Source: Gloeocapsopsis crepidinum LEGE 06123
Lineage (GTDB): Bacteria; Cyanobacteriota; Cyanobacteriia; Cyanobacteriales; Chroococcidiopsidaceae
Assembly (NCBI RefSeq): GCF_015207655.1
Contig: NZ_JADEWN010000015.1
Span: 1 to 64,000 of the forward strand
Direction: 5' to 3'
DNA length: 64,000 bases
Under the pieces are notes generated by a model that saw only the letters and a list, made by a program, of their open reading frames with translations, was not told where the DNA came from and made no database searches. The stretch's first letter is position 1. Every line of letters begins with the position of its first letter. The position numbers and the translations under genes are program-made. Below are positions 1 through 64,000 of this stretch, piece by piece.

Positions 1-121
1 CCCCAACTACTGCATTCAGGGTTGATCTTCTCATTGCCACTGCACTCGATTTAATTAATCCCGTGCATTTGAAAAACTGGTTTACTCACTGTTGCTACTG
101 TGCCTCATAAAACTGCAATAG
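1..121 (+). other. Degraded 5' region of the glycosyltransferase
   Basis: No frame is open across this stretch. Frame 1 reads PHKTAIG just before 121, which fits the region N-terminal to the AVNHAI segment of the downstream glycosyltransferase. Frame 3 is open from the window edge to a TAA at 109-111 without a clear family match. This is probably the damaged N-terminal coding part of the same gene. Confidence 0.35.
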
Positions 122-1633
122 GCTGTAAATCATGCAATCAGGCAAACCCAGGGCGAATTAATTGTTGTCTTTGATGCAGATTTTGTACCAACGAAAAATT
201 TTCTAACACGCACAGTAGGTTTTTTTCAAGATAATGCTGTTGCCTTAGTACAGACGCCACAAAGCTTTTATAATTTCGATCCAATTACTCGTAATTTAGG
301 GTTAGAAAACATTCTTACATCTGAAGAAGAAGTATTTTATCGACAAATTCAGCCAATTCGAGATGCAGCAGGTAGTGTTGTCTGTTCTGGTACTTCGTTT
401 GTAGTGCGTCGTCGTGCGTTAGAAATGGCTGGGGGCTTTGTTACAGATTCACTCAGTGAAGACTACTTTACAGGCATTCGTTTATCTGCTCAAGGCAATC
501 GACTGATCTATTTAAATGAAAAGTTGAGCGCAGGTTTAGCTGCAGAAAATATTGCTGCTCATGCTACACAACGATTGAGATGGGCACAAGGTACATTACA
601 AGGTTTTTTTATTAGTGCCAATCCGTTAACGATTCCAGGGTTAACTCTATTACAGAGGTTAGCTCATTTAGAAGGTTTACTACACTGGTTTACGAGTATT
701 TCCCGTGTTGGCTTCCTAATGATGCCATTAGCTTATTCGTTCTTGAATATTATTCCTATTCGAGCAACAATACCAGAACTTTTATATTTCTTTTTGCCTT
801 ATTATTTAGTTCAATTAACAGTATTTGCTTGGTTAAATAGGCGATCGCGCTCGGCTTTATTATCAGATATCTACTCGCTAGTTCTATGTTTTCCCTTAGC
901 ATTGAATACAATTCAAGTTATGCTGCGTCCTTTTTCTAGAGGCTTTAAAGTAACGCCCAAAGGAACTAAAAGCGATCGCTACACTTTCAACTGGAAACTT
1001 GCTTCACCTCTTATTGTTTTATTCATCGCTACAACAATTAGTCTCTGGCGCAATTTAGGAATGTGTCTTGTCAAAGGTGCCTGGGCAACTCCAGAAATAT
1101 CTCAGCAACTTAAAGGTATTAATTTAGGCTGGATCTGGAGTGCTTATAACTTAGTTGCGATCGCGATCGCCCTACTAATTTTAATTGATGTTCCTAATGA
1201 TTTATTTGCGTGGTTTTACCTCAGACGAATTGTGCAACTCAAAATTGCTGATAAAACGTTTTGGGGTATAACGACAATGCTTTCAGAAGTGGGGGCAGAA
1301 GTAATGTTAACTCAATCAATAAGTTCTTTTTCACATATAGTTATACCAGTAACATTAGAAATAATGGAGGAAAAATTAACTTTATCAGGACAAATTAAAC
1401 AAATTAAATTTGACAGTGAATTTCCTACACTACGGATATCTTTTGAGACACTTGATTTAACTCAACAACGTCAACTAATAGAAATACTATTTTGTCGTCC
1501 TGGACAATGGAAAATTCAGAATACACCAGGAGAATTAGCTTCTTTATTACTAATATTTAAAATTTTACTGCGCCCGCGAGTTTTGTTTAATCGAAATTTA
1601 TCAGTGAGTGCTATTAAAGTTGCTCAGGTATAG
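122..1633 (+). pseudogene. BcsA/CESA-type family 2 glycosyltransferase, 5' part disrupted
   Basis: Processive membrane glycosyltransferase of the cellulose-synthase-like type, expected to use a UDP-sugar to make an extracellular polysaccharide. A GTG at 404 would allow a 409-aa product, but homologous coding clearly continues upstream of it: the DxD-type motif VFDADFVP is encoded at about 170-190. Other family motifs seen are the TED-like LSEDYF (about 457-474), QRLRW (the QxxRW motif, about 570-585), several hydrophobic segments between about 680 and 1200, and a PilZ-like C-terminal region from about 1270. The same frame has a TAG at 119-121, and family-like residues (PHKTAIG) continue upstream only in another frame. 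The gene therefore carries a frameshift and probably further 5' damage, or the assembly has an error there. The true start is outside the readable part. Confidence 0.7.
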
Positions 1634-1706
1634 CTTAAGATAGATTATGTGTTATATTGATTAACCTGACTATTTTTGTTTCGAGTAGAAGCAGCCATTT
1701 GCTTAG

Positions 1707-2756
1707 ATGAGTATTGTTCCATTTCCACCACCAGTAAAACCCAAATTTAAATTTATAGATCTATTCTGCGGTATTGGAGGTTTTAGATTAGTATTACAAT
1801 CTCTTGGTGGAAAATGTGTATTTTCGTCTGATAGTGATGCAGCAGCGAGAGCAACATACCAGACAAACTTCGGAGAGTTACCTTATGGAGATATTAGAAA
1901 GCTTACTAACTCAAATATATTAGATGAGGAAATAGATCGCCTCATTCCAAACCATGATTTATTAACTGCTGGTTTTCCATGCCAACCTTTTAGTAGGGCT
2001 GGAGTGTCGGCTAGAAACTATCTAGGTCAAAATCATGGATTTAAAGATATTGAACAAGGAAATTTGTTTTTTGACATCGTTAGAATTGCTAGAGTAAAAA
2101 AAACTAAATTCTTATTACTAGAAAACGTAAAAAACTTTCTTACTCACGATCAAGAAAAAACTTTTCATATTGTTAGGGAAACAATTGAGAAGGATTTAGG
2201 TTACTCTTTTAATTACAAAATTGTAAATTCCAGCTCACTGGTTCCTCAAAGAAGAGAGCGTTTTTATATAGTTTGTTTTCGAGATAAGGTACACTTTGAG
2301 TTCCCTAATTTTCAAGGAGAACCATTACCTTTAAGGTTAATTTTAGAAGAAAACGTGTGCAATAAATTTACAATTTCAGATAAACTTTGGGAAGGACATC
2401 AGAAAAGATCGCAAAGGAATGAAGCTAGAGGTGCTGGATTTACGGTGAAATTAGCAAACTTAGACAAACCATCTGGCACTCTGGTTTCAAGATATTACAA
2501 AGATGGGAAAGAATGCCTAATTCCTCAACAGGGTAAAAACCCTAGAATGCTGACGCCAAGGGAATGTGCCAGATTACAAGGTTTTCCTGAAGAATATCTC
2601 CTACCGAATAGTGCTGCTGCGGCTTATAGGCAGTTTGGCAACTCTGTTGCTGTACCTGTGGTTATTAGAATTGCTCAAGCAATTTTGGAAAAACTGGATA
2701 CTATAGACATATCAAACAGAAGAATTACAAAAAGCAGGATTCAAAACAGCAGCTAA
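1707..2756 (+). CDS. DNA (cytosine-5-)-methyltransferase, type II RM
   Basis: Transfers a methyl group from S-adenosylmethionine to C5 of cytosine in a specific site, protecting host DNA from the partner endonuclease. At 349 aa it is of normal length for a Dcm-type enzyme. Motifs in order: I (FIDLFCGIGGFR, about residues 17-28), IV with the catalytic Cys in GFPCQPFSRAG, VI (LLLENVKNF), VIII (QRRERFYIV), a short variable/target-recognition region, IX (RMLTPRECARLQGFP) and X (QFGNSVAVPVV). All catalytic motifs look intact. The 3' end overlaps the start of the broken restriction gene in another frame, the usual tight M-R arrangement. The target site cannot be read from sequence, though the partner's EcoRII-like signature makes a CCWGG/CCNGG-type site a possibility. 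The surroundings are AT-rich, consistent with transfer. Confidence 0.93.
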   Translation: MSIVPFPPPVKPKFKFIDLFCGIGGFRLVLQSLGGKCVFSSDSDAAARATYQTNFGELPYGDIRKLTNSNILDEEIDRLIPNHDLLTAGFPCQPFSRAGVSARNYLGQNHGFKDIEQGNLFFDIVRIARVKKTKFLLLENVKNFLTHDQEKTFHIVRETIEKDLGYSFNYKIVNSSSLVPQRRERFYIVCFRDKVHFEFPNFQGEPLPLRLILEENVCNKFTISDKLWEGHQKRSQRNEARGAGFTVKLANLDKPSGTLVSRYYKDGKECLIPQQGKNPRMLTPRECARLQGFPEEYLLPNSAAAAYRQFGNSVAVPVVIRIAQAILEKLDTIDISNRRITKSRIQNSS

Positions 2757-3821
2757 TCTAACAGTTTGGGAAAATGTTACTGGTACTTACGGTATTTAAT
2801 TAGAAGTGGAGCTAAACAGTTAGGAAAAGATACTAAACGTATCGAATCTATTTATAATGATTTAACTACTACATATAAACTCATTACTCTTTGAGGAGAA
2901 TCAGAAACAAATCAACTAAAAATTCTTCGTTCTGTTTTTGAGCAGTCATTATTCTTTCAACTGAAAGATAGTACTAGCGTTAAATTAGAGTACGAGAAAC
3001 TCTTAGTAGACCTGGAACGGCTTTTAATAACTCCTAAAGACTATTTAATTTTTGCAATATCAATCAAAGAAGTGATGTTGCCTACTAATGAAGCTGTAGG
3101 AAAAGTTCCAACTGATGAAACTTATGCTTTTGTTAAAAGGTATGCCACAGCTATACTTGATACTAAAAAAGAGCAAGGTTTAGTAAATTTAATTCGCGAT
3201 TGGGATGACTTCACAGGAATGCTCGCTATCAATAAAGAAAGAGATTTGATAGTTGAATTGTATAGAAATGTTAAAGAGAATTTAGCAACAAGCTTAAGTA
3301 ATTTTGAGGAAAATATATCTAAAAGCGATGAAGATGTTGTTTTAACAGCATTATGTCAAGAATACGAAAGGAGAGTCGCTCAAAAAAGAAAAACTAGGGC
3401 TGGTAAAGACTTAGAAAGTAGTATTGAATTTATTTTCAATTATTTTGATATTCAAACAGGAGGTAAACCTAAGCATTTTACTGCTGGTTTGGAAATAGAC
3501 AACTGGGTTGAAACTAAAAATGGGTGGTATATAGGAGTAACTTTGAAAAGAACTTTAAGAGAAAGATGGAAGCAGACATACACAACTGATGATAAAATCT
3601 ACGTTCAACACAAAATTAGTAAAATAATATGGGTAATTAGCGATGATTCTGATTTAAGTGAACAAAAGATATCTCAACTTGTGTCATACAGGCATATCTT
3701 TTTTATTCCAGATAATTCTCGTGTCTTGAGAAACTTGTGTTCTCACCCAAATATAGGGAAATATCTTTTTCCGATTACAGAATTAGTTACTCAGGTACAA
3801 CAATTAATAGAAACCTGTTAG
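2707..3821 (+). pseudogene. EcoRII-like type II restriction endonuclease, frameshifted; catalytic domain ORF intact
   Basis: Coding-like sequence starts inside the methyltransferase 3' end (TEELQKAGFKTAANL from about 2716) and runs to a TAA at 2797-2799. From about 2793 it continues in another frame (YLIRSGAKQLGKD), meets an in-frame TGA at 2892-2894, and then stays open to 3821. One lost base near 2791-2795 plus one nonsense change would account for this. The part from GTG 3072 (or ATG 3075) to 3821 is a 249-aa ORF. It holds the nuclease core: RAGKDLESSIEFIF (about residues 109-122), EIDNW and GVTLKRTLRERWKQ (about 155-168), resembling the K-T-x(2)-(D/E)-R-W-(R/K)-Q signature of EcoRII C-terminal domains (PD-(D/E)XK). 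In EcoRII the isolated catalytic domain is active, so the short ORF might still be functional. Family assignment is by motif memory. Confidence 0.7.
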
Positions 3822-3897
3822 CACTCTAACAGTAGCGTTTTCGGTGCTAAGTTAGGAAATTTGCACGATTTTAGAAGGTAGTCGCAGTTTACTCCAA

Positions 3898-4836
3898 TTA
3901 AGTATTTGTAAAACCTGTATCCTGAAGAAACTCTAAGATTGCAGCATTGAGTTCATTAGGAGAGTTTGCAGGTGCGTCGTGACCGCAGTCTTGGATAATT
4001 TTTACCTGCGAATGGGGAAGATGCGATCGCAATTTTTCAGCATCTGTAACCGGAAACCAGCGATCTTGATCGCCCCAGACAATGAGTGTTGGACAAGTAA
4101 TCTCACCTAAACGTGCTTGAATTTTACTAATTAAATTAGGCTGCTTTTGCTGTAAGCGTTTGATTTCCTGGGCAGCAATTTGTAGTTCTTCAGTGACTTT
4201 CGCTAGTGTTCCAGGTATGTATATGTAGGGATAGGTAATCCAGTAGACTTCTTCTGGTGTAACTGTTGACCAATCTACCAAAACTTCACGGCGTTCGACT
4301 CGCACGATCGCGCGGACAAGAGTCGAGAAAAAGAACGTTAACCGCAGTGAATCAACAATTTTTAATAATTCAATTGGTAAATCGGAAAGCGATCGCATCC
4401 ATCGGTTAGGTAATCGTTCAGGAAATATTGGTACATTAATTAAAACTAAACTTGCAAATAAGTCTGGATGCTCTTGAACAACTGCAAGACTCACTAATGC
4501 ACCTAAAGATATTGCTACTACAATCGCAGGTTCATTACATAAAGCACGAATAATCCGCTCTAATTCTATCAGTTGATGCCCTGGGTGTTCTGGATGTGCT
4601 AGTTTCTCGGAGAAACCGTATCCTTTCGCATCAAAGCAAATCACGCGAAAGTGTTTTGAGAGTGGTTCAATACAATGACGCCAACCATAAGACCAACTAC
4701 CAATACCGTGAATTAAGATTAGCGGTTTTCCTGTGCCTTTTTCTCCATAGGCAATTGAGACAGGATTACCATTAGCATCGGCGATCGTTAAATTTTGCCG
4801 CCCTTTTGGAAAAGTTTCTCTCCACCAGTCTTGCAT
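3898..4836 (-). CDS. Alpha/beta hydrolase
   Basis: A soluble 312-aa alpha/beta-hydrolase fold enzyme. The oxyanion-side HG motif (LILIHGIGSWSYGW) is near residues 38-52, the nucleophile elbow is VAISLGALVS (Ser in AISLG), the acid is likely the Asp in WGDQDRWFP, and the catalytic His lies in QDCGHDAP. A cap region sits between strands beta6 and beta7. The substrate is unknown; the family includes haloperoxidases, esterases and lactonases. The ATG at 4836 starts right before the family's N-terminal strand. It is a single gene, convergent with the damaged restriction gene and divergent from nothing obvious; its upstream region carries a dispersed palindrome. Confidence 0.88.
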   Translation of the reverse strand: MQDWWRETFPKGRQNLTIADANGNPVSIAYGEKGTGKPLILIHGIGSWSYGWRHCIEPLSKHFRVICFDAKGYGFSEKLAHPEHPGHQLIELERIIRALCNEPAIVVAISLGALVSLAVVQEHPDLFASLVLINVPIFPERLPNRWMRSLSDLPIELLKIVDSLRLTFFFSTLVRAIVRVERREVLVDWSTVTPEEVYWITYPYIYIPGTLAKVTEELQIAAQEIKRLQQKQPNLISKIQARLGEITCPTLIVWGDQDRWFPVTDAEKLRSHLPHSQVKIIQDCGHDAPANSPNELNAAILEFLQDTGFTNT

Positions 4837-4900
4837 TAGCTTTAAATCTGAGCAGAATTGCTTGCTGAAATTATTAGACTTCCCACATAAATCACAAATG

Positions 4901-4925
4901 CCCTACGACTGAAGTCGGGGCTACT
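4901..4925. repeat. CGACTGAAGTCG-type cyanobacterial palindrome
   Basis: The stretch has the core CGACTGAAGTCG flanked by CCCTA and GGGGCTAC. Variants of this short palindrome are widespread in cyanobacterial intergenic DNA. No transposase or gene accompanies it. Confidence 0.5.
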
Positions 4926-5070
4926 CAAACGAAGTTTTAAGAGTTTTGAATTAAAAAAGTTTTATAACTCAACATTTCACGACTCTAAATTGATGGACTT
5001 TGTTTATGTGGTAGCGAATTTATTCGCAAGCGTATTTATAGAGGAGGTCTATTGATTACCTAATTTAACT

Positions 5071-5102
5071 AAAAAATAGGCTGATTAACTTTCAGCCTAT
5101 CT
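5071..5102 (-). terminator. Rho-independent terminator of the DUF4112 gene
   Basis: Read on the minus strand: stem ATAGGCTGA, a loop of about 7 nt, then TCAGCCTAT followed directly by a run of six T. It lies about 40 bp past the DUF4112 stop codon. Confidence 0.85.
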
Positions 5103-5141
5103 ATTCTAGAAATATTTTAAGCACATCTAGAGGGATATTTC

Positions 5142-5537
5142 TTATTTCACGCCTTTTTGTGGGTTCTTGAGATACTCTTCCAGCAAGTCCACATTCTTCA
5201 TGTTTGCTTTCCAAGCAAAGTCGAACATATCACCGATGATTGGAACTGAGCCAAATACACTCTCTATTACAATGTTCCTTACCATCCGTCCTAATATGGC
5301 TTTTGGAATACCTAGCCGTGCTGCTTCAACAACAATATAAGCAGAAAGCGCTGTTCCAACAATATCTCCAGCACCAGGAATTAGACCAATAATTGGATCG
5401 ATACCGATCCGAAATTTTGTTCCTGGAATGCCAATAGCATTATCAAGCAAACGGCTAAACCTACGTAAACGCTGTACTGAGGTAAGTTTAGAGTGAGCTG
5501 CAACTTTATTGGCAAACTGAGTAGCAGATTGGGTCAT
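5142..5537 (-). CDS. DUF4112 domain membrane protein
   Basis: A 131-aa protein that matches the DUF4112 pattern through most of its length: RLLDNAIGIPGTKFRIG, then DPIIGLIPGAGDIVG, a hydrophobic segment (ALSAYIVVEAARLGIP) and SVPIIGDMFDFAWKAN near the C-terminus. Function of the family is unknown; it is probably membrane-associated. It is monocistronic, with its own terminator downstream and about 150 bp to the neighbouring minus-strand gene. The ATG at 5537 is the only good start. Confidence 0.85.
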   Translation of the reverse strand: MTQSATQFANKVAAHSKLTSVQRLRRFSRLLDNAIGIPGTKFRIGIDPIIGLIPGAGDIVGTALSAYIVVEAARLGIPKAILGRMVRNIVIESVFGSVPIIGDMFDFAWKANMKNVDLLEEYLKNPQKGVK

Positions 5538-5689
5538 AGATGAAACACAACCGTTAATCTTTTATAGTTCAATTTAAACATTTCTCAACATTACTTGTAG
5601 TGTACCTATAGCGATATTTACGTATATCGCAAAGGAAGAGTTTTTCTAAACGAATTATCTAAAGAAATAAATCTAGAGAGTGAGTAAAT

Positions 5690-6607
5690 TTATGAATTTT
5701 TTACCTTAGAGTTTGGATTGCCAATCTCTATCACAGTTTTAGAGTGCGATCGCATAGCTTCACCCACGGAAACATTAAGCTGATCGCCGACCAAAAGAAC
5801 TGCTGCACTCATATATAACCACAGCATTAAAACAATGACTGCGCCGACTGCACCATAAGCTTGATTGTAATTGCCAAAATTTGCTACATACATCCGAAAT
5901 AAAGCAGATAAAATTGCCCAAGAGACGGCTGCTAAGATTGCGCCAGGCATCATAGGTGTACCAGCATCCCAACGACTTGGTCCATAGCGATAAATGAAGG
6001 CAAACGCAGAAGACATAACCCCTAAAGCTAAAGGCCAAATTAGTATTTGCCAAATAAATAATAAGAAATATAAACCACTTTCACGCACAAAAAATGCCAA
6101 GATTAAATCGCTAAGAAATACTAGAAAAGAAGCGACTACTAATAATACAATTGAGCCTATAGTAAGACCAATTGAAATTAACTTAGCTTTCCAAAAAGGG
6201 CGCGTTTGTTGTGAAGGAATTTGATGAATTTGGTCGAGGGCTGTCATAATAGTATTTAATGCCCCAGATGCGATCCAAATTGCTGCAACAAAGCTGATTG
6301 AAAATAACCCGCCATTTCTATTTTGAGTAATTTCTTGGGCAAAATTACGAATCAAAAAAAGTGCTTCATCCGGTGCAACTGTACTGAGTCGCAATGCTAG
6401 CTGTTTAAACGTAGATTGCAGAGACTCTTGAAATAAACTAATCGCCGTCAGCACAGCCAAAATAGCAGGAAACAGGGATAACATTGAGTTGTAAGCAATT
6501 TCTGCTGACAAACCTAATAGTCTTCTTTCAGCTACACGCACAAAGGTCGTCCTTAACGTAGCCCAAGTCATGTGGCGAAAAAACCGGACAAAGCGGGTTT
6601 TAAACAT
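5690..6607 (-). CDS. YihY/BrkB family inner membrane protein
   Basis: A 305-aa polytopic membrane protein. The N-terminal signature (LGLSAEIAYNSMLSLFPAILA, near residues 32-52) and the PGAILAAVSWAILSALFRMYV and YGAVGAVIVLMLWLYMSAAVLLVGDQLN segments toward the C-terminus are typical of the YihY/virulence-factor BrkB family (formerly mis-called RNase BN). About six transmembrane helices are visible. Transport function is not established for the family. The ATG at 6607 gives the usual basic N-terminus. It stands alone between DUF4112 and thrC on the same strand, separated from thrC by about 114 bp holding a hairpin repeat. Confidence 0.9.
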   Translation of the reverse strand: MFKTRFVRFFRHMTWATLRTTFVRVAERRLLGLSAEIAYNSMLSLFPAILAVLTAISLFQESLQSTFKQLALRLSTVAPDEALFLIRNFAQEITQNRNGGLFSISFVAAIWIASGALNTIMTALDQIHQIPSQQTRPFWKAKLISIGLTIGSIVLLVVASFLVFLSDLILAFFVRESGLYFLLFIWQILIWPLALGVMSSAFAFIYRYGPSRWDAGTPMMPGAILAAVSWAILSALFRMYVANFGNYNQAYGAVGAVIVLMLWLYMSAAVLLVGDQLNVSVGEAMRSHSKTVIEIGNPNSKVKNS

Positions 6608-6662
6608 GCGAGAGGTCAGGAATCAGAGGTCAGAAGCTAGGGAAAATTATAAAGCAGGGTTT

Positions 6663-6681
6663 CTTGCTTGCGACAAGCAAG
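6663..6681. repeat. Perfect 8-bp inverted repeat (CTTGCTTG/CAAGCAAG)
   Basis: Two 8-bp arms separated by CGA, followed by another partial CTTG/ACAAGC-like copy to about 6693. No T-run follows on either strand, so it is more likely a dispersed cyanobacterial repeat than a strong terminator for thrC. Confidence 0.5.
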
Positions 6682-6721
6682 ATGCTTGTGCCACTAATTA
6701 CTAGCTACTCATCATTAATAA

Positions 6722-7813
6722 CTAAATGACTCCCATTGCTGCTGCTACAGCTTCGAGTGTAGGTTCTATTCCTGGCTTGAATGCATTTTGGTTGTTATCA
6801 ATTGCTGTGTTTGGATCTTTAAGTCCATTTCCAGTAAGTACGCACACAACAGTTGCACCTGTGGGAATTTGGTCTTTAACTTTTAACATTCCTGCAACTG
6901 AAGCCGCGCTTGCAGGTTCGCAAAAGATACCTTCTTCAGAAGCGAGTAGACGGTATGCTGCTAAGATTTCTTCATCAGTAACCGCGTGAAATTCTCCCTT
7001 GCTGGCAGACTTTACTGCGATCGCTTTTTCCCAGTTTGCCGGATTCCCGATGCGAATTGCTGTTGCTACAGTATCAGGGTGAGTTATGGGTTGTCCAGTA
7101 ATGAGCGGTGCTGCCCCAGCGGCTTGAAAGCCCATCATTTTGGGTAGGCGATCGCATTTACCGGATTGATGATACTGACAAAATCCCATCCAGTAGGCGG
7201 TAATATTTCCAGCATTACCTACAGGAATACACAACCAATCAGGAGCATCACCTAAAGCATCAACCACTTCAAATGCTGCGGTTTTTTGCCCTTCCAAGCG
7301 ATAAGGATTAACTGAATTGACCAAAGTAACCGGATAGCTGTTTGCCATCTCGCGGACTATTTTCAGTGCTTGGTCGAAGTTTCCTTGAATCGACAACACT
7401 TCAGCACCATAAAGCAGTGCTTGCGCTAACTTACCTAAAGCAACATAGCCATCAGGAATTAGGACAAAAGCTTTCATCCCCGCACGTTTCGCGTAGGCGG
7501 CTGCTGCTGCGGAAGTATTACCTGTACTAGCACATATTACTGCCCGCGCTCCTGCTTCTTTTGCCTTAGAAATCGCCATCGTCATTCCTCGGTCTTTGAA
7601 GCTACCCGTGGGGTTTAGCCCGTCGTACTTAGCGAATACCTGTACTTGTCTGCCGATGAGCTGGGCGATTGAGGGAACCGGAATTAACGGAGTATTACCC
7701 TCTAATAGTGTCACTACTGGCGTATTTTCAGTTACGGGTAAATATTGTTGGTACGTTTTGATTAATCCAGACCAAACTTCGCGGTTAGTAGATTTGTTAG
7801 CAATCAGAGTCAC
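6722..7813 (-). CDS. thrC: Threonine synthase
   Basis: A pyridoxal-phosphate enzyme converting O-phosphohomoserine to threonine and phosphate, the last step of threonine synthesis in the cytoplasm. At 363 aa it has the length of the short bacterial/cyanobacterial class. The PLP lysine is in [11 protein letters not shown] (about residues 89-99), the phosphate-binding glycine loop is PVGNAGN (about 197-203), and [16 protein letters not shown] gives the substrate-side Ser/Asn cluster. The chosen start is a GTG at 7813, giving the N-terminus MTLIANK, similar to other cyanobacterial ThrC proteins. It is monocistronic. Confidence 0.94.
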
Positions 7814-8071
7814 GGTATTTGCAGCAACTTTATTTTAGATAGAGATCTTGGAAGCATAAGCAGAGTGCTTGCAGTTAATTCACTTTTTGAGTTGAAAAGC
7901 GATATAACAGATCTTCAGCTTGTATTATTTAGTTTACTCTGACAAGTGAACTATCATAGGGTACAGCCCATAGCCAGTTATAAAATCGACACATTTAATA
8001 CAACTATGCTTCCAGATAGAGTTACAATAACATTTTGGTGTGAGTAGGCAAAAATAACTATTTAATAAACG

Positions 8072-8344
8072 ATGGGAATTTGTTCAGCTACTACGTCTCC
8101 TTCCTCCACGTTGGCGGATACTAATCAATCAGTGAATACGGTTTCTGGAACATCGACAGCGCGATTGGGCGAAGCCCAGCGCCAAAAGCCATCGCCTTGG
8201 AACGATTCACAAAAAACTTTATACGCCGCTGGTGTACAAGTTAAATTTCTACATTTGGAAGCAGAGGTAGAATCACTGTTGCAGCAGTTACAAGCAATTA
8301 AAAAACAGCGTCATACGGCTGCTGAAGAAGTATCAGTCAAATGA
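8072..8344 (+). CDS. Small conserved cyanobacterial coiled-coil protein
   Basis: A 90-aa protein with a low-complexity Ser/Thr-rich N-terminal half and a conserved-looking C-terminal part: PWNDSQKTLYAAGVQVKFL followed by a heptad-like helix (HLEAEVESLLQQLQAIKKQ). The second half resembles a small conserved cyanobacterial protein of unknown function; I cannot name a family. The ATG at 8072 is preceded by AT-rich DNA. It is convergent with the large protein gene starting downstream on the other strand, with only 24 bp between stops. Confidence 0.7.
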   Translation: MGICSATTSPSSTLADTNQSVNTVSGTSTARLGEAQRQKPSPWNDSQKTLYAAGVQVKFLHLEAEVESLLQQLQAIKKQRHTAAEEVSVK

Positions 8345-8368
8345 GGCTACAAGTAGTAAGCTTAAACT

Positions 8369-10684
8369 TCATGGCTGAAATGAATCGAAGCGTTGGTGTT
8401 GAGAAGACCAGCGCTTGAGCTGATAAGTTTTGTTAGTAGCAACTAGTAATGCTGGAGGCTGATCGTCCTCTAGATCGGCAATTCCGATTGCGCGATGCTC
8501 AGCAGCACTGCCAAACTCGCTGTAAAGGATACGTCCATTGTGTGAAAAAATAATTGTGTGCGATCGCGAATCATTTTGTTGAAGTACATTGATCTCGAAA
8601 TTATGAACGGCAGCAATCTCCTGTGGAGAGATAATCATTATTACTTCTGCTGTACCATCACCATCTAAGTCAATTAACTGTACTGGCAATTCTCCCAGTT
8701 GCTTTAGCATCTTCTCTACATTTGGAGCAGGCGTTTTTTGAGAATTTGGGTTGCGTTTTTGCAATTCCTGCCATAACTGAGGTAATATTTGGACAATTTC
8801 AATAGGCTGCGATTGTTGTGTCAATTCAGAAAAGGCGATTGTTTGGGGTTGTAGCCACTGTAATGTTGCTTTAGTAAGTGCTAGTTGTCGTGAAGCTGAT
8901 ACTATGGGAAACGCATCAGATACGGCTAACAGTTTCAGCGTGCTACCTTGTAACTGTACTGCTTTGACAACAGCAAGCTCGATTTGCTGATATCCACCTG
9001 GTAGCCAAGAAACAATTTGAACTTCAGCATCTGAATTTAAACCTAATTGCTGCCAGTATTGGGCTGCGGTTTGTTGAGGTGTAAGCTTGAACGGCGCTTG
9101 TTGCCAGGTATTGCCATCGTGATAGGCGCTAAGTTGGATTTGATACCATGTTTGCTGATCGGCGATCTGTAAGGGTGTTTGCTCAATTTGCAGCCATTGC
9201 TGAGGATTAATTTGCGTAACTTGTTGTGCAGTACCAACAAAGCGGCTGGAATGAGAAGTTGCAACTTTATTTGATGAGAAATCACCTTCTAAACGTTTGA
9301 GGAGTTTTTGGATATAAGCAATATCAGCAGATGTTGTCTGTGGTTGCTGTTTTAGCCAGGCGATCGCATTTCTTCTACTTTCTTGTGCGCCTTTAAGTAG
9401 CGCCCCCCAAGCTTTGACTTCAGTTCGCTTCGGGTTAACACGTAAGGCAACTTCTACACGATTACCTAATCGTCCATTATCTGTTTCTAATAAAGTCGTA
9501 ATTTCTTGTGTATTTGTCGGTGAAGCTTGAAAAACTTTTAGGGCTTCTCCCCAACGCCCATCGATTAAAACAGCGAGAACTTGTTGACTAGGACTTGCCC
9601 AAGTTTGATTTGCTCGCTTTTGGCTTTTTTCGGCGTGTAATCGAATAAAATCGAGTTGTGCTTGTGCCGCACTTGACCATGCTTGACGCTTTTGACGTTG
9701 TTGTTTGATAAACTGCAACCATTTTTCGGCGGGTGTCCACAATCCACTACGGGCAATAAGTAACGCATTTTGATAATTGCGATCATCTAATGCTGGTTCT
9801 GCGATGGAAACAGGTTCTAATTGCAGTGGATCAAAGATAAAATTTGCTGGTTTGACTTGATAAACTTGCAATCGCGGTTCTAAATCAATGGTTTGATCGA
9901 TAACTAACTCTGGAGAACCTCCGGCGATCGCTTGTTGCCATTGCGGTTGAGTGGGACTTGTCCAAGGCAACATTAAACTAAGATAGGAGCGATCGGGGTT
10001 ATAGTGGACAATTTGACCGTAGGCGATCGCTTGTCCTCGTTGTCGTTCTCCCCAAAGATAAAACCAAATTCCTTGGGTTGGTGTGGTACTCTCAAACCGA
10101 CGCAGTTCGGTTACTGGTAGGGGACGATTTGAACTTGTGTCTGCTGTCTCTGGATTGATGAGGGGTGCGACAACAAATGATTCTTCAGGTCCTGTGACAT
10201 CAGCTTGAGTTATAAACTGATAGTGGATTTCACCTTTCGGTCGATTAAGAAGATTTCTAGCATCTGCGATGCGATACACTCGCAATTCGACGATCTGATT
10301 TTGCGATCGCACAGGTAAGATGACAGACGTTGGTTGCGAATTAGCAGGATTAACTTCTAAAGGTAACGGTTTCCCAGCAATTTTTCCTTGTGTGCTTAAC
10401 TCCGCTGCAATTTGTGTCAGAGTTTGGGCTGGTTCTTGATTTAACGGTAGCTGCGCCCACTGCGGTAAGAAGTCATTTAAGGATGCGATCGCACTTGGAT
10501 TAAAAAACAAACTATAACTCAACCATATGCCGCTGACGACTACGCCGCTTGCGCCTAGCAACAACGTAATTCCTAGTAAAAATGCCATTTGCTCTTTTCT
10601 TTTTCCATAGCTTGAGTTGTGCTGCGGAAAAGATGTATCAGCAAGCGTGTATTTTCTGGTTAGTTTATGCTTGTGTTTTGACAT
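8369..10684 (-). CDS. Large conserved cyanobacterial protein with N-terminal TM and DxDxDG motif
   Basis: A 771-aa protein of unknown function. The N-terminus is basic (KHKHKLTRK), followed by a single transmembrane helix near residues 34-56 (FLLGITLLLGASGVVVSGIWL), so most of the chain should be on the far side of the membrane. The middle is rich in Gln and Trp without a family I recognise. Near residue 690 the motif IDLDGDGTAEVIMI fits an FG-GAP/integrin-like calcium-binding loop, and a second weaker unit (IGIADLEDDQPPALLVAT) follows, suggesting a short beta-propeller-like end. The arrangement resembles large conserved proteins seen in other cyanobacteria. It is monocistronic; the ATG at 10684 precedes the basic stretch. 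Confidence 0.75.
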   Translation of the reverse strand: MSKHKHKLTRKYTLADTSFPQHNSSYGKRKEQMAFLLGITLLLGASGVVVSGIWLSYSLFFNPSAIASLNDFLPQWAQLPLNQEPAQTLTQIAAELSTQGKIAGKPLPLEVNPANSQPTSVILPVRSQNQIVELRVYRIADARNLLNRPKGEIHYQFITQADVTGPEESFVVAPLINPETADTSSNRPLPVTELRRFESTTPTQGIWFYLWGERQRGQAIAYGQIVHYNPDRSYLSLMLPWTSPTQPQWQQAIAGGSPELVIDQTIDLEPRLQVYQVKPANFIFDPLQLEPVSIAEPALDDRNYQNALLIARSGLWTPAEKWLQFIKQQRQKRQAWSSAAQAQLDFIRLHAEKSQKRANQTWASPSQQVLAVLIDGRWGEALKVFQASPTNTQEITTLLETDNGRLGNRVEVALRVNPKRTEVKAWGALLKGAQESRRNAIAWLKQQPQTTSADIAYIQKLLKRLEGDFSSNKVATSHSSRFVGTAQQVTQINPQQWLQIEQTPLQIADQQTWYQIQLSAYHDGNTWQQAPFKLTPQQTAAQYWQQLGLNSDAEVQIVSWLPGGYQQIELAVVKAVQLQGSTLKLLAVSDAFPIVSASRQLALTKATLQWLQPQTIAFSELTQQSQPIEIVQILPQLWQELQKRNPNSQKTPAPNVEKMLKQLGELPVQLIDLDGDGTAEVIMIISPQEIAAVHNFEINVLQQNDSRSHTIIFSHNGRILYSEFGSAAEHRAIGIADLEDDQPPALLVATNKTYQLKRWSSQHQRFDSFQP

Positions 10685-11216
10685 TTGCGTTCAAGCATCC
10701 GGCATCATTGCTAATAAGAAGTGATTTGAAGTTAGTTAATGCAGCTATTTCATGCATTATTTGTTACCAGTATATTTTAACTTTACTTTGTTTTGACCAG
10801 CTTTTTCACATATTTATGAGGAGTAAATAGCTATTTTTTTGGTATAGGATTAATTATCCTAAAGCATAATTTTTTTTCAAAAACCCGTATATTTACGCTG
10901 GTGATTTTGTTGATATTGATCGTGTCTCCGTAGAATTGTGCTTGGTGTATAAACAACTTCATTAAACTGATTTGTTTGTAAAACTTCCAATAATTACTCT
11001 AAGTAAAAACAACTATTTCATTAAGGTAGTTTACTCTTTTTATAAAGTTTTTATGTAGATGAGTCATTTAAGCTTAAAGTCTTCTTGAATTATCAAGACT
11101 TTATTTAGTAGCAAAGAAATTAGCGATCGCATAAATGCTACTTATAAAAATGTGAACTAATAATTTACATCGCAGTAGTTCAATTTAGCAATGAATCATC
11201 AATAAGTGAAGGGTGA
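10685..11216. other. Intergenic region, AT-rich
   Basis: Between two divergent genes, so it should hold promoters for both. I see no RNA gene, palindrome or convincing small ORF; an 82-codon reading frame here mostly overlaps the start of the minus-strand gene and has no coding features. Confidence 0.5.
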
Positions 11217-12050
11217 ATGCTTATGGAGACAATTGAACTTAAGTTCCTTTTGAGATTATTGGGCTTTACAGATTACCGGATATCACTAACTGAAATCAAC
11301 CTGGGTAATAATACTAAAGCAGCAGAAAGAAATAAAATTTGCCGTCAACTATGCGATCGCGGTTTAGTTGAATGTTCCTACGAAGTCACAAAACTTAAGA
11401 TTGCACCTCCAGGAAAAGCCTTACTCAAACTGGATCAGCCGCAAGTACCAGTTACTCAAAATGAACTCAAAGCCCTGAAGGCTAGTGAAAACAAAAAGAT
11501 TTTGCCAGGAGAAACAAAAGTTCCTATTGCAGATCGGCAAGCAGTAATTCAAGGATTGGCTGAACGCGGTTTAATTGAGGTAGAGACTAAAGTTAAAGAA
11601 GTTTGGCTATCTGAACAAGGTAAAGCATATCTACGGGACGAATATATTCCTAACAAAGGAGTTCGACCTGTTATTAGTCTAGAGCTTTTAGGTAACTATA
11701 TACGTTTTATACGTAAAAGTTTTAACACGGAAAGGAATACTTATACTGAATCAAATGGAGTATCAGCAACGCTAGCAAAAGAACTTAGCGACTTAGAAGT
11801 TTTTCAAACGATTCAAAGCCTAGATCAAGAATTAGGGACAGAAAACTATTTACCAATTTTTCATTTACGCCAGAAACTTGCTTCCGTAATCTCACGTAAG
11901 CAATTAGATGAAATACTGTATCGCTTACAACGTAATGACCAAATTGAATTGAGTTCCTTGCAAGAGGTTACTGCTTATACTCCAGAACAAATTGATGCAG
12001 GAATTCCTCAGGATATTGGTGGACCTTTGTTTTTTATTGTTGTGAATTAA
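11217..12050 (+). CDS. Tandem winged-helix protein, first gene of exonuclease/FtsK operon
   Basis: A 277-aa protein not assignable to a named family. It contains an internal duplication: residues 36-70 and 105-139 align without gaps with the shared pattern AxR-(6)-L-x2-RGL-x-E...V...GKAxL, each looking like the recognition helix plus wing of a winged-helix domain. A third winged-helix-like unit is near residues 208-277 (RQKLASVISRKQLDEILYRL) ending in GGPLFFIVVN. No catalytic motif is visible. It starts a same-strand operon (48 bp to the ATPase gene), so a DNA-binding or adaptor role for the downstream motor is inferred. Two starts are in frame (ATG 11217, then ATG 11223); the second lies 6 bp on and cannot be excluded. 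Confidence 0.75.
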   Translation: MLMETIELKFLLRLLGFTDYRISLTEINLGNNTKAAERNKICRQLCDRGLVECSYEVTKLKIAPPGKALLKLDQPQVPVTQNELKALKASENKKILPGETKVPIADRQAVIQGLAERGLIEVETKVKEVWLSEQGKAYLRDEYIPNKGVRPVISLELLGNYIRFIRKSFNTERNTYTESNGVSATLAKELSDLEVFQTIQSLDQELGTENYLPIFHLRQKLASVISRKQLDEILYRLQRNDQIELSSLQEVTAYTPEQIDAGIPQDIGGPLFFIVVN

Positions 12051-12098
12051 AGTTTTCTTGAATTATCTGTAGTACTCAGTTTTTATCAAGGTAGCAGG

Positions 12099-14072
12099 AT
12101 GGCATCTATAGATCAAATTATCCAACGCGAAGTTAACCCTTTTGATACGACAACCTTCAAACCAGGTAACTTTTGGCAAGAACAGCAAGATCCAGCATTG
12201 AATGTTGATTCGATTCACCAAGAAGCAATTACTACAATTGAGTATACCTTAGCTCAGATAGCAAAAGATCATCGGACGCGCACTATAATGCTTGCTGGTG
12301 ATTCTGGTTCAGGTAAAAGCCATCTTTTAGGTAGGCTGAAGCAAACACTGAACTCTAAAGCTTTTTTTGTTTACATTGGTCCTTGGGCTGACAGTAATTT
12401 TATTTGGCGACACACTTTACGCCAAACAGTTGACAGTTTACTCAAAGTACCAGAAGGACAACAAGAATCACAGTTGTTGTTATGGCTAAAGAGTTTATCG
12501 ATCTTTAAACAACGTAATCTTATAGATAAATTACTAGGCGATCGCAAAGCATTTATCCACAAGTTAAAAGTAACTTGCCCATCTGATATGTACAACGCTA
12601 ATGAGTTTTTTAGCGTGTTGTATGACTTACTTAATCCCGAACTACACCTACTTGCTTGTGATTGGTTACGCGGCGACGATCTTGATGCAGATAGTCTTGA
12701 AGCGCTAGGAGTCAAAAATACGGTTGTTACCGAAGATGCCGCCCAGAATATTTTAGCTAATTTTGGCAAAATTTCTGCCCAAACTCAACCAATTGTTTTA
12801 TGTTTTGACCAACTCGATAATATTCCACGTACAGATGGATTTATTGACTTACAAGCATTATTTAGCGTTAACTCTAGTATTCACAATCAATTATTAAAAA
12901 ACTTTCTAATTATTATTAGCATTATTACGAATACATGGAGAGAAAATAAAAACCGCGTTCAATCAGCCGATAGAGTAAGAGTTGATGATTTAGTTGTCCT
13001 CAAACCCATTAAACTTGACGAAGCGGAAGCAATTTGGAAATCTCGACTTGTTCCTTTACATCAACAAGCTGATGAATTGCCAATTTCTTCAATCTATCCA
13101 CTAAAGCGACAGGTTTTAGACGAAAAATTTCCTGGTGGTAAAACTTTTCCTCGAAATACACTAATTCTAGGACGGCAATTATTTCAACTGTATAAATTAA
13201 AAGTCATTGATCCACCTATTGTCAATCCTCATTTAGCTGCTTTTCAACTAATCTGGAATAAAGAACTTAAAAAAGTTGAACAAAAAATTACGCGAATTCG
13301 TCAGTTATCCTCGCCAGAACTAATTCAAATGTTACGTGAAGCCTTGGAAGCTTTGGAATTAAAAACTCAACCAAAATTTTTACCTAGTCCTACTTATACC
13401 AGCTATTCCCTAAGTTGTTTTCTACCATCACAGCAACAAAAAAGTGGAATTGTCTGGATGGAAGATCCCAATATGAGTAGCTTCTTTTATGTGATGAAAG
13501 GTTGTCACAAAGCTTTGGAAAAAAAACACTGTCAAACTTTGTTTCTGATTCGAGCAGAAAAACTAGGTAACAAAACGAATCAAGGCTATCAAATCTACAA
13601 GCAAATTTTTAAAGGTTCACCTCACTGTCACATTGTACCAGATCTTACTTCGATTCACTACCTAGCTACTTACCACAGCATGGTTAATGCAGTTAGTTCT
13701 CAAGAGTTAGTTATTATAGACAAAATTCCTGACTTAAAAGAATTACAAGCTTTTGTGCGTGATGCTCAAGTATTGCAAAATTGTAGTTTATTGCAAGTTT
13801 TAGGAGTTCTTGCTGAAGAAGCAGAACCCAAGCCAGATCGAGATCCAGATCTACACCAAGTAAAAGAGTTTCTCATAAACTTAGTGACAACACAGCAACT
13901 TTTAGGGCGAAGTACATTAATACAAAATGCACTTGAAAGCTTTCCTCAAGCCAATGAGTCACAAGTTAAAGAACTCATTCAGCAGTTATGCCAAGAAAAT
14001 AAAGTGCAAATTCTTGACCCTAAGGCAAAACCTGAAGCACAACTCGTTTGTTTAGTGCCTAATTCAAAATGA
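12099..14072 (+). CDS. P-loop ATPase with C-terminal winged helix
   Basis: A 657-aa AAA/STAND-like ATPase. Walker A is GDSGSGKS (residues 67-74) and Walker B is PIVLCFDQLDNI (about 231-242). Between them lies DWLRGDDLDADSLEALGV (about 188-205), reminiscent of the W-x-G-x2-(L)...LG(V/I) insert of BREX-type (BrxD/DUF2791-like) ATPases; this resemblance is by eye only. A middle domain (about 430-570) has no family I recognise. The C-terminal 70 residues (about 585-655) look like a winged helix, echoing the first gene. The stop codon overlaps the next start (ATGA at 14069-14072), so translation is probably coupled. Likely a loader, clamp or switch for the fused nuclease-motor encoded downstream. 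Confidence 0.8.
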   Translation: MASIDQIIQREVNPFDTTTFKPGNFWQEQQDPALNVDSIHQEAITTIEYTLAQIAKDHRTRTIMLAGDSGSGKSHLLGRLKQTLNSKAFFVYIGPWADSNFIWRHTLRQTVDSLLKVPEGQQESQLLLWLKSLSIFKQRNLIDKLLGDRKAFIHKLKVTCPSDMYNANEFFSVLYDLLNPELHLLACDWLRGDDLDADSLEALGVKNTVVTEDAAQNILANFGKISAQTQPIVLCFDQLDNIPRTDGFIDLQALFSVNSSIHNQLLKNFLIIISIITNTWRENKNRVQSADRVRVDDLVVLKPIKLDEAEAIWKSRLVPLHQQADELPISSIYPLKRQVLDEKFPGGKTFPRNTLILGRQLFQLYKLKVIDPPIVNPHLAAFQLIWNKELKKVEQKITRIRQLSSPELIQMLREALEALELKTQPKFLPSPTYTSYSLSCFLPSQQQKSGIVWMEDPNMSSFFYVMKGCHKALEKKHCQTLFLIRAEKLGNKTNQGYQIYKQIFKGSPHCHIVPDLTSIHYLATYHSMVNAVSSQELVIIDKIPDLKELQAFVRDAQVLQNCSLLQVLGVLAEEAEPKPDRDPDLHQVKEFLINLVTTQQLLGRSTLIQNALESFPQANESQVKELIQQLCQENKVQILDPKAKPEAQLVCLVPNSK

Positions 14073-16657
14073 ATCAATCTCTTAGTAGTAACTTAAATGA
14101 GGCACTATATCTTACTGAAGACAATGATATTCGAGTATTTATTCATCAAATTGCCTCTAGTAACATTCTTTGGCTAGACACAGAAGTTGCTGATTACAAA
14201 ACTACTTGCCCTAGATTATCTCTAATTCAGGTATTAAGCAATCATAAGGATCTTACAGGTAACTCTACAGTAATTTTAGACGTATTGGATAAGCCTAATT
14301 TAGTAACATATTTCGTTCATAAAATTATGGCAAATCCCAAAATCGAAAAAGTTTTTCACAATGCTAATTATGATTTAAGATTTTTAGGAAAAAAAGACGC
14401 AAAAAACGTAACTTGTACTTGGGCGATCGCCAAAAAGTTAGCTAAAACTTCTCTATCTGTCACAAATTTAAAATTAAAAACCTTAGCCTCAGAACTTTGT
14501 CACTTTGCCAACATAGATAAAACGGAACAAGGAAGTGATTGGGGACGGCGACCATTGACGCTAAAGCAGTTACAGTATGCCAAGATGGACACAGTGTATC
14601 TAGCTCACGTGCATCGACGTTTAATTGAGATTGCAAAAAGTAACTCTAAGCCAATAGATAATATGCTAGGAGCTAAAACTAAACCTTCTTTAAGTGTTAC
14701 TAATGTCAGAGTAGCCTTTGAGTGTCCGCGATTATTTTATCTAGGCTATCACTTTGGAGGAATGACGCTTTTCTTACCTGCGGATACTGCAATTGGAATT
14801 GGAACAGCATTCCATGAGTTATCAAATCAATTTGTCCGTGTCGCAAAACAAGACTCGCAGTTTTCAGCTTTATTTGAACTAGAGGTTGAACAGTTAGATA
14901 TAGAAGCGATCGCCTCTGCATTGCAAAAACTATTCTATGAAAAAGTTTTTTTTCCTTATTTGCAAGTATCTATTCAGAAAGAACCTGGAAAAGCACCCGC
15001 ATTACATCAACTGTGGGTAGGACTTACGCAACTTATTCACCGTTGGGTGCAGTTATTGATTGGTAATCGTCACTACTGTACACCACAAGAAGTTATTTCT
15101 AAAACATTTCTAGCGCAAGAACTGAAGATTCAACATTACTTTACGCTTCCTAATGGAACGCAGCAGTTAATTAAAGGTAGATGTGACAGCATTATCTACG
15201 ATTTTGCTGAGCAACGTTTGTGTGTAGTTGAGTATAAATCTTATCAAGCTGTCGATCAATCAGCACAGTTAGCGCAAGTTGCGCTTTACAGTTATATGCT
15301 GCGCAAAACGATTGGCGTTGAGATTAATTCCGCAGTTTATAGCGTACTACCCGATTTGCATGAACTCACTTTTACATGGGAACAACTGGAAAAAACAGTA
15401 CATCAACTTGTTCCCCAAAAAATGCAACAAATGCAGCAATGGTTAACTTGGGAACCACCGCAACCCGATCCACCACCGCCTACAAGTCAGCCTGATTTAT
15501 GTTACGTCTGTCCGCAGCACAAGAAATGTCAATCTTTTTTTAATGACAGTGAAGCGATCGCCATTGACAGCTTATCAGTAGTGTCATCTCCATCTATTCA
15601 AGATAAACAGACAGACTTGATTCCAAACGCCGATCGCACTGGAAAAGAGTTAGTCGATACATTAGAATCTTTTGGTATTGGTGTTGACTACCAAGGTGCT
15701 GCTATTGGACCTGCATTTGTACGTGTGAAACTCAAACCTCATGCAGGAGTCAAAGTTAGTTCCATTTTACGCTTATCTAACGACTTACAAGTGCAGTTAG
15801 GACTCGCAAATCCTCCTTTAATTGCACCGCGAGCAGGATATATTAGTATTGATTTACCGCGTCAAGATCGCCAAATCGCTAGTTTTGAAAAATATGTGCG
15901 ATCGCAAGTGTTACCTGCTGATGCTCAGATAAAAATCGCTATTGGAGTAAATTTAGAAGGACAACTTGTAGAAGCTGATTTGTCTGATCCGAATACTTGT
16001 CACTTTTTAGTTGGTGGTACAACTGGTAGTGGTAAAAGTGAGTTTTTGCGATCGCTGCTTCTCAGTCTTATTACCCGTCATTCCCCAGATCGTCTCAAAA
16101 TTGCGCTTGTCGATCCTAAACGAGTTACGTTTCCAGAATTTGAACAGATGCGATCGCTTTATTCACCTGTAGTTAAGGATACCGAACAGGCAATTGAATT
16201 AATGGATCGACTTGTGGCAGAAATGGAACAGCGCTATCAACTGTTTGAATCAGCAGGATGTGCCGATTTGAATAGCTACAATCAGAAAACGCATTCCTCA
16301 ACTCCTCGTATCGTCTGTATTTTTGACGAGTATGCTGATTTTATGGCAGAAAAAGAAAGCCGCAATGCACTCGAACAAAGTATTAAGCGATTAGGTGCAA
16401 TGGCACGCGCTGCCGGAATTCATCTTATCATTGCTACGCAACGTCCAGAAGCTAAGGTAGTCACTCCCATCATCCGTTCCAATTTACCAGGAAGAATCGC
16501 CCTACGGACTGCGAGTGAGGCTGATTCTGCGATTATCTTAGGGGGAAAACAAACTTTAGCAGCTTATTTACTCGGTAAAGGCGATTTACTCTACCAAGGT
16601 GGCGCACAACTACATCGATTACAAAGCTTATTTACGAAAACGATTCAGCTACCGTAA
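14069..16657 (+). CDS. DEDDy exonuclease - Cas4-like Fe-S nuclease - FtsK motor fusion
   Basis: An 862-aa three-domain protein. (1) Residues about 20-190: RNase D-like 3'-5' exonuclease with ExoI LDTEV (D37, E39), ExoII HNANYDLRF (D102) and ExoIII SDWGRRPLT...QLQYAKMD (Y170, D174). (2) About 208-490: PD-(D/E)XK nuclease of the RecB/Cas4/AddB type, with GTAFHE (H249), GRCDS (D372) and EYK (E388, K390), plus Cys219 and C-x2-C-x5-C (C478, C481, C487), which would form a [4Fe-4S] staple. (3) About 525-862: FtsK alpha-beta motor with ESFGIGVD, Walker A GGTTGSGKS (649-657) and Walker B CIFDEYAD (D753, E754), but no FtsK membrane region and no gamma domain. All catalytic residues look intact. Predicted role: ATP-driven DNA translocation coupled to end resection. 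It is last in the operon and overlaps the ATPase gene by 4 bp. Confidence 0.88.
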   Translation: MNQSLSSNLNEALYLTEDNDIRVFIHQIASSNILWLDTEVADYKTTCPRLSLIQVLSNHKDLTGNSTVILDVLDKPNLVTYFVHKIMANPKIEKVFHNANYDLRFLGKKDAKNVTCTWAIAKKLAKTSLSVTNLKLKTLASELCHFANIDKTEQGSDWGRRPLTLKQLQYAKMDTVYLAHVHRRLIEIAKSNSKPIDNMLGAKTKPSLSVTNVRVAFECPRLFYLGYHFGGMTLFLPADTAIGIGTAFHELSNQFVRVAKQDSQFSALFELEVEQLDIEAIASALQKLFYEKVFFPYLQVSIQKEPGKAPALHQLWVGLTQLIHRWVQLLIGNRHYCTPQEVISKTFLAQELKIQHYFTLPNGTQQLIKGRCDSIIYDFAEQRLCVVEYKSYQAVDQSAQLAQVALYSYMLRKTIGVEINSAVYSVLPDLHELTFTWEQLEKTVHQLVPQKMQQMQQWLTWEPPQPDPPPPTSQPDLCYVCPQHKKCQSFFNDSEAIAIDSLSVVSSPSIQDKQTDLIPNADRTGKELVDTLESFGIGVDYQGAAIGPAFVRVKLKPHAGVKVSSILRLSNDLQVQLGLANPPLIAPRAGYISIDLPRQDRQIASFEKYVRSQVLPADAQIKIAIGVNLEGQLVEADLSDPNTCHFLVGGTTGSGKSEFLRSLLLSLITRHSPDRLKIALVDPKRVTFPEFEQMRSLYSPVVKDTEQAIELMDRLVAEMEQRYQLFESAGCADLNSYNQKTHSSTPRIVCIFDEYADFMAEKESRNALEQSIKRLGAMARAAGIHLIIATQRPEAKVVTPIIRSNLPGRIALRTASEADSAIILGGKQTLAAYLLGKGDLLYQGGAQLHRLQSLFTKTIQLP

Positions 16658-16992
16658 TCGTGAGAAAGCGATCGCATAGTTTACGTAGCGAAGTTTGCAC
16701 ATTTGAGTAAACTATACAACTACCTACTTTATAGCTAGGTTATCTCTTATTTCTCAATCAGATTTTTATCTCTAACTAACAAAGGTGTATAACATCTTAC
16801 ATAAATTGTTTTATTTCTTTTACCGATATCAAAAAAATATTTATTTCTATTAATTACCTGAACTATCCTAACATTCTATTAATAGACAAATTGTTAAATT
16901 TGTAGGAGTTTAATATATACAAATGTTGTTTAAGGTATTACTCCAAAATTTAACGACTGAGGAAAGTTCAATTCTATTACTATAACAAGCTT
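16658..16992. other. Intergenic region, AT-rich
   Basis: No gene, RNA or strong terminator recognised. It is strongly AT-rich between the operon end and the sulfotransferase gene, and includes a GTTAAATTTG-type stretch shortly before the sulfotransferase. Confidence 0.4.
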
Positions 16993-18012
16993 ATGAATTT
17001 AACTCTATCTGAAATTTCAAAGCTTATGAAACAAGAGTCACCTGTGTTTATTGTAGGTGGTTCTCGAAGTGGTAGCAGTATTCTTTACCGAGTACTTCAA
17101 AGACACTCTAGCTTTAAGCCATATAACAGTAAGGAAAAAACTGGAGTAGATCTCACAGAATCTAAGGTTTTCTATAATTCTTGTATTGCTTGTTATGCTG
17201 ATAACAAAAAGCCACTAAAGTATTTGCTACGCAATACAGATTACTATCGCAAGTTTCTTAAACAAATCAGATGGATAAAGCTATTTCAATATTGTTTTTT
17301 TACTGAGGTGCTAACTAGTAGAATTGCGACTAATTTTAATTTATTAAGACCTTTAATATATAAGCTAACTTTTAACGTAATTTTGCTTCAGACATTCTTT
17401 TACTATGCCAAGCAAGCACGAGGCATGAAAAGAATAATTGAAAAAAGTCCTTTGCACGTATATAGAATTCCAGAAATAAAAGCAACATTTCCCAAAACTA
17501 AGTTTATTCATATATATCGTCATCCCCTTGATGTATATAGTTCTTATAAGCAGAGACTCAAGGTTTCTTTGGAAAATGGTATTGAAAAATCAAAACTTAC
17601 CTGGTTAATGCTTTCTCCTAAAGATTTTTGCGAGCTTTACACGCAACGTATCCAATTGGTATTGAGAGAGTATCACTCCAATTCCTGCCAATTTATGTTA
17701 ATTCGGTATGAAGACTTTATTAGCAAGCCAGAATTAATAATTCGTCAAGTTTGTGATTTTTTAGATGAATCATACGAAGAGGAGTGTATTCCTGAAAATA
17801 GAAATGAATATCCTGAGTTTGCTGAAGAGAAGATGTATCCCAACCTATTTGGTACGATAAAGAAACCTACCAAAAAATGGCAAGACTATATCAGTGAAGC
17901 TGACGCAATTTTTATTGAAGATAGCTTATCTGGAGTTATGAACCAGCTTAATTATCCTAGATATACAAGAATTACACAAAAGTTATCGTCAGCTATGCTA
18001 GTAGCAGACTAA
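16993..18012 (+). CDS. Sulfotransferase family protein
   Basis: A 339-aa PAPS-dependent sulfotransferase-fold protein. The 5'-phosphosulfate loop is PVFIVGGSRSGSSILYRVLQ (about residues 17-36). The 3'-phosphate-binding segment is FIHIYRHPLDVYSSYKQR (about 172-189), with IRYEDFISKPELI (about 237-249) as the conserved RYED motif. No transmembrane region is evident, although residues about 92-135 are hydrophobic. The acceptor is unknown; lipids, glycans or peptides are all possible. It is a single gene with AT-rich composition and no operon partner. A second, more distant sulfotransferase lies at about 49.3 kb. Confidence 0.87.
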   Translation: MNLTLSEISKLMKQESPVFIVGGSRSGSSILYRVLQRHSSFKPYNSKEKTGVDLTESKVFYNSCIACYADNKKPLKYLLRNTDYYRKFLKQIRWIKLFQYCFFTEVLTSRIATNFNLLRPLIYKLTFNVILLQTFFYYAKQARGMKRIIEKSPLHVYRIPEIKATFPKTKFIHIYRHPLDVYSSYKQRLKVSLENGIEKSKLTWLMLSPKDFCELYTQRIQLVLREYHSNSCQFMLIRYEDFISKPELIIRQVCDFLDESYEEECIPENRNEYPEFAEEKMYPNLFGTIKKPTKKWQDYISEADAIFIEDSLSGVMNQLNYPRYTRITQKLSSAMLVAD

Positions 18013-18426
18013 ACTCAACTAAACTCAAAGCGATCGCAATTTTTCTGAATAAATTTTTGGAGTATCAAATCATAAGCGCACTAAAAGTCTTATGTGAAGG
18101 CAGTATTTCTTAGATATTGATATTCATAAAAATGGAGGCAGTGAAACTCTTCAACTCTCTACTAGTTTCCACTCAATATATTACATGGTTTGGTCACATC
18201 GTAAAATCAGTCATTATTTGCAACCAACTTAAATTTAATTGGTCAAAATGTTGACTTTGAAGAGTTTCACCCACTTATCTGTGAGAAGCCTTACACCTCG
18301 CCATGATTCTGTCTGAAGTTTGATATGACTAACCTTTTCTAAGACGCATCCTCTATATCAGATTTTGACGAAAGTGTTACCCCTCAACTGTCAATCCTGT
18401 AAAGTCGTAGTTCTACAGCCAAGTTA
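18013..18426. other. Intergenic region holding a MITE-like element
   Basis: No gene is supported between the sulfotransferase and azoreductase stops. Most of the interest is an inverted-repeat-bounded segment of 130 bp, listed separately. Confidence 0.5.
18141..18270. mobile_element. MITE-like or IS-remnant element with 14-bp terminal inverted repeats
   Basis: GTGAAACTCTTCAA at 18141-18154 is the perfect reverse complement of TTGAAGAGTTTCAC at 18257-18270, bounding a 130-bp AT-rich segment. No ORF of useful size is inside. I could not see a convincing target-site duplication, so it may be a decayed insertion-sequence end pair or simply a large hairpin. It sits between convergent genes. Confidence 0.45.
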
Positions 18427-19044
18427 CTACCAGTTAGCAACTAACTCTTCAATCATTGTACGGGCTTCGTCTAAAGATTCTTGACGCGCGTCGTCACCGC
18501 TGCTGAGGTTATCAGCTTGCACAAATGTGATATCAGTAATACCAACTAAGCCAAAAACAGCTTGTAAGAAAGGCTTGAGGTAATCATACTGTTCTGCTGG
18601 ACCCGATCTATAGCTACCACCGCTAGCAGCTACAACTAGCATCTTCTTTCCATGAACTAAACCTTCGTAGCCTTGCTCAGTAGTGGCAAAAGTGCGATTA
18701 ACACGAACAATTTGGTCAATATAAGCTTTGAAGGTCGAAGGTACGCTAAAGTTGTACATTGGAATACCGAACACGTAGCGATCGGCGGCGAGAAATTCAT
18801 CTACTAAGTCATCCGAAAGCTTAATTGCTGCATCTAGTTCGGGATTACGCGCTTCTGGTGGTGTAAACGCAGCAGCAATCCATCCTTCATCGACGTGAGG
18901 TACAGGGTGTTTGCCCAAATCGCGGTAAGTCAGTGTATCCTCTGGATGGGCATTTTTCCAAGCTGTGATGAACTCATAAGAAAGTTTACGTGAAAAAGAA
19001 CGTTCACCACGAGGACTAGAATCGATATGCAGAATATGCGCCAT
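18427..19044 (-). CDS. azoR: FMN-dependent NADH-azoreductase
   Basis: A flavodoxin-fold oxidoreductase that uses NADH and FMN to reduce quinones and azo compounds two electrons at a time in the cytoplasm. At about 205 aa it has the usual length. The FMN phosphate loop is HIDSSPRGERSFSRKLS near the N-terminus, FGIPMYNFSVPSTFKAYIDQ binds the isoalloxazine ring, and VVAASGGSYRSG gives the third FMN loop. The ATG at 19044 (protein MAHILHID) is preferred because the family starts there; an upstream in-frame start at 19065 adds only MFRNHCF. It is monocistronic and divergent from the ParA gene. Confidence 0.92.
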   Translation of the reverse strand: MAHILHIDSSPRGERSFSRKLSYEFITAWKNAHPEDTLTYRDLGKHPVPHVDEGWIAAAFTPPEARNPELDAAIKLSDDLVDEFLAADRYVFGIPMYNFSVPSTFKAYIDQIVRVNRTFATTEQGYEGLVHGKKMLVVAASGGSYRSGPAEQYDYLKPFLQAVFGLVGITDITFVQADNLSSGDDARQESLDEARTMIEELVANW

Positions 19045-19185
19045 AAAACAATGGTTCCTAAACATAACTTAACAGTATCACTCGAGTAAATTTAGCATTA
19101 ATCTACTTTTGTGTCTGTCTACCTCAAGACAGCTAAATCACAACACAGTGCAATCAAGCATTAACTGAATTCCAGGATTTTACTA

Positions 19186-20115
19186 ATGGCTTATATCATT
19201 GCAACAGCAAATATGAAAGGTGGTGTGGGCAAAACAACGTTAAGTGTCAACTTAGCAACTGCGCTAGCCAAAGATCATGGTAAAAAAGTTCTTGTTTTCG
19301 ATTTAGATACTCAAATTAGCGCTACCTTGAGTATGATGTCCCCGACAGATTTTGCTAAGTATCGCAAAACAAAACGAACTTTAAAATATTTAATCAATCA
19401 AGCTATTCAGCCAGAGACACGCTCAAAAATAAGTGTTAAAGAAGCAATTCATCACAATGTATGTAAGCTTCCTAATTTAGATTTGTTACCTGGAGACATT
19501 GAGCTATATGATGAATTTGTCGTTTCTGAAATGCTCCATGAGGAAGCTTTTGAGGTAGATCGATTAGATTTTGAAACTGTTTGGAATCGGTTTGAACGAC
19601 GATTAGTGAAACAGATTTTAGATCCGGTTATTGAAAACTACGATTTTATTATTCTCGATTGCGCCCCTGGTTACAATTTGATGACTCGAAGCGCACTTGC
19701 TGCTAGTAACTTTTACATCCTACCTGCAAAATCTGAGCCGTTATCGATAGTAGGTATTCAGCTATTAGAAAGACGGATTGCCCAACTCAAAGAAAGCCAT
19801 GCATCTGAAGTTAATTTAAACATCAAATTGTTAGGTATTGTATTTACAATGTCGGGTAATTTAATTACGGGGCGATATTACAAACAGGTGATGCAGAGAA
19901 TTAACGAAGATTTTGATGCAGCACAGATTTTCAGGACACAAATACCAACTGATGTTAATGTTGCTAAAGCAGTTGATAGTTTTATGCCTGTTGTATTGAC
20001 AAATCCGCAGTCTGCTGGTGCTAAAGCGTTTACTCAAATTACGCAAGAGTTTTTACAAAAACTGCAAGCAACTGGTAGCAGCCAACAGCAAACGCAATTA
20101 GTCAATATTAGTTAG
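19186..20115 (+). CDS. ParA/MinD-family ATPase (orphan)
   Basis: A 309-aa cytoplasmic ATPase of the ParA/Soj type, which positions DNA or other cargo by dimerising on DNA in an ATP-dependent way. The deviant Walker A with signature lysine is MKGGVGKTT (about residues 10-18), the A' region is VFDLDTQ (about 38-44), and Walker B is FIILDCAPG (about 160-168). A ParB gene does not follow: the next gene is the convergent ileS, 37 bp away. An extra acidic segment (DIELYDEFVVSEMLHEEAFE, about residues 103-122) lies between A' and Walker B. A plasmid-type origin is possible but not shown; cargo positioning, as for carboxysomes, is another option. Confidence 0.88.
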   Translation: MAYIIATANMKGGVGKTTLSVNLATALAKDHGKKVLVFDLDTQISATLSMMSPTDFAKYRKTKRTLKYLINQAIQPETRSKISVKEAIHHNVCKLPNLDLLPGDIELYDEFVVSEMLHEEAFEVDRLDFETVWNRFERRLVKQILDPVIENYDFIILDCAPGYNLMTRSALAASNFYILPAKSEPLSIVGIQLLERRIAQLKESHASEVNLNIKLLGIVFTMSGNLITGRYYKQVMQRINEDFDAAQIFRTQIPTDVNVAKAVDSFMPVVLTNPQSAGAKAFTQITQEFLQKLQATGSSQQQTQLVNIS

Positions 20116-20129
20116 TTTGAGTGTAACAA

Positions 20130-20146
20130 GGTGGGCAATGCCCACC
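20130..20146. terminator. Palindrome between convergent parA-like and ileS genes
   Basis: GGTGGGCA and TGCCCACC arms flank a single A, giving a perfect 8-bp stem with almost no loop. No long T-run follows. It may be a bidirectional attenuator or a copy of the common cyanobacterial GTGGGCATTGCCCAC repeat. Confidence 0.45.
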
Positions 20147-20152
20147 CCACCG

Positions 20153-23100
20153 TTAAAAGTCTCCGATTAATGCAGAAACGCATCGTTCGCAGATCAGCGG
20201 ATGTTCTGACGATTCGCCAACATGAACTGAGTAGTTCCAGCAGCGATCGCACTTTTTCCCATCTGCATTAACAACACCAACGCCAAGTTCATCAGTTTGT
20301 AAGTTGTACTTCGCCTGTTGGACAGCTTCTGATGAATTGACGAGTTCTACCTGTGAAGCAATGAATAAATAACGTAATTCATCAACTCCATTAGATTGAG
20401 GTAACTGCTTTTCTGGTTGTACTGGTGCATCTGTGATAAATTCAGTTTCGGTAACTTGCGGTTTTGGTTTCTGCGATAACATCAGACGCATAAATGCGAA
20501 TAACAAGTAGCGCAGCGTTGCATAAATCCCAATAAGTTGAAATACGCGCGGTAGTAGCGGAATTTCATTGATTCCGACAAGCAGGGCTTTTAATAAACCA
20601 ATTGGTAAAACAACTAAAGGAAACACCGCAAGAACAACTGCAAATATCCAAAGTTCGCGGTATACCTTTAATACATCACGTAAGTAGCTAGGCGATCGCG
20701 TAAATGGTTGCAAGATCCCTGCTAAATACTGTTGCCAGGTTTTTGGGGTTTCTGTTGCAGAGATTTTAGCTGTTTCTACCAACGCAGGCGCAACTATAGT
20801 AGGTTGGGTTGGTGTCGTGCTAGGGTGTAATGTTTGTAATTGTGCTTTGAGTACAGTATCAGGCACATAAAGCAACACCTTAGCTTCTAAAGAAGAACCA
20901 ATCATTTTCTCGACTCGTGCTTGTTCGAGAACCTTATTAACTTCTCCACGAATTTGGCGTAGCTTTTGCCAAGAATTGCCAAGTTCGCTATTTTGCCATT
21001 GTTCTTCTAATTTCACCCAACCAGCTTCAAAAACTGATTTGTACGGTGTGGGATAAGGCAGTTGTTGCCAAATATCTTCTGCCATGTGACATAGTACAGG
21101 TGCGATCGCTCGTGCTAAATTTTCGAGTGCGACACTTAACACAGTTTGACAACTGCGTCGTCGGAAGGCATTAGGCGCACTGATGTACAATCGGTCTTTG
21201 GCAATATCTAAGTAGAAATTAGATAAATCCACCACACAGAAATTCTGCACTGTTTGGAAAAACCGGAAGAATTGATAACTCGTCATAGCCTCAGTGACGT
21301 CTTTGAAGACTTCCGTCATTCGGTGCAGCATGTACCGATCGAGTTCGGGCAATTGTTCGTAAGGTACAGCATGTTGAAGGGGGTCAAAATCGTGTAAGTT
21401 ACCTAATAAGAACCGTGCTGTATTACGAATCTTGCGATAAGCATCGGATAATTGCTTGAGAATATTTTTACTCAGCGGGGCATCTGAGGTGTAATCAACT
21501 GATGATACCCACAGCCGTAAGACATCAGCACCATATGCTGGTTCCTCTTTTTGATTTTTACCGCCATTGATGACAATCTCTGGTTCGATGCCATTACCCA
21601 GCGATTTACTCATTTTGCGACCTTGCTCATCAATTGTAAAACCATGAGTCAAGACTGTTTTGTAAGGTGCATAGCCATTGACTGCTACACTCGTGAGTAA
21701 ACTCGACTGAAACCAGCCTCGATGTTGGTCGGAGCCTTCCAAATACATATCAGCGGGATAACGCAATTCCGGACGCTGTTGGGCTACTGCTGCCCATGAG
21801 GAACCCGAATCGAACCAAACATCCATCGTATCTGTACCTTTGCGGTAAGACCGACCATTGTGAAGGTAACTTTCTGGCAATAACTCCTCAGTTGATAATT
21901 CCCACCAAGCATCTGTACCTTTTTCAGCGATAATTCCTTGAACGTGGGCGATCGTTTCTTCATTGAGTAGTGCAACGCCTGTTTCTTCGTCGTAGAACAC
22001 AGGGATAGGTACACCCCAGCTACGTTGTCGAGAAATACACCAATCTGAGCGTTCGGACACCATTGCGGTAATCCGATTTTCACCAATTGCGGGAATCCAC
22101 TTCACCCCAGAAATTGCTTTGAGTGCTTCATCGCGAAATCCTGCTACTGAGGCAAACCATTGTTCTGTTGCACGGAAAATTGTTGGTTTTTTCGTCCGCC
22201 AATCGTAGGGATATTTATGAACATAAGGTTCTTCTTTGAGTAGTGCCCCCACCGCATATAGGGCATCAATCACAGCAGAGTTACCATTACTAAGAACATT
22301 CAACCCTGCAAATTGTCCCGCTTCTTCTGTAAAGTTACCATCGGCATCGACTGGTGCCAAAATTGGTAGACCGTAACGCTGACCGACAATATAGTCATCT
22401 TGTCCGTGACCAGGTGCGGTGTGGACTAACCCTGTCCCTGACTCAGTTGTGACATAATCACCACCAATGACAATAGGACTTTCGCGATCGTAGAGTGGAT
22501 GGCGGTAGGTTGTATGTTCTAAATCCTTACCACTGACTTTAGCTTTAATTGTGAGATCGCTTGCGAGAATCTGTGACAAGCGGTCTACTAAATCAGCAGC
22601 TACGATTAAATATTTGGGATGCTCATCGGCGGAAACTTCTACAACTGCGTATGTCAGTTCTGGATTGACAGCCACTGCTAAGTTAGCCGGAATCGTCCAG
22701 GGTGTGGTGGTCCAAATTGCTACACTCAGATGCGGTAAAAATTCTCCTAGTGCAGAGACAGCCTCAGAAAGATGAGTGACAGGAAAGGCAGCATAAAGAC
22801 TGCGCGAAGTATGTCCTTCAGGATATTCTAATTCAGCTTCTGCCAAAGCTGTTTTTGAGCTAGGACTCCAATGGACAGGCTTAAGACCGCGATAGATGTA
22901 TCCTTTTAAGACCATTTGCCCGAATACGCCAATTTGTGCTGCTTCGTATTCAGGCTTTAAAGTTAAATAAGGATTATCAAAGTCACCCCAAACGCCGTAG
23001 CGTTGGAAACTTTTGCTTTGTTCCTCGACAGCAGCTAAGGCAAAGTCTTTTGCTTTGCGACGCAACTCTAAAGGCGTGAGGTTTTGCCGTTCAGCCGCCT

Positions 23101-23437
23101 TCATATTTTGTAACACTTTGAGTTCAATCGGCAAACCGTGACAATCCCAGCCAGGAACATAACGCACTTTACGTCCTTGCAACAACTGAAATCGGTTAAT
23201 AATGTCTTTGAGAATTTTGTTAAGCGCATGACCGAGATGCAGTGCGCCGTTAGCGTAAGGAGGGCCGTCGTGCAAAACAAATATCTCGCCTGGGTTGTTC
23301 TGCGACAGGCGATCGTAAATTCGGTTTTCCGCCCAAAATTGTTGAATCTCTGGCTCGCGCTTTGTAGCGTTTGCCCGCATATCAAAGTTGGTTTTAGGCA
23401 GATTAACGGTATCTTTGTAGCTTCCTGGTTCTGTCAC
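20153..23437 (-). CDS. ileS: Isoleucyl-tRNA synthetase with CAAD membrane domain
   Basis: Charges tRNA-Ile with isoleucine. The class I motifs are [16 protein letters not shown] (HIGH, about residues 59-74) and [14 protein letters not shown] (KMSKS, about 604-617), with a CP1 editing domain between them. The C-terminal zinc finger CDRCW...CERC is near 1062-1088. At 1094 aa it is about 130 longer than usual IleRS. The extra part, about residues 900-1015, has two hydrophobic helices ([21 protein letters not shown] and [18 protein letters not shown]) and matches the CAAD domain that anchors some cyanobacterial aminoacyl-tRNA synthetases to thylakoids. It is inserted just before the zinc finger. 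The start is a GTG at 23437. The ycf66 gene lies upstream on the same strand, 117 bp away. Confidence 0.95.
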
Positions 23438-23554
23438 AGTTTAATGCCGAAAGATGATAAAGTCGTTTTGCAACTATTATCAATGACAATCCGCTTTTGC
23501 TTCAACCTCAAAAGCGATTAGCACTCTTCAATTAGCAGTTAGCTAATCACACGG

Positions 23555-24376
23555 TCAACTTGGAGAGGGATTTTCTGGTGCTTCAGGTTCGGGTGGTGCA
23601 GCTTCTTGATGTTTTTCTTCAGCATCTTTGAGCGCCGCGTCTATCAATTCAGGTTCTGGCGGGTTAGGACGGACTAATTCATCTGATTCTGATATTGTTT
23701 CTGTTGCCGTTGCGTCAACTATCAATGTATCTTCAACTTCTTCAGATGCGTCTGGGATAGACTCTGTAACTGATGCTGCCGTGGATTCAGCTATTTGAGG
23801 TTCCTCCGTTGGTGCGTCAGGAGAGACTTCCGATACAGTTTCTATTGTTGATTCTGTGGAAGTACTCGTTGCTGGTGTGGAAGATCGGTTATCAATAATC
23901 TCAATTGAGTTATTTGTACTCGTTGCAGGAATACTACTTGTAGCAGTTTCTGAGCTTTGCGCTTGCTTACTGAGTTGTTGCAACCGATCTTTTGCAGTAG
24001 CCGCACTATTGCTACCGCGTTTAGTCAATTGCGAAAGTTTAGAAAAGAAAGAGGATTTAGAAACTTTTTCTTGTACTGTGTTTTTTACTTCTTCCGCGCT
24101 GGGTGCTGCGGTTTGCAGAAGGTGTGGAGTGAGTTGTCGTCGTAGCAACAGCGTTTGGGTGACTGACCAACCTAATAAAGCAACGCCAGCTACTTGACCG
24201 AGTAGTACACCCCCTGTGATGCGTCCAGAACACACCCATAGGACTAAGGCGTAGAATAATCCTACCCCGCTCCAAATAAAGTCACCTTTGCGGTGTACCT
24301 CAGGAAAAAAGAAAGCTGTCATGTAGATAGCGAGGCTAAAAAAACCTACCGCCAACGCCAGGATGTATGCCAGCAT
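23555..24376 (-). CDS. ycf66: Ycf66 family protein
   Basis: A 273-aa protein of the Ycf66 family, found in cyanobacteria and some plastids; its function is unknown. The conserved N-terminal 85 residues contain two or three hydrophobic helices (ILALAVGFFSLAIYMTAFFF, SGVGLFYALVLWVCSGRI, VAGVALLGWSVTQTLLLRRQ). The C-terminal two thirds is low-complexity and strongly acidic, rich in Thr, Ser, Glu and Pro, with one basic patch near residues 100-135. A membrane location with a disordered cytoplasmic or stromal-side tail is inferred. The start codon is an ATG. Confidence 0.88.
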   Translation of the reverse strand: MLAYILALAVGFFSLAIYMTAFFFPEVHRKGDFIWSGVGLFYALVLWVCSGRITGGVLLGQVAGVALLGWSVTQTLLLRRQLTPHLLQTAAPSAEEVKNTVQEKVSKSSFFSKLSQLTKRGSNSAATAKDRLQQLSKQAQSSETATSSIPATSTNNSIEIIDNRSSTPATSTSTESTIETVSEVSPDAPTEEPQIAESTAASVTESIPDASEEVEDTLIVDATATETISESDELVRPNPPEPELIDAALKDAEEKHQEAAPPEPEAPENPSPS

Positions 24377-24767
24377 TTGTGGGTTACTCCTTACTGTGTC
24401 ATCAGACTACATATTTTAATTTTGCGCTTTTATTGTTCACTTGGATACAAATCTTAGTTAATTGACTGGACTAGTCTTGGAATCTACTTAATTGGGAAGG
24501 AAAATCAAGTTGGCTGGGAGAGCAATGTTTTTGCTTTTTTCACACTGATTATGCATCCTCAATGTACCATCTAGCTCGTAGTTAAACTGAAAGCTAATGA
24601 GAGAAATCTATCTTTTGATCTATTTAGTCAGAGAATCTGTATTTTAAATGTACTTTTACCCAACTTAGTTAACACCTTTAATCTCTTTTTTACAGAAGAA
24701 ATCTGATAGTTCGAGCTACCCTGAAGGGGAATTAATATCTCAATAGCGGAGTTAGCGAAGCAAACTT
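24377..24767. other. Divergent promoter region ycf66/gnd
   Basis: No gene is supported. It is AT-rich sequence between divergent genes and should hold both promoters; I could not assign specific boxes. Confidence 0.45.
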
Positions 24768-26249
24768 ATGACACAGCAAAGCTTTGGTGTAATTGGTTTA
24801 GCCGTTATGGGTGAAAACCTAGCCCTTAACGTCGAGCGCAACGGTTTTCCGATCGCAGTCTACAATCGTACCCCAGAAAAGACAGATGCCTTCATGCATA
24901 CGCGAGCACAAGGTAAGAACGTTAAAGCTGCCTACTCGCTGGAAGAATTTGTTGGCTTGCTAGAGCGACCCCGAAAAATTTTAATCATGGTAAAAGCTGG
25001 AGCACCTGTTGATGCTGTGATTGACCAGCTTAAACCCTTGTTGGATGAAGGAGATATCATTATTGATGGTGGAAACTCTTTGTATGACGACACGGCGCGA
25101 CGCACCCGTGCTTTAGAACCTGCTGGTTTTAGATTTATTGGTATGGGAGTCAGTGGTGGCGAAGAAGGAGCGCTGAATGGTCCAAGTTTGATGCCAGGAG
25201 GGACAAAAAGCTCTTATGAGTACTTAGAGCCAATTTTGACAAAAATTGCCGCTCAGGTAGAAGATGGACCTTGTGTCACATATGTTGGTCCTGGTGGTGC
25301 TGGACACTACGTCAAGATGGTACATAACGGCATTGAGTACGGTGATATGCAGCTGATTGCAGAAGCCTACGATTTACTCAGAAATACATTGCATCTCGAT
25401 CACAATCGCTTGCACGAGATTTTTGCTGAATGGAACACTACTGAAGAACTCAATTCGTTTCTCATTGAAATTACAGCAGATATTTTCAGGTACATCGATC
25501 CAGACACAAAGCAGCCGTTGGTTGATATGATTCTTGACGCTGCAGGTCAAAAGGGAACTGGACGTTGGACAGTACAGAGTGCCTTGGAACTAGGTATTGC
25601 TATTCCAACAATCACTGCAGCAGTCAATGCACGTGTTATGTCTTCATTTAAAGAGGAGCGTGTTGCTGCTTCGCAAGCGCTTACAGGTCCTACAGGTAAG
25701 TATGAAGGCGATGCCGAAGCTTTTATCAATATGATTCGCGATGCGTTGTACTGCTCAAAAATCTGTTCATATGCTCAGGGTATGGCACAGTTAGCTGCTG
25801 CCTCGAAAGTGTATTCTTATAATTTGAACTTGAGCGAAATGGCTCGGATTTGGAAAGGTGGCTGTATTATTCGAGCAGGTTTCTTAGGTAAGATTCAACA
25901 CGCTTACCAAGAAGATCCTAATTTGCTGAACTTACTGCTGGCACCAGAATTCAAGCAAACAATTTTAGATCGGCAAAACGCTTGGCGGGAAGTAGTTGCA
26001 TCTGCTGCTAAACTCGGCGTTCCAGTACCCGCATTTAGTGCTTCACTGGATTATTTCGACAGCTACCGCCGCGATCGCTTGCCACAAAATCTCACTCAAG
26101 CCCAGCGTGACTACTTTGGGGCACATACTTACGCCCGAGTTGATAAAGAAGGTGCCTTCCATACTGAATGGACAAAACTCGATGAAGCATCTTTACAAAC
26201 CTCTACGCCTGAGCCTTTAGAGGCTGATCCTGCAACGAGCAACGCTTAA
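24768..26249 (+). CDS. gnd: 6-phosphogluconate dehydrogenase, decarboxylating
   Basis: Oxidises 6-phosphogluconate to ribulose 5-phosphate and CO2 with NADP in the oxidative pentose phosphate pathway, the main night-time NADPH source in cyanobacteria. At 493 aa it is of normal full length. The NADP fold [20 protein letters not shown] is at residues 6-25, the substrate-binding loop is [21 protein letters not shown] (about 127-147), and the catalytic lysine is in [19 protein letters not shown] (about 180-198). The C-terminal all-helical domain and [10 protein letters not shown]-like tail are present ([13 protein letters not shown]). It is monocistronic. Confidence 0.96.
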
Positions 26250-26261
26250 GAGAGTGGCGAC

Positions 26262-26361
26262 GACAAAGTGACTAGTGGCTAGTGACTAGTAATACGCATC
26301 GGAAAATGCTCAGTAATTAGTAACGGAACTTGTGTGCAACCCACTAATTACTAGCCACTTT
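26262..26361. repeat. CTAGTGACTAG-type repeats between convergent genes
   Basis: A GTGACTAGTGGCTAGTGACTAGTAAT run near 26268-26293 and an inverse ATTACTAGCCACTTTC near 26346-26361 can pair through about 13 bases. The same units recur near 27255 and 32525. They could act as a bidirectional terminator for gnd and the KaiB-like gene. Confidence 0.5.
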
Positions 26362-26368
26362 CTTTACT

Positions 26369-27127
26369 TCAAACCTCAGGAAAAGTTAACAACTGTAACA
26401 GTTTTTCAGTATTGTCTAGATTGCCAACTAAGCGTCGTGTTGGCTTTGGAGAGACTTTTACAAGTGTTGGTGTCGCTGTCACTTGATAAATTTCGGCTTG
26501 CTCTGGATACTTAAGCACATCAATGACTTTTAGTATGTATGGATAGTTAAATTGCTCAAGAACTTGGCGTAAACTTTGTAAGATTCTCTCTGTTGCTGGA
26601 TTCTGTCCTGCAACAAATAAGTACAGGGTACACTCTAGTGGTTGCGGACTATGCTTTATTGATGGCTGAGATGACACTGGCTCAATAAAACGAGAACTGG
26701 CAAGCGAGCGCTCAAAGTGCACAACAAGCTCGTGTTCTTCCCACAGTTGCGGAAATGAGGTGCGATACGTAGCTAGTAATATTGGATCGCACAAACCTTC
26801 TGTGACAGGAGCAGCTTGCCAAACTACATGAGTGCGAAAAACAGCATTTAACAGAGGTTGGTACCGTAGCACAGGAGGATGTGCTTCTGCGTAAGTCTGT
26901 ACCTGTTGTGTCTGTGGATCTAACCAACGATCAATTGTTGCAGTATAGCAAGGCACTAAGAAATGAGGTGGTTCAGGAAGGTTGAGTATTTCTTGTAAAC
27001 CTGCACACAGATGTGAATGCCAGCGTCCTTGTTTTTTGGGGTCAATGCAGTAAATTAAATCGCCCCCTGGGGTAAACAGCGCAATACCTTTAAACGTATC
27101 TATATCTTGTGACTGAGCTTGATTCAA
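26369..27127 (-). CDS. Two-domain protein with C-terminal KaiB-like domain
   Basis: A 252-aa protein. Residues about 165-250 (ECTLYLFVAGQNPATERILQSL... YQVTATPTLVKVSP) match the thioredoxin-like KaiB/SasA-N fold: the Y-x-F-V-A-G strand and the TATPTLVK cis-Pro strand are both present. Residues 1-160 form a separate domain without a family I recognise (GIALFTPGGDLIYCID...). It is neither a canonical KaiB (about 100 aa) nor SasA, since there is no histidine kinase domain. An input or accessory role in clock or light-dark signalling is inferred only from the fold. The start is a TTG at 27127, so the exact N-terminus is uncertain. Confidence 0.8.
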   Translation of the reverse strand: MNQAQSQDIDTFKGIALFTPGGDLIYCIDPKKQGRWHSHLCAGLQEILNLPEPPHFLVPCYTATIDRWLDPQTQQVQTYAEAHPPVLRYQPLLNAVFRTHVVWQAAPVTEGLCDPILLATYRTSFPQLWEEHELVVHFERSLASSRFIEPVSSQPSIKHSPQPLECTLYLFVAGQNPATERILQSLRQVLEQFNYPYILKVIDVLKYPEQAEIYQVTATPTLVKVSPKPTRRLVGNLDNTEKLLQLLTFPEV

Positions 27128-27215
27128 TTGTTTGAGTAAGAAATTAGGATTTTTTAGAGCAGAGGAGCTTGAAAGAGTTACTCGTAAAGAGTGTTGAGTT
27201 ATGAGTTATAAAACT

Positions 27216-27270
27216 TACTTCAATTCAAAATTCAAAACTCAAAATTCAAAACTAATCACTAGCCACTAAA
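27216..27270. repeat. TTCAAAACTC short tandem repeats
   Basis: Repeated units AATTCAAAATTCAAAACTCAA in tandem, followed by TCACTAGCCACTA. These belong to the short tandem repeats common in filamentous and related cyanobacteria. They lie between the KaiB-like and pilT-type genes. Confidence 0.6.
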
Positions 27271-27299
27271 CACTATTCACTTACTCCTCATTCTTCTAT

Positions 27300-28547
27300 T
27301 TAAACTCTACCGCGTAAAATCATCGCCATTTCGTTCGGCTTAGGTGACGCCTCTAAAGCAGTTTCTTCTGTTAATCTTCCTTCTTCGTATAGTTTATAAA
27401 TTGATTGATTCATGGTACACATGCCCTCAAAGTTACAGCGTGGAATGATTGCCTCGATTTCTTCAACCTCGTTGCGCATAATATAATCTTTAATAGCATC
27501 TGTATTAATCAGAATTTCGTGAATCGCCGCTCGTTTGTTGTCAGTTGTCCTCACAAGGCTTTGGGCAATAACTGCAACTAAAGATTCTGCAACCTGAATT
27601 CGCATCGGAGCTTGCTCGTCAGGATTGTAAAGATTAAGAATTCTTTCAATTGTTTTTACTGCACTATTTGTGTGCAAAGTTCCAAAGACAAGGTGTCCAG
27701 TTTGGGCAGCTTTTAAAGCAGTATTAACAGTTTCGCGATCGCGCATCTCCCCAATGAGAATTATATCTGGATCTTCCCGCAATGATGCTTTCAAGGCATT
27801 GTCAAATTTCAACGTGTGAATGCCTACTTCCCGTTGCTTGATTAGCGATTTTCTACTTTGATGCACAAACTCCACAGGATCTTCAATTGAGATAATATGC
27901 TTGGGCAATTCTTGATTGATATAATCAACCATTGCTGCGAGCGTAGTAGACTTACCCGAACCCGTTGGTCCTGTGACTAAAATTAATCCCTTGTGATAGT
28001 GACACAAATCTCGAAAAATGGGTGGTAAACTCAGTTGCTCTAACGTCAGAATTTTTAAGGGAATTAATCGTAGCACCATTGCTGGACCGTTGAGCGAGAT
28101 AAATACGTTAATTCGCACTCGTGCTACTCCTTCGTACTGTGTAGCACCGTCGTATTCTAGATATTCGTGAAATTGTGCAATTTGTTGTTCGGTAAGAATT
28201 TCTTGCAGCCAGCTAGCAAACGTAGCTTCATCTGTTTTTGGATGATCTGTCAAAATAATTTCTCCACGTTCGCGCAAACGAGGAACTTCTCCGACTCCTA
28301 AGTGTAAGTCTGAAATACCTTTGTCATGAGCTTCTCGTACTAGTTGCTCTAACGTTGGGGCTGTATTCGTTGCTGCAGTACTTGGCTTAGAATGATGAGT
28401 CACATGAGTATTCAGTTGTAAAACAGTCTGTGGTTGTAGCTCGGTTATGTCTGTGACTGGATTGGCTACCTTAGACTTTGGCAGTGGCATCGGTGGCACG
28501 CGGGGAATCGCTGGAGCAGGAATTGGTGGACGCTGTGATTCTGTCAT
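27300..28547 (-). CDS. pilT: PilT-type twitching motility ATPase
   Basis: A 415-aa hexameric ATPase of the secretion-ATPase superfamily that drives type IV pilus retraction at the inner face of the membrane. Walker A is LVTGPTGSGKSTTLAA (about residues 191-206), the Asp box is ISIEDPVEFVH, Walker B is DPDIILIGEMRD, and the His box is TGHLVFGTLHTNSA; PilT-type LREDPD and VNTALKAAQTGH are present. An N-terminal extension of about 65 residues is Pro-rich and poorly conserved. The end (PNEMAMILRGRV) lacks the AIRNLI motif typical of main PilT, so it may be a PilT paralogue. It is not adjacent to pilB or pilC here. Confidence 0.9.
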   Translation of the reverse strand: MTESQRPPIPAPAIPRVPPMPLPKSKVANPVTDITELQPQTVLQLNTHVTHHSKPSTAATNTAPTLEQLVREAHDKGISDLHLGVGEVPRLRERGEIILTDHPKTDEATFASWLQEILTEQQIAQFHEYLEYDGATQYEGVARVRINVFISLNGPAMVLRLIPLKILTLEQLSLPPIFRDLCHYHKGLILVTGPTGSGKSTTLAAMVDYINQELPKHIISIEDPVEFVHQSRKSLIKQREVGIHTLKFDNALKASLREDPDIILIGEMRDRETVNTALKAAQTGHLVFGTLHTNSAVKTIERILNLYNPDEQAPMRIQVAESLVAVIAQSLVRTTDNKRAAIHEILINTDAIKDYIMRNEVEEIEAIIPRCNFEGMCTMNQSIYKLYEEGRLTEETALEASPKPNEMAMILRGRV

Positions 28548-29378
28548 GTATTAACTGTTAACTTTTGGCTACCTGGTTAAGTATTAGATGAGGCATTGCA
28601 AGCTTGTTGCTCTACCAAATGGCTGCGATGACATCCATCTATAGTTTTCCCTCAGTGCCACACTTTGTATCAGGTGTACTTGAACTATGGTGTGTAATAT
28701 TTCTAAATCACTACTGCATTGTTGCTTTTCTTGATAAAACACCAGGACACCTAACACGCTTTGTAATGAATTTGTTACAGACTCTCAAAAAAATGAAAGC
28801 GTAATAATTTTTAGCTTTCTATTAGTAAGTATTTGTACTCTTATACATTTGTTCTAACGCAACTTGTTAATTTTTTATCGAGTTGCGATCGCAATGACAT
28901 TCTTATAAATAAAGAATTGATGAATCTCTATTACAGCGGAGGCATCAATACCCTCAGCAGAGCACTGTTTTTCAGAACTAATTTACTCAAATCTGAACTA
29001 AAAGAATTATGAGAAAAAATGCATTTATTTATAAGAAATGTTAAGCCTTGATTGTAGCCCTCAATAAATTATTGTGTGAATAGCGCAACTTTTGCAGAAA
29101 TATATTAAGTAATATAGGTTGGGATCGCGAAAGAGCAAGTCTTGTGGCTTTTATACCTATTGATAGATGCCAATGTAATCACCAATGATAAACAGCTAAA
29201 ACGCAACAACTTTAATTGAGTATTCATAAATACAATTGCTCCACTGTAAAGTTTAATAACTAAAAGATCATTTTAACCATTGGTTTCTATATACTAAATT
29301 TCAATAGATAAGCTAGCTAAAACTAGTTAACAAGAATTTTACTTAATTCACTTTTTTATTCTCTGTGGAGGAGAAATC
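28548..29378. other. Long AT-rich intergenic region
   Basis: About 830 bp. A 66-codon frame at 28604-28804 has no Shine-Dalgarno or family match and is not called. No tRNA, palindromic array or known RNA was recognised. The last 30 bp before 29379 carry GTGGAGGAGAAATC, a strong ribosome-binding site, so at least the end is the 5' leader of the small membrane protein. Confidence 0.45.
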
Positions 29379-29753
29379 ATGGCTCTAGCTCAAAGCTCCA
29401 GTCTAAAAAAGACTTATTATTTCTTTATGCTCAAAAGTTTTTTAATCTGGACTTTTACACTGGCAGTTTGCTTATTAGTCGTAGGGTTTCCCCTTGTTGT
29501 TTTGATGGCAACATTTGGTTCGCTACTATCAATTGTGCTGCAATCAGTGATACCAGTTAGTGCAGTTTTATTAGTCGTTGGTAGCATCATTACCATCAAT
29601 GTATTAGCAGTAGTGTTTGGTGCTGGCATACTAACACTCAAAGGCATTCATCCAAAAGAAGTTAGCTGGCTAAACTGGCTACACGGCGAGGCAGACACCC
29701 TACACACTTCAGTTTACGCGGCTTGTCCATTAACTTGTGAACTGAAGCAATAA
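29379..29753 (+). CDS. Small membrane protein of unknown function
   Basis: A 124-aa protein with two long hydrophobic helices (about residues 19-46, SFLIWTFTLAVCLLVVGFPLVVLM, and about 58-82, VIPVSAVLLVVGSIITINVLAVV) and a short C-terminal tail with two Cys. I do not recognise the family. A strong GGAGGAG ribosome-binding site lies 7 bp upstream of the ATG and a good terminator lies downstream, so it is very probably expressed as a monocistronic unit from the large upstream region. Confidence 0.7.
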   Translation: MALAQSSSLKKTYYFFMLKSFLIWTFTLAVCLLVVGFPLVVLMATFGSLLSIVLQSVIPVSAVLLVVGSIITINVLAVVFGAGILTLKGIHPKEVSWLNWLHGEADTLHTSVYAACPLTCELKQ

Positions 29754-29820
29754 GGAGCGCTGGGATAGCGGATATTTGCAAAGTAGTTTTATAGTATCTA
29801 TCCGCAATGACAGTGGATCT

Positions 29821-29846
29821 GCCCGGTAAAAGCCGGGTTTTTTCAT
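29821..29846 (+). terminator. Rho-independent terminator of the small membrane protein gene
   Basis: GCCCGG, a short A-rich loop, then CCGGG followed by a run of six T. It sits about 70 bp past the stop codon. Confidence 0.85.
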
Positions 29847-30049
29847 GCCAAGAATTGTAATAGCTTTCTGATTAACTATTACAGGAACTCAGAGTCATTG
29901 CTAAGTGCTAACTTCTAACCTTCTAACACTGCCCTCTGAACCCTGCCATATTACCCAACCTTATCCAAAATCGTGTCAGGATACAGAAGATAGGAGAACA
30001 TATATCAGGAGAAAGTTTTTCTCTAACTCCAGTCATAAGTCCTGAGCAC

Positions 30050-31153
30050 ATGGCAAAGCAAGTCTGCATTATTTTAGGTACGCGGCCGGAAGCAATTAAA
30101 ATGGCTCCGGTGATTCAAGTCTTTAGGCGATCGCCCCTCTTTGACACGCAGGTAATTTTAACAGGTCAACATATTGAGATGGTGGCACAAGTCATGCAGT
30201 TATTTGACTTGGAAGCGAACCAAAATTTAGAAATTATGCAGCCAAAGCAAACTCTCACGGATATTACATGTCGCAGCTTACAGGGATTAGAAAGCTTGTT
30301 TAAGCAACTCCAACCTCAGTTAGTTTTAGTTCAAGGAGATACGACAACTGCTTTTGCTGCTGCATTAGCAGCGTTTTATCAAAAAATTCCTGTAGGTCAT
30401 GTAGAAGCAGGATTGCGGACAGATGATGTTTTGAACCCTTATCCAGAAGAAGCCAATCGTCGTTTAATATCACAGCTGACACAATTGCATTTTGCCCCTA
30501 CAAAGCTTGCTGTGCAAAATTTGCAACGTTCAGGGGTATTAGGGAAAATTCATCAAACAGGTAATACTGTGATCGATGCTTTGCTATCAGTTGCTCAGCG
30601 TCAACCTGCGTGTGATGTCCCTGGTTTAGAGTGGAAAAAATACCGTGTTTTGTTGGCAACAGTGCATCGACGCGAAAATTGGGGAGAACCCCTCCTCCAG
30701 ATTGCTGAAGGATTTTTACAAATCTTAGATCAGTTTCCAGATACAGCTTTGCTTTTACCCCTGCATCGCAATCCAATTGTGAGAGAACCGTTGCAAGCGG
30801 CGTTAAGTCACCACTCTCGCATATTTTTAACAGAACCATTGGATTATGCGGAATTGGTTGGTGCAATTGGGCGATCGCACTTACTACTCACTGATTCAGG
30901 TGGATTGCAAGAAGAGGCACCTTCTTTAGGAAAACCAGTATTAGTATTGCGCGAAACAACCGAAAGACCAGAAGCGATCGCTTCTGGTACTGCTAAACTA
31001 GTCGGAACTGACCCAGAACAAATTTTTACTGCAGCCAGCGTACTATTAAGTAACGCAGAAGCTTATCAAGCTATGGCAACCGCAATCAACCCTTTCGGTG
31101 ACGGTCATGCAGCCCAACGAATCTTACAAATCGTAACAGACTATTTTGTATAG
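30050..31153 (+). CDS. wecB: UDP-N-acetylglucosamine 2-epimerase (non-hydrolysing)
   Basis: Interconverts UDP-GlcNAc and UDP-ManNAc in the cytoplasm for surface polysaccharide synthesis. At 367 aa it has normal length and the GT-B fold. Key family segments are LGTRPEAIKMAPVI (residues 9-22), VQGDTTTAFAAALAAFYQ, GHVEAGLRTDD, LATVHRRENWGEPL and LLTDSGGLQEEAPSLGKPVLVLRETTERPEA near the C-terminus, which contact UDP. A weak GGAGAAAG is upstream of the ATG. Neighbours are not sugar-pathway genes here. Confidence 0.94.
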   Translation: MAKQVCIILGTRPEAIKMAPVIQVFRRSPLFDTQVILTGQHIEMVAQVMQLFDLEANQNLEIMQPKQTLTDITCRSLQGLESLFKQLQPQLVLVQGDTTTAFAAALAAFYQKIPVGHVEAGLRTDDVLNPYPEEANRRLISQLTQLHFAPTKLAVQNLQRSGVLGKIHQTGNTVIDALLSVAQRQPACDVPGLEWKKYRVLLATVHRRENWGEPLLQIAEGFLQILDQFPDTALLLPLHRNPIVREPLQAALSHHSRIFLTEPLDYAELVGAIGRSHLLLTDSGGLQEEAPSLGKPVLVLRETTERPEAIASGTAKLVGTDPEQIFTAASVLLSNAEAYQAMATAINPFGDGHAAQRILQIVTDYFV

Positions 31154-31282
31154 AGGTGAAGGGTTGTCTGGTGCTGGAAGCCTAGGAGTTAGCTAAATTA
31201 ACTTCAGTTAGATGCTTTTAGTCCCTATTAACACCGAAAATAGAAAAGACCTCAGCCTAGAAGAGGAGTGATGGTATAACAT

Positions 31283-32491
31283 ATGGCAGACTTCATGCAG
31301 TGGGCAAACGCCGTATCAACTCGTGCTTCATTAGAAGCAGCTGTTGCAGAAGTTGTAGAAAAAGCTTCTACACTGTTACAGTTACCAGCAGATCTTGGAT
31401 TAATTTTTATTTCTGCTGCCTTTACTAGTGAGTATTCCCGCCTGCTTCCTTTATTACAAGAAAAGCTACCCGACGTTAAAGTTCTGATTGGTTGTGGTGG
31501 CGGTGGTATTATTGGGATGAACCAGCAAAGATCTGTGCAGGAATTTGAGGGTGTACCAGCACTAAGCCTGACTTTGGCACACTTACCAGGCGTCGCAATC
31601 AAACCTTTTCACGTTGTAGCTGAGCAATTTCCCGATCTTGATAGTCCTCCCACAGCCTGGGTTGATCTTTTAGGTGTCTCGCCTGCTGAGCAACCCCAGT
31701 TTATTTTGCTAGCTGATCCTTTTTCTTCAGGAGTTAGTGATTTACTGCAAGGTATCGATTATGCTTACCCTGGTTCGATTACAGTAGGCGGATTAGCAAG
31801 TGGTAGTCAAATGCCTGGTCGAATTGGCTTGTTGTGCAATGACACTTTACATCGTTCAGGAACAGTAGGTGTTGCATTAAGTGGCAATATTGTCCTAGAT
31901 ACAATTGTGGCACAAGGATGCCGACCAATTGGCGAACCTTACCGTGTTAGCGCCTCCGAACGCAACATTTTACTTGCTTTAGAAGAACAACCCCCCTTAG
32001 AAGTTTTGCGCGATCTCATTTCGAGTTTAAATGATTCTGATCGGCAATTAGCTGAACATTCTTTGTTTATCGGTGTTGTGCGCGACGAATTTAAGCAGAA
32101 TTTAGAGCAAGGAGACTTTTTAATCCGGAATTTATTAGGAGTCGATCCGAAAGTTGGGGCGATCGCTGTCGCTGATTTAATTCGCCCAGGACAACGAATT
32201 CAGTTCCACTTGCGCGATGCCGAAACTTCTGCTGATGATTTGGAATGGTTGCTACAACGATACATCCAAACTCATCCTGATTTATCACCTGCTGGGGCGT
32301 TAATGTTTTCTTGTTTGGGACGAGGAGAAATGCTCTACGGGAAACCTAACTTTGATTCTCAGCTATTTAGCAGCTACATACCAAATGTATCAATGGGGGG
32401 TTTTTTCTGTAATGGAGAAATTGGTCCTGTGGGTGGTAGTACTTTTCTACATGGCTACACATCAGTGTTTGCGATCTGTCGCCAACCGTGA
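31283..32491 (+). CDS. FIST N/C domain sensory protein
   Basis: A 402-aa soluble protein with the FIST N and FIST C domains, predicted ligand sensors often fused to signalling proteins; here they stand alone. The N-domain has the GCGGGGIIGMNQQ loop (about residues 73-85), the middle has TVGGLASGSQMPG (about 167-179) with LSGNIVLDTIVAQGCRPIG, and the C-domain ends with FSCLGRGEMLYG and SMGGFFCNGEIGPVGGSTFLHGYTS. Small ligands such as amino acids have been proposed for the family. The neighbouring gene on the plus strand is wecB, 129 bp upstream. Confidence 0.9.
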   Translation: MADFMQWANAVSTRASLEAAVAEVVEKASTLLQLPADLGLIFISAAFTSEYSRLLPLLQEKLPDVKVLIGCGGGGIIGMNQQRSVQEFEGVPALSLTLAHLPGVAIKPFHVVAEQFPDLDSPPTAWVDLLGVSPAEQPQFILLADPFSSGVSDLLQGIDYAYPGSITVGGLASGSQMPGRIGLLCNDTLHRSGTVGVALSGNIVLDTIVAQGCRPIGEPYRVSASERNILLALEEQPPLEVLRDLISSLNDSDRQLAEHSLFIGVVRDEFKQNLEQGDFLIRNLLGVDPKVGAIAVADLIRPGQRIQFHLRDAETSADDLEWLLQRYIQTHPDLSPAGALMFSCLGRGEMLYGKPNFDSQLFSSYIPNVSMGGFFCNGEIGPVGGSTFLHGYTSVFAICRQP

Positions 32492-32520
32492 TGGCAAGTT
32501 TGATTAATCACTAATAATTA

Positions 32521-32548
32521 AAGTAGTGACTAGTAACTAGCCACTAGC
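32521..32548. repeat. AGTGACTAGTAACTAGCCACT imperfect palindrome
   Basis: An imperfect palindrome made of the same CTAGT-type units as near 26270, placed between the convergent FIST and phosphoesterase genes. Confidence 0.45.
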
Positions 32549-32566
32549 AACTATTTTTCTGTAGCT

Positions 32567-33667
32567 TCACAGTTTTAGAGTTGTGTTGTTATCAATTAGT
32601 AATGGTTTGCCATTTGGTGCGATCGCACCAAATTTAGCAAAATAGCGTTGTGCAGACACCGGAAAGTCAGGAAATTCAAATAAAGCGTCTCCAGCCGCAA
32701 TATCTGCCCAGAAATAGCGCAAATGAGGAGCAAGTTTTGCTGCTTCAATTTGCGGTAAGTTCAAAGGCGGTTGAGTCAACAGGTGAAGCATGAAAGGAAA
32801 ACTGCGATCGCCAAGCCACTGACGTGACATTTGTTGCAGTTGTGGAACATCAGGAACTGCTTCTACGCAATGCGTCTCAATTTTTAACCAATTTTGTCCT
32901 GAGTCATCTTGGTGAAACTGAATGATGCGGTAAGGATGAGGATAACTGACAAGCGAACCTGTCGTAATTTCATAAATATTTTGCCACTGCGCGACATCTT
33001 GAACGTGTAAATGTCCTGTAAAGACTAACTGTACGCCAAAATTTTGGAGGAGTTGTAATAACTCTGGCGCATTTTCTATCATATACCGCTGACCGAGTTG
33101 ATGTTGTGATTGATGCGGTATGTGTTCGATCGCATTATGATGCACCATAACAAACACAACATCTTCTGCGGCTTGCTCAAGAACCTGATGCAACCACTTG
33201 AGTTGATTATTATCCAATCGCCCGACAAGTTTTCCTTGTGCATTGAAATAATTGGAATTCAAGCTGATAAGTCTTAACCCAGGTAGCACTTGCTGAGTAT
33301 AGTAAAGCTCTTGTGCAGTCTCATAACCGAACTTGCGATAATATTGAGGAAAGTCAATTGCGGCGATTGATTGTTTACCTGGAATTTTCGTCTCAAAATC
33401 ATGATTGCCAGGAATCACATATACCGGAAAAGGTAACTGCGCTAAACGTTGTTGTAACCAAGTATGATTGTCTGGTTCTCCGTCTTGAGTAAGATCGCCA
33501 GGAAGTAATAAAAAATCAAGTTGCTGTTGTTCTAAATGCTCAAAGACAATTTCCAACGCGGGAATACTCACTTCCACCATGTGAAATCGACTAGGATGAT
33601 GCCAGACGGTGTGAGGCAGGGCAATGTGTAAGTCGCTAACTACGGCAAAGCGAAAATTTAAAGTCAT
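32567..33667 (-). CDS. Calcineurin-like metallophosphoesterase
   Basis: A 366-aa enzyme of the binuclear metallophosphoesterase superfamily. Metal-ligand motifs in order: DLHIA (D-x-H, residues 12-16), GDLTQDGE (GD, about 58-65), GNHDFE (about 88-93), VMVHHN (about 174-179) and FTGHLHV (GHxH, about 216-222). The organisation is like class III nucleotide or 3',5'-cAMP phosphodiesterases; the C-terminal 100 residues are an extra region. The substrate is unknown. The ATG start at 33667 is directly before the first strand. Confidence 0.88.
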   Translation of the reverse strand: MTLNFRFAVVSDLHIALPHTVWHHPSRFHMVEVSIPALEIVFEHLEQQQLDFLLLPGDLTQDGEPDNHTWLQQRLAQLPFPVYVIPGNHDFETKIPGKQSIAAIDFPQYYRKFGYETAQELYYTQQVLPGLRLISLNSNYFNAQGKLVGRLDNNQLKWLHQVLEQAAEDVVFVMVHHNAIEHIPHQSQHQLGQRYMIENAPELLQLLQNFGVQLVFTGHLHVQDVAQWQNIYEITTGSLVSYPHPYRIIQFHQDDSGQNWLKIETHCVEAVPDVPQLQQMSRQWLGDRSFPFMLHLLTQPPLNLPQIEAAKLAPHLRYFWADIAAGDALFEFPDFPVSAQRYFAKFGAIAPNGKPLLIDNNTTLKL

Positions 33668-33831
33668 GACTAGAGAGTACTTAGCTATTAGCGATCTTCA
33701 ATTAGCTAATTGTAAAACGGTTTTTAGCCCCGCATAGCAAAGTTATCCGTTATTCGTAAATCACGACAAAGCAAATCATTCGATAAACTGACTGAGAGAG
33801 GCTTTCATCGATCTAAAATTCAGTTTTCAGG

Positions 33832-33838
33832 AGGGCAA
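33832..33838 (+). promoter_or_regulatory. Shine-Dalgarno deciding the TTG start of trmB
   Basis: AGGAGGG lies 4-8 bp before the TTG at 33842, an unusually strong ribosome-binding site for this genome region and the reason the TTG start is preferred. Confidence 0.7.
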
Positions 33839-33841
33839 ACA

Positions 33842-34471
33842 TTGACACTCCGAGTACGTCAACACGTCAATCCATTATCGCAGAAGTATCAAACACCGGT
33901 TCATCCTTTAGATTGGGAGAAAATCTATCGTAATTTTACTCAGCCCCTACACCTAGATATTGGCTGCGGTAAAGGGAAATTTTTACTTGAGATGGCACCA
34001 CAGCAGCCTAACTGGAATTTCTTAGGATTAGAAATTCGCGAACCGCTTGTTCAAGAAGCTAATTCTTGGCGCGATCAACTAGCACTACCAAATTTACATT
34101 ACTTGTTTTGTAATGCAAATAATTCTCTAGCACCGCTTTTGAGTAATTTGCCTGCCAACACGTTACAGCGAGTTACAATTCAATTTCCCGATCCTTGGTT
34201 TAAACATCGCCATGCCAAACGGCGAGTCGTGCAACCAGAATTAGTAGCAGAATTGGCGACACATCTAGCATCTGGTGGTATTGTTTTTCTGCAATCGGAT
34301 ATTGAAGCAGTTGCCAGAGAAATGTGCGATCGCTTTACGGCACATCCTGTTTTTCATCGCCAAGGAACGCAGTGGTTAGCCGAAAATCCTTTACCAATTC
34401 AGACTGAAAGGGAAAAATCAACGCGATCGCGAGAACAACCTGTGTATCGGGCGGTGTTTATGCGCAGTTAA
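33842..34471 (+). CDS. trmB: tRNA (guanine-N7-)-methyltransferase
   Basis: Methylates N7 of G46 in the tRNA variable loop using S-adenosylmethionine. At 209 aa it has the usual size. SAM motif I is LDIGCGKGKFLLEMA (about residues 38-52), NFLGLEIREPLV follows, and the TrmB signature QFPDPWFKHRHAKRRVV is at about 115-131. The start is a TTG at 33842, supported by the AGGAGGG ribosome-binding site 7 bp before it and by no better alternative. Its stop overlaps by 4 bp the stop of the convergent GT39 gene. Confidence 0.94.
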   Translation: MTLRVRQHVNPLSQKYQTPVHPLDWEKIYRNFTQPLHLDIGCGKGKFLLEMAPQQPNWNFLGLEIREPLVQEANSWRDQLALPNLHYLFCNANNSLAPLLSNLPANTLQRVTIQFPDPWFKHRHAKRRVVQPELVAELATHLASGGIVFLQSDIEAVAREMCDRFTAHPVFHRQGTQWLAENPLPIQTEREKSTRSREQPVYRAVFMRS

Positions 34472-35931
34472 ATCCACGTAGGGGATAACATCCGTAATCG
34501 ATAACTTTCTGGAGTTAATGGTAAACCAAGATAAATTGGCATCCAAAAGACAAAGGCTGCCAAGATGAGGAAAATAATTGTCACGGCAACTGCCCGCAAT
34601 AATAAAGAGTAACTTTGTATCCAGCGAGCGACTAGCCAGGCGATCGCAAGTCCTGCAAACACTGAAGCGCCCATGTAGTGATAAATAAATGTACAGCGCG
34701 TTACTCTTACCCAGGGTAATAGATTGGCTAACCAGTTTATAACTAAGTACAAGGCAATCCAAGTATCTGTAGGTGATGTGCGTTCAGGCAAGCGCTTGGT
34801 ACGAGTTACCAGCTTGATAACAAAGCGTCTTATGAGTCTCCACAGCAGAGTGACAATTCCTACTGTTGACAGCCACCATAAGATAGGATTTCCGATGGCA
34901 TGAACATCATAAATCACGCGAGCATAGCTAGCGGGAAGTGGTGGTCCCACAATTGATATTGGTGCTGTTATAGACTGAGCTATGTAGTAGAAATAGGCTA
35001 CAGGTCTTACCATGAACAGCCAACTGAGCCAAGAAGAACAGTAAGGATGGACATCACTACCGCTACCAATGTTCTGATGGTAAGACAGAATTTTCTGCTG
35101 TACTTCCCAGAAGTTAGGAGATGGATTCAATTGTAGGTGCGGAATCCACTGAATGCTGTAAAAAGCAACTGGAACAATGCCTAAATAAAAGACAACGTGC
35201 CAAAGCTTAATTTGCCTAAGATTGACTAAAGACGAAGAAACTCGAATAAAGTGACTTTGATAATTACTGTAGCGTTTGGGAAATAGCCAACTCAGCCACC
35301 CAGCTATCCATACAGTATAAGCTCCCAATAAAAACCATAAGCCATTCCACTTTACTGATACAGTTGCCCCAAAAGCAATTCCAGCGAGTGCTAGCCATAC
35401 ATGGCGTCGTTTCTTATGCTCTAATGCCAGTAAAAAGCATAAGTGTCCTAATAGGCCAAAAATTACTAAATAAACGTTGTTGAGTGCATAGCGCGACTCG
35501 ACTAAAAACAAGCCATCAGCCGCCGCAAATAATGCTGCTATCAATGCATAGGTACGGTTGTAACTGATTTGGTAAGCAATTCCAGCAATGACTAAGGGAA
35601 TAAAAGTCCCAGTGAGCGCATTTAACCAGCGATAACTCCACGTAGAGCGTAAAGAACCCGTGAGGCTATTTACAGTATCCTGTCCAACGGGAAGATGACT
35701 GCCAATCCACATTCCTACAGCAATAATATATTTGCTTAAAGGTGGGTGTCCGTCAAAAAATTGAGTACGAGTTAGGTAGTTATTGGCAAAAATAGCGTAG
35801 TAAACTTCATCAAATACTAAGGTATTAAACCGACTCAGTTGCCAAAACCGCAGACCCAGAGAGACCAGAAATACTGCTAACATTCCTAGCCAAAACCACA
35901 GGGGCTGGAGAGATTTTTTTGCAAAGGACAT
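34468..35931 (-). CDS. GT39-family protein O-mannosyltransferase-like membrane glycosyltransferase
   Basis: A 487-aa polytopic membrane protein with about ten transmembrane helices. The first luminal loop carries the acidic pair in VFDEVYYAIFANNYL (about residues 39-53) and HPPLSKYIIAVGMWI, both typical of family 39 glycosyltransferases, which transfer a sugar from a polyprenyl-phosphate donor to protein (PMT) or lipid. The ARVIYDVHAIGNP motif and the C-terminal YHYMGASVFAGLAIAW segment also fit PMT. The expected reaction is O-mannosylation at the membrane; the substrate is not shown. It is monocistronic and convergent with trmB. Confidence 0.9.
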   Translation of the reverse strand: MSFAKKSLQPLWFWLGMLAVFLVSLGLRFWQLSRFNTLVFDEVYYAIFANNYLTRTQFFDGHPPLSKYIIAVGMWIGSHLPVGQDTVNSLTGSLRSTWSYRWLNALTGTFIPLVIAGIAYQISYNRTYALIAALFAAADGLFLVESRYALNNVYLVIFGLLGHLCFLLALEHKKRRHVWLALAGIAFGATVSVKWNGLWFLLGAYTVWIAGWLSWLFPKRYSNYQSHFIRVSSSLVNLRQIKLWHVVFYLGIVPVAFYSIQWIPHLQLNPSPNFWEVQQKILSYHQNIGSGSDVHPYCSSWLSWLFMVRPVAYFYYIAQSITAPISIVGPPLPASYARVIYDVHAIGNPILWWLSTVGIVTLLWRLIRRFVIKLVTRTKRLPERTSPTDTWIALYLVINWLANLLPWVRVTRCTFIYHYMGASVFAGLAIAWLVARWIQSYSLLLRAVAVTIIFLILAAFVFWMPIYLGLPLTPESYRLRMLSPTWI

Positions 35932-36077
35932 AGAACTAACGCTCTTTAGCTCACAGCATTCTTGATATTTTGCCTGAAGGTGTTACTTATCATACTGAAG
36001 ATTTGAGAATTTAAGAGAGTTGCTAATCGTAAAACGCGATCGCTCCTCAAAAACTTGATAATCACTCGCAATAAGTA

Positions 36078-36152
36078 TAAAGTAATCTTTAGTGTTACTC
36101 CTCGCACACAATAGCGACACGGAGAATCAAACATAAACTCTGTGTCGTTTTT
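36078..36152 (+). ncRNA. yfr1: Yfr1-like small RNA candidate
   Basis: From the 5' side: a small stem-loop (TAAAG-TAAT-CTTTA, 36078-36091), an unpaired ACTCCTCGCACAC (36097-36109), then a strong terminator. Its stem is CGACACGGAG (36115-36124) paired with CTCTGTGTCG (36138-36147), followed by five T. Yfr1, conserved in cyanobacteria, is about 54-70 nt and has two stem-loops around an unpaired ACUCCUCACAC; this copy would carry two extra bases (GC) in the motif. The 5' end is a guess. Confidence that it is a transcript ending here is higher than confidence in the Yfr1 name. Confidence 0.55.
36115..36152 (+). terminator. Strong rho-independent terminator
   Basis: A ten-pair stem (one G-T pair), 13-nt loop, then TTTTT. 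No protein gene on the plus strand precedes it within 1.6 kb, so it must end a non-coding transcript. Confidence 0.85.
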
Positions 36153-36268
36153 GCATTGATTTCTAAGGATTTCTTGGAAGTTGAATGTGTAGTGACATTG
36201 TGAAGAATTAACCGCAAGATTGGTGACTTGTACTCCGACAACGCTTTATTGGTGTTCAATTGCAAAAG

Positions 36269-37090
36269 ATGACTTTGAAAGCTTCCTCGCCAAATCGACT
36301 ATCAACTCAGCGTCTCACGCTTGCTTACGATAAAGCAGCAATCATCAAAAACTTAGATTTGGCAATTCCGAAAGGGAAAATAACCGCCTTAGTGGGTGCT
36401 AATGGCTGTGGTAAATCAACTCTATTGCGAGGGTTGGCAAGATTACTCAAACCGCGATCGGGGGCTGTGTTCCTTGATGCAAAAGATGTCTTTAAGTTAT
36501 CGACTAAACAAGTTGCAAAGCAATTAGGCATACTCTCACAATCACCAGTTGCCCCAGAAGGTTTAACAGTAAAGGATTTAGTTGCTTGCGGACGATATCC
36601 ATATCAAAGCTGGTTGCAGCAGTGGTCGCTAGAAGATGAGCGGTTGGTAGAGTTAGCATTAGCAACGACAGCAATGACAGAGTTTGCTGAACGCGAACTT
36701 GATACACTATCTGGTGGACAACGACAACGTGCTTGGATTGCAATGGCACTGGCACAGGATACGGATATTTTACTATTAGATGAACCGACAACTTTTTTGG
36801 ACTTGGCACATCAAATTGAAGTGTTGGATTTATTGCAGGAGTTGAATCACCTGCAAGGTAGAACTTTGGTAATGGTGTTGCACGATCTGAATCAAGCTTG
36901 TCGCTATGCAGATTATTTGGTGGCGCTGAAACAGGGAGGGATTTATGCGCATGGAACTCCTCAAGAGGTGATGACAGAAGAGGTGGTGCGTGAGGTGTTT
37001 GGGTTGGATTCTCGGATTATTGCTGATCCGGTTGCGGGAACACCGATGTGTATTCCTTTGAGTCGGAAGGTAAGAAGTGCGATCGCTTAG
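36269..37090 (+). CDS. ABC transporter ATP-binding protein, FecE/FhuC type
   Basis: A 273-aa ATPase subunit of the iron-siderophore or cobalamin importer class, working at the inner face of the membrane. Walker A is [13 protein letters not shown], the Q-loop is LSQSP, the signature is [17 protein letters not shown], Walker B is [13 protein letters not shown], and the H-loop is [14 protein letters not shown], followed by a FecE-like C-terminus. An ATG at 36269 is preferred over the TTG at 36260. No permease or binding-protein gene is next to it, so it must pair with subunits encoded elsewhere. The last 150 bp are unusually G-rich. Confidence 0.9.
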
Positions 37091-37108
37091 ACGAACCACA
37101 ACAGAGGA

Positions 37109-37194
37109 GCCACTTCCGTGCGGAGGTTTCCTCCGTTGAGGAGGGAGTGCGTTGCGGGGGTCTCCCCCGTTGTAGCAACTCCCGTGAAAGTGGC
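37109..37194. repeat. Compound palindromic repeat with CGGAGG/CCTCCG and CGGGGG/CCCCCG hairpins
   Basis: Outer arms GCCACTT (37109-37115) and AAGTGGC (37188-37194) enclose two tight hairpins: CGGAGG-TTT-CCTCCG (37121-37135) and CGGGGG-TCT-CCCCCG (37155-37169). Related copies are at 42288-42328 and 44886-44927. It lies between the ABC ATPase and the acylase gene. Confidence 0.7.
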
Positions 37195-37218
37195 GTGCAC
37201 AGAGGGCGCAGAGAAAAG

Positions 37219-39300
37219 ATGCAAGGGAGGTTTTGGCGATTTGGATTGGTGGTTTTAGGGCTGATTGTTGTGTTGCTGGTTGGGGGGTATGGTAGGGCGA
37301 TTTTGCCGACAGTGACGGAGATTCTTTGGGATACGTATGGTGTTCCTCATGTGTTTGCTAAGGATGCGCGTGGTGCGTTTCAAGCTTTTGGGTGGGCGCA
37401 GATGCAGAGTCATGGGGATTTACTGCTACGGCTTTATGGACAAGCGCGGGGACGTGCGGCGGAGTATTGGGGGGAGAATTATTTAGATTCGGATCGCTGG
37501 GTGTTGACGATGGGTGTGCCCAACAGGGCGCGTCGTTGGTATCAGTTACAAAGTCCGGCTTTTCAAAGTTATCTTGAGGCGTTTGCGGCGGGAATTAATG
37601 CGTATGCGCAGGAACATGGCAACTTGATTGATGATGAAGTTGAAGTCGTGTTACCAGTTAATCCGGAAGATGTATTAGCGCATTTGCAGCGGGTGCTGTA
37701 CTTTACGTTTGTTGTGAATCCGGCGCAAGTTGCAGGAGTGGAGGAAAAATACTCAGCGGGATCTAATGCTTGGGCAATCGCACCTTCTCACTCGGCGAAT
37801 GGTCATGCTATGTTACTCGCAAATCCGCATTTGTTGTGGTCGGATCGATTTTTGTGGTATGAAGCACAGTTGCAAGCTCCTGGCGTTGATGTTTATGGGG
37901 CAACGCTTGTCGGGTTTCCTGGGCTAGCGATCGCATTCAATAATAATTTGGGGTGGACATATACTGTCAATACTCACGATGGCTGGGATGCCTATGAATT
38001 GCAACTTCAAGATGATGGGTATCTTTTTGATGGCAAGGTACGGGCGTTTGAGACGGAAAACCTAACGCTACGGGTGAAGCAGCAAGATGGAAGTGCGCGA
38101 TCGCAATCTCTACTAGTACGACGTTCAGTTCATGGATCTGTCATATCACAACAAGATGGCAAAGTGTTAGCATTGCGAGTTGTCGGACTCGATCAACCTG
38201 GTGTATTAGAACAATGGTGGGATATGGCGCGGGCTAAAAACTTGACTCAGTTTGAAGCCGCGTTGCAACGCTTGCAACTACCCATGTTTACTGTAATGTA
38301 TGCTGACCGTGAAGGTCACATTATGCATTTGTTTAACGGGCAAGTTCCTATTCGACAAGCAGGAGACTATCAATATTGGTCGGGTATCATTCCTGGTGAG
38401 ACTTCAAAAACATTGTGGACAAAATATCATGCTTACCAAGATTTACCACGGGTAGTCGATCCGGCAAGTGGATGGTTACAGAATGCTAACGATCCACCGT
38501 GGACAACGACATTTCCCCAGGTGCTAGATCCGACAAAATTTCCCGCATACATGGCACCGCAATTCATGCACTTTCGAGCACAGCGATCCGCACGTATGCT
38601 AGATGAAGATCGGCAAATCTCGTTTGAAAAGATGATGCAATATAAGCACTCAACACGCATGGAATTGAGCGATCGCCTAATCGCTGATTTAATTTCGGCA
38701 GCACGGGAATATGGTAATGAATTAGTGCGTCAGGCAGCGGATGTTCTGGAATCTTGGGATCGTCAAACTGAAGCTGATAGTAAAGGTGCGGTGTTATTTG
38801 CAGCATGGACAAATGAAGTCAAATTTCCTGAAGTGTTTGCAACTCCTTGGCATGCTGATTCTCCACGAACTACACCGAATGGACTAGCAAATCCTCAAAG
38901 TGCCGTCAAAGCGTTAGAAACGGCTGCTAGTAAAGTAAAACAAGCGTATGGTACATTGAATGTCCGCTGGGGAGATGTTTTTCAGTTACAGTATGGCAAC
39001 CAGAAATTGCCTGGTAATGGTGGATTTGACGCCTTAGGTGTGTTTCGCACAGTTTGGTTTGCACCCCAAAAAGACGGCAGTTTTACATCGATTGGTGGCG
39101 ATTCATATGTAGCAGCGATTGAATTTTCAAATCCGATTCGGGCAATGACAATCAACAGTTACGGTAATTCAACGCAACCTCATTCGCAGCATAACGGAGA
39201 TCAGTTATCGTTATTTGCACAAAAGCAATTGCGTCCAGTGTGGCGATCGCGCAGAGAAATTCAAGCGCATTTAGAGGAACACAAAGTATTTAAAAAGTGA
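37219..39300 (+). CDS. Penicillin acylase family (Ntn-hydrolase) protein
   Basis: A 693-aa exported Ntn hydrolase that hydrolyses amide bonds; members include penicillin G acylase and acyl-homoserine-lactone acylases. The N-terminal hydrophobic helix (about residues 7-23) is a signal/anchor. An alpha-chain region with ILWDTYGVPHVFAKD is followed by the autoprocessing site AGSNAWAI (Ser182 by my count), then NPHL and the beta chain, with YTVNTHDGWDAYEL and a final NGDQLSLFAQKQLRPVW. The ATG at 37219 gives a sensible signal; upstream in-frame codons run through a palindromic repeat. The first 500 bp are markedly G-rich. Which acyl group is cleaved cannot be told; quorum-signal or cell-wall roles are possible. 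Confidence 0.9.
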   Translation: MQGRFWRFGLVVLGLIVVLLVGGYGRAILPTVTEILWDTYGVPHVFAKDARGAFQAFGWAQMQSHGDLLLRLYGQARGRAAEYWGENYLDSDRWVLTMGVPNRARRWYQLQSPAFQSYLEAFAAGINAYAQEHGNLIDDEVEVVLPVNPEDVLAHLQRVLYFTFVVNPAQVAGVEEKYSAGSNAWAIAPSHSANGHAMLLANPHLLWSDRFLWYEAQLQAPGVDVYGATLVGFPGLAIAFNNNLGWTYTVNTHDGWDAYELQLQDDGYLFDGKVRAFETENLTLRVKQQDGSARSQSLLVRRSVHGSVISQQDGKVLALRVVGLDQPGVLEQWWDMARAKNLTQFEAALQRLQLPMFTVMYADREGHIMHLFNGQVPIRQAGDYQYWSGIIPGETSKTLWTKYHAYQDLPRVVDPASGWLQNANDPPWTTTFPQVLDPTKFPAYMAPQFMHFRAQRSARMLDEDRQISFEKMMQYKHSTRMELSDRLIADLISAAREYGNELVRQAADVLESWDRQTEADSKGAVLFAAWTNEVKFPEVFATPWHADSPRTTPNGLANPQSAVKALETAASKVKQAYGTLNVRWGDVFQLQYGNQKLPGNGGFDALGVFRTVWFAPQKDGSFTSIGGDSYVAAIEFSNPIRAMTINSYGNSTQPHSQHNGDQLSLFAQKQLRPVWRSRREIQAHLEEHKVFKK

Positions 39301-39358
39301 ATTAGTTGTTACTGTTCTCAACATGAAACATTTAATTTTTGTTAATTGAGAGTAAACT

Positions 39359-39778
39359 ATGCAGAAAATTTCCTTTGATTTAGATATTTACTCTTACCAA
39401 ATTGACTTCATTGGACACGTCAACAATGCTGTTTATATTCACTGGATGGAGATAGGACGGACTAAGCTGCTTGAAGCGGTAGGAATGCCAACTCATGAAA
39501 TTTTCAAGCAAGGATTTGCACCAGTTTTAGTGCAAACCAATATTACCTATAAATCACCGTTGTATTTAGGCGATCGCGTTCAAATAGAACTTTGGTTGTC
39601 TGAGTTGCGCAATGCTTCTGCTACTATGCAATTTCGTTTCTATAATAGTCAACAAATACTTGCGGCTGAGGGCGTTCAAAAAGGCTTATTTGTTGATAAA
39701 CAAACTATGCGTCCACGGCGGCTTTCTCTAGAAGAAAGAGCTTGGTTTATCCCATATTTAGCCTTATGTACCTTGTAG
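39359..39778 (+). CDS. 4-hydroxybenzoyl-CoA thioesterase-like (hotdog) protein
   Basis: A 139-aa hotdog-fold acyl-CoA thioesterase. The active-site signature YQIDFIGHVNNAVYIHWME (residues 13-31) has the catalytic Asp of the 4HBT family, and the beta-strand NITYKSPLYLGDRVQIELWL follows. It hydrolyses an acyl-CoA or acyl-ACP, possibly 1,4-dihydroxy-2-naphthoyl-CoA for phylloquinone, but its substrate cannot be assigned from the sequence alone. It starts 58 bp after the acylase gene on the same strand and may be co-transcribed with it. Confidence 0.87.
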   Translation: MQKISFDLDIYSYQIDFIGHVNNAVYIHWMEIGRTKLLEAVGMPTHEIFKQGFAPVLVQTNITYKSPLYLGDRVQIELWLSELRNASATMQFRFYNSQQILAAEGVQKGLFVDKQTMRPRRLSLEERAWFIPYLALCTL

Positions 39779-39989
39779 TCTGTGGTAAAGGTTATAAGTT
39801 AACCCTTCCTACTATTATTCACCGCAAAACTAAACTACATCAGCACTAACAGCTATTAGTTGCTCTACAGTAGTCTAATCCAATTAAATAATTAAGAGAT
39901 TTGGAGAAAGCATCTTGCCTGTCCACAACAAGATAACAGCTTTAGATAGTCCGCAGAAATTGCTACTCTCTTGTAAGTTAACGCTCCAC

Positions 39990-40811
<822 letters not shown>

Positions 40812-40818
40812 CTATAGG

Positions 40819-40931
40819 GGAGGAGTGAGGAGTGAGGGATGAGGGGTGAGTTTTGAATCCTCAAGAGTTTTGAATTACACTTTCTTAAACTCAACACTCA
40901 AAACTGAGAACTCATAACTCCCTGATCTCTG
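40819..40931. repeat. GAGTGAG heptamers and TTTTGA/TCAAAACTC repeats
   Basis: A GAGGAGTGAGGAGTGAGGG run is followed by alternating GAGTTTTGAA and TTCAAAACTC-type units and a TGATCTCTGATCTCT duplication. These are the short tandem repeats common in cyanobacterial spacers; related units are at 42263-42286, 58196-58215 and 58955-58976. Confidence 0.6.
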
Positions 40932-41007
40932 ATCTCTAGAAATAGGTGCGATCGCTGTCGGAAAAAATTAGGATGGAGATGCAATTCTAAAAAATAACCA
41001 CTGTTCT

Positions 41008-41325
41008 ATGGCAACTAAGCAACAGTTCAAAAACTTTGAAGAATTATTAGCTCAATCGAATGTTCCGGTACTAGTTGATTTTTATGCAGACTGGTGTGGT
41101 CCTTGTCAGATGATGGCAGCAATTTTAGAGCGAGTCAATGCTCAGTTCCAGCAACAACTGCGCGTTGTTAAAATTGATACAGAAAAATATCCTGAAATCG
41201 CTAGTCAGCATCAAGTTCAAGCATTACCAACATTAGTACTTTTTAAACACGGTCAACCTGTAGAACGTATTGAGGGGGTTATGCCAGCAGATGCTTTGAT
41301 CCAAAAGCTACAGACGTTGCTGTAA
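41008..41325 (+). CDS. trxA: Thioredoxin
   Basis: A 105-aa thioredoxin-fold disulphide reductase with the active site DWCGPCQMM (about residues 29-37) and the cis-proline strand QALPTLVLF (about 71-79). The sequence preceding the active site (VLVDFYADWCGPC) is that of classical m-type/bacterial thioredoxin. It reduces target proteins using electrons from thioredoxin reductase. It is monocistronic and ends 13 bp before the convergent prmA stop. Confidence 0.93.
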   Translation: MATKQQFKNFEELLAQSNVPVLVDFYADWCGPCQMMAAILERVNAQFQQQLRVVKIDTEKYPEIASQHQVQALPTLVLFKHGQPVERIEGVMPADALIQKLQTLL

Positions 41326-41337
41326 TTTATTGATCGT

Positions 41338-42216
41338 TTAAGCGCGGCGAATATTTAGACAGCACCAGTCTTGTTTTTGCAATTGGCTAGTAATACACCA
41401 GCCATGCTGATTTAAAGTCTCATTAACTGCCTGGGCTTGGCTGACAAGAATTCCGCTCAAGATGCCCCAAGTTGATGCATGGGCGATCGCATTCCACTGG
41501 GGAATTAACTTGATAATGACTTCTGCCAAGATGTTACAGACAATGCCGTCTACTGGTGCTGGTACTAAGGATACAAGCCGCTCGACACTACCTTGCTCAA
41601 CAATTAAGCACTCTGGTTTGATTGAATTGAGTTCGCCATTGTTCACAGTAGATTGCACTGCCAGAGGATCGACATCAACTGCATAAACTTTACTTGCGCC
41701 TAAAAGTAATGCAGCAATTGATAAAATACCAGAGCCACAGCCAATATCTGCAATAACGGCTTCACTGTTAATATGAGCTTCTAGTGCTTCAAGACACAAT
41801 TGCGTTGTCTGATGGTTGCCCGTGCCAAAAGCGACACCAGGATCGAGACGGAGAATTAGTCGCCGAGTATCGGGTGTGGGTAGCCATGCAGGGTTAATTA
41901 AAAAGCGATCGCCAATTTCCTGCGGATGCCAATATTGCTTCCAACTATTTGCCCAGTCTTCTTCATCGAGCGATCGCTGGTGTAACTCTGGTGCAGCTAC
42001 ACCCATTGATGCAGCATTTTCACTGAGTTGCTGTTGTAAAGCTGCTAAATCAGCTGTTTGCACTTCTTGCAACGGCAAGTATGCTCGAATCAGGCGAAGA
42101 TCTCCTTTTTTCTCACTTGCCATTCCCCGAAACCCAAATTGATCTAATTGCCAAAAAACAGTTTCTTCTAGCACAGAATCGCAAACAATCTGTAATTCAC
42201 ACCAAGTATTTGTCAT
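41338..42216 (-). CDS. prmA: Ribosomal protein L11 methyltransferase
   Basis: A 292-aa SAM-dependent enzyme trimethylating ribosomal protein L11. The SAM motif is [20 protein letters not shown] (about residues 155-174) and the substrate-side motif is [19 protein letters not shown] (about 124-142), with NILAEVI (the NPPY-like motif) near 220. The N-terminal L11-binding domain is present. It lies 125 bp downstream of serA on the same strand, a typical cyanobacterial gene pair; a palindromic repeat sits between them. Confidence 0.94.
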
Positions 42217-42287
42217 AACTCAATCCAGTAAGCGTGAGGCAAAGTTCTAGAGAATCATTTTTCTTCCCTCGCCCCTCACCCCTCAAC

Positions 42288-42328
42288 GCCAGTTTGCTCA
42301 ACGGAGGACACCTCCGCACGCAACTGGC
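42288..42328. repeat. Palindromic repeat, CGGAGG/CCTCCG core, serA-prmA spacer
   Basis: Outer arms GCCAGTT (42288-42294) and AACTGGC (42322-42328); core hairpin CGGAGG-ACA-CCTCCG (42302-42316). It matches the repeats near 37.1 and 44.9 kb and begins 12 bp past the serA stop. Confidence 0.7.
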
Positions 42329-42340
42329 TCCTCCTCGCCC

Positions 42341-43921
42341 CTACAAAGTCACTGTGTAAGCATCTCGAATGCCAGACACTTTGGTAATCTCATCTAAAAT
42401 GCCATCAGGTAGAGGATCGTCAAGACTCAAAACCATCACAGCATCGCCACGCACAATTTTGCGTCCTACCTGCATACTGGCAATATTGACATTAAAACTA
42501 CCCAGTAGCGAGCCGATTTTACCAATAATTCCTGGCATATCGCGGTGCAGCGTAAACAGCATATTTTGACTGGGAGGAACATTGACAGGAAATTCATCAA
42601 TGTCTGTAATGCGAATTTCACTGTCACCAAGCAAAGCACCTGTCACAGAATGCTCGCCTAAAGAACCTTTGGCTTCTAAGTGCAACGAACCTGCATAATC
42701 TCTAACTGCTGCATCCCGCGTTTCAATTACCCGAATTCCGCGTTCTTTTGCTTCAATGGAAGCATTAACATAATTTACTCGTTCTCGTAACGCCTGCGAA
42801 AGTAGACCTTTGAGTGCTGCGACTACAATAGGCTGGCTTTTGTTTGTTGCAAGTTCTCCTTGCAATTTGACAACGAGTTGTTCTACTCTTCCTCCAGCTA
42901 ACTGCCCTACCAAGTTACCCAAAGTTTCTGCAAGTTGCATATATGGGCGTAGTTCTTCTAAAACATCAGGACCAAGCCCAGGAATATTCACTGCTGATCG
43001 CGCAGGTAATCCAAGCAAGACATCGCGAATTTGTTCGGCGACATCAATTGCGACGTTCACTTGTGCTTCAGTGGTAGATGCTCCTAAGTGGGGAGTGAGA
43101 ATCACTTGTTTTTCTAGTGACTTTAAAGGTGAATCTCCCAACGGTTCTGTTTCATAAACATCAAGGGCTGCACCTGCAATTTTTCCTTCTTTGAGTGCGT
43201 TATACAATGCCATTTCATCAATGATTCCCCCACGCGAACAGTTAATAATGCGGGCATTGGGTTTCATTTTGGCGATCGCATCTGCGTTGATTAAGTGAGT
43301 TGTTTCTGATGTTTTGGGTATGTGCAAAGTAATGTAATCAGATTCCTGCAGCAATACATCCATTTCAACCAAGCGACAGCCTAACTGATCGGCTCTTTCT
43401 GTAGAAATAAAAGGATCGTACGCTAACAGTTTCATGCCCATTGCCTTAGCTGCAGTGGCAACGTGCGAGCCAATTTTACCCAAACCAACAATACCAAGAG
43501 TCTTTTTGTAAACTTCTGCACCAATAAAACTTTTGCGATCCCAATTACCACTTTTGACTGAAGCATTCGCATCGGGAATATACCGCGATAAAGCTAGCAT
43601 CATCGCTAACGCGTGTTCTGCGGCTGCAATCGTGTTTCCTTCAGGAGAGTTGACGACAACAATTCCCTTGCGGGTGGCAGCGTTAACGTCTACATTATCT
43701 ACTCCGACACCTGCTCTACCAATAATTTTTAACTGCGTTCCCGCTTCAATAATTTCTTGGGTGACGCGGCTGCCAGAGCGGATCATCAATGCGTCATATT
43801 CTGGTATAATTTGCGCCAGTTCTTCTGACGATAGTCCAGTTTTTATATCAACGGTAGCAACTTGAGACAGGATATCAATTCCTGCCTGGTCGATTGGATC
43901 GGAGACGAGAACTTTAGCCAT
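42341..43921 (-). CDS. serA: D-3-phosphoglycerate dehydrogenase
   Basis: Oxidises 3-phosphoglycerate with NAD as the first step of serine synthesis. At 526 aa it is the long form: substrate/NAD domains (GLGKIGSHVATAAKAMGMK, about 147-165; catalytic Arg in INCSRGGIIDE; His in LTPHLGASTTEAQ), then an intervening allosteric-substrate-binding domain, and a C-terminal ACT domain (RDMPGIIGKIGSLLG...) for serine feedback. The ATG at 43921 (MAKVLVSD) is preferred over an earlier in-frame start. Followed downstream by prmA. Confidence 0.95.
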   Translation of the reverse strand: MAKVLVSDPIDQAGIDILSQVATVDIKTGLSSEELAQIIPEYDALMIRSGSRVTQEIIEAGTQLKIIGRAGVGVDNVDVNAATRKGIVVVNSPEGNTIAAAEHALAMMLALSRYIPDANASVKSGNWDRKSFIGAEVYKKTLGIVGLGKIGSHVATAAKAMGMKLLAYDPFISTERADQLGCRLVEMDVLLQESDYITLHIPKTSETTHLINADAIAKMKPNARIINCSRGGIIDEMALYNALKEGKIAGAALDVYETEPLGDSPLKSLEKQVILTPHLGASTTEAQVNVAIDVAEQIRDVLLGLPARSAVNIPGLGPDVLEELRPYMQLAETLGNLVGQLAGGRVEQLVVKLQGELATNKSQPIVVAALKGLLSQALRERVNYVNASIEAKERGIRVIETRDAAVRDYAGSLHLEAKGSLGEHSVTGALLGDSEIRITDIDEFPVNVPPSQNMLFTLHRDMPGIIGKIGSLLGSFNVNIASMQVGRKIVRGDAVMVLSLDDPLPDGILDEITKVSGIRDAYTVTL

Positions 43922-44299
43922 AATTAGCAACAATTAGCAAGCAAGACTAGGTGAGGAAAACGCTCTTGAGCTATTGCGATCGGTGACGCAATTGTGGGCG
44001 TGTAAGTTGGGCAAATTATGCCACAGCGCAGTTGCTTCTGCCGTAGGTTATTTTAACTGTAAAGGCGTCCACCCTAGAACATTTCACAAAATAATTTCTG
44101 CATTTGGGCTATACCCTTATTAATATACCGATAAAACACTATAGTTTTGAGCAAATCATAATTACGACAGAACCAGCAGCGTGCTTGCCACTGGTACATT
44201 AAAAATTGAGATTGTTTGCATATTACTTGCTGTATGTAAGTCAGCATGAGCGCAAAATATCTACTCAAGCATAACTGTCAGTTAATACAACGTGTTAAA

Positions 44300-44815
44300 A
44301 TGAACTACCTGATTGCTGTATTACCAGATCGCATCCAAGCCGAAGCTGCTTACTTGGCACTCGAAAAAGAAGGAATTCCAACGGATAAAGTTAGTATTTT
44401 GGGTAAAGGTTATAAAAGTGCAGATGAATTTGGGTTAATCGATCCTAAAGAACAGGCTAAAAAGCAGTCGAAGATAATGATGTTATGGCTTGTACCGTTT
44501 GGCTTTATTGCAGGAATTGCATTTAATTTGCTTACGGGTTTAAATACTTTCCCTTGGGCGGGCGAGATTGGCAATCAGTTAATTGGCGGTTTGTTAGGAG
44601 CTGCTGCTGGTTTTATGGGAAGCTTTTTTGTAGGTGGTGCAGCGGGAATAGCTTTTGGTAGTGGTGACGCTTTGCCTTATCGCAATCGTCTGGATGCGGG
44701 TAAGTATCTGGTTGTTGTTCGCGGTTCAGAAAGTTTAACTCGTCAAGCAACTCGCGTTCTCCGCCAGTTTGAACCAGAAAATTTGCAAGGATATGTTGAT
44801 CCGGCTGGAGCGTGA
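44300..44815 (+). CDS. Stress-type glycine-zipper membrane protein
   Basis: A 171-aa protein starting MNYLIAVLPDR, chosen because the family homology begins there rather than at the upstream 44246 start. Residues about 1-45 form a ferredoxin-like fold with VSILGKGYK, resembling the general-stress GSP17M/YflT-type N-domain. A membrane segment follows (WLVPFGFIAGIAFNLLTG), then a glycine-zipper stretch GGLLGAAAGFMGSFFVGGAAGIAFG. The last part (YLVVVRGSESLTRQATRVL) forms a second alpha/beta unit. A paralogue with the same layout is at 50829-51554. The function is unknown; a membrane stress response is inferred. Confidence 0.75.
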   Translation: MNYLIAVLPDRIQAEAAYLALEKEGIPTDKVSILGKGYKSADEFGLIDPKEQAKKQSKIMMLWLVPFGFIAGIAFNLLTGLNTFPWAGEIGNQLIGGLLGAAAGFMGSFFVGGAAGIAFGSGDALPYRNRLDAGKYLVVVRGSESLTRQATRVLRQFEPENLQGYVDPAGA

Positions 44816-44885
44816 TAGGACAAGTCTATGTGAATATTATTTGCGAACCTTACTAAACGCAGAGAAAGTAGAGGTGCAAGGGATA

Positions 44886-44927
44886 GCCAATGCGGTGCGG
44901 AGGTTTCCGCGCGTGAGAGCAACTGGC
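44886..44927. repeat. Palindromic repeat, third copy
   Basis: GCCAA... at 44886 and AACTGGC at 44921-44927 enclose GCGG-AGGTTT-CCGC (44897-44910). It is a diverged copy of the repeats at 37.1 and 42.3 kb and lies between the stress protein and S4-domain genes. Confidence 0.6.
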
Positions 44928-44995
44928 GCGGGCAGAGGAGAATAGGGAATTATCAATTTAGTATTGGCACAACACATCACATTAGTATATTCAAA

Positions 44996-45775
44996 ATGCT
45001 ACCGAGAGAAGAACTTTTAAAGAGCGTTGAAAACCGCGATAGTATTGCACGGGTAATAGATCAAGCACAACAGGCAATCAAAACCTGGGAAGTTGTATTA
45101 ACTGATTTTCTGTCACCTCCAGAATTAGCTGAAACGCAACAAGTTTTTAGCCGTTTAACTGAAGTTCAAACGATCGCATGGGGTGGCTATTCGCAAGCCG
45201 AAAGGCAAAGAGTCGCGATCGCCCGCGCTGAAATTCCGCTAGATTTGTCACGCGTTGTTGTCGCTGCGCTAGAGATTTCGGGGAATTTTCTATTTGATAC
45301 GGCAACTCATCGTGATTTTTTAGGTGCAATGCTTGGTACTGGGATTGTTCGTGATAAAACCGGTGACATTATCGTTTTGGGCGAACGTGGTGCGCAGGCT
45401 ATAGTTGCGCCGGAACTTGTAGAGTTTTTGGAGATGAATCTTCAGCAGGTTCGTTCGGTTCCTGTGAAAACACAACGCATTGAATTAAGTGAACTGAAAA
45501 TTCGCGAACCAAAGAAGAAAGAACTAACAACGGTTGAAGCTTCCATGCGGTTAGATGCGATCGCATCAGCTGGATTTGGCACATCGCGTAGCAAAATGGC
45601 TGATATGATTGACTCTGGGGATGTACGCGTTAACTGGAAAGAAGTTACTCAAGCAAGCACCCAAGTTAAACCTGGAGACTTAATAGCAATTCGCGGTAAA
45701 GGGCGTTTAGAAGTAGGAGAAGTTGCTGTCACTAAAAAAGAACGCTACCGCGTACAGCTAACACGGTATGTATAG
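44996..45775 (+). CDS. Photosystem II S4-domain protein (YlmH-like)
   Basis: A 259-aa RNA-binding protein. An N-terminal alpha/beta region with ALEISGNFLFDTATHRDFLGAMLGTGI (about residues 92-118) is followed by a C-terminal S4 domain: RLDAIASAGFGTSRSKMADMI (about 187-207) and VRVNWKEV...VKPGDLIAIRGKGRLEVGEV. This is the layout of the cyanobacterial protein once annotated as a photosystem II S4-domain protein, related to YlmH of the cell-division/ribosome-rescue group. A role on RNA or ribosomes is likelier than a direct photosystem role. It is monocistronic. Confidence 0.88.
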   Translation: MLPREELLKSVENRDSIARVIDQAQQAIKTWEVVLTDFLSPPELAETQQVFSRLTEVQTIAWGGYSQAERQRVAIARAEIPLDLSRVVVAALEISGNFLFDTATHRDFLGAMLGTGIVRDKTGDIIVLGERGAQAIVAPELVEFLEMNLQQVRSVPVKTQRIELSELKIREPKKKELTTVEASMRLDAIASAGFGTSRSKMADMIDSGDVRVNWKEVTQASTQVKPGDLIAIRGKGRLEVGEVAVTKKERYRVQLTRYV

Positions 45776-46049
45776 CAGAGATCGGAGATCAGAGGATGCT
45801 GCACAGAATTTCGTTCAGGGTTAAAACAGTGGATCTTCTGCGCGAATACCTAAAATTGTCCTGTCAAGAGAAGCGAAACAATCTCCTGAGATTCTAGCCT
45901 AGCCTGCGGCAAAGCAACGCTACACTGCGTTTCATTCAGAATGACATCCATGTTTTTTTGATTCATGCAGGAGGTCTAATATACAACTGTAGTTTTGATA
46001 ATAGGATTGGTGTTTAGCAAGCCAAAAGCTAACTGCTAATCGCTCATAA

Positions 46050-46835
46050 TTACTTTCTACTACCTAAAACTGTTTTCCAAAAAGTTGTAATGGCTTCTCT
46101 TGGTAAAAATCGCGGTACATTTGCCAAGATTTGGTTGCGCAAGTCTCCAGGAACAACAACAGGATGTTCTTTTTGTAGCGCCGCTAAAGCTTCACGAACA
46201 ACGACTTCGGTCGAAGTATAATTTTTTTCTGCAATATTAACTAAAACTGATGGAAAGTCTGCATCTTGGAAAAAACTTGTATCAGTAGGTCCTGGGCAAA
46301 CTGCGATAATGCGAACGCCATATTGACGATTTTCTGCCCACAAAGCCTCACTAAAACTTAGGATAAATGACTTGGTTGCAGCATAAACACTAAAGTAAGG
46401 CATCGATTGAAACGCAGCAACAGAAGACATATTGATGATGTTTCCTGAACGACGCTGCCGCATTCCTGGCAAGAATAGATGTGTTAAATTCACTAGCGCC
46501 AGTATGTTTAACTGAATCATGTTCAACTGTCGTTCGCGATCCAGTTCGATAAAGTCACCGTATTCACCAAAGCCTGCATTATTGATTAGTAGATCGATAG
46601 TAATGCCTTTGCGAACCAGTGTATCGAAAACAATTTGTGCTGCTTGCGGCGCGGTCAAGTCTTGGGCAATCACCTCTACTGAAATTTGATGTTGCGTTTG
46701 TAGTTGTGTTGCTAGCTGTTGGAGTTTTTCATGCGATCGCGCGACTAAAACTAGATTTGTCTTTTGAGTAGCTAGTTCTTGAGCAAAAACAGCGCCAATC
46801 CCCGCAGAGGCACCTGTAATTAAAGCAGTTGTCAT
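46050..46835 (-). CDS. Short-chain dehydrogenase/reductase
   Basis: A 261-aa NAD(P)-dependent oxidoreductase of the classical SDR type (DltE/YqjQ-like subgroup). TGASAGIGAVFAQELA (about residues 7-22) is the cofactor motif, NNAGFGEYGDF the NNAG motif, and the catalytic residues are in NMSSVAAFQSMPYFSVYAATKSF (Ser, Tyr, Lys). PGPTDTSFF follows. The substrate is unknown. The ATG at 46835 (MTTALITG) is preferred over the TTG at 46847. It is divergent from the symporter gene. Confidence 0.88.
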   Translation of the reverse strand: MTTALITGASAGIGAVFAQELATQKTNLVLVARSHEKLQQLATQLQTQHQISVEVIAQDLTAPQAAQIVFDTLVRKGITIDLLINNAGFGEYGDFIELDRERQLNMIQLNILALVNLTHLFLPGMRQRRSGNIINMSSVAAFQSMPYFSVYAATKSFILSFSEALWAENRQYGVRIIAVCPGPTDTSFFQDADFPSVLVNIAEKNYTSTEVVVREALAALQKEHPVVVPGDLRNQILANVPRFLPREAITTFWKTVLGSRK

Positions 46836-47046
46836 GCTTTTTACCAAATGATTGTTTAAAGAATCTTAATATTACTTAACTCTAAATTTTAGAGTTTATC
46901 AAGAAAGAGTTTTATACCAATGGAGATAGACAAACGAGTAGATTTCTAGCAAAACGCAAAAAAATGTTTCCTTGTTAACAGTTTTATTATCAAATAAATT
47001 TATAGTTTGTTTGACATTCTGTCCCTAGTGTTTGCATTAGTATCTG

Positions 47047-48570
47047 ATGAGACAATATTCGCTTTTACGGGTGCTGCGAAAATCCCCTATATTTTCAGTA
47101 GTGCTGCTGTTGGTTGTGTCAGGAACAGCTTTAGCAGCGGAAGAGACAACGGCAGACAACGGATTTTTGGCTGGAATCGATGCTGTTTTTTCCACTTTGG
47201 TAGATGCCTTATCGCAGGTACTATTTTTTAGCGTTGCAGGTTTACCATTTATCGTCTTGTGGTTAATTGTTGGTGCAGTTTTCTTTACACTGCGCATGAA
47301 TTTTATTAACTTTCGCGGTTTTGGTCATGCCATTTCTGTGGTTCAAGGTCATTATGATAATCCATCTGAAACAGGAGAGGTGACACACTTTCAAGCTTTA
47401 TCAGCAGCACTTTCTGCAACTGTTGGGTTAGGAAATATTGCTGGGGTGGCGATCGCAATTCAGCTTGGTGGTCCAGGTGCAATGTTCTGGATGACGATTG
47501 CTGGATTATTAGGGATGTCGAGTAAATTTGTTGAGTGTACGCTAGGTCAAAAATATCGCTTGGTGTCACCTGATGGTACAGTTTCTGGTGGCCCAATGCG
47601 CTACCTATCACGCGGCTTAGGTGAACTCGGACTGCGTCCCTTCGGAAGGCTGCTTGCTGGTTTATTTGCAGTTTTGTGTATCGGTGGCTCCTTTGGCGGC
47701 GGTAATATGTTTCAGGCAAACCAGTCTTACGCAGCGATCGCCGGAGTTGTTCCTTTGTTTGAGGGACGAAGCTGGCTGTATGGGCTAATTTTGGGGGCTA
47801 TGGTTGCTTTAGTAATTATTGGTGGTATCCGTCGTATTGGTGGAGTGGCGGAGAAACTTGTTCCTGCAATGTGCTTGATTTATGTTTTAGCTGCATTGTG
47901 GATTATTTTAGTTAATTTACCGCAGGTTCCTGCTGCTTTTGGCACGATTGTGCGAGAAGCTTTTGTCCCTCAAGCGGTTACAGGGGGATTTATTGGAGTA
48001 CTAGTACAAGGGTTCCGGCGAGCCTCTTTTTCTAACGAAGCTGGTGTTGGTTCAGCGGCGATTGCCCATTCCGCAGCCCGTACAGAAGAACCTGTTCGAG
48101 AAGGAATTGTGGCTTTATTAGAGCCATTTATTGACACTGTAGTCATTTGTAATATGACGGCGCTAGTTGTTGTGATTACTGGTGTCTACACCGATCAAAC
48201 AGATAGTGGCGTACAGCTAACCAGTACTGCGTTTGCTTCGGTAATTACCTGGTTCCCGATTATTCTGTCACTTGCAGTGTTTTTATTTGCCTTCTCAACG
48301 ATGATTTCCTGGAGTTACTATGGTGAGCGTTGTTGGGCTTACTTGTTTGGCGATCGCTCTACGTTAATTTACAAAGTCATCTTTGTTGTCTTTGTTTTCA
48401 TCGGATCTGTCGTCAACTTAGGTGCTGTTCTCGACTTCAGCGACATGATGATCTTGGCTATGGCTTTTCCTAATATTCTCGGTTGCTATCTATTGTCTGG
48501 GAAGGTAGTAGTAGATTTAGAAAGCTATATGAAGCGTTTAAACACTGGACAAATGCCAGTTTATCGGTAA
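47047..48570 (+). CDS. AGCS family sodium:alanine/glycine symporter
   Basis: A 507-aa secondary transporter importing a small neutral amino acid with Na+. A cleavable or leading hydrophobic segment (about residues 14-31, ending ALAAEE) precedes the AGCS core. The family signature region is ALSATVGLGNIAGVAIAIQLGGPGAMFWM (about residues 119-147), GTVSGGPMRYL, and FRRASFSNEAGVGSAAIAHSAA near 325-346. About eleven helices follow. An N-terminal signal-like extension is seen in several cyanobacterial members. The substrate is probably alanine or glycine. It is monocistronic. Confidence 0.92.
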   Translation: MRQYSLLRVLRKSPIFSVVLLLVVSGTALAAEETTADNGFLAGIDAVFSTLVDALSQVLFFSVAGLPFIVLWLIVGAVFFTLRMNFINFRGFGHAISVVQGHYDNPSETGEVTHFQALSAALSATVGLGNIAGVAIAIQLGGPGAMFWMTIAGLLGMSSKFVECTLGQKYRLVSPDGTVSGGPMRYLSRGLGELGLRPFGRLLAGLFAVLCIGGSFGGGNMFQANQSYAAIAGVVPLFEGRSWLYGLILGAMVALVIIGGIRRIGGVAEKLVPAMCLIYVLAALWIILVNLPQVPAAFGTIVREAFVPQAVTGGFIGVLVQGFRRASFSNEAGVGSAAIAHSAARTEEPVREGIVALLEPFIDTVVICNMTALVVVITGVYTDQTDSGVQLTSTAFASVITWFPIILSLAVFLFAFSTMISWSYYGERCWAYLFGDRSTLIYKVIFVVFVFIGSVVNLGAVLDFSDMMILAMAFPNILGCYLLSGKVVVDLESYMKRLNTGQMPVYR

Positions 48571-48646
48571 TTTAAGACCGAGGCACAGTGCTTTTAAGTA
48601 AATGGGTGCAAGTAAACATAACATAAAGGCTAGTAATTGATAATTA

Positions 48647-48697
48647 GTCAATGGTTAATAACCAAATCTTCTACTTCTCTAACTGTTAACCATTGAC
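48647..48697. repeat. 12-bp inverted repeat between symporter and UspA genes
   Basis: GTCAATGGTTAA (48647-48658) and TTAACCATTGAC (48686-48697) are perfect reverse complements around a 27-bp AT-rich loop. No clean T-run follows. It may be a dispersed repeat or weak terminator. Confidence 0.5.
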
Positions 48698-48743
48698 CCT
48701 TAATCAATATAAAAAGATGTGACTGCTAATCAGGAAAAATATA

Positions 48744-49172
48744 ATGACTTGGCTACAAAAAAACCGTGTTTTAGTCCCAATTGACTTTTCTGAAGAATCG
48801 TTTGCTGCGCTTCAACCTGCACGAGAGTTTGTGCAAGAACCGTCTCAGTTGTATGTGTTGCATATTCTCTCTCATCTCCATCCTGCTGAGCCAGGAGTTG
48901 TATGGAATACGATAGATGACGAGACACGTAAAAAACATGCATTAGAAGCACTACACGAGCGCCTCAAAGACTCAGAATATCAGGGCGTTCATCTAGCTAT
49001 TTTGGTTGGCGATCCTAGCTCCAAGATTATTGACTATGCTCAGGAAATCAATGCCGACTTGATAGTGATCCCATCTCACGGACGTACTGGGCTTAGTCGT
49101 TTTTTTCTTGGTTCAGTAGCAGAAAGAGTCATTCGATTTGCTCACTGTCCAGTTGTTGTCCTACGAAAATAA
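48744..49172 (+). CDS. Universal stress protein (UspA family)
   Basis: A 142-aa soluble protein of the UspA fold. The first strand VLVPIDFSEESFAAL is followed by a long variable segment, and the nucleotide-binding G-2x-G-9x-G(S/T) motif is in PSHGRTGLSRFFLGSVAERVIRFAHCPVVVLR, near the C-terminus. It therefore belongs to the ATP-binding subgroup. Stress roles in cyanobacteria are diverse. It follows the symporter on the same strand, with 173 bp between them. Confidence 0.92.
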   Translation: MTWLQKNRVLVPIDFSEESFAALQPAREFVQEPSQLYVLHILSHLHPAEPGVVWNTIDDETRKKHALEALHERLKDSEYQGVHLAILVGDPSSKIIDYAQEINADLIVIPSHGRTGLSRFFLGSVAERVIRFAHCPVVVLRK

Positions 49173-49310
49173 GCTTATTAATTGTATATTTGAGGAGCGC
49201 ATGAGTTTTGCTTGTCTTTATAGCAAATTGAAGTGAAACAACATCTATTATAGTAAAGTCTTTTTAAAGAAGATAATAGATATTATGTTTTAGAGTAGCA
49301 TAACAGCTAA

Positions 49311-50180
49311 TTATTTGTGACTCAATGATTTAATTCTATCGCGTATTGAATGAGAAATAGAACGGATATATCCATACTGCTGGTTTAAAACCTTGAATGC
49401 GGTTAAGTCCTTTTGAAAAGAATCTTTATACTGATTCATTTTATTTTCCACATACTTTTCTGCAAAATTATAAAGTTCTATATCTAACTCATTGTATTGT
49501 TGTATAAGTGTCATATCAGCAGCAGATATATCTTTAGATTGCTGATTTTTAGCAACATTTTTTTTAGTATAAAAAAGACTTTTCCAGCCCAGTACTTTCT
49601 GTAATAAAATTAAAGACTCATCAAATTTTTCAGTCAAACCTACCACAGCAAAATGCTCTTGAATATTTTTCTGAGCATCCTCTAAAAGAGTAATTGGAAC
49701 TTCTCCAAACTTAATAGTGGTTGCTTTGACTCCAGCTAGAGCTTTAGTTTGACCATTATTAACGTTTGGGTCTATACCACTAATAACATAATCTTGTAAA
49801 CTCATGTTATTAGTCTTTAATTCTTTGTAAAGAGGATGCTCTGGTTGCCGAAGAATATAATAATACTGCGATAATACTCGCTTAATTGGATCGCGGAGTA
49901 AAGTAATATATATCGATGGCTGTACCAAGTACTTATGCAATCCAAACCCAATATGTCCTCTTAATAGTTTGATATTTCTTCTACGTGTTTCTGGAAGAGC
50001 TTTAAACTGTTCTGCAGTTTTAACTTCTCTTTCACTACGTTCAAAACCATAAATAGAAAAGATAAATTCTTTTCTGTACTGGCGATTAATTACTGTATTT
50101 AACGTACTACCTGCAGATTTAGGAATGTGTAAAAAAATTATTGAAGCGTCGTTATATTTTCCTTGGTTAAGCTTTGACAT
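49311..50180 (-). CDS. Sulfotransferase family protein (heparan-type)
   Basis: A 289-aa P-loop protein of the type 2 sulfotransferase group. SIIFLHIPKSAGSTLNTVI (about residues 12-30) is the PAPS 5'-phosphosulfate loop, and SIYITLLRDPIKRVLSQYYYI (about 89-109) is the 3'-phosphate-binding segment, in which R-D-P-x(2)-R replaces the usual R-x-P. The C-terminal part is Lys-rich and helical. The ATG at 50180 (MSKLNQGK) is preferred; a GTG at 50231 would add 17 residues without family similarity. The acceptor is probably a polysaccharide or other surface glycan. It is AT-rich and monocistronic. Confidence 0.85.
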   Translation of the reverse strand: MSKLNQGKYNDASIIFLHIPKSAGSTLNTVINRQYRKEFIFSIYGFERSEREVKTAEQFKALPETRRRNIKLLRGHIGFGLHKYLVQPSIYITLLRDPIKRVLSQYYYILRQPEHPLYKELKTNNMSLQDYVISGIDPNVNNGQTKALAGVKATTIKFGEVPITLLEDAQKNIQEHFAVVGLTEKFDESLILLQKVLGWKSLFYTKKNVAKNQQSKDISAADMTLIQQYNELDIELYNFAEKYVENKMNQYKDSFQKDLTAFKVLNQQYGYIRSISHSIRDRIKSLSHK

Positions 50181-50422
50181 AGGAGCCACCTTCTGCTCAG
50201 TTGCAGGTCGACTTATCAATGAGAATACCACATGTCAAATCAGTTTCTAGTAGATGTTTTGATATATTCCATCAAGTTTGCATCGTTCTATTTATTTCAG
50301 TATTTTTCTTTCTTGATATAAAGTTAGGATGCTACTCAAATTAAATAATTAATGCGATCGCCGTGCAGTGAATTTTGATGATTGCATTCTGGTCTATACC
50401 TATGCTAGTATTGATTTCCGGC

Positions 50423-50496
<74 letters not shown>

Positions 50497-50828
50497 TTTA
50501 AGTTGAATCTGAAAAGTTGAACGCATTCTTCATTTCTTATTCTGTGATAGCCAAGCAGCCAAAATGAGGAGGTGCGATCGCTTCGTATTCTTATTGCGGC
50601 AATATGTTAACACTTCGACTCTTGAGCAGAAGATAAAAATTGTTTTTGATTGATGTAAAGCTGAATGCAGCCAATTAATCAAGCTGATATCTATAAACCT
50701 CCCCCTCTTCTGATAGATAAATAGCTAAAACCATAGACTGATGAAGCAACCAGCTTTATTGGAGAAACTATAAATTCAAGTGACGAGTACAAAGCTCATT
50801 GCTGATGTAGTTAGAAAAGGAGGGAACA
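50497..50828. other. Intergenic region after tRNA-Val
   Basis: No gene recognised. It should hold the promoter of the stress-type protein gene, with a GGAGG ribosome-binding site (AAAAGGAGGGAACA) at about 50816-50828. Confidence 0.45.
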
Positions 50829-51554
50829 ATGGCAACTCAGCTTAAGCGTGCAGTTGGTACATTTTCCAGCCGGACAAAAGCCGAATCTGCTCTTAATACT
50901 TTAAGAGATTCAGGCTTTAAGATGGATAAAGTTTCAATATTGGCTAAAGACTCAACCCGTGATGACCAAATTGCTGGTGTTGATCTGCAAGATCGCAACC
51001 AAGTCAATGAACGAGGTAACACTGAAGCCCAAGAAGGTGCAGGTATTGGTGCAACTACTGGCACAATCCTAGGAGGTGCTGGAGGATTACTAGTAGGCTT
51101 AGAAGCTTTGCTAATCCCTGGAGTAGGACCGTTTCTTGCAGGTGGAACTATTGCAACTACATTAGCTGGTGCAGGTATTGGTGCAGCAGCAGGAAGTATT
51201 GTCGGAGCACTAACAGGTTTGGGAATCCCTGAAGAAGACGCCAAAACATATAGCGATCGCGTGTCTCATGGTGATTACTTGGTGTTTATAGAAGGTACTG
51301 CTGCAGATATTGACCGTGCTAGTACACTTCTAAGCAATCAAGGTGTTCATCAGTGGAACGTGTATGATATGCCTGCTAGCAATAGTTACGCAGATACCAT
51401 ACCTACTAACGCTAAAGTAGAGCCGAGGATACATCAAGACACAGTAGAACCAACAACACATCGCTATACCAGCGATAAGACAAAAAGCAATGTAGTAAAC
51501 ACAACCAACCAGCCAGAAGTTAAGGTTGTTGATCGGCGCAAGGAAACTCGCTAA
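50829..51554 (+). CDS. Stress-type protein with GSP17M-like N-domain and glycine zipper
   Basis: A 241-aa protein. Residues about 5-45 (KRAVGTFSSRTKAESALNTL...MDKVSILAKD) match the general stress protein 17M/YflT-like fold, as in the paralogue at 44.3 kb. The centre is a long glycine/alanine zipper (residues about 72-138: GAGIGATTGTILGGAGGLLVG, then AAAGSIVGALTGLGIPEEDA), probably membrane-inserting. The tail (about 160-241) is hydrophilic, Thr- and Lys-rich, and likely disordered. A strong GGAGG ribosome-binding site precedes the ATG by 5-9 bp. Function unknown. Confidence 0.78.
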   Translation: MATQLKRAVGTFSSRTKAESALNTLRDSGFKMDKVSILAKDSTRDDQIAGVDLQDRNQVNERGNTEAQEGAGIGATTGTILGGAGGLLVGLEALLIPGVGPFLAGGTIATTLAGAGIGAAAGSIVGALTGLGIPEEDAKTYSDRVSHGDYLVFIEGTAADIDRASTLLSNQGVHQWNVYDMPASNSYADTIPTNAKVEPRIHQDTVEPTTHRYTSDKTKSNVVNTTNQPEVKVVDRRKETR

Positions 51555-51695
51555 TTATAGATTTCCTGTATATCGTTAAGTTCTAAGAGTGGTGTAACAA
51601 AGAAAAGTATCTTTGTTCACCTTCTTGGAGCTTTTGTTTTAAATATGGGGCAAGCATCTTGGCTACCTCAAGTTTCCTATAATATTACTGCCTTA

Positions 51696-52295
51696 TCAAA
51701 ATAAACTTGGCAATACCTGAGGAGCTTGCCAAAGCGTGTAGCCAATTGATAGAACTATCAAGGTAATTAAAGCCGTCAGAATGTAACTGATGCACATTAG
51801 TAAACCGTCAGCTTCTAAAGTAGCCACAGCCAATAATAAAATTCCAATGGTAGGGATGGGGTTTGTGAACGGAATTGGAGAAATGAGAAGTATCGTCAGC
51901 CAAGAAATACACAGTCCGTTGAGTCGCCAGGTAATTTGACTTTTGGCAAATGCTGTCAGTCGAGGACGTGCAATCCTTTCAATAACTCGCGTAACACGTC
52001 TTAAGTTGTGGAAAAGTTGTAAGACAAATCGGTGAGGAAATTGAAACTGGGCAATTTTTTTAGGCAACCAAGGCGATCGCCGACCCATAACCATTTGCAG
52101 TGAAAGTAACAAACAGCCTACACCCAAAGGACCTGTGAATCCTGGAGGCATTGGAAAGAGAAAGGGTAAGACAAGCAATGCAATAACTAAGCTAAAGCCT
52201 CTTTCCGAAGTTTCTGCCAAAATATCGCCAATAGTAAGTGGCTGAGAGGCTAACTTTTCTAGCAATAACTTAATATCTTGAGAAAATCTCAGCAT
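51696..52295 (-). CDS. exoD: Exopolysaccharide synthesis protein ExoD family
   Basis: A 199-aa membrane protein of the ExoD family, linked in rhizobia to exopolysaccharide and alkaline tolerance. The conserved part is LTIGDILAETSERGFSLVIALLVLPFLFPMPPGFTGPLG (about residues 20-58), then LQMVMGRRSPWLP, and several hydrophobic helices to the C-terminus. Its biochemical function is not known. It lies 30 bp downstream of the lipid kinase gene on the same strand and is likely co-transcribed. Confidence 0.85.
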   Translation of the reverse strand: MLRFSQDIKLLLEKLASQPLTIGDILAETSERGFSLVIALLVLPFLFPMPPGFTGPLGVGCLLLSLQMVMGRRSPWLPKKIAQFQFPHRFVLQLFHNLRRVTRVIERIARPRLTAFAKSQITWRLNGLCISWLTILLISPIPFTNPIPTIGILLLAVATLEADGLLMCISYILTALITLIVLSIGYTLWQAPQVLPSLF

Positions 52296-52325
52296 TGGGT
52301 GTGTTGTATTTCTGCATTGACATAG

Positions 52326-53189
52326 CTACGGCATCAAAACAGCTAAAGCACGAGGAATAACACGAAAATGAGCGGGTGTATATGTTGTAATTTCTCCGTC
52401 AGTATTAATGGGGTGGGGTTTGCGAGTATAAACTTCAATCTCCTGAGCGTGAAAAGCACGAACACCCGATAAGGTGGTATGTCTTCCGTGCCGTAAAGCA
52501 GGTAGCAAAGCTAACATTTGCCACCAGTGCTGTATTTCTAAACTGTACACATCTAACCTTTGATCGTTAATTTTAGCATCGTGTACAATCGCCATTCCAC
52601 CTCCATAGTAGCGACCATTTCCAATCGCAATCTGAATAGTCTTTAGCTGTATTGTTTTTCCATTGAGACGAATTTCTGCATGAAACGGTCGCGCTCGCCA
52701 CATGGCTTCTATTGCAGTTATGGCATAAGCAAAAACTCCCCAACGCCGTTTAGTTTCCTTGGTGAGTCTTTGTGTAATTTGGACACTCAGCCCAAGACTG
52801 GCAACATTAAAAAAGTGCTTACCATTAACACAGCCTAAGTCAATGTGCTGAACATGACCACGAGCAATGATTTGACAAGCTGCAGATAGAGAGTTAGGAA
52901 TTCCTAGAGTGCGTGCTAGGTCATTAGCTGTTCCTAAAGGTAGAATGCCCAAAGGTAACTGAGTATTTACTAAACCGTCAACCGCAGCATTTAAAGTACC
53001 ATCACCACCACCAATGATGACTAAATCTACCTGATTTTGGTAACTTTCAATAATCTCAGATAAAAACCGCACATCTTCAATATTTTCTGTAATTAACTCC
53101 AAATTCAACTTTTGCAGTTGAGCGATCGCTTGTGAATTTTGTCCTTGACGAGCGTGACGATTAATTAGTAATAATGCTCGACGAGTCAT
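52326..53189 (-). CDS. Diacylglycerol/sphingosine-type lipid kinase (YegS/DagK family)
   Basis: A 287-aa soluble or membrane-peripheral lipid kinase that phosphorylates diacylglycerol or a similar lipid with ATP. LLINRHARQGQN (residues 6-17) opens the fold, the nucleotide-binding motif is VIIGGGDGTLNAAVDGL (about 60-76), and LPLGTANDLARTLGIP (about 84-99) follows. The second domain carries QIAIGNGRYYGGGMAIVHDA and INTDGE near the C-terminus. The ATG at 53189 gives a normal N-terminus (MTRRALLLINR). It is flanked by ExoD and a PlsY-like fusion in one orientation, consistent with a lipid or envelope function. Confidence 0.9.
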   Translation of the reverse strand: MTRRALLLINRHARQGQNSQAIAQLQKLNLELITENIEDVRFLSEIIESYQNQVDLVIIGGGDGTLNAAVDGLVNTQLPLGILPLGTANDLARTLGIPNSLSAACQIIARGHVQHIDLGCVNGKHFFNVASLGLSVQITQRLTKETKRRWGVFAYAITAIEAMWRARPFHAEIRLNGKTIQLKTIQIAIGNGRYYGGGMAIVHDAKINDQRLDVYSLEIQHWWQMLALLPALRHGRHTTLSGVRAFHAQEIEVYTRKPHPINTDGEITTYTPAHFRVIPRALAVLMP

Positions 53190-53293
53190 ATCGTTTTGTT
53201 TTGAGATTTTCAATTGATATGAGTTTGCTTACCAGGACTATTTAGCCCCTTCTTCAACAAACCCAAACGTACTTGATATAAAGATGAATAGCT

Positions 53294-56224
53294 TTAATCT
53301 GCCAAAATTTGTACTGTTCCCAACTGACCATCAATTTGCACTCGTTGACCGTCCTTTAAGATAACAGTGGCATTATGAATATCCATAACTGCTGGTAATC
53401 CATACTCCCGCGCTACAATTGCACCATGAGAGAGCCGTCCTCCCACTTCTGCAATCAGCCCGCCCGATCTTGCTAATAATGGTGCCCAACCAGAATCTGT
53501 GTACGGTACAACAAGAATCGTATCCTGGTCAATCTCAAAAGTTGCTTGCAAATTTCGTAGCACCTTCACACGCCCTATTACCTTACCAGGACTAGCACCG
53601 ATGCCTTTGAGTAGAGTAGCAGAGGGAGCAGAAGAAGAAGGAGAGGCTGGGGGAGCATTGCCATAAACTAAAAAAGGGACATCTAAGCCACGATCTTTCT
53701 CAAGTTGCGATCGCCGCTGTTCCACAAGTTCCTTTAACCGAGAACTCAGCTTGGAGTCACCATCCACAACCTGTCGTACTTCCGCGAATTCCAAAAAGAA
53801 AATGTCCCCCGTAGATGTCAGCAATCCCGACTGTATCCAAACACGCTCTAACGTCACAAAACGCCAACGCAAATGTGCCAACAACTGACTATAAACCTCA
53901 GTCACCTTCCCCTTCAAATCAACCCGCCCTTGTACTATCTTGCCTCGGCGTCCTCTGTCTTTAAAAGCTTTGATCGGAAGAAACCTCCAATCAAACTTTT
54001 CGCTGCGTCTGTGTGGTTCGTTTCCTCCTATACCTCCACTCCTGACAAACTGCACAAACAACTCTCGTACATACTGCGGTTCCTCTTTCCAAGTAGGCAC
54101 AGCAATATCAGTTCCTACCTCACTCAAATAGCCATAACGCTCTAACAACTGATCAAATCGTTGTAAAATTGCCCTACCTAGGTCTGTTGTAGCCAATTGA
54201 GTAAACACCTCTTCGGAAGACACATTTTGAGAATTAGGTAAAACACGACGCGCATCAGTTGCAAGTTGCACAAGCGATCGCATTGAAGCCACTTCAGGAG
54301 CCAGACTATTATCAATTTCTGTATCTTTCGTCTTGAAAATTGCCTGTCGTAAAGCCGCGCTTAAAGGTGCCAAAATGCTGTAATACGTTGCCCTTTTCAG
54401 CAACACCAGAATCGAGTCTATCTGTGATAGCAGTTGTACTGGATCGCGATCGCTGGAGTTCAACTCAATCAATGCTGGCTGGAAGTAGTGTCGATCGTCT
54501 TTTTGAAAATCCTTTGCTAGATTCAACTCGCGTCCTAATAAGCGCATTAATCCAGGGACATTGCGCACAGTAGAATTTAACGGGGGCTTACTAAATTTTG
54601 CACCCCGTGTCAAAAACTCCAAACTCTCTGGTGGTAAACCCATGCGTAAAAATATCTGCCCTAACAGTGAAGCATTGAAGTAAGCATAAGAATAATGCAG
54701 CGTTGCAGTTTGATTAAAATCTAAACCACGGGCGCGACTTCCCAAGACAATTGTAAAAATTTCTCCCCAAACGCCACAAGTTAAAGGACGATTGATTGAC
54801 CAAGTAAGCGGACGAATCAATCCTGGAATGACTTCTGCCGCAATTTTACGCGTCCAAATTGGTAGCAGCGTTGTAATTGGGCGCGATTGTAACAGCCACA
54901 ATGTTTGACCATCATAGCTCCATTCGATATCCTGGGGAATTCCGTGATAGCGTACTTCTAGATGTCGGGCTAAGAAAGCAACTTGTTGAATCAAACGAGG
55001 TGGGATGTCTCCCTCACCCTCAACGCTGAATGCTATGTTTTCTGGCAATACCCAGTTTTGGCTGTGTTCTAAGTCAGTTTGCGGCACAATAACGCGATAC
55101 TGCTCTGGTGTAAGTTGTCCTGAAACGACTTTGCTGGCGTCCCCTGGTAAAGCTTCAATCACAACAGCATCACCTTGCTGTGTCATCGGATCGCGACTAA
55201 ATGCTACTCCAGAAAAAACGCCTTGTATTTGTTTTTGAATGAGGGCAGCCATTGCTGATTCTGGCAAACCGCGTTGTTTGCGATATTCTATCGCTGCTGG
55301 ATTGTCGTAAGAAGCTAAAACCGTAGCGATCGCCTGCTGCAATTGCTCTTTACTTGTCACACCTAAAACAGTTTTATACTGTCCCGCTGCTGATGCTTGT
55401 TGAGAATCTTCACCTACGGCTGAGGAACGTACAACTAAGGGAGATTCTAAGGGTAAATAGTTAACGAGAGGTTCTGAGTCATCACCAGGAGGAAGTACCC
55501 AACCTGTTGGTACAGGGTAGCCCCAGCGGATTAATTGTGAAAGTGTTGCTGCTTTCTGTCCGACTTGAGCTGCTGTCAACTCATCACTTAAGGAAACTAT
55601 GGCTTTATCACCACGAAAAAAGCGAAACACTTTTTGCGACTCCGTGTGTCCTGCATTTGTTGCTAAGTCGAGATCGTCAGGCATTTTTTGATAAATCCAT
55701 CCCAGTAAAACTGCTAGAGCGATCGCTGCGACAATTCGATCGGAATCATGAGGACGTAGCAGTGCAGTTAGTAAGGGAAACAAAATTAAGACCCCAATTT
55801 TTCCCAATTGCCTTTCTCGTAAGACGGTGAAACTAATTCCACCAATCAGAAATACTAACCCTGCAACAACGGGATCGTGAACGATGAAGCCCCAAACAAC
55901 ATTTGTTGTCCCTGCACCTCCACCTATCCAATAACGTCCCATTACTAAGGCAATTAAAGCAATTAACTCCCAAACTGAAGCTTGCGGAAAGAATGCCCGT
56001 GCTAAAAGAACAGCCGCTATGCCTTTTAAGGCTTCAGAGAGAACGGCAAGAACACCTGCAAGTTTACCGCCATGATAAAACGCTGCGGACACACTGATAT
56101 TACCTGTACCTGAGTTCGCTAAATTATGTCCAGTCAGCGCTGATACAATCCAAGCAATGAGTGGTAATCCGCCAATAAGGGGACAGATCAAAAAGATAGC
56201 GATCGCACCCCAGACTTGCAGCAT
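53294..56224 (-). CDS. Fusion of PlsY-like membrane domain with PEP-synthase/PPDK-like domains
   Basis: A 976-aa protein. Residues about 1-190 form a membrane domain with the layout of glycerol-3-phosphate acyltransferase PlsY (SGTGNISVSAAFYHGGKL, about 38-55; MGRYWIGGGAGTTNVVWG, about 95-112), but the canonical FKGGKG motif of PlsY is altered. About 205-455 is an ATP-grasp domain of the PEP synthase/PPDK type (VGQKAATLSQLIRWGYPVPTGW, LVVRSSAVGEDSQQASAAGQY, VFSGVAFSRDP, PQDIEWSYDGQTLWLLQSRP). A less conserved middle follows, and the C-terminal phosphohistidine domain has GGRLSHGAIVAREYGLPAV (catalytic His). No PEP/pyruvate-binding barrel is visible. It may phosphorylate or carry a phosphate for a lipid-linked substrate; that is inference. 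It is upstream of the lipid kinase and ExoD. Confidence 0.85.
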   Translation of the reverse strand: MLQVWGAIAIFLICPLIGGLPLIAWIVSALTGHNLANSGTGNISVSAAFYHGGKLAGVLAVLSEALKGIAAVLLARAFFPQASVWELIALIALVMGRYWIGGGAGTTNVVWGFIVHDPVVAGLVFLIGGISFTVLRERQLGKIGVLILFPLLTALLRPHDSDRIVAAIALAVLLGWIYQKMPDDLDLATNAGHTESQKVFRFFRGDKAIVSLSDELTAAQVGQKAATLSQLIRWGYPVPTGWVLPPGDDSEPLVNYLPLESPLVVRSSAVGEDSQQASAAGQYKTVLGVTSKEQLQQAIATVLASYDNPAAIEYRKQRGLPESAMAALIQKQIQGVFSGVAFSRDPMTQQGDAVVIEALPGDASKVVSGQLTPEQYRVIVPQTDLEHSQNWVLPENIAFSVEGEGDIPPRLIQQVAFLARHLEVRYHGIPQDIEWSYDGQTLWLLQSRPITTLLPIWTRKIAAEVIPGLIRPLTWSINRPLTCGVWGEIFTIVLGSRARGLDFNQTATLHYSYAYFNASLLGQIFLRMGLPPESLEFLTRGAKFSKPPLNSTVRNVPGLMRLLGRELNLAKDFQKDDRHYFQPALIELNSSDRDPVQLLSQIDSILVLLKRATYYSILAPLSAALRQAIFKTKDTEIDNSLAPEVASMRSLVQLATDARRVLPNSQNVSSEEVFTQLATTDLGRAILQRFDQLLERYGYLSEVGTDIAVPTWKEEPQYVRELFVQFVRSGGIGGNEPHRRSEKFDWRFLPIKAFKDRGRRGKIVQGRVDLKGKVTEVYSQLLAHLRWRFVTLERVWIQSGLLTSTGDIFFLEFAEVRQVVDGDSKLSSRLKELVEQRRSQLEKDRGLDVPFLVYGNAPPASPSSSAPSATLLKGIGASPGKVIGRVKVLRNLQATFEIDQDTILVVPYTDSGWAPLLARSGGLIAEVGGRLSHGAIVAREYGLPAVMDIHNATVILKDGQRVQIDGQLGTVQILAD

Positions 56225-56431
56225 TTGAGAATTAGGAATTACGGTTTATGGGTTGTTCTTCCAGTTGATCGGAGCAACGACGAAGATCATTTTTACTTCT
56301 TTTTTACTTTAAAGTAATACCTAGAGGTATTGCAAAGCTCAAGCCTAATAGCTAATAATTTAGCGCATGCAGAAGCCTGCTCTCCTTTACGAAAAGCAAA
56401 CTATGTAAAATTCCTCATTTCCACAACCTAG
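56225..56431. other. Spacer between PlsY-like fusion and small membrane protein genes
   Basis: AT-rich, no gene or RNA recognised. Confidence 0.4.
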
Positions 56432-56569
56432 TTATTGAGCATAAGCAACCTGCAATGCCCATAAAATGAGGACTGTAATTGAACCTAATATCAGCATTGT
56501 TGAAATTGCAACTGCTTTTGGGGAATCGGCTCCTTTAAACTTCATAATTCCACGATCTAAGTCAGACAT
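56432..56569 (-). CDS. Small single-TM conserved cyanobacterial protein (Psb35/Ssl2148-like?)
   Basis: A 45-aa reading frame beginning MSDLDRGIMKFKGADSPKAV, followed by one helix (AISTMLILGSITVLILWALQ) and a short end (VAYAQ). The ATG is preceded by GGAG at a good distance. The sequence looks like a conserved cyanobacterial one-helix protein; I recall Ssl2148-type proteins, named Psb35 and linked to photosystem II assembly, with this kind of start, but I cannot check this. It lies in a gene-free stretch and has strong coding character on the minus strand. Confidence 0.75.
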   Translation of the reverse strand: MSDLDRGIMKFKGADSPKAVAISTMLILGSITVLILWALQVAYAQ

Positions 56570-56863
56570 GTAAATTCTCCTTCAACGACAGAGTGTTGAT
56601 TTTGCCCGTTTCGATTTTAGTATCTTTGTTCGTTAATTTGTAAAACTTATAATTAAAATACTCTTTTTTATGCTAAAAGCTGACTACAATTTTTATCTAT
56701 CCGCAGAAAAACAGATTAATGAAACTGATAGGTAATTAATAAGATGCATACTTCACTTATCATACATAATCTGGTTAAACAAGTAACTAAAACAAAAAAC
56801 AGCCCTCATCTTTTCAGATTGGGCTGTCACTTGCAGTTAATTTTGTGATGTTCTGAAGAAAGC
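56570..56863. other. Spacer with a terminator for the oxidoreductase gene
   Basis: AT-rich. It carries the promoter side of the 45-aa gene and the terminator of the upstream-lying minus-strand oxidoreductase gene. Confidence 0.5.
56793..56827 (-). terminator. Rho-independent terminator of the oxidoreductase gene
   Basis: On the minus strand: ACAGCCC, a loop stabilised by an inner ATC/GAT pair, GGGCTGT, then a T-rich run of six T. It lies about 37 bp after the stop at 56864. Confidence 0.85.
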
Positions 56864-57928
56864 TTAGATAACGACAGCAGAACCATTACGTTGATAAAGC
56901 TCTACTTCTTCTTTCCAAGCTTTCCCATCTAAAGCCATCTGCTCAATAGAACTAGCTAAACGCAAAGCCTTAAGTGCTTGCTCGCCTCCTACAGAAGGTT
57001 GATTACCACCGCGTACGCATGACACAAAGTGTTCTAATTCTGCATGTAGAGGTTCAATGTTACTTGTGTAAACTTTTTCAATCAAACCATCTTGACGATA
57101 AAGTACTTGACCATAATCCGTCATGTAGTTAGCGGTTGTCTGACGGTGAATCAAAATTTCGTTATTTAGAAAATCTGCTTCTGTCAGGGAATTTTTACAA
57201 TGAGCCGCAATCCGCCGAATTTTGCGATGAGTCACTTTGCTAGCAGTGAGTGTCGCAACAATTCCATTAGCAAAGCCGAGAATCGCGGTGACGTAATCTA
57301 AGTAACCAGAACCAGCAGCGCGACTACCACTAGCGGTTAGTTTAACAATGGGTGCGCCTGCTAACTCAAGTAACAAGTCAATGTCATGAATCATCAAATC
57401 CAGCACAACCGAAACATCGTTTGCTCGCTGGGAATAAGGACTCATGCGATGTGCTTCTAAAGCCAGTAATTCTTCTGTTTTCAGAACTTTGCTGAGTTCT
57501 TGAAATGCTGGGTTAAAGCGCTCAATATGACCTACTTGTAAGATACACTGCGATTGGGCTGCGGCATTTACTAAAGATTCAGCTTCAGCAATACTGGCAG
57601 CAATGGGCTTCTCGATCAAAACATGAATTCCCGCCTGGAGACAGGTCATCCCGACAGCGTGATGCAAGCGGGTGGGAACAGCAATGCAAACTGCCTCGAC
57701 ATGAGGCAGCAAATCGCGGTAATCTTCAAAAAAACGGATGCGGTACTTGCTAGCAATATCTAGTCCCCGCTCGACGTTGATATCGGCAACACCAATTAGT
57801 TCTACATCTTTGAGTAAACTCAGAATACGGGTATGATGTTGTCCCATGTTGCCTACTCCAATCACGCCAACACGGATTGGTTGAGGCTGGTTGCGCTGTA
57901 AATGAGGGATGGGTTGTCCCACTGTCAT
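56864..57928 (-). CDS. Gfo/Idh/MocA family oxidoreductase
   Basis: A 354-aa NAD(P)-dependent oxidoreductase for sugar-type substrates. The Rossmann motif is VGVIGVGNMGQHHTRI (about residues 19-34); the family EKPIAAS motif with its conserved Lys is in HVLIEKPIAASIAEAE (about 108-123), and the C-terminal domain has MIHDIDLLLELAG with the catalytic His/Asp pair. Substrates in the family include UDP-sugar acids and inositol; the target here is open. The ATG at 57928 (MTVGQPIPHLQ) is preferred, as the extra 17 codons before it show no similarity. It is monocistronic with its own terminator. Confidence 0.88.
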   Translation of the reverse strand: MTVGQPIPHLQRNQPQPIRVGVIGVGNMGQHHTRILSLLKDVELIGVADINVERGLDIASKYRIRFFEDYRDLLPHVEAVCIAVPTRLHHAVGMTCLQAGIHVLIEKPIAASIAEAESLVNAAAQSQCILQVGHIERFNPAFQELSKVLKTEELLALEAHRMSPYSQRANDVSVVLDLMIHDIDLLLELAGAPIVKLTASGSRAAGSGYLDYVTAILGFANGIVATLTASKVTHRKIRRIAAHCKNSLTEADFLNNEILIHRQTTANYMTDYGQVLYRQDGLIEKVYTSNIEPLHAELEHFVSCVRGGNQPSVGGEQALKALRLASSIEQMALDGKAWKEEVELYQRNGSAVVI

Positions 57929-58265
57929 GCTTTGCACTCCTCTGTCTTCTCCTCCACCACCAAAACTATCAAGACGCATCTATAACAGCGCCAATACGCA
58001 ATTTTGACTGGATTACAGTCTCAAATCATCCAGATGGTAGCATAATGACTCTATTTATGAAGAATTTCAAATTTACTTATATGTTCCGCAGATTGTTACG
58101 TTTATCACCAAGCTAGGTTTCAATCATTGTGATTTTGCTGAGGTGTATAGCGTAGGCGCAATGTGTCACTTTCTGACCTGTCCATTATGAATGGACTAGG
58201 GGGTGAGGGCTAGAAGTTAAGGGAAATTAGAAAGCAAATAGATTGTCAAGTTAAGAGGTTTACTG

Positions 58266-58976
58266 ATGAAAGCGGTCATTTTATTGTCTGGAGGTTTAGA
58301 CTCTTCTACGGTACTGTACCAAGCAGTGGCAGATGGTTACAAGTGCCATGCACTCTCATTTGATTATCAACAGCGACATCAACGCGAATTAAAAGCCGCG
58401 ATCGCGATCGCCCAATCGACTCAAGTACTGGCTCATAAGTTGGTAACTTTTGACTTACGTTCTTGGGGGGGTTCGGCATTAACCGATACCAGTATTGCTT
58501 TACCAAGCGATCGTTCTGTGTCAGAGATGTCTCAAGATATTCCTGTCACATACGTTCCTGCCCGCAACACAATTTTTTTAAGTTTTGCCTTAGCCTACGC
58601 AGAAACAATCACCGCAGAGCGTGTTTATATAGGTGTTAATGCCCTTGACTACTCAGGATATCCTGATTGTCGTCCTGACTATATTCAAGCAATGCAAGAA
58701 GTTTTTCGTCTCGGTACCAAGCAAGGACGTGAGGGACAACCAATCGCAATTGAGACGCCTTTAATTAACTTGAAAAAAACAGAAATTATTCAATTAGGCA
58801 ATCAGCTAGGTGTACCTTGGGAAAAAACTTGGTCTTGCTATGCTGGAGGTGGCATTGCCTGTGGTGTTTGTGATGCTTGCCGCTTACGCTTAGCAGCTTT
58901 TGTAGAATTGGGATTGGAAGATCCGATTCCCTACCGCGCGCAAACTTATCAAAAAGGGGTGAGGAGTGAGGGGTGA
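58266..58976 (+). CDS. queC: 7-cyano-7-deazaguanine synthase
   Basis: Makes preQ0 from 7-carboxy-7-deazaguanine with ATP and ammonia on the queuosine pathway. At 236 aa it has the usual size. The PP-loop is LLSGGLDSSTVLYQA (about residues 6-20), QRHQRELKAAIAIA follows, YVPARNTIFLSFALAYAE is the conserved middle block, and the zinc-binding cysteines are in SCYAGGGIACGVCDACRLR near residues 196-214. The tail ends in a GAGTGAG-type repeat, shared with other spacers here. Confidence 0.94.
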   Translation: MKAVILLSGGLDSSTVLYQAVADGYKCHALSFDYQQRHQRELKAAIAIAQSTQVLAHKLVTFDLRSWGGSALTDTSIALPSDRSVSEMSQDIPVTYVPARNTIFLSFALAYAETITAERVYIGVNALDYSGYPDCRPDYIQAMQEVFRLGTKQGREGQPIAIETPLINLKKTEIIQLGNQLGVPWEKTWSCYAGGGIACGVCDACRLRLAAFVELGLEDPIPYRAQTYQKGVRSEG

Positions 58977-59111
58977 GAAAAAACAATATTCTGTTGAGAC
59001 TAAGTTTATTTAGATATATTTGGCTGTTGGCGGTAATCTATGTAGTAGCAAGCGATTAGATGGGCGATCGCGTTATATTAAGGAATATAAAGAGTTTTTT
59101 CATAAATCACT

Positions 59112-59762
59112 ATGCTGTTTGGACTTGGTAAAAAATCAACGCTACCTAAACCAGAAGAAGCCTTGCCAGGACGTGCGGCAAAGATGTCAGTTCCCGAACG
59201 TCACTTTGTTAACGGCAATCCTCTACAGCCGCCATACCCCGATGGTATGGAAATCGCCATGTTTGGTTTGGGTTGCTTTTGGGGAGCAGAACGTAAATTC
59301 TGGCAGCTAGATGGAGTCTTTGTTACGGCGGTAGGTTACGCGGCAGGTATTACACCGAATCCTACTTATCAAGAAGTTTGCACAGGAAGGACAGGACATA
59401 ACGAAGTTGTGCTTGTTGTGTTTGACCCTAAAGTTATCAGCTACGAGCAACTCTTGAAAACCTTTTGGGAAAGTCACGATCCTACTCAAGGAATGCGTCA
59501 AGGAAATGATGTAGGCACACAATACCGCTCTGGAATTTATGTATACTCTGAAACTCAGAAAAAACTAGCTGAAGCTTCCAAAGAAGCTTATCAACAAGCT
59601 CTGAGTGCAGCAGGGTACAAAACAATTACAACAGAAATTCTAGATGCTCCTGAATTTTATTATGCTGAAGGCTATCACCAACAGTATTTAGCAAAAAACC
59701 CTAACGGCTACTGTGGCTTAGGTGGAACTAATGTTGCCTGCCCTGTCGGGATTCAAGTTTAA
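59112..59762 (+). CDS. msrA: Peptide-methionine (S)-S-oxide reductase
   Basis: Reduces methionine-S-sulfoxide in proteins as part of oxidative-stress repair. A 216-aa protein with the catalytic GCFWGAER motif (about residues 54-61), followed by [45 protein letters not shown] and a C-terminal end containing a Cys pair region ([18 protein letters not shown]), where the resolving Cys is expected. It is monocistronic. A catalase remnant follows on the opposite strand. Confidence 0.94.
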
Positions 59763-60413
59763 TTGAGATGCGGTTGCTTGAAATTAGGCACGATAGCTGC
59801 CGTTCTTTCTGAGGCAATAAATTCAGATAAAGGTAATAGGTACTGTGAGTAGGGGTGTTTAAATACACTCCTTTTAATAGTAAATTTACGGAGGAAAACG
59901 TTACATGACTTATACCGTAACAGGCTGAGGATTATCCTGTTGGTTGTGTTATAGCATGCGAGAGTCAATTTATATACTTAACGCCTGAGCAACGCGCCGA
60001 CCGTAATCGACATCAGCTCGGAAAAAGTGGCACAGTTGCCGTATTTAAATATCTTGTCTTGTGCTCCACTTAGCGCCCCAGCGATCGCTTGTGCTGTACG
60101 GTTTTCTTCTTCAGAAAAGATGCGCCAGAGATTACCTGCTTGAGTATAGTCATCTTGTGAGATTACGAACACTCATGCCAACGCTGAGGTAAATTGATTT
60201 TAGTCATAACGACTATAACTTGACAGGGAAGTTGGAAAATGTTTTTCCATTTGTGGCGTAATCATAGTGATGCCAATACGAGTGCAAATAAATTCGCTGC
60301 TATACAAACAAAGTTTACGTAAGTAAAAAAACTGATATAAATTCTATTTAACTGCATAAAATTACACTTCGCTTAATAGCTCCGAAGGGAGTCGAAGGGC
60401 ATCTTGTTTGATA
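59763..60413. other. Gene-poor region with catalase remnant
   Basis: Besides the catalase remnant, no credible gene is seen. A plus-strand ATG with a good ribosome-binding site near 59890-59904 (GGAGGAAAACGTTACATG) opens only a seven-codon frame ending in TGA, suggesting a broken or leader-type frame. Confidence 0.45.
59971..60172 (-). pseudogene. katE: C-terminal remnant of a catalase gene
   Basis: The minus-strand reading from 60172 gives QDDYTQAGNLWRIFSEEE...GALSGAQDKI, the conserved region near the C-terminus of monofunctional haem catalases. The frame then shifts by one base near 60035, and QLCHFFRADVDYGRRVAQAL follows in the new frame to a TAA at 59971-59973. Only about 70 of some 500 codons remain; the catalytic N-terminal part (His and Tyr haem ligand) is absent. 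It is a decayed leftover without function. Confidence 0.75.
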
Positions 60414-61820
60414 TTACTCTTGATGTTCGTTAGTGAATGTTGGCTGAAGACGGCGAATGCGGATGTGTTGTAAACGCGGTCCTTGGGCTAATGTTACTGT
60501 AAATTCTAAGTTTTGGTAGTGTAAAGTTTCCCCGATCGCCGGAACTTTTTGAAGTTGGTAAAGCAGGAAACCACCTAGTGTTTGATAGTCATCGCGTAGC
60601 GGTAGATCTAATTTTAGTAACTCATTTAGTTCTTCAAGATTCATCTGTGCTTGCACAAGAAAAGTTTGTTCGTCCAAGTTTTGCACGAGTAACTCATCTG
60701 TAGTTGCGAGTTCGCTTGTATTACCAATGATTTGAGCAACTAGATCTTGAATTGTAATCAAGCCGACAGTACCACCAAATTCATTGACAACAATTACTAT
60801 TGGTAGGTGCGATCGCTGCATCAGTGGTAGCAATTCACTTAAAGGCATGTATTCAGGAACAAACCTTGCTGGGTGAAGCCAAGGATTAATTTTTGTGTCT
60901 AACGATAACTTGCCCAAAACTAAAGGCTTTGCAAGTTCCTTAAAATGAACAATCCCCCGCACATCATCCAAAGACTTACCAATAATTGGATAACGAGAGT
61001 GTCCAGTTGTCGCCATTTCTTTAAGTAAGGTTTGAAACGTTGCGTCCTCTGGTAAAGCAACAATTCCAGTGCGTGGTACCATAATTTCTTCTGCGGTAAC
61101 ATCGCCAAATTCAAAAATATTATTGAGTAGCTCGCGTTCTTCGGCTTCTAACCCCGTTGATTCTCGTTCGGTCGCGATGATTAATTGTAACTCTTCGGAA
61201 GTTACTGGAGGAAGCCAAGCTTGACCTGTATATTGAATTCCGACAACTCGCAGCAGCAAGCGTGTAGATTGATTCAAAATCCAGATAAAGGGAGTAAAAA
61301 AACGCGCGATCGCTTTAACCGGTAGCGCCAACAACCTTGCCAAGCGTTCAGAGTAAAGTAATGCGACTGACTTAGGACACAGTTCTCCCAAAACAATTTG
61401 GAGATATGCTACCAAAAAAAAAGCTAAGGGAATTGATAGCGAGTGCGCCACTCTGATCCGCATAACATCAGATAAGGGTAACTGTGTCAGCCCAGTAGCA
61501 ACGAGTACAGCCATAGTACTTTCTCCAATCCAGCCAAGCGCCAAACTCGATAAAGTAATTCCTAATTGAGTTGTAGATAGTAAGCGATCAATACTATGTT
61601 GCAGGGCTTGAAGTGTAATAGCAGGAGCATCTCCAGCTTCGACTAATTGGTGAATGCGCGATCGCCGTACAGACACCATAGAAAACTCGGCTGTCACAAA
61701 AAAGGCATTAATTGCAATGAGCAATAACACCGACAGTAGACGTAACCAAATGTCTGAGATAAACAACGGTGATACAGCCAACAGCGGAACAATACAGAAA
61801 ACTATCGGCAAGTGAGACAT
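60414..61820 (-). CDS. CNNM/CorC family protein (DUF21-CBS-CorC_HlyC)
   Basis: A 468-aa membrane protein. Residues about 25-205 form the DUF21 transmembrane domain, with NAFFVTAEFSMVSVRRSRIHQL and TTQLGITLSSLALGWIGE. A pair of CBS domains follows (about 225-345; IMVPRTGIVALPEDATFQTLL, then GHSRYPIIGKSLDDVRGIVHFKEL). The end is a CorC/HlyC-like transporter-associated domain (about 365-455). The group is implicated in Mg2+ or cation handling; older annotations call it haemolysin. It is monocistronic; the next minus-strand gene lies 56 bp upstream. Confidence 0.9.
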   Translation of the reverse strand: MSHLPIVFCIVPLLAVSPLFISDIWLRLLSVLLLIAINAFFVTAEFSMVSVRRSRIHQLVEAGDAPAITLQALQHSIDRLLSTTQLGITLSSLALGWIGESTMAVLVATGLTQLPLSDVMRIRVAHSLSIPLAFFLVAYLQIVLGELCPKSVALLYSERLARLLALPVKAIARFFTPFIWILNQSTRLLLRVVGIQYTGQAWLPPVTSEELQLIIATERESTGLEAEERELLNNIFEFGDVTAEEIMVPRTGIVALPEDATFQTLLKEMATTGHSRYPIIGKSLDDVRGIVHFKELAKPLVLGKLSLDTKINPWLHPARFVPEYMPLSELLPLMQRSHLPIVIVVNEFGGTVGLITIQDLVAQIIGNTSELATTDELLVQNLDEQTFLVQAQMNLEELNELLKLDLPLRDDYQTLGGFLLYQLQKVPAIGETLHYQNLEFTVTLAQGPRLQHIRIRRLQPTFTNEHQE

Positions 61821-61876
61821 CAGTTTGATTCCAGATGATCGCGGTCTACCTTGCTCGAATTAAGATACTACACTAC

Positions 61877-62560
61877 CTAAATTTTGACAGGAATTTCAGA
61901 CACTTGCAGTTTAAGTTGCTGCTCCGGATAATCTGTCAATCGTAAAGACAGTTTTTCAACATCATCTAGAGCAGTTGAGGGAATACTGAGAATGCCAGAA
62001 ATTGGTTTACCATCTGGCGGTAACTTCTCCGGTAAACCTTCAGCATTTGCAATTAAAGGGCGTCCGTGGTTATCAGTGACATCCATAAAACTATATAAAA
62101 AGCGCACTGTGCGATCGCTTTCATTTTTGAGATTCAATCTAAGCTGCAAAGTTCCGCCAGAATATTGCGCTGAGACCACCTCTAGCATGACACCGCGATC
62201 GCGATTGACTAAAGGAAATCCAGGTTGATTTGCGGCTACTACTAACTGTGCTTTTGGTTTGGCACTAGACTGAGTATCATTTTTTTGTGGCTGTGGTTCG
62301 GGCTTGGCATTTTTGCCTTTTCCTTCTATTCTTGCCCGAACATTGGTGAGAATATCTTGCTCTTTCAACATTACTACTGCCCGTTGTTGCGAGCCTCCTG
62401 AAGGAGCTTTAGCTTTACTTGTGGGGCGAGTATCGGGTTGTGTCACGCTTTCAAGTGCTTCGCTACCGATGGTAAACCCCCATACTGCACTGACGTAACC
62501 TGCTACTGCCATGAGAACTAATAAGAGCAAACTGAGCGCTACAGTAGAATTTATTTTCAT
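61877..62560 (-). CDS. Membrane-anchored protein of unknown function
   Basis: A 227-aa protein. A single N-terminal transmembrane helix (about residues 7-30, VALSLLLLVLMAVAGYVSAVWGFTIG) is followed by a Lys/Pro-rich, probably disordered linker to about residue 108. A C-terminal beta-rich domain (about 118-227, with LQLRLNLKNESDRTVRFLYSFMDV) looks like an extracytoplasmic sandwich fold. I cannot name the family. It lies 56 bp upstream of the CNNM gene on the same strand and may share its transcript. Confidence 0.7.
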   Translation of the reverse strand: MKINSTVALSLLLLVLMAVAGYVSAVWGFTIGSEALESVTQPDTRPTSKAKAPSGGSQQRAVVMLKEQDILTNVRARIEGKGKNAKPEPQPQKNDTQSSAKPKAQLVVAANQPGFPLVNRDRGVMLEVVSAQYSGGTLQLRLNLKNESDRTVRFLYSFMDVTDNHGRPLIANAEGLPEKLPPDGKPISGILSIPSTALDDVEKLSLRLTDYPEQQLKLQVSEIPVKI

Positions 62561-62747
62561 TGGTTATTTAATATACAAGTTGCTGCTCAACACATTGTTT
62601 GCTGTGTCTATTTAATTATCTTATTATTAGAACCATAGCATTGAGCAATGACTAAACTGCATTGCATGAGCAATAATAGTATAAAGATGATATGCTAATA
62701 TGTCAGCTACAACAAGCCATTTGAGTAGTTGATTGTGCAAAAAATTA

Positions 62748-62820
62748 CGGCAGTTGGCCGAGCGGTTGAGGCAGCGAACTCATAATTCGCCTTAGGCAGG
62801 TTCAACTCCTGCACTGCCGA
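62748..62820 (+). tRNA. tRNA with CAT anticodon (Met, or Ile2 if modified)
   Basis: A 73-nt cloverleaf. Acceptor CGGCAGT pairs with ACTGCCG; the D-arm is GCCGAGCGGTTGAGGC. The anticodon stem GCGAA/TTCGC holds loop CTCATAA, giving anticodon CAT, and the T-arm GCAGGTTCAACTCCTGC closes the molecule. The D-arm is unlike that of the initiator. CAT may mean elongator Met or lysidine-modified Ile; the sequence alone does not decide. Confidence 0.9.
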
Positions 62821-62841
62821 TTTTAATATTTTTAAAAACTT

Positions 62842-63384
62842 CTACTCGAAGGGGACAATTTCAGGAGTCTCCGTTTCGCTTTCAAAATCATTTTCTATAG
62901 GGCTGTCTTCAGTTGGTTCCGCATCGGATGGAACATCAATGTCGTTTTGCTCCAAGTTTTCTACATCATCTGTATCGGGCGAAATATTATTTTCATCTTG
63001 AGTAGTGACATCTGCGGGCGGCTGTAAAAAAAGTGACGAGTCGTAAGGATTTTGTAAATCAGGGGTACGAATAGTTGTGCTACCTGCCTGTTGTTGAAGT
63101 GTATCTTGGTACAAAATGTTAATTAGCCGAGCGTCACGAGCGTATTCGTTTTCAGGAAAACTATTGCGAGTCAAAGAACCAATGCCAAAAAATGTGCTAA
63201 GTTGCCGCAGTAAAGTGCGATCGCGATAGAAGTCAGGCGCATTTGTAAAAAAAGCTCTGTAATATGCCTGTGGTAAAGTGTCGCTGCTTGTCGGTTCTAG
63301 AGGCGGAGGAGTTTGGGCGATCGCCGTAGTAGGAACAGCAAGAATTATTAAACTACTCAACAAGTATTTGTACGAGAAACGCAT
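62842..63384 (-). CDS. Exported protein of unknown function
   Basis: A 180-aa protein with a clear Sec signal peptide (basic RFSYK, hydrophobic YLLSSLIILAVPTTAIA, cleavage near AIA-QT, about residues 23-24). Mature residues about 25-120 are a globular-looking region (AYYRAFFTNAPDFYRDRTLL, ARDARLINILYQDTLQQQ). The final 60 residues are acidic and low-complexity, rich in Asp, Glu, Pro and Thr. It resembles small exported cyanobacterial proteins; no named family. It follows the tRNA gene, in the opposite orientation. Confidence 0.72.
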   Translation of the reverse strand: MRFSYKYLLSSLIILAVPTTAIAQTPPPLEPTSSDTLPQAYYRAFFTNAPDFYRDRTLLRQLSTFFGIGSLTRNSFPENEYARDARLINILYQDTLQQQAGSTTIRTPDLQNPYDSSLFLQPPADVTTQDENNISPDTDDVENLEQNDIDVPSDAEPTEDSPIENDFESETETPEIVPFE

Positions 63385-63479
63385 GAGCTAACCTCACTTT
63401 CTAACGCAGTCTTCATTTATGCTGGAATTTAAACTCTTTTTAGCTTAACTTTTGCTTAGCTACCACCGTTGACACACTG

Positions 63480-64000
63480 ATGATTGATCAAACCGCGTCG
63501 CAGCCAGCATCTGATAATTGGGCAACTACTACTAGTTTGTCTATTCTTCGCCAGCAACTACTAGATTTGTTTTGTCGGCTAGCTTATCGCGAAGGAGATT
63601 TTGTGCTTTCTTCTGGGCAACACAGTTCCTACTACATTAATGGTAAGGAAGTCACGTTACATCCCCAAGGAGCATTAGCCATTGGGCGGATCATTCTTTC
63701 TCTACTACCAACTGATACTCAGGCTGTATCAGGTTTAACTTTAGGTGCCGATCCGATTGTTACAGCAGTCAGTGTTGTTTCTGCATATGAAAATCGCCCC
63801 ATACCAGCGTTGATTGTCCGCAAAGAAGCGAAGGGACATGGCACAAGAGCATATATTGAAGGTCCCAATTTGCCAGAAAATGCGAGTGTGGTGGTGTTAG
63901 AAGATGTAGTGACAACAGGAGGGTCGGCATTAAAAGCCGCAGAAAGGCTCAAAGCGGCGGGCTACAACGTTAATTATGTTATTTCCTTAGTCGATCGCTT
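63480..64000 (+). CDS. pyrE: Orotate phosphoribosyltransferase, 3' end beyond the window
   Basis: Joins orotate to PRPP to make orotidine 5'-phosphate in pyrimidine synthesis. The reading frame from ATG 63480 is open to the window end (173 codons). After a non-conserved start of about 20 residues it has LLDLFCRLAYREGDFVLSSGQHSSYYINGKEVTLHPQG (an OPRTase block), TLGADPI, RKEAKGHGTRAYIEG (a PRPP-binding loop) and the PRPP signature VVVLEDVVTTGGSA. The 3' part is outside the window. The gene lies divergent from the exported-protein gene. Confidence 0.93.
   Translation, partial: MIDQTASQPASDNWATTTSLSILRQQLLDLFCRLAYREGDFVLSSGQHSSYYINGKEVTLHPQGALAIGRIILSLLPTDTQAVSGLTLGADPIVTAVSVVSAYENRPIPALIVRKEAKGHGTRAYIEGPNLPENASVVVLEDVVTTGGSALKAAERLKAAGYNVNYVISLVDR

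What the first reader, a model, noticed from the sequence alone, without database searches (positions are those of the whole stretch)
11217..16657. Three-gene operon: tandem winged-helix protein, P-loop ATPase, and exonuclease-nuclease-FtsK fusion
All three genes are on one strand; spacings are 48 bp and a 4-bp ATGA overlap. Combined motifs predict ATP-driven DNA translocation with two nuclease activities and two winged-helix DNA-binding modules. Fe-S PD-(D/E)XK nuclease plus motor recalls AddAB/RecBCD and HerA-NurA, but an FtsK motor fused to both an RNase D-like exonuclease and a Cas4-like nuclease is a layout I cannot match to a named anti-phage or repair system. The location near a broken restriction-modification locus supports an accessory role. 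This is my top candidate for an undescribed system.
Basis: partly seen in the sequence, partly recalled or inferred. Interest (0 to 1): 0.88.

Follow-up and report, generated by a model that had tools for sequence, protein, structure and literature searches.

The report
ORC–FtsK–nuclease operon in cyanobacteria
A real, conserved three-gene bacterial operon combines a DNA-loading ATPase, a DNA-pumping motor and two DNA-cutting domains; its kind was predicted as an anti-invader system in 2024, but in cyanobacteria it trades places at one chromosomal spot with an unrelated ParA/ParB gene pair that also carries a nuclease-like domain, which appears to be new.

Summary
Three intact, co-directional genes (277, 657, 862 aa; 48-bp gap, 4-bp ATGA overlap) encode a multi-winged-helix protein (g1), an ORC/CDC6-type AAA+ ATPase with a buried catalytically empty REase-like domain and C-terminal winged helix (g2), and a DEDDy exonuclease–Fe-S PD-(D/E)XK nuclease–FtsK fusion (g3). 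All are under purifying selection.

The operon is a cyanobacterial variant of it: unnamed and, as far as I could find, untested.

What I did not find described: the operon occupies a conserved housekeeping locus, where in many relatives a nuclease-like-domain–ParA plus ParB-like pair sits instead. In 163 genomes of one family both intact systems co-occur in 3 (31 expected), with at least 12 switches on a flank-gene tree. Intermediates keep g1/g2/nuclease parts beside ParA/ParB with FtsK gone. g3 is the only FtsK-family protein in six operon genomes checked. I favour DNA interception and degradation with an exchangeable motor; chromosome maintenance is the main rival.

The parts
11217..12050 (+). 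g1: 277-aa protein of three winged-helix-like units (about 5-62, 81-131, 192-248), predicted DNA binder
   Evidence: AlphaFold pLDDT 84; no confident Foldseek match to a whole chain, weak hits are mostly wHTH proteins; homologous to upstream genes of distant bacterial operons, hhalign E 3e-7
12099..14072 (+). g2: 657-aa ORC/CDC6-type AAA+ ATPase
   Evidence: AAA_16 8e-9; AlphaFold pLDDT 89; Foldseek top hits ORC/Cdc6 chains; VIA-align Z about 15 to ORC/CDC6, 13-14 to TnsC and BrxC
12297..12320 (+). g2 Walker A GDSGSGKS (residues 67-74)
   Evidence: G67, G70, G72, K73 invariant in 44 homologues incl. distant ones
13311..13697 (+). g2 residues 405-533: alpha-beta-beta-beta-alpha-beta-alpha-beta-alpha REase-like domain without an E-x-K motif, between AAA+ core and C-terminal wHTH
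   Evidence: secondary structure of the model; assignment by topology, not by a separate fold search
13845..14054 (+). g2 C-terminal winged helix (residues 583-652), the fastest-evolving part of the operon
14069..16657 (+). g3: 862-aa exonuclease-nuclease-FtsK fusion
14117..14623 (+). g3 DEDDy 3'-5' exonuclease, RNase D-like (residues 17-185)
   Evidence: PF01612 1.2e-26; D37 E39 D102 Y170 D174 invariant
14687..15532 (+). g3 PD-(D/E)XK nuclease, Cas4/AddB-like, with four-cysteine Fe-S type motif (residues 207-488)
   Evidence: PF12705 5e-13; Cas4 profile 8e-8; D373/E388/K390 and C219/C478/C481/C487
15608..15859 (+). g3 FtsK alpha domain (residues 514-597)
   Evidence: PF17854 7e-11
15917..16654 (+). 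g3 FtsK/SpoIIIE motor; the only FtsK-family domain over the Pfam cut-off found in this genome; no gamma domain or membrane segment seen
   Evidence: PF01580 4e-42; SspH FtsK half 2.5e-66; genome search
8369..10684 (-). flanking gene (771 aa) that marks one edge of the conserved locus
   Evidence: adjacent to operon or to the ParA/ParB pair in relatives
18427..23437 (.). other edge of the locus: flavodoxin-like, ParA/MinD-like (309 aa) and Ile/Val-type tRNA synthetase genes, syntenic in operon+ and operon- relatives; a sulfotransferase (16993-18012) lies between

Best explanation
A DNA interception and degradation machine of the Orc/CDC6 'HerA/FtsK capture' class. Proposed steps: g1 and the g2 winged helix recognise a feature of target DNA (inferred); g2, an ORC-like AAA+ ATPase, loads the complex on DNA (by analogy with ORC/TnsC/BrxC; fold shown by model); the FtsK motor of g3 pumps the DNA (motifs shown); the Fe-S PD-(D/E)XK nuclease cuts and the DEDDy exonuclease chews 3' ends as DNA passes (motifs shown, activity inferred). 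The most likely target is incoming or extrachromosomal DNA. The motor appears exchangeable: at the same locus many relatives have a ParA with an N-terminal PD-(D/E)XK-like domain plus a ParB-like protein, alone or beside left-over g1/g2/nuclease parts, so the two look like alternatives for one job (inferred from genomics).
For: ORC/CDC6 fold of g2 with embedded REase-like and C-terminal wHTH domains, the anatomy of the class. Intact catalytic motifs. Same g1-g2-(nuclease)FtsK order in Planctomycetes, Acidobacteria, Desulfobacterales and Synergistes at about 25% identity. g2 present in 37 of 38 genomes with g3; the exception is a g3 scrap. Accessory domains come and go: exonuclease missing (L054, L073, L086), nuclease a separate gene (L059, L065), kinase insertion (L065). 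Patchy distribution and frequent switching. In one family of 163 genomes intact g3 and intact ParA co-occur in 3 against 31 expected, Fisher p 4e-21. FtsK-less g1/g2/nuclease loci beside ParA/ParB: L060, L072, L084, L092, L094, L190, L191.
Against: No activity data anywhere. Neighbours are housekeeping genes, not a defence island. Inheritance within the window's genus looks vertical. No copies in phage or viral contig collections and one on a plasmid. Prevalence of one or other system in family f5 (139 of 163 with either intact) is high for a defence system.
Confidence: 0.58

Rival explanations
1. Chromosome maintenance: the locus holds a segregation or end-processing machine of polyploid cyanobacteria, which can be either the FtsK operon or the ParA/ParB pair; both families (FtsK, ParA/ParB) segregate DNA elsewhere.
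For: Strong mutual exclusion and decay of one system beside the other; at least one intact system in 139 of 163 f5 genomes; g3 is the only FtsK-family protein over cut-off in six operon genomes, and ParA genomes G398, G394 and G229 have none over cut-off; strong ParB_N hits often lie on the small contigs of the better assembled genomes, so probably plasmids.
Against: Not origin-linked: 3-44% of the chromosome from dnaN, no departure from uniform; no parS-like 16-mer within 3 mismatches in the window; absent from most of the phylum; switching as free as shuffled labels is odd for a housekeeping function; two nuclease domains.
Confidence: 0.22
2. Double-strand-break or stalled-fork repair, analogous to AddAB or HerA-NurA: motor plus Fe-S nuclease resects ends.
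For: AddB/Cas4-like Fe-S nuclease fused to a DNA motor and a 3'-5' exonuclease.
Against: Patchy presence, free exchange with ParA/ParB, and co-inheritance with an ORC-like loader and multi-wHTH protein are not features of AddAB or HerA-NurA.
Confidence: 0.1
3. On the alternation only (compatible with the best explanation for the operon itself): the ParA/ParB pair is a second, independent defence or selfish cassette that merely shares an insertion hotspot; the exclusivity is positional, not functional.
For: The ParA carries an HSDR_N-like domain with D...EAK kept in all 11 aligned copies; a second ParA type sits at the same place in L180 and L194-L196.
Against: Both can sit side by side (L184, L185, L186), so position alone does not exclude co-existence, yet intact pairs are ten times rarer than expected.
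Confidence: 0.3

Closest known systems
Orc/CDC6-coupled 'HerA/FtsK capture' systems (Rakesh, Aravind & Krishnan 2024, PMC10853773)
   Same: Orc/CDC6 ATPase with inactive REase before a C-terminal wHTH; multi-wHTH partner; FtsK with FtsK-alpha; active REase; 3'-5' exonuclease fused to FtsK in some
   Different: Here exonuclease, Fe-S PD-(D/E)XK nuclease and FtsK are one polypeptide in cyanobacteria; the paper's main text names no cyanobacteria and the sections read mention no ParA/ParB exchange; its figures and supplement could not be read
DndFGH/SspFGH restriction module (DndH, SspH)
   Same: HerA/FtsK motor with nuclease and P-loop partner; PADLOC SspH profile hits the g3 motor at 2.5e-66
   Different: No SWI2/SNF2-like, TRD or inactive methylase domains in g3 (Pfam); g2 matches DndF only over the P-loop
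BREX BrxC / BREX-related capture (PMC12839542)
   Same: ORC-like AAA+ fold; BrxC 9zdx_A at Z 13.6
   Different: No PglZ, methylase, BrxB or BrxL genes beside the operon
HerA-NurA; AddAB/RecBCD
   Same: DNA motor plus nuclease; AddB/Cas4-type Fe-S nuclease signature
   Different: FtsK-alpha/SpoIIIE motor, no UvrD-type helicase, no NurA; additional ORC-like loader and wHTH protein

Membership tests
Orc/CDC6 HerA/FtsK capture systems | Orc/CDC6-family AAA+ ATPase | tested here: met
   Foldseek and VIA-align top hits ORC/CDC6
Orc/CDC6 HerA/FtsK capture systems | inactive REase inserted between AAA+ core and C-terminal wHTH | tested here: met
   alpha-beta3-alpha-beta topology at 405-533 without E-x-K, wHTH at 583-652; assigned by topology only
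Orc/CDC6 HerA/FtsK capture systems | HerA/FtsK domain (one set with FtsK-alpha) | tested here: met
   PF17854 and PF01580 in g3
Orc/CDC6 HerA/FtsK capture systems | active REase of one of two named families | tested here: inconclusive
   an active-looking PD-(D/E)XK nuclease is present, but it could not be matched to the paper's two families
[quoted passage not shown]
   three winged-helix-like units in g1
[quoted passage not shown]
   PF01612 and PF01580 in one polypeptide, g3
Orc/CDC6 HerA/FtsK capture systems | counter-invader activity | not testable with these tools
   no experiment found; predicted only in the source paper too
DndFGH/SspFGH | DndH multidomain core (SWI2/SNF2-like, TRD, inactive methylase, REase, HerA/FtsK) | tested here: not met
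   g3 Pfam architecture lacks all but a nuclease and the FtsK motor
HerA-NurA | NurA nuclease paired with HerA helicase | tested here: not met
   motor best fits FtsK_SpoIIIE with FtsK-alpha; no NurA hit
Housekeeping FtsK | N-terminal membrane domain and C-terminal gamma domain | tested here: not met
   exonuclease and nuclease at the N-terminus; no gamma domain hit
ParABS chromosome partition (for the alternating pair) | ParB with HTH, parS sites, origin proximity | tested here: not met
   ParB-like protein has ParB_N but no HTH hit; the ParA loci measured lie 16-32% of the chromosome from dnaN; parS was looked for only in the window, which lacks the pair

The most novel reading that the evidence does not exclude
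The FtsK motor of this system and a nuclease-like-domain-ParA/ParB-like pair are interchangeable motors for one DNA-handling function encoded at a single conserved cyanobacterial locus, swapped many times; that would make it a two-version DNA surveillance (or chromosome-guarding) machine in organisms that seem to lack housekeeping FtsK.
Probability: 0.35. Interest if true: 0.78.

Novelty: new variant of a known kind. Interest (0 to 1): 0.55.

Why it matters
The operon makes a predicted but, as far as found, untested class of anti-invader machine concrete, with full catalytic motifs and dozens of orthologues. The alternation with a nuclease-like-domain ParA/ParB pair gives a direct genetic test (complementation at one locus) of whether DNA motors from segregation systems are interchangeable parts of immunity, and asks what replaces FtsK in polyploid cyanobacteria.

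Tried and rejected
parS-like sites: none in the window within 3 mismatches. Repeats around the operon: only weak AT-rich ones, no sign of a mobile element. Phage or viral carriage of g2: none found; one conjugative Pseudanabaena plasmid. Origin linkage: rejected. Intact FtsK fragments beside ParA as a designed FtsK+ParA hybrid: doubtful, since fragments start at different points, one N-terminus looks like a neighbouring gene (a nucleotidyltransferase-like motif, L189) and some lack Walker A. Orphan g2 beside ParA/ParB as a working partner: doubtful, Walker A is missing in L048 and the Walker B region is altered in L069. g1 against solved structures: no confident whole-protein match. MksE hit of g1 (E 0.018) treated as a shared winged helix only.

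Full report
WHAT IS THERE. Three intact co-directional ORFs lie at 11217-12050 (g1, 277 aa), 12099-14072 (g2, 657 aa) and 14069-16657 (g3, 862 aa), with a 48-bp gap and a 4-bp ATGA overlap. The window is part of a 5.67-Mb cyanobacterial genome, and g1 with the start of g2 occurs there once. Pfam gives g3 a DEDDy exonuclease, a PD-(D/E)XK nuclease, an FtsK-alpha domain and an FtsK/SpoIIIE motor, and g2 an AAA+ domain; g1 has no confident hit. In an alignment of g3 homologues the exonuclease residues D37, E39, D102, Y170 and D174 are invariant; D373/E388/K390 and the four cysteines C219, C478, C481, C487 are conserved with few exceptions; the FtsK Walker residues are invariant. Compared with three close relatives, g1, g2 and g3 have dN/dS of about 0.12-0.19, so all are maintained.

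STRUCTURE. An AlphaFold model of g2 from 44 homologues (mean pLDDT 89) shows an AAA+ core, then at 405-533 an alpha-beta-beta-beta-alpha-beta-alpha-beta-alpha unit, then a winged helix at 583-652. The top Foldseek hits are ORC/CDC6 chains; VIA-align gives Z about 15 to ORC/CDC6 and 13-14 to TnsC and BrxC. The middle unit has REase topology but no E-x-K; this is my reading of the secondary structure, not a separate fold match. g1 models as three winged-helix-like units (mean pLDDT 84), with no confident whole-chain match.

WHAT IS KNOWN. The PADLOC profile SspH matches the motor half of g3 (2.5e-66). [quoted passage not shown] they propose capture of invader DNA during segregation, transfer or packaging. 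The operon meets these features except that I could not assign its active nuclease to one of their two REase families. The word cyanobacteria does not occur in their main text; figures and supplement were not available. Literature searches found no experimental study.

DISTRIBUTION. Close g2 homologues occur in 46 of 386 sampled cyanobacterial genomes and g3 in 38, of which 37 also have g2. In G048, G099 and G231 g2 and g3 lie far apart yet both persist (coordinates). Distant relatives (about 25% identity) in Planctomycetes, Acidobacteria, Desulfobacterales and Synergistes keep g2 followed by a nuclease-FtsK gene, mostly with a g1-like gene upstream; the g1-like genes are homologous to g1 (hhalign E 3e-7) and their nuclease keeps D...E-x-K. 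The exonuclease fusion was seen only in cyanobacteria here. No viral contig or phage record has g2; one conjugative plasmid does.

THE LOCUS. In relatives the operon lies between the 771-aa gene (window 8369-10684) and a flavodoxin / ParA-MinD-like / Ile-Val-type tRNA synthetase block (window 18427-23437). Within the genus, operon identity is close to that of the flanking 771-aa gene. In G398, G394, G390, G395 and (broken) G400 the same place instead holds a ~462-aa protein and a ~240-aa protein. The first is a ParA with an HSDR_N-like N-terminal domain whose D...EAK motif is kept in all 11 aligned copies; the second has a ParB_N domain. The HSDR_N match is below Pfam's cut-off for G398's protein and above it for a related ParA.

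ALTERNATION. In the window's family (19 genomes) 9 have g2 and 6 the ParA, none both (Fisher p 0.008). In a large related family (f5, whose loci interleave with named Nostoc, Anabaena and Calothrix loci), 163 genomes were searched for both. Counting g3 with its motor and full-length ParA: 75 operon only, 61 ParA only, 3 both, 24 neither; 31 'both' were expected, p 4e-21. The intact/not-intact lists were made by hand from the match coordinates; without any such sorting the figures are 19 both against 43 expected, p 9e-15. On a tree of the flanking ParA/MinD protein the two states change at least 12 times among 44 loci and are no more clustered than shuffled labels, so shared ancestry does not explain the exclusion. 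The 44 loci were not a random sample: several were fetched because they looked transitional.

INTERMEDIATES. Both intact side by side: L184, L185, L186; L037 has the operon beside a ParA split in two frames. FtsK lost but other parts kept beside ParA/ParB: L190 and L191 (g1, g2, exonuclease-nuclease), L060 (g1, g2, exonuclease), L084 and L094 (g1, g2, nuclease), L072 and L092 (g1 and two g2). In L190 the pair sits between the nuclease part of g3 and an FtsK scrap. ParA/ParB beside only an FtsK remnant: L187, L188, L189, L192, L199. Some remnants are degenerate. I read this as exchange of the motor module, or redundancy followed by decay; the two cannot be separated from sequence.

FUNCTION. 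PF01580 searches show g3 as the only FtsK-family domain over cut-off in G000, G386, G387, G389, G306 and G019, and none over cut-off in ParA genomes G398, G394 and G229. Against a partition role: the locus is not near dnaN (3-44% of the chromosome), there is no parS in the window, and switching is very free. Against simple defence: housekeeping neighbours and high combined prevalence. On balance DNA interception and degradation is most likely (0.58), chromosome maintenance second (0.22).

LIMITS. Nothing here measures activity. The REase-like domain and the motor-swap idea are inferences.

Noticed in passing
L065:10508-13870 (G129): g3 variant with a protein-kinase domain between exonuclease and a nuclease copy that has lost its catalytic residues; a separate active-looking nuclease gene lies upstream of g1.
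   Followed up: partly
L046, L052, L053, L056, L072, L092, L180, L181: Tandem g2 paralogues: one copy has Walker A GETGSGK and FDQL, the other mostly GDSGSGKS and (where read) FDNL, suggesting a hetero-oligomeric ATPase.
   Followed up: partly
L042, L043, L051: A distant g2 family (about 25% identity) is followed by a DUF1802 protein, in L043 with a sub-threshold Mrr-type endonuclease match; L043 and L051 have a g1-like gene upstream: a possible separate REase-type variant of the same class.
   Followed up: partly
L130, L135 (Myxococcus, Corallococcus): g2-like AAA+ fused to a HerA/FtsK motor in one protein of about 1,130-1,170 aa.
   Followed up: no
window 1707-3821: C5-cytosine methylase followed by a 249-aa EcoRII-C-like frame with only a weak partial Pfam match; the restriction gene looks 5'-truncated or broken.
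   Followed up: partly
L195, L196, L194, L180: A second ParA type (about 30-33% identical, in L196 with an HSDR_N domain and a Rho_N-domain partner instead of ParB_N) occupies the same place, in L195/L196 next to g3 cut off after its nuclease domain.
   Followed up: partly
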